From NCBI GenBank assembly GCA_004296815.1, contig SCVT01000184.1, forward strand, positions 1 to 14,259: a DNA stretch of 14,259 bases, read 5' to 3'. Shown here one piece after another: positions 1 through 14,259 of this stretch. The notes under the pieces are model-generated. The model was given only the letters and a program-made list of their open reading frames with translations, made no database searches and was not told the origin of the DNA. How positions within the stretch are numbered: the first letter of the stretch is position 1; each line of letters starts with the position of its first letter. Source of the stretch: Reyranella sp. (GTDB taxonomy: Bacteria > Pseudomonadota > Alphaproteobacteria > Reyranellales > Reyranellaceae). A program made the position numbers and the translations under genes.

Positions 1-308
1 CCGTACTTCTCGCAGACCTTGCCGTCCTCGTCGGAGACCAGCGGGAAGTTGAGGTCGTACTTGGCCTTGAACTTGTCGTGACGGGCGACGCTGTCCTTTG
101 ACACGCCGATCACCTGCGCCTTCAGCTTCTTGAAGGCGGCGGCGCCGTCGCGGAAGCCGCAGGCCTCGGTGGTGCAGCCCGGCGTGTCGTCCTTGGGATA
201 GAAATAGAGCACGATCGGCTTGCCGCGCAGCTCCGAGAGCTTGAGCTTGCCGCCGCCGTCGGTCGCGGCCGTGAAATCGGGAGCCTTCTTGCCTTCGACG
301 ACGCTCAT
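1..308 (-). CDS. bcp: Bcp-type peroxiredoxin (thioredoxin-dependent thiol peroxidase), C-terminus missing
   Basis: Reduces hydrogen peroxide and organic hydroperoxides in the cytoplasm, using thioredoxin as electron donor. About 102 N-terminal residues are visible; the family is usually about 155, so the window edge removes roughly the last third. The motif [12 protein letters not shown] gives peroxidatic Cys45 and resolving Cys50, the four-residue spacing typical of E. coli Bcp. The preceding [10 protein letters not shown] and the later [15 protein letters not shown] also fit the thioredoxin fold of the family. The ATG (308-306) overlaps the glnE stop as ATGA, and an AGGAG ribosome site lies six bases upstream (319-315) inside glnE, so the two genes are probably co-transcribed and translationally coupled. 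The family call is firm; the 3' end cannot be seen. Confidence 0.93.
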
Positions 309-3247
309 TTCTCTCTCCTGGGCTGCCAGCCGGCGGTGCGCGCCGGCGCCTCGACGATACGTTCGTATATAGCACGCACGGCCTTCGCTTCCGCCTCGAT
401 GCGCGCCCGGAGCTCGGGAAGATCCCGGGCGCCCTCGATCACGGCGATCAGGCGCTGCTGGCCCTCGGGCGCCCTGGTCTCGTCGAAGGCGGCCTCGTCG
501 GCGTTCAGGGTGAGGCGCAGCAGGCTCTGCACGTCGGAGAGCAGCGTGCGTGTCTCGCAGAGCCGCTCGGTGTCTGCCTTGTCGATCAGGCCGGCGGCCG
601 CGATGCGCCGCAGCATCTCGGCAGGATGGGGATCGAGGATGTCGGGCCGCGCCGCCGCGTGACGAAGCGCCAGGTACTGCGCCACGAAGTCGATGTCGAA
701 CAGGCCGCCGGGCAGGTGCTTGAAGTCCCAGGCGCTCTTGGGCGGCGCGTGCTGGGCGATGCGGTCGCGCATGTCGGCCACGTCGCGCACCAGAGCGTCG
801 CCGTCGCGCGGCCGGCAGAGCGTCGACTTCACCGTGTCGACCAGACGGTCGACCAAGCCGGCCGGGCCGTGGATCACGCGCATGCGGGTGAGCGCCATGT
901 GCTCCCACGTCCAGGCCGATTGCGCGTGATAGGTCTCGAAGCCCTCCAGCGAATTGGCGAGCGGCCCGGCGCGGCCCGAGGGCCTGAGCCGCATGTCGAC
1001 CTCGTAGAGCGCGCCCTCGTTGGTGTGGGCGGTGAGCGCCGTCACGATCTTCTGGCTGAGTCGCGTGTAGTACTGGATGGGCGACAGCGGCTGCGGCCCG
1101 TCGGACGCCTCCATGTCGGGCGGGATGTCGTAGACGAAGATCAGGTCGAGGTCGGAGGTCGCCGACATCTCGCGGCTGCCGAGCTTGCCCAGACCCAGCA
1201 CCGCGAGACGCTGGCCGCGAAAGCCGCCGTGCGTGTCGGCGAAGCGCTGCTCGACCCGGTCGCAGAGCGAGGAGATGGTGGCGGCGGCGATGTCGGAGTA
1301 GGCGAGGCCCGCCTGCGCCGGCCGGACAATGCGCTTCAGCTGCTGCACGCCCACCTGGAAACGCCGGTCGTTGGCCCAGCGCCGCGCGAGATCGAGGATG
1401 TCCTGCTCGTGGTCGACCTTCGCGAGGATCGCGGCGAGCTCGGCGGTCATCTCGGCGGCCGACGGCAGCGGCCGATAGAAGTCCGGCGAGAGCACGGAAT
1501 CGAGGAGCAGCGTACGGCGCGCGAGGTGTGCGGCGAGACCCGGCGCGCTGCCCATGATCGTGGCCAGCAGCTCGAGCAGAGCGGGATTGGCCTTGAACAG
1601 GGAGAAGAGCTGCACGCCCGCCGGCAGGTTGCCGAGGAAGAGGTCGAAGTTCAGCAGCGCCTGGTCGGGCGAGGCGGTGGCGCCCAGCTCCTTCAGGAGG
1701 CCGGGCATCAGCTCGGTGAGCAGCTCGCGGGCGCGCGCCGTTGCGGTCGAGCGGTAGCGACCGTGGTGCCAGCGCCGCACGATGCCGGCGGCAGCCGACA
1801 CGTCGCGGAAGCCGAGCGCCCGGAGCGTCTCGAGCGTGCCGGGATCGTCGTCGGTGCCGGTGAAGACCAGGTTGCCGCCGGGGCCGGCGAGGCTCGGCGC
1901 CTCCTCGAACAGGCGGGCATAGTGGCTCTCGACCAGGCGCAGCGTCTCGAGCAACGCGATCTGGAACGCCATCGAGTTGCCGTAGCCCAGGAAGGTCGCG
2001 ACGGCGGCGACGCCCGCCTCGTCGGCCGGCAGCGAATGGGTCTGGCGGTCATCGACCATCTGCAGGCGATGCTCGACCCGGCGCAGGAAGGCATAGGCCT
2101 CGATCAGCTCCTCGGCGGCCTTCGGGGCGACATGGCCGGCGACAGCGAGCGCGCGCAGCGTCTCGCAGGTCCCGCGCAGGCGCAGGGTCGGATTGCGGCC
2201 GCCGAAGATGAGCTGCTGGGTCTGGGCGAAGAACTCGATCTCGCGGATGCCGCCACGGCCGAGCTTCACGTTGTGGCCCAGCACCTTCACCGTGCCACCG
2301 CCGCGATGGGCGTCGATCTGGCGCTTGATCGAATGGATGTCATGGATCGCCGCGAAGTCGAGATGCTTGCGCCAGATATAGGGCGTCATGTCGCCGAGGA
2401 AGGCCGCGCCTACGGCGCGGTTCCCGGCCACCGGATGCGCCTTGATCATCGCGGCACGCTCCCAGTTCTGGCCGACGCTCTCGTAGTAGAGCTCGGCCGA
2501 CTGGACCGACATGGCGAGCGGCGTCGAGCCGGGATCGGGACGCAGCCGAAGATCAGTGCGGAAGATGTAGCCGTCGACCGAGGTCTCCGACATGAGCTGC
2601 ACCAGCGTGCGCGCCACACGTACGAAGTGGCGCGAGAGCTGCTCGTTGCCGGCGAGGGCAGGGGCGTCGCGGTCGTAGAGCAGGATCAGGTCGATGTCGC
2701 TCGAGTAGTTGAGCTCGCCGGCGCCGAGCTTGCCCATGCCGAGCACGGTGAAGGCGGCGGCCTCGGGCCTGCCGTCGATCGCGAGCTGCCCGTCGCGTGC
2801 AAGTTGCAGCAGGATCGAGTCGGTCAGCGCGTCGAGGCAGCCCGAGGCGAAGGCGCTCAGCCGCTCGGTGATGCGCTCGAGCGGCCAGACACCGGCGATG
2901 TCGGCGACGGCGATGGCGAGCGCCACCCGGCGCTTGAGGCGGCGCAGCGTCGTGGCGACGTCTGTGGGTATTGCGCCCGCCAGCGCCGCGGCGTGGCAAT
3001 TGCCCAGTTCGGCCATGAGGCCGGCGATGGCGGTGTCGGGACCCTGACGCCACAGATCGGTCATAAAAGCCGTGTTCTGTAGCGCCGTCTCCGTCAGGTA
3101 CGGGCTGTTCCCGAACAGCGCGTCGAGCAGCGCGATGCCCTGGGCGTCGTCGGGCCGCGCGGCGCGTTCGTCCCAGCGAGTCCAGGCGACGGCCTGTCGC
3201 TCTGCGTCGTGCGGGCGCGGCAGGGTGGCGGTCGAAAGCCAAGACAT
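305..3247 (-). CDS. glnE: Bifunctional glutamine synthetase adenylyltransferase / adenylyl-removing enzyme
   Basis: Adds AMP to, and removes it from, glutamine synthetase, tuning ammonia assimilation in response to PII signalling and glutamine. The 980-residue product is close to the family's usual length of about 950-1000. Two nucleotidyltransferase domains are visible. The N-terminal deadenylylase domain has [19 protein letters not shown] at about 169-187, followed by [12 protein letters not shown]. The C-terminal adenylylase domain has [19 protein letters not shown] at about 684-702, followed by VDMRLRPSG near 750-758. The paired Asp residues in each SDxDL motif are the metal ligands expected for this fold. 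The ATG at 3247 has only a weak ribosome site. The gene is divergent from the AsmA-like gene (87 bp gap) and its stop overlaps the bcp start. No frameshift or missing motif was seen. Confidence 0.96.
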
Positions 3248-3334
3248 TCAATACGTCGACGGGTAAATTGATTTCATCCGGCAGCACGCTCGCCCAGGCG
3301 TGTCGTCATCGTCAAGAAGCGGAAAGTACGGCCT
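3248..3334. promoter_or_regulatory. Divergent intergenic region between glnE and the AsmA-like gene
   Basis: These 87 bp separate two divergent starts, so promoters for both must lie here or just inside the genes. I see no convincing -35/-10 pair. A short inverted repeat, CACGC (3285-3289) with GCGTG (3298-3302), is present. A purine run GGAAAG (3321-3326) sits eight bases before the TTG start at 3335 and is a plausible ribosome site. The regulatory role is inferred from position only. Confidence 0.4.
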
Positions 3335-6300
3335 TTGGTCAGGCGAACCTATCGGGTGTGTAAGCGCGTTGCCACGATTGCGGTGCTGACCGTCAGCGCC
3401 CTTGTCGTGGTCGTGGCGCTCCGCCTGATGGCCGGGCCGGTCAATCTCGACTTCCTGAAGCCGCGCCTCGTCGCCCTGATCGACGTCCCGGGCAACGACA
3501 TCCACCCGAACTTCGACCATATCTCCTTCGAATGGAGCGGCCTCAGCCGGCCGATGCGGCTCGCCTTCACGGGCCTGCGCTTCACCAACTCCAAGGGCCA
3601 GATGCTGGCGACGGCGCCGCTGGCGGCGCTGACCTTTGATCCGCGCGGTATCTTCCAGGGCAAGTTCCTGCCGACCTCGGTCGTGGTCGAGCGGCCGGTG
3701 ATCGAGGCCGACATCGCGCGCGAGGGCGGCATCTTCAAGCGCGTCTTCACCTCGCACGAGGGCGGTGCCCAGGGCGAGGCGATCTCGATCCTAGTCGACC
3801 AGCTCCTGGCCGAGCCGAACTACGATTCGCTGCTCGGCCAGCTCGACTCGGTGCTGGTCGAGAAGGCCAGGATCACGGTGCGCGACCTCAAGACCGACCT
3901 GAGCTGGACGGCGCCGTCGGCCCGCGTGCACCTCAAGCGCGACGCCGTCGGCGTGGCGATCGACGCCAACGCGCAGTTCACCGGCTATCTCGACCATCCG
4001 GTCGACGTTTCGCTTTCCGGCATCTACACGCGCGACCGCAGCCGCGTCTCGGTCGAGGCCAGGATCGACGGCATCAAGCCGATGGCCTTCGCCGACCTCT
4101 CGCCGGACGTCGCCCTGCTGCGCGGCGTCGACATCACCCTGTCCGGCCGCATGCGGGTCGAGGCGACGGGCGAGGGTGAGATCAAGTCGGTGGCGGTCGA
4201 CATCACCGGCGGAAACGGCCGCATCACCCTGCCGGGCGTCCTGCCGGCCACCCACACGGTCAAGGCGGTGAGCGCAAGCTTCGCGATCGACACGATCGCC
4301 CACACCGCCGCCATCGATCATCTCGCATTCGACTTCGGTGCGACGCGCATCTCCGTGTCCGGTTCGGGCACCCGCACCGCCGACCGGCGCACCTTCGCGG
4401 GGCGTGCCGACATCCGCCAGATCCCGGTCGACCGGCTGGGCGACTACTGGCCGCTCGAGTTCGCGGCAGGCGGCCGGGAATGGGCGCTCACCAATCTCAG
4501 CAAGGGCATGATCGACGTCGGCGCCGAGTTCGCGCTGAGCGCGCCGGTCGACGATCTCACGGCGATGAAGGTCGACCGGCTGGTCGGCCTGATCGACTAC
4601 GGCGGCATGATGGTCCGCTACATGCCGAACATGCCGGAGCTGCAGGACGTCGCCGGCAAGGCTCGCTACGAGAACGGCAACCTGCGCTTCGAGAACATCA
4701 GCGGCGGCGCGGTCAATCTCAAGGTGGCGGGCGGCACGATCGAGCTGGCCGACCTCGACAAGCCGCCGCCGCAGTTCGCGATCATCAAGCTGCCGATCAC
4801 CGGCCCGGCGCAGGATGTGATCCGCTTCCTCGCTCGGCCCAAGCTCGGCCTGTCGAAGGATATGCTCTACGACTACCGCCGGCTGGGCGGGAACGTCGCG
4901 GTCGACCTGGAGCTGCGCTTCCCGCTGATCAATGCGCTTACGGTCGCCGAGCTCGACATCAAGGCCGACGCGCAGCTCACGAATTTCTCGCTGAAGGACG
5001 TGCTGGGCGACGTCGACCTGACCGACGCCACGGTGCGCGTGAAGTACGGCGGTCCCGAGCTGAACGTGACCGGTCAGGGCAAGCTCGATGGTGCGATGGT
5101 CGATATCGGCTGGCGCGAGATGTTCGGCCAGAAGCCGCCGTTCCGCCGCCGCTACGAGCTGAAGGGGACCGTACCCGCCGGCATCGTGGAGAAGGCGGGC
5201 TTCCCGTCGGTCGAGCCCTACGCCACCGGGCCGGTAGGCATGACGCTGCAGTACCAGGTGGCGACCAACGGCACGAGCGAGGTCACGGGCAAGTTCGACC
5301 TCAAGAGCACCAAGCTCTCGGTGGTTCCCGTCGCCTTCATCAAGGAGGCGGGCGCCGAAGGGCAGGCGCAGATGACGATCAAGCTCGCCGCCGGCGGCAA
5401 GCTCACGACGATCGACTTCGACGGGCGTGGCGGCGGCCTGCAGACCAAGGGCCAGGTCCGCTTCTCGGGCGACAATGCCGTGCAGCTGATCAGCCTGCAG
5501 CAGGTGAAGCTCGGCCGCACCGACATCACGGTCGACTGGCGGCGCAATCCCGGCGGTGTCGAGCTCAGCGTGAAGGGCGCCTCGTTCGAGCTGGCGCGGC
5601 TGCACGACATGATGAAGGCGCGCGACGACGTGGCGGCGCGCGAGCCCAAGGGCGCGGCTTCGGTGTCGCGCGCGAGCACCAAGGCCACCATCCAGGTCCA
5701 GAACGTCCTCGTGAAGCGCGGCTCGCTGGGGTACCTCAACGGCAAGCTGGAGATGACGGGCGACCGCCTCGCCTCGGCCGACCTTTCGATCGGCGCCGGC
5801 AAGGGCTCAACCTTCCGTGTCACGCCGGCCAGTGGCGGCCGCACGCTCTTCTTCTATGTGGCGGATTTCGGCCAGGCGCTGCGCGAGGCGGGCTGGCTCG
5901 ACGGGTTGGTCAACGGCTACCTGCACATCGAAGGGAAGTTCAACGACACCTGGGCCGACCCGCCGCTCAGCGGCTGGCTCAAGATGGGACCGTATCGCCT
6001 GCAGCGCGTGACGGCGCGCCCGGACATCGGCACGCTCAACTCGGCGATCGACGGCCTCAACAGCGCCGGCAACGCCCTGCAGCAGTTCGACAGCCTGACC
6101 GCCGACCTTTCCAAGGCCGGCGACAAGATCCAGGTCCGCAACGGCCGCACCAGCGGCCAGTCGATCGGTCTCACCACGCAGGGCACGATCGACCTCGGCC
6201 ACGACACCGCGTTGCTGAACGGCGTCGTCGTCCCGGCCTTCGCGCTCAACAACCTGCTGTCGAACGTGCCGCTGCTGGGGCCGCTGCTGACCGGCGGCAA

Positions 6301-6493
6301 GGATGGCGGCCTGTTCGCCATCTCCTACCAGCTCCACGGTCCGTTCGACGACCTGAAGACCGATGTGAACATGATGTCGGCGGTGACGCCCGGGGCGCTG
6401 CGCGACCTCTTCAACACGCCGGCCGGCAGCGGTGGCGCACCCACGGCAGCGGCGCCGCCCTCGGGCGCGCAGGAGATGCAGAGAGCTCCGTAG
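3335..6493 (+). CDS. AsmA/YhdP-like inner-membrane-anchored envelope protein
   Basis: A 1052-residue protein with a basic N-terminus (RRTYRVCKR) followed by one strong membrane helix at about residues 12-34 (VATIAVLTVSALVVVVALRL), then a long beta-rich periplasmic region. The C-terminal part, PAFALNNLLSNVPLLGPLLTGGKDGGLFAISY and HGPFDDLKTDVN near the end, resembles the AsmA-like C-terminal region of YhdP/TamB-type proteins, which bridge the inner and outer membranes and are implicated in phospholipid transport. E. coli YhdP is somewhat longer (about 1270). The Pro/Ala-rich tail after about residue 1030 is low complexity. The start is TTG: no ATG, GTG or TTG lies between the in-frame stop at 3269 and 3335, and GTG at 3356 is the only close alternative. 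Family assignment is good; the exact substrate and subfamily are inferred. Confidence 0.85.
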   Translation: MVRRTYRVCKRVATIAVLTVSALVVVVALRLMAGPVNLDFLKPRLVALIDVPGNDIHPNFDHISFEWSGLSRPMRLAFTGLRFTNSKGQMLATAPLAALTFDPRGIFQGKFLPTSVVVERPVIEADIAREGGIFKRVFTSHEGGAQGEAISILVDQLLAEPNYDSLLGQLDSVLVEKARITVRDLKTDLSWTAPSARVHLKRDAVGVAIDANAQFTGYLDHPVDVSLSGIYTRDRSRVSVEARIDGIKPMAFADLSPDVALLRGVDITLSGRMRVEATGEGEIKSVAVDITGGNGRITLPGVLPATHTVKAVSASFAIDTIAHTAAIDHLAFDFGATRISVSGSGTRTADRRTFAGRADIRQIPVDRLGDYWPLEFAAGGREWALTNLSKGMIDVGAEFALSAPVDDLTAMKVDRLVGLIDYGGMMVRYMPNMPELQDVAGKARYENGNLRFENISGGAVNLKVAGGTIELADLDKPPPQFAIIKLPITGPAQDVIRFLARPKLGLSKDMLYDYRRLGGNVAVDLELRFPLINALTVAELDIKADAQLTNFSLKDVLGDVDLTDATVRVKYGGPELNVTGQGKLDGAMVDIGWREMFGQKPPFRRRYELKGTVPAGIVEKAGFPSVEPYATGPVGMTLQYQVATNGTSEVTGKFDLKSTKLSVVPVAFIKEAGAEGQAQMTIKLAAGGKLTTIDFDGRGGGLQTKGQVRFSGDNAVQLISLQQVKLGRTDITVDWRRNPGGVELSVKGASFELARLHDMMKARDDVAAREPKGAASVSRASTKATIQVQNVLVKRGSLGYLNGKLEMTGDRLASADLSIGAGKGSTFRVTPASGGRTLFFYVADFGQALREAGWLDGLVNGYLHIEGKFNDTWADPPLSGWLKMGPYRLQRVTARPDIGTLNSAIDGLNSAGNALQQFDSLTADLSKAGDKIQVRNGRTSGQSIGLTTQGTIDLGHDTALLNGVVVPAFALNNLLSNVPLLGPLLTGGKDGGLFAISYQLHGPFDDLKTDVNMMSAVTPGALRDLFNTPAGSGGAPTAAAPPSGAQEMQRAP

Positions 6494-6499
6494 TCTGGG

Positions 6500-6517
6500 C
6501 GCGCCTTAGGCGGCGCG
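6500..6517. terminator. Candidate hairpin at the AsmA-like/tyrS convergent junction
   Basis: CGCGCC (6500-6505) and GGCGCG (6512-6517) form a perfect 6-bp GC stem with a 6-base loop that contains the tyrS stop codon. It sits exactly between two convergent genes that are 12 bp apart and could slow polymerase from both sides. There is no T-tract on either side, so intrinsic termination is not demonstrated. Confidence 0.3.
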
Positions 6518-7759
6518 GACCAGCACGTGCCGCTTGCGGCCGGCCGAGAGCTTCAGGGTTCCCGACGAATCGAGATCGCCTTCGCCCACGGTGACGGTGT
6601 CGCCGGCGATCGGCTTGTCGTTCAGCCGTGCGCCGCCGCCCTTGATGAGCTTGCGCGCCTCGTTGCGGCTTTCGGCCAAGCCCGCCTCGTGCAGCAGCTC
6701 GAAGGCGGGGATGCCGGCCTTCAGCTTGGCACGCGGCACGTCGACGGTCGGCAAGGTGTCGGCCTTGGCGCCTTCCTCGAAGGTGCGGCGCGCCGTTTCG
6801 GCCGCGGTGTCGGCGGCCTGCTTGCCGTGGGCCAGGGTCGTCACCTCGGTGGCGAGGATCTTCTTGGCCTCGTTGATCTCCTGGCCCTGCAGCGCCTCGA
6901 GCCTCGCGACCTCGCTGAGCGGCAGGTCGGTGAAGAGCTTGAGGAAGCGGCCGACGTCGGCATCCTCGGTGTTGCGCCAGTACTGCCAGAAGTCATACGG
7001 CGAGAGCCGGTCGGGGTTGAGCCACACCGCGCCCGCCGCGGTCTTACCCATCTTGGCGCCCGAGGAGGTGGCGAGCAGCGGCGAGGTCAGCGCGAACAGC
7101 TCCGCGCCCGCCATGCGGCGGCCGAGGTCGGCGCCCATGACGATGTTGCCCCACTGGTCCGAGCCGCCCATCTGCACGATGCAGTTGTGGCGCTTGTGCA
7201 GCTCCACGAAATCGTAGGACTGCAGGATCATGTAGTTGAACTCGAGGAAGGTGAGCGGCTGGTCGCGCTCGAGCCGCAGCTTCACCGAGTCCATGGTCAG
7301 CATGCGGTTGACCGAGAAGTGCCGGCCGACATCGCGCAGCAGCGGGATGTAGAGCAGCCCGTCGAGCCAGTCGGCGTTGTTCGCCATCACCGCATCGGTC
7401 TTGCCCTCGCCGAAGGTGAGGTAATTGGCGAAGCTCTTCTTGATGCTCGCCATGTTGGCGTCGATCTGCTGCGTGGTCAGCAGCTGGCGCGTCTCGTCGC
7501 GGCCCGAGGGATCGCCCACCTTGGTCGTGCCGCCGCCCATCAGCGCGATCGGCTTGTGGCCGCTCTTCTGCCACCAGCGCAGCAGCATGATCTGCAGCAG
7601 ATGGCCGACATGCAGCGAGTCGGCGGTGCAGTCGAAGCCGATATAGGCGGTGCGGGTGCCGGAGCTGAGCAGCTCGTCCAGGCGCGCGGTGTCGCTGCAC
7701 TGATGCACCATGCCGCGCTCGTGCACGATCCGCATGAAATCCGACTTGAAACCCGACAT
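6506..7759 (-). CDS. tyrS: Tyrosyl-tRNA synthetase
   Basis: Charges tRNA-Tyr with tyrosine. Starting at 7759 gives 417 residues, the usual bacterial length. Class I signatures are clear: HVGH at 50-53 (the HIGH motif), the tyrosine-pocket segment [10 protein letters not shown] at 196-205, and KMGKT at 236-240 in place of KMSKS, a normal variant in this enzyme. A C-terminal S4-like RNA-binding domain begins near 350 ([20 protein letters not shown]). The open frame extends upstream to 7834, but those 25 residues do not resemble the family and would overlap the anmK start. The ATG at 7759 begins [16 protein letters not shown], which does resemble the family, and has GGAG just upstream. The gene is divergent from anmK and convergent with the AsmA-like gene. 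Confidence 0.97.
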
Positions 7760-7784
7760 CGCTCCGCCCGGCCGTTGCTCGCCA

Positions 7785-7813
7785 ATTGTCCCAGAAGGGG
7801 CGGCGGGTGTAAC
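7785..7813 (-). promoter_or_regulatory. Candidate tyrS promoter
   Basis: Reading the minus strand, GTTACA (7813-7808) and GACAAT (7790-7785) each match four of six bases of the sigma-70 -35 and -10 boxes and are 17 bases apart. They lie in the 65-bp gap between the divergent tyrS and anmK genes, with the -10 about 25 bases from the tyrS ATG. The match is weak, and only the position makes it attractive. Confidence 0.3.
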
Positions 7814-7824
7814 ACATTCCCCCA

Positions 7825-8910
7825 ATGGCTTCATCTCCCCTGCGGGCCCTCGGCCTGATGAGCGGCACCTCCGTGGACGGTGTCGACGTGGCGCTGATCG
7901 AGACCGACGGCGAGCGGATTGCCGCGTTCGGGCCGGCGCTGACGGTCCCCTATACCGACGAGGTGCGTCGCACGATCCGTGCGGCGTTCGGCGCCGAGCA
8001 GGAGTCGGCCGAGACGCGCGCCGCCGAGCAGGCGGTCACCGAGGCGCATGTCGCGGCCGCGCGGCGCTGGGCCAGCGAGCGCGACGTGGCGCTCTCCAGT
8101 CTCGACCTCGTGGGCTTCCACGGCCAGACGATCACGCACCGGCCGGAGCGCCGCTTCACCTGGCAGATCGGCGACGGCGCCGCGCTCGCGCGGGCGCTCG
8201 GCGTGCGTGTCGTCAATGACCTGCGCGGCGCCGACGTGGCGGCGGGCGGGCAGGGTGCGCCGCTGGTGCCGGTCTATCACGCAGCGCTCGTGCGCGACCT
8301 GCCGCGGCCGCTCGCCGTGGTGAATGTCGGCGGCGTGGGCAACGTCACCTGGATCGGGGCGGATGATTCGCTGCTCGCCTTCGACACCGGCCCGGGCAAC
8401 GGGCCGATCGATGACTGGTGCGCGCGCCGCGCCGGGCAGCGCTACGACAAGGACGGCGCGCTGGCGGCCTCCGGCGCCGTCGACCGCAACCGGCTCGAAC
8501 GCTTCAGCGAGCATCGCTACTTCGCCAAGGCGCCGCCCAAGTCGCTCGACCGCGCCGACTTCAACGATCGCTGGGCCGAAGGGCTGGCCGTGGCCGACGG
8601 CGCGGCCACGCTGACGCGCGGCACGGCGCGGGCGATCGCGCTCGCATCACGTCATTTCCCTCAAGCCGTGGTGCAGTGGGTGATCTGCGGCGGCGGCGCG
8701 CGCAATCCGACGCTGTTGCGTGCCATCGCGGAAGAGACGCAGGGCAAGGTCGTGACGGCCGACGATCTCGGCTGGGACGGCGATGCGCTCGAGGCCCAGG
8801 CCTTCGCGTTCCTCGCGGTCCGCTCGTTGCGCGGCCTGCCGCTTACTTTCCCGGGGACGACCGGCGCGCCGCGTCCGATGACGGGCGGCCGGCTCAGCGA
8901 GCCGTCGTAA
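7825..8910 (+). CDS. anmK: Anhydro-N-acetylmuramic acid kinase
   Basis: Phosphorylates and opens 1,6-anhydro-MurNAc to MurNAc-6-phosphate in peptidoglycan recycling. The 361-residue protein matches the family's length. The N-terminal phosphate-binding motif [15 protein letters not shown] is at 10-24, [12 protein letters not shown] at 97-108, and [19 protein letters not shown] at about 134-152; the last segment holds the conserved catalytic-base aspartate of the family. [13 protein letters not shown] and [13 protein letters not shown] follow, and [11 protein letters not shown] lies in the C-terminal lobe. It is an ASKHA-fold kinase. The ATG at 7825 is the natural start and is divergent from tyrS. 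It converges with the alpha/beta hydrolase, with a 9-bp gap. MurQ, the next recycling step, is not in the window. Confidence 0.95.
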
Positions 8911-8928
8911 CGAGAAGCCTTACGGCTC
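8899..8928. terminator. Candidate hairpin at the anmK/hydrolase convergent junction
   Basis: GAGCCGT (8899-8905) pairs perfectly with ACGGCTC (8922-8928) around a 16-base loop that contains the anmK stop. An alternative smaller hairpin, CGTAA (8906-8910) with TTACG (8920-8924), competes with it. The position between two convergent genes 9 bp apart suggests a shared terminator or a barrier to antisense reading, but no T-tract is present. Confidence 0.3.
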
Positions 8929-9594
8929 CTTGTTGCTCGTCGCGCGGCCCGGCGGGTTGAGCAGGCTCTTGGCGACATAGCGGTCGACATCGACCGCGAG
9001 CTTGTCGAGCGAGTCGTGGAAGAAGTGGTTGGCACCCTTCACGGTCTTTGACTCGACGGTGATGCCCTTCTGGAGCGAGAGCCGCGCGACCAGCTTCTGG
9101 ATGTCGGCGAGCGGCACGACCTCGTCCTTCTCGGCGCCGACGATCAGGCCCGATGACGGGCAGGGGGCGAGGAAGGCGAAGTCGTAGGAGTTCGCCGGCG
9201 GCGCCACCGAGACGAAGCAATCGATCTCCGGGCGGCGCATCAGGAGCTGCATGCCGATCCAGGCGCCGAACGAGTAGCCCGCGATCCAGCACGACTTCGC
9301 ATCGGCGTTCATGCTCTGCAGCCAGTCGAGCGCGGCGGCGGCATCGGAGAGCTCGCCCATGCCGTTGTCGAAGCGGCCCTGGCTGCGGCCGACGCCGCGG
9401 GTGTTGAAGCGCAGGACAGAGAAGCCGCGGTTCACGAACACATGGAAGAGCGAGAACACCACCTTGTGGTTCATCGTTCCGCCATACTGCGGGTGCGGAT
9501 GGAGGATCAGCGCGATGGGCGCGCGTTCTTCCTTGCTCTGGTGATAGCGGCCTTCGAGGCGACCCTCGGGGCCGGTGAACATCACGTCAGGCAT
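8920..9594 (-). CDS. Alpha/beta hydrolase of the short COG2945-like type
   Basis: A 224-residue single-domain alpha/beta hydrolase without an obvious lid. The early HPHPQYGGTMNHKVV (about 32-46) and RFNTRGVGRSQG (62-73) are typical of this small hydrolase group. The nucleophile elbow GYSFGAW puts the catalytic serine at 108. Asp157 in GAEKDEVVPL and His190 in KGANHFF complete a likely triad. No signal peptide is visible, so it is probably cytoplasmic. The substrate is unknown; esterase, thioesterase or dienelactone-hydrolase-like activity are all possible. The ATG at 9594 has GGAG five bases upstream. It is divergent from iscR. From memory, a similar hydrolase lies beside iron-sulfur assembly genes in other alphaproteobacteria, but no functional link is shown here. 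Confidence 0.85.
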   Translation of the reverse strand: MPDVMFTGPEGRLEGRYHQSKEERAPIALILHPHPQYGGTMNHKVVFSLFHVFVNRGFSVLRFNTRGVGRSQGRFDNGMGELSDAAAALDWLQSMNADAKSCWIAGYSFGAWIGMQLLMRRPEIDCFVSVAPPANSYDFAFLAPCPSSGLIVGAEKDEVVPLADIQKLVARLSLQKGITVESKTVKGANHFFHDSLDKLAVDVDRYVAKSLLNPPGRATSNKEP

Positions 9595-9666
9595 GGAAAC
9601 TCCGGTTCTTCACCCTTTTCACCTCCGGTCCTAACCGATTTGGCTGTGCCTTCGGGGGGATTCTTC

Positions 9667-9691
9667 ATACTTGACTGGCCTACTCGGACTA
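9667..9691 (+). promoter_or_regulatory. Putative IscR type 1-like operator upstream of iscR
   Basis: The left arm ATACTTGACT (9667-9676) matches all ten bases of the E. coli IscR type 1 left half (ATASYYGACT). The right arm, CTACTCGG (9680-9687), is partial, giving 17 of 25 consensus positions overall. The core GACT-N3-CTACTCGGA (9673-9688) recurs on the minus strand at 11406-11391, before iscS. It lies about 160 bp upstream of iscR and overlaps the proposed -35 box, so autorepression by cluster-bound IscR is the simplest reading. Binding is inferred. Confidence 0.55.
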
Positions 9692-9698
9692 TTTAAAT
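9671..9698 (+). promoter_or_regulatory. Putative iscR operon promoter
   Basis: TTGACT (9671-9676, five of six of the -35 consensus) and TTAAAT (9693-9698, four of six of the -10) are 16 bases apart; TAAATC one base later would give 17. Both boxes are covered by the IscR-like element and by the inverted repeat at 9683-9703, the layout expected for a repressed promoter. Transcription from here would leave a leader of roughly 125 bases before the iscR start. Confidence 0.5.
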
Positions 9699-9703
9699 CC
9701 GAG
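9683..9703. promoter_or_regulatory. Inverted repeat over the iscR -10 region
   Basis: CTCGGA (9683-9688) and TCCGAG (9698-9703) are perfect 6-bp arms around a 9-base AT-rich spacer. The arm TACTCGGA (9681-9688) also occurs inverted at 11391-11398 in the second putative operator. It overlaps the first site, so it may be a second overlapping binding register for IscR or another Rrf2-type dimer. Confidence 0.5.
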
Positions 9704-9828
9704 CAGCCCAGTTGGTTTTTGTCCAGAACCCCGGTGGTGGGGCTGGCATATCTTAGTAACGCCTTGGTTTTCAAGACCTTTGGGCGTTCAGGTTCGAAGG
9801 CCGGCGATCCGGCCGTGAGGAGGATGCT

Positions 9829-10305
9829 GTGAAGCTCAGCACCAAGGGACGTTACGCCGTCATGGCGATGGTCGACCTGGCGCGTCACGCCCAGGCCAAG
9901 CCGGTTTCCCTGTCGGACATCGCGACCCGCCAGGAAATCTCCCTGTCATATCTCGAACAGCTCTTCGCCCGCCTGCGCCGCGCCGGCCTGGTGAAGAGCG
10001 TGCGCGGTCCGGGCGGCGGCTATCGCCTGGCACGCGGCTCGGCGGAAACCCGGGTTTCCGAGATCATCCTGGCCGTCGACGAGCCGATCAGCGCGACGCG
10101 CTGCACGGAGATGGGCGCCACCGGCTGCCGCGCCGACCGCAGCAAGTGCCTGACGCACGACCTGTGGGAAGAGCTCGGCAACCAGATCCACATGTTCCTG
10201 AACTCGGTCACCCTGATGGACGTGCTGGAGCGCAAGCTCACCACGCGGTTCATCGAGGCGCCGCCGGCCGCCGCCAATTCCGACTCGATGGCCGCGGCTA
10301 GCTAG
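9829..10305 (+). CDS. iscR: Rrf2-family iron-sulfur cluster regulator IscR
   Basis: A [2Fe-2S]-sensing transcription factor that adjusts iron-sulfur assembly to demand. The 158-residue protein has the Rrf2 winged helix: MKLSTKGRYAVMAMVDLA, then SLSYLEQLFARLRRAGLVKSVRGPGGGY (about 38-65), including Glu43, the residue that in E. coli separates type 1 from type 2 site recognition. Cluster ligands are Cys92, Cys100, Cys107 and His110 (C-X7-C-X6-C-X2-H), slightly wider than the E. coli C-X5-C-X5-C-X2-H. The C-terminal tail is Ala/Pro-rich. The start is GTG, supported by a strong GAGGAGGA (9817-9824) four bases upstream. It is the first gene of the isc operon, 10 bp before the NifS-like desulfurase. 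Autoregulation is likely, given the sites upstream. Confidence 0.95.
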   Translation: MKLSTKGRYAVMAMVDLARHAQAKPVSLSDIATRQEISLSYLEQLFARLRRAGLVKSVRGPGGGYRLARGSAETRVSEIILAVDEPISATRCTEMGATGCRADRSKCLTHDLWEELGNQIHMFLNSVTLMDVLERKLTTRFIEAPPAAANSDSMAAAS

Positions 10306-10315
10306 GGCGATCGCG

Positions 10316-11446
10316 ATGCCCGCGTCCGCGTACCTGGATCACAACGCCACCAGCCCCCTGCGGCCGGCGGCGTTCGATGCCATGGCCGAGGCGTTGCGCG
10401 CGGGCGGCAATCCCTCGTCGGTGCACAAGGTCGGGCGGGCGGCACGGGCCACCGTCGACCGGGCACGCCGCCAGGTCGCCGACCTCGTGGGGGCGCTGCC
10501 GGCCGAAGTGGTGTTCACCTCTGGTGGCACCGAGGCGAACAACATGGCCCTGCGCGGCGCGGGGCGCCGTCGGCTGCTGGTGTCGGCGGTGGAGCACGAG
10601 AGCGTGCGCAACGCGGCCCCCAATGCCGAAGTCATTCCCGTCGATGCCGACGGTGTCGTCGATCTCGCGGCCCTGGAGACGGCGCTCGCCGCGTCGGCCG
10701 AGCCCGCGCTGGTGTCGGTGATGCTGGCCAACAACGAGACCGGCGTGATGCAGCCGATCGCCGACGTGGCCCGGCTGGCCCGTGCGGCCGGTGCGCTGGT
10801 CCACTGCGACGCCGTCCAGGCCGCCGGCAAGATGCCTCTCAGCATCCACGGCCTCGGAGTAGACTATCTCACTCTCGCCGCCCACAAGCTCGGCGGCCCG
10901 ACCGGGGTGGGCGCCCTGGTCGTCCGTGCCGGCGCGCCCGTCGCCGCCGACCGCAAGGGCGGGGCGCAGGAGACCAACCGTCGGGCCGGCACCGAGAACC
11001 TGTCGGGTATCGTGGGCTTCGGTGCGGCCGCCACGGAGGCGCTGCGCGGGCTCGATGTCTCGGCGCTGCGCGACAAGCTCGAACTTTCTCTTGTCCAGAT
11101 CGCGCCGCAGGCGCGGGTCTACGGCGCGGGCGCCAAGCGCCTGGGCAACACGACATTCATTTCCATGCCGGGTGTTTCTGCGGAAACTCAGGTGATGGCG
11201 CTCGATCTTGCCGGTGTCTGCATCAGCGCAGGGTCGGCCTGCTCGTCGGGCAAGGTGCATCAGTCCGCCGTGCTGGCCGCCATGGGTGTGCCGGCGGCGG
11301 AAGCCGCCACCGCCGTCAGAATAAGCTTGGGCTGGAACACCGAATCCGCCGATATCGAACGCTTGATCGCGGCGTGGCGGGACCTATATATCCGAGTAGA
11401 GAAGTCGGATATTTCACAGGCCCTTTCTCAGGCTAGGGCAGCGTAG
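10316..11446 (+). CDS. NifS/IscS-like cysteine desulfurase (first of two in the operon)
   Basis: A PLP enzyme that converts cysteine to alanine and an enzyme-bound persulfide. The 376-residue protein begins with YLDHNATSPL, has FTSGGTEANN (67-76), VEHESVRN (92-99), HCDAVQAAGK (163-172), the PLP lysine in AAHKLGGPTG (Lys191), and the sulfur-carrying Cys309 in SAGSACSSGK. It is a group I (NifS/IscS) enzyme but is shorter than IscS, and lacks the IscS C-terminal tail that in E. coli contacts IscU. It lies 10 bp after iscR and 18 bp before iscS. Its last codons (about 357-367) contain A- or T-ending codons such as CTA, CGA, GTA and TCA, unusual in this GC-rich gene, where a putative IscR operator is embedded. 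Its partner is unknown: it may feed another scaffold, a SUF protein or tRNA thiolation. Confidence 0.92.
   Translation: MPASAYLDHNATSPLRPAAFDAMAEALRAGGNPSSVHKVGRAARATVDRARRQVADLVGALPAEVVFTSGGTEANNMALRGAGRRRLLVSAVEHESVRNAAPNAEVIPVDADGVVDLAALETALAASAEPALVSVMLANNETGVMQPIADVARLARAAGALVHCDAVQAAGKMPLSIHGLGVDYLTLAAHKLGGPTGVGALVVRAGAPVAADRKGGAQETNRRAGTENLSGIVGFGAAATEALRGLDVSALRDKLELSLVQIAPQARVYGAGAKRLGNTTFISMPGVSAETQVMALDLAGVCISAGSACSSGKVHQSAVLAAMGVPAAEAATAVRISLGWNTESADIERLIAAWRDLYIRVEKSDISQALSQARAA
11363..11390 (+). promoter_or_regulatory. Putative internal promoter for iscS and downstream genes
   Basis: TTGATC (11363-11368) and TATATA (11385-11390) each match four of six consensus bases and are 16 bases apart, inside the 3' end of the NifS-like gene. 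The AT-rich -10 stands out against very GC-rich surroundings. The operator at 11388-11412 begins within the -10 box and would cover the start point near 11397, leaving a leader of about 68 bases before the iscS ATG. Confidence 0.5.
11388..11412. promoter_or_regulatory. Putative IscR type 1-like operator inside the NifS-like gene, upstream of iscS
   Basis: ATATCCGA (11388-11395) and TCGGATAT (11405-11412) are perfect 8-bp inverted arms with a 9-base spacer, 25 bp in all, the same length and geometry as the E. coli IscR type 1 site, matching 19 of 25 consensus positions in either orientation. On the minus strand it reads GACT-N3-CTACTCGGA, the core also found upstream of iscR at 9673-9688. It ends 52 bp before iscS, and its coding strand uses codons that are rare in the neighbourhood, as if the DNA signal rather than the protein were constrained. 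Confidence 0.65.
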
Positions 11447-11464
11447 GAGTTTCAAGGGGTTAGC

Positions 11465-12703
11465 ATGACAGCCATTACCCAAATCCGGCGCAACGACCAG
11501 CCGATCTACCTGGACTATCAGGCGACCACGCCGATGGACCCGCGGGTGCTCGAGGCCATGATGCCGTACTTCACCTACAAGTTCGGCAACCCAGGCTCGC
11601 GCAGCCATGCCTACGGCTGGGAGGCCGAGGAGGGTGTCGAGAAGGCGCGCGGCCAGATCGCCAAGCTGATCGGGGCGGACGAGAAGGAAGTGATCTTCAC
11701 CTCGGGCGCGACCGAGTCGAACAACCTCGCCATCAAGGGCGTCGCCGAGTTCTACAAGGACCGCAAGAACCACATCATCACCACGGTGACGGAGCACAAG
11801 TGCGTGCTCGATACCTGCCGCCATCTCGAGCAGCAGGGCTTCGAGGTGACCTACCTGCCGGTCCAGCAGAACGGCCTGCTCGATCTCGACGTGCTGCGCG
11901 CGGCGATCACCGACAAGACGGTGCTCGTGTCGGTCATGGCGGTGAACAACGAGATCGGCGTCATCCAGCCGCTGGCCGAGATCGGCAAGATCTGCCGCGA
12001 GAAGAAGGTGTTCTTCCACACTGATGCGGCCCAGGCCGCCGGCAAGATCCCGCTCGACGTCGAGGCGCTGAACGTCGACCTGATGAGCATCTCGGGCCAC
12101 AAGATCTACGGCCCCAAGGGCATCGGCGCGCTCTACGTCCGCCGCAAGCCGCGCGTGCGCCTCGTGCCGCTGATCGTGGGCGGCGGCCAGGAGCGCGGCT
12201 TCCGCTCGGGCACCCTGCCGACGCCGCTCTGTGTCGGCCTGGGCGAAGCGGCCGAGATCTGCATGAAGGAAATGGACGGCGAGGCCAAGCGGCTGAAGAA
12301 GCTGCAGGACCGCATGCTGAAGGGCCTGCAGTCGAAGCTGTCGGACCTCGTGATCAACGGCGACCTCGAGCACCGCATCCCGGGCAACCTCAACATCAGC
12401 TTCGCCTATGTCGAGGGCGAGTCGCTGATGATGGGCATCAAGGGCCTGTCGGTCTCGTCCGGTTCGGCCTGCACCTCGGCCTCGCTCGAGCCCAGCTACG
12501 TGCTGCGTGCGCTCGGTGTCGAGGAGGACATGGCACACACGTCGCTGCGCATCGGCCTTGGCCGCTTCACGACGGAGCAGGAGATCGACACCGCCGTCGA
12601 CGAATTGGTCCGGCACGTGACGAAGCTGCGCGAGATGAGCCCGCTCTGGGAAATGGCCCAGGAGGGAATCGACATCAAGTCCATCGAATGGGCTGCCCAC
12701 TGA
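11465..12703 (+). CDS. iscS: Cysteine desulfurase IscS
   Basis: The main sulfur donor of the ISC machinery; it passes persulfide sulfur to IscU and usually also to tRNA-thiolation proteins. The 412-residue protein closely resembles canonical IscS (404 in E. coli). It has [15 protein letters not shown] (15-29), [10 protein letters not shown] (78-87), the PLP lysine Lys213 in [10 protein letters not shown], and catalytic Cys336 in the loop [17 protein letters not shown]. The C-terminus [11 protein letters not shown] is the conserved tail that contacts IscU. The ATG is preceded by AAGGGG (11454-11459) at five bases. It follows the NifS-like gene by 18 bp and is separated from iscU by 42 bp containing a perfect hairpin. 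A putative IscR-controlled promoter lies just upstream. Confidence 0.97.
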
Positions 12704-12707
12704 TCGA

Positions 12708-12725
12708 CGGCGTTTGGGAACGCCG
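12708..12725 (+). other. Perfect hairpin between iscS and iscU
   Basis: CGGCGTT (12708-12714) and AACGCCG (12719-12725) form a 7-bp perfect stem closed by a TGGG loop. It starts four bases after the iscS stop and ends eight bases before the iscU ribosome site GAGGAGA (12734-12740). No T-tract follows, so it is unlikely to be a full terminator. It could stabilise the 3' end of a processed upstream mRNA, cause partial attenuation, or modulate iscU translation. Confidence 0.55.
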
Positions 12726-12745
12726 CACAATTTGAGGAGAGTGTC

Positions 12746-13156
12746 ATGGCCTACAGCGAAAAGCTGATCGATCACTACGAGAACCCCCGCAACATCGGCG
12801 CGCTCGACAAGAACGCCGAGGATGTCGGCACCGGTCTGGTCGGCGCACCGGCCTGCGGCGACGTCATGAAGCTGCAGATCAAGGTCGGCCCGGATGGGCT
12901 GATCGAGGATGCCAAGTTCAAGACCTTCGGCTGCGGCTCGGCCATCGCCTCGAGCTCGCTCGTCACCGAGTGGGTCAAGGGCAAGACGGTCGACGAGGCC
13001 GAGACGATCAAGAACACCGACATCGCCAGGCACCTCGCCCTGCCGCCGGTGAAGATCCACTGCTCGGTCCTGGCCGAGGACGCGATCAAGGCGGCGATCG
13101 CCGACTATCGCGCCAAGGCGGCCAAGAAGGACGAACCCAAGGCAGCGGCTGAGTAG
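12746..13156 (+). CDS. iscU: Iron-sulfur cluster scaffold protein IscU
   Basis: The scaffold on which [2Fe-2S] clusters are assembled from IscS sulfur and iron. The 136-residue protein has the three cluster cysteines Cys37 (GAPACGD), Cys63 (KTFGCGSAIASSS) and Cys106 (KIHCSVLAEDA), with Asp39 and His105 as the auxiliary ligands. LPPVK (99-103) is the HscA recognition motif, matching the presence of hscB and hscA downstream. The last 15 or so residues are a Lys/Ala/Glu tail. The ATG has a strong GAGGAGA ribosome site five bases upstream. The stop is 20 bp before iscA. All key residues are present, so the protein should be functional. Confidence 0.97.
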   Translation: MAYSEKLIDHYENPRNIGALDKNAEDVGTGLVGAPACGDVMKLQIKVGPDGLIEDAKFKTFGCGSAIASSSLVTEWVKGKTVDEAETIKNTDIARHLALPPVKIHCSVLAEDAIKAAIADYRAKAAKKDEPKAAAE

Positions 13157-13176
13157 GCTTGCGGAGTTAGAGTGTC

Positions 13177-13575
13177 ATGAGCACGACGACCGATACGGCG
13201 AAGCCCGCCGTCGCAGCTGCCGCGCCGCGGCCCCGCCGCGCGCGCCCGCAGTTGATGACGGTGACGCCGCTTGCCGCCGACCGCGTGAAGGCGCTGATCG
13301 ACGGCCGCGGCAAGCCGACCGCCGGCATCCGCATCGGCGTGCGCACCAAGGGCTGCTCGGGCCTCAGCTACACGCTGGAGTTCGCCGACAAGCAGGAGCC
13401 GATGGACGAGGTGGTCCAGGCCGGCGACATCAAGCTGCTGATCGACCCCAAGGCCTCGCTGTTCCTGATCGGGACCGAGATGGACTACGAGGAAGAGAAG
13501 CTGAAGTCGGGGTTCGTGTTCAGGAACCCGAATGAAAAGGGCCGCTGCGGCTGCGGCGAATCCTTCCACGTCTGA
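13177..13575 (+). CDS. iscA: A-type iron-sulfur carrier IscA with an N-terminal extension
   Basis: Carries iron or iron-sulfur clusters from the scaffold to target proteins. The 132-residue product has the HesB/IscA fold with Cys60 (TKGCSGLSY), Cys124 and Cys126 (GRCGCGESF). From residue 27 (MTVTPLAADRVKALI) it matches the usual length of about 107. Residues 1-26 form an extra low-complexity segment rich in Ala, Pro and Arg (for example AAAAPRPRRARP). The upstream ATG is chosen because GGAG (13163-13166) precedes it and an 11-base sequence identical to the iscU start region (AGAGTGTCATG) is present. The internal ATG at 13255 has no ribosome site but cannot be excluded. ErpA is an alternative name for such carriers, but the operon position favours IscA. 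Confidence 0.93.
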   Translation: MSTTTDTAKPAVAAAAPRPRRARPQLMTVTPLAADRVKALIDGRGKPTAGIRIGVRTKGCSGLSYTLEFADKQEPMDEVVQAGDIKLLIDPKASLFLIGTEMDYEEEKLKSGFVFRNPNEKGRCGCGESFHV

Positions 13576-13585
13576 GTCTTAAATC

Positions 13586-14098
13586 ATGGATCATTTCGCG
13601 CGGCTGGGATTGCCGGCGGCGCTCGATATCGATGCGTCGACGCTCGATCGAGCCTACTTTGACTTGCAACGCAAATGGCACCCGGACCGGTTCGTATCGA
13701 AGCCGCCGGAAGAGCGTGCACGAGCCTCGGTCGAGGCCGCGTCGCTCAACGAGGCCTATCGGACACTGAAGGAGCCGCTGAGCCGCGCGATCTATCTCGC
13801 GGAGCTGAAAGGCGTGGCGCTGCCGGGCGACGGCAAGACCATCGACGATCCGGAATTGCTCACGGAGGCGATGGACGCTCGCGAGGAATTGCAGGAGGCG
13901 AGCAGCGTCGCCGAAGTCGATGCGCTGGCGAGGTTCGCGCGGGAAGACCTGGAGAAGGGGCTCGTGGACCTGCTGCGCATGTTCTCGGCCAACGACAAGG
14001 CTGCCATTAGAAGGACGCTTCTTCGCCTGCGCTACCTCGACAAGTTCGCCGAGGAAGCGCGCGCGCGACGCATGAACCTGGAACGATCGAAAAGATGA
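13586..14098 (+). CDS. hscB: J-domain co-chaperone HscB
   Basis: Delivers IscU with its cluster to the HscA chaperone and stimulates HscA ATPase. The 170-residue protein equals E. coli HscB in length. The N-terminal J domain has [16 protein letters not shown] with the essential HPD at 32-34, then [20 protein letters not shown] (about 52-71). The C-terminal helical domain includes [15 protein letters not shown], the typical IscU-binding segment. No zinc-binding cysteines precede the J domain. It begins 10 bp after iscA without a good ribosome site, suggesting translational coupling, and its stop overlaps the hscA start as ATGA. All signatures expected of the family are present. Confidence 0.95.
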
Positions 14099-14259
14099 CC
14101 TTGCTGGAGATCCACGAGCCGGGCGAAACGCCCTTGCCGCATGCCGGCGAGGGCTCGCTCGCGGTCGGGATCGATCTCGGCACGACCAACTCGGTGGTCG
14201 CCATCGCGCGCGAGGGCAAGCCCGCGGCATTGCACGACGAGACCGGAGATCGGAAGAGC
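14095..14259 (+). CDS. hscA: Fe-S assembly Hsp70 chaperone HscA, N-terminal fragment
   Basis: The specialised Hsp70 that works with HscB to release clusters from IscU. Only about 51 genuine residues are visible of a protein usually about 620 long. The first 21 or so residues (starting [13 protein letters not shown]) form the short lead typical of HscA, then [20 protein letters not shown] is the phosphate-1 loop of the Hsp70 ATPase domain. The ATG overlaps the hscB stop (ATGA). The last four codons (Asp-Arg-Lys-Ser) come from adapter-like bases at 14247-14259 and should not be trusted. The start of a normal gene is seen; the rest, and any fdx downstream, lie outside the contig. Confidence 0.92.
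14247..14259 (+). other. Illumina adapter remnant at the contig end
   Basis: The final 13 bases are AGATCGGAAGAGC, identical to the common start of Illumina TruSeq-type adapters. An exact 13-base match ending precisely at the window edge is best explained by untrimmed read-through rather than genomic DNA. Confidence 0.9.

Follow-up and report, generated by a model that had tools for sequence, protein, structure and literature searches.

The 3' end of the NifS-like cysteine desulfurase gene in the isc operon of Reyranella very probably harbors an IscR type 1 operator, which lies over an intragenic promoter for iscS-iscU-iscA-hscB-hscA and would be repressed by holo-IscR. Besides encoding protein, the last 27 codons of this gene would thus hold further information, namely a promoter together with an operator that extends from the middle of the -10 element to about +15. 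Strong support for reading the element as an operator over a promoter comes from its conservation throughout the genus, from codon locking, from similar boxes at two other promoters and from the residues of IscR itself.

The window, i.e. the whole stretch analysed, spans 14,259 bases of alphaproteobacterial DNA and represents one contig of a 4.64-Mb draft genome. Its genes are arranged in the order iscR, NifS-like desulfurase, iscS, iscU, iscA, hscB and the start of hscA (the latter assigned from the earlier note, which was made from the sequence alone, and from the start of its sequence). From a divergent hydrolase gene through hscB, the same order was found in 28/28 named loci (L052-L079; a 29th, L112, was left out of this count), as far as their contigs extend. 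The gap separating the NifS-like stop codon from the iscS ATG has the same length in the window and in 44/49 distinct Reyranella loci. The short iscS leader (11447-11467 in the window, and its counterparts in relatives) was also well conserved, with GGGGTTAGCATG in 45/49 and TTTCAAGGGGTTAGCATG in 30/49 loci, perhaps beyond what a Shine-Dalgarno sequence needs. Feature coordinates are collected in the table.

Table. Features of the isc region of the window, with the putative regulatory elements.
Feature	Position	Strand	Remarks
iscR promoter box A, ATACTTGACTGGCCTACTCGGACTA, includes -35 TTGACT	9667..9691	+	17/25 match to type 1 consensus
iscR promoter box B, AAATCCGAGCAGCCCAGTTGGTTTT, weaker	9695..9719	+	joint pattern, 2 mismatches
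iscR, GTG start	9829..10305	+	TIGR02010 192.4 bits, below cut-off 207.55; Rrf2 superfamily TIGR00738 above cut-off
NifS-like cysteine desulfurase, element in last 27 codons	10316..11446	+	TIGR03402 338 bits, below cut-off 530.75
-35-like hexamer TTGATC of putative intragenic promoter	11363..11368	+	TTGAT in 49/49 distinct Reyranella loci; Leu350 always TTG
-10-like hexamer TATATA	11385..11390	+	TATAT 49/49, 16-bp spacer 49/49; Leu357/Tyr358 codons
IscR type 1-like operator, overlaps -10 and predicted start	11388..11412	+	19/25; core CCGAG-N8-TCGG 49/49
Predicted transcription start region, about 11398	11396..11400	+	predicted from the -10-like hexamer
Gap from NifS-like stop to iscS ATG	11447..11464	+	18 nt, Shine-Dalgarno-like AAGGGG
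iscS, first gene 3' of the putative intragenic promoter	11465..12703	+	TIGR02006 708.5 bits, above cut-off
iscU	12746..13156	+	TIGR01999 above cut-off
iscA-type A-type carrier	13177..13575	+	TIGR00049 above cut-off; TIGR02011 below cut-off
hscB, followed by hscA start at window edge	13586..14098	+	TIGR00714 above cut-off

The earlier note had described a 25-bp site with perfect 8-bp inverted arms and 19/25 consensus positions, a TTGATC-N16-TATATA pair and a distance of 52 bp to iscS; all of these were found at the positions claimed. The site, ATATCCGAGTAGAGAAGTCGGATAT, is composed of a left arm ATATCCGA (11388-11395) and a right arm TCGGATAT (11405-11412) separated by nine nucleotides, and ends 52 bp before the iscS ATG. 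It begins 3 bp into the conserved -10-like hexamer, the promoter being recognised by its sequence only, and an alternative -10 register (TATATC, 11387-11392) is available. Both hexamers match the sigma-70 consensus at only four of six positions each. Base 11398 is A or G in 49/49 loci, which also suits the R of the type 1 consensus. This E. coli consensus, ATASYYGACTRWWWYAGTCRRSTAT as quoted in PMC6599224, is matched by the site better than by any other 25-mer on both strands of the window, and the corresponding sites of the 49 Reyranella loci matched it at 16-22 of 25 positions.

Taken by itself, the palindrome was unremarkable: two perfect 8-bp N9 palindromes occurred in the window, against 0.78 expected per shuffle, and palindromy was dropped as stand-alone evidence. 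The other one (2610-2634) is at chance level. The consensus score was borderline on a single sequence, since 19/25 or more was reached in 8/200 first-order Markov shuffles of the window. The exact arms with their N9 spacing occurred only once in the 4.64-Mb draft genome (none in the reversed control). It is conservation, and not these single-sequence statistics, that decides that the site exceeds chance.

Conservation was examined in 49 distinct loci, obtained from 65 rows with at least 88% IscR identity by dropping 16 that were exact duplicates across 419 bp. One of the 49 is the locus of the window itself (L002), and a second copy of the window (L001) was excluded beforehand. The genus set included Reyranella soli, R. 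aquatilis and metagenome-assembled genomes filed as Rhodospirillales, Reyranella, Enhydrobacter, Asaia and others. These loci are related sequences rather than independent trials, and the rest of the same gene together with iscS served as control. The complete arrangement (TTGAT, exactly 16 bp, TATAT, and CCGAG-N8-TCGG within the box) was present in 49/49 loci, and 12/25 operator positions were invariant. The NifS-like proteins of these loci display 70-78% identity to that of the window. The earlier note had suggested that the arms be compared among relatives for conservation beyond codon needs; the box core was indeed kept throughout and its codons were locked beyond the needs of the protein.

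This locking was confined to the element. Among 107 fully conserved degenerate residues of the gene, only four were encoded by a single codon in all 49 loci, and all four fall in the promoter-operator: Leu350 (TTG), Tyr358 (TAT), Arg360 (CGA) and Ser364 (TCG). TTG accounts for 13% of Leu codons in the NifS-like gene, yet it is the only one used at Leu350; this locked TTG forming the -35 had not been part of the earlier note, nor had the weaker box B upstream of iscR (see below). Leu357 was CTA in 44 and TTA in five loci, two codons that make up 3.4% and 0.7% of gene-wide Leu usage, and 44 of the 55 CTA codons counted across the NifS-like genes sit at this position. Where the amino acid itself varied, the constraint was still visible: codon 359 encodes Ile (36), Thr (7), Val (5) or Asn (1) with a C as third base in 49/49, and codon 361 reads GTA (29), GTG (16), GCA (2) or GCG (2), ending in a purine in 49/49 whereas GTC represents 39% of Val codons. 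The earlier note had listed CTA, CGA, GTA, ATT and TCA as departures from the local G/C-ending codon habit. CTA (44 CTA and 5 TTA of 49) and CGA (49/49) were borne out, GTA (29/49) and ATT (30/49) less clearly so, and TCA provides no evidence, being rare at its column (two among the listed Ser codons) and located outside the right arm.

Excess synonymous identity in ten-codon windows pointed to the same region. The top twelve windows of the gene all begin at codons 348-364, and the best one (355-364) reached 0.41, compared with a gene mean of 0.12 (sd 0.086) and a best iscS window of 0.30. Likewise, protein conservation tracks the box: columns 364-366 were conserved at 100, 94 and 90%, and their neighbours 362-363 and 367-368 at only 29-43%.

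Similar boxes were found at two other promoters. Upstream of iscR, sequences resembling box A were present in 48/48 readable loci (L023 is cut off). The window's box A is similar to TTGACCAATTTACTCGG, which lies upstream of iscR in E. coli, and the commonest form in the genus, judged by eye, is TTGACCAACCTACTCGGG, close to the E. coli iscR upstream TTGACCAATTTACTCGGG, the window copy being more divergent. The right half of box B occurred in 48/48 readable loci, both halves loosely in 45, and a CCGAG left half in only 28. In the window, box B and the hidden box are offset from their own -35 by 24 and 25 bp, respectively. Motifs were searched as patterns with mismatches. With at most two mismatches, the joint pattern was specific, occurring at three to four distinct places in each of six genomes (22 in total; 0-1 in the reversed control), including the hidden site in 6/6, a position upstream of rpoH in 6/6 and the iscR promoter in 4/6 (missed in G010 and G014). 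G010 displayed two more type 1-like places, L132 (G010:C6:130770-130794) and G010:C17:1476153-1476177, with one and two mismatches, respectively. A short core, CCGAG-N7-CTCGG, was searched in 61 genomes and was uninformative, its frequency being about that of the reversed control among the matches listed. The Rhodobacter Iron-Rhodo-box was also set aside as a motif, since it measures 19 bp whereas the boxes described here fit the E. coli type 1 site.

The second promoter is that of rpoH, encoding sigma-32. Its boxes (L179-L207; G000:C66:1470-1494 in the window's genome) lie about 70-170 bp upstream of the gene and were tabulated for 29/30 genomes (27 Reyranella and two sister-genus genomes), one partial hit being dropped. 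The best 25-mer matched at 18 or more positions in 26/29 promoters and at 17 in the three others. In 10/29, the two best 25-mers were separate boxes 38-42 bp apart with, by eye, TTGAC between them. A pattern derived for the rpoH site matched in 40/62 genomes and was discarded as a count of rpoH sites because many of its rows were the hidden site itself. Just 3' of the second rpoH box, 26/29 promoters displayed a repeat, TTAGCA(G/C)TC-N9-GAGTGCTAA (L179-L206), which we take to be CIRCE-like; such an arrangement suggests that sigma-32 could be under joint control by IscR and HrcA. In Caulobacter, IscR is reported to bind the rpoH region (PMC11475020), and Reyranella and Caulobacter may have in common that their heat-shock sigma factor is controlled by IscR.

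The regulator encoded in the window is consistent with these boxes. Residues S40, Y41, E43, Q44 and R59 are identical to the DNA-contact residues of E. coli IscR, and the cluster ligands could be aligned (Cys 92, 100 and 107, and the His of CLTH). Nevertheless, transfer of the E. coli motif is not automatic, since the IscR motifs obtained by ChIP-seq in Caulobacter, another alphaproteobacterium, differ from E. coli type 1 and the isc promoter of that organism displays no more than low similarity to its type II motif (PMC11475020).

What was observed is the sequence, its conservation in DNA, its reappearance at other promoters and the lineages to which it is confined; that IscR binds and represses, that clusters matter, where transcription starts and how large a share the internal promoter has relative to read-through from the iscR promoter are inferred. 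Exclusion of RNA polymerase by holo-IscR at type 1 sites is known for E. coli. In P. aeruginosa, it was both proposed and tested (PMC6599224). By analogy, when clusters are plentiful, [2Fe-2S]-IscR would occupy the Reyranella operator and polymerase would be excluded. When clusters are scarce, IscR would lose its cluster and depart, and the promoter would add transcripts for iscS-iscU-iscA-hscB-hscA, starting near 11398, still within the NifS-like gene and some 67 nt upstream of iscS. Cluster assembly could then increase without IscR and the first desulfurase rising in step. The earlier note had gone further and proposed that iscS-hscA be induced separately from iscR and the first desulfurase. 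A second entry point into the operon bearing an IscR box is retained, but separate induction is not established since boxes for this regulator are also present at the iscR promoter and, with genes 18 nt apart, read-through is likely. As both promoters carry IscR boxes, the internal one would add dosage or shift the ratio of products, and a different signal need not apply; read-through from the iscR promoter may dominate.

Other explanations were weighed against an operator over a promoter. The main alternative is that the palindrome forms an mRNA hairpin between cistrons, a processing or stability signal setting the proportion of iscR-nifS to iscS-hscA message, and not a DNA operator. As RNA, the stem gave good folds for the window (z -2.5) and for one relative (z -4.2), and in E. 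coli the uncoupling of iscR from iscSUA takes place on the transcript, by means of RyhB (PMC6956336). However, two of the four folded sequences were no better than many of their shuffles (64 and 24 of 200 folded as well), and the stem was not maintained by compensatory changes: pair 9-17 is G-G in 24/49 loci, pairs 4-22, 3-23 and 2-24 are broken in 8, 4 and 3 of 49, and no compensatory change was recorded in pairs 1-8, a C-G for T-A replacement being found at pair 10-16 in 2/49. Moreover, the -35 and -10, which lie beyond the stem, are locked to the same degree, and similar boxes precede the coding starts of iscR and rpoH. Folding and missing compensation thus led us to reject the hairpin as main explanation, and we consider it improbable.

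The position of the site 52 bp before iscS, in a gene for which transcription is very likely, also brings to mind a roadblock, in which IscR bound within the operon would halt polymerases that started at the iscR promoter, the site itself having hardly any promoter activity or none. Such an action is conceivable for a dimer sitting on a near-perfect palindrome. A pure roadblock has no need of the -35, spacer and -10 that are conserved in 49/49 loci, and we regard it as improbable as sole function, although such a role could exist beside that of the promoter.

That the ligand is an Rrf2-family regulator other than IscR appears a remote prospect. Besides IscR, five genomes contained two to five further matches each above the family cut-off (18 in total), and six of these 18 paralogues were read. 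One of the six, L176, keeps YLEQ in its recognition helix but is devoid of the Cys ligands, the other five are without YLEQ, and SYLEQLF was present in none of the six (a further one, L178, gave no alignment). The boxes themselves fit the type 1 consensus of E. coli, and they adjoin iscR. Finally, chance similarity combined with ordinary protein conservation or codon bias would account for the palindrome and the score by themselves, but the codon test makes it very unlikely, rare codons being fixed over 49 loci despite the divergence of the proteins, with nearly fixed residues (364-366) flanked by variable ones and the element absent from other lineages, so that its probability is negligible.

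The distribution of the operator-promoter element was followed in 76 genomes of the order. The pattern TATATNNCCGASYNNNNNRSTCGGRYA was present exactly once in 60 of them (reversed control, 0 in all 76), i.e. in 59/65 Reyranella, 1/10 genomes from other genera of the family and 0/1 from another family. Among the six Reyranella misses, five have the element altered at its 3' edge (G023, which is L037, G082, G065, G073 and G077) and the sixth (G016, 77% complete) yielded no NifS-like hit at E values up to 1e-60. The element was therefore found in 64/65 genomes of the genus, the remaining one being that in which the gene gave no hit. In the one sister genus that is positive (G094, 1/1 genome), neither the location of the site nor its -35 differs from Reyranella. 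In three further sister genera, the end of the gene could be read in eight genomes, all of them devoid of the site (in a ninth, G087, it is truncated). Outside these groups, the core pattern occurred in 0/63 distinct loci from other lineages (Azospirillum, Thalassospira and others, many of them with downstream genes other than iscS). Best type 1 scores were 13-18 in these 63 loci versus 16-22 in Reyranella; since the two ranges overlap, lineages are not separated by score alone, contrary to the core pattern, which does separate them.

Most simply, these data suggest that the element arose once, in an ancestor of Reyranella and its nearest genus, within an existing reading frame. Comparison by eye revealed DLYIR in Reyranella where the eight sister genomes have DLYRR and similar sequences, with Arg for Ile. 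One may speculate, as a rather unlikely scenario, that the operator wrote part of the protein: the desulfurase tail would have changed in the ancestor so that its DNA could hold an IscR site (codon 359 passing from Arg to mostly Ile, and Ser-Asp-Ile 364-366 becoming nearly fixed), and a single dimer would both repress the internal promoter and block read-through. If so, one Fe-S sensor would set the ratio of the regulator and first desulfurase to the IscSUA-HscBA machine.

Among known systems, the closest by description is promoter P3 of the Rhodobacter sphaeroides isc-suf operon. Situated inside iscS and feeding the suf genes, it surpasses all other sense promoters of that operon in strength. 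IscR binds to it, and its repression there was similar in high and low iron (PMC6956336). Like the Reyranella element, P3 thus lies within the first desulfurase gene after iscR in a two-desulfurase operon and feeds assembly genes. In contrast, P3 serves suf and not iscSUA-hscBA, and the portions of PMC6956336 dealing with P3 describe no type 1 palindrome for it. Furthermore, the IscR of R. sphaeroides follows a single-Cys ligation scheme (PMC4618611), unlike the three Cys and His of the window's IscR. An extra IscR-binding site within an operon was also described for R. sphaeroides, in the transcript running from hemP-irpA-bfd-bfr to RSP_1545-1543; that site is a 19-bp Iron-Rhodo-box and not a type 1 site, and its location relative to coding sequence is not stated in the relevant portion of PMC4618611.

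Regarding the box itself, the resemblance is with isc sites A and B of P. aeruginosa and with the E. coli iscR upstream region, where 25-bp sites overlap promoter elements (PMC6599224). The two P. aeruginosa sites match the consensus at 68% and 76% and the Reyranella site at 76% (PMC6599224 for the former). Those of P. aeruginosa and E. coli precede iscR, whereas the Reyranella site is single and embedded in the codons of the second gene. RyhB of E. coli likewise allows iscR and the assembly genes to be expressed in different ratios. It does so post-transcriptionally, through a small RNA that lowers the downstream genes (PMC6956336), whereas the Reyranella element would add transcripts.

An IscR-bound promoter in iscS is thus of a known kind, and the novelty, within the open literature searched, is a type 1 box that is embedded in coding sequence and overlies a probable promoter of iscS. 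This search returned no description of the Reyranella site and nothing combining IscR, an internal promoter and the isc operon; for Reyranella and IscR together, only unrelated work was retrieved, as judged by titles. The Reyranella site and Rhodobacter P3 together suggest that an IscR-bound entry in the first desulfurase gene may have been acquired on more than one occasion among two-desulfurase isc operons, an idea for which the present element provides an exact, testable operator. It also represents a regulatory site fixed inside codons throughout a genus, where the constraints exerted by protein, codons and operator can be separated base by base. Annotation restricted to intergenic regulatory sites would overlook it.

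Two further observations concern sister genus g27. Its iscR promoter (L158, L160, L161 and L163) reads CCTATATCCGACT-N5-AGTCGG, a putative -10 and box almost the same as those of the hidden iscS promoter of Reyranella. In L158 and L160, the frame at the 3' end of the NifS-like gene continues, before iscS, across an insert in which CTCTCCCCGC-like inverted repeats abound, as if the end of the gene had captured a repeat element.
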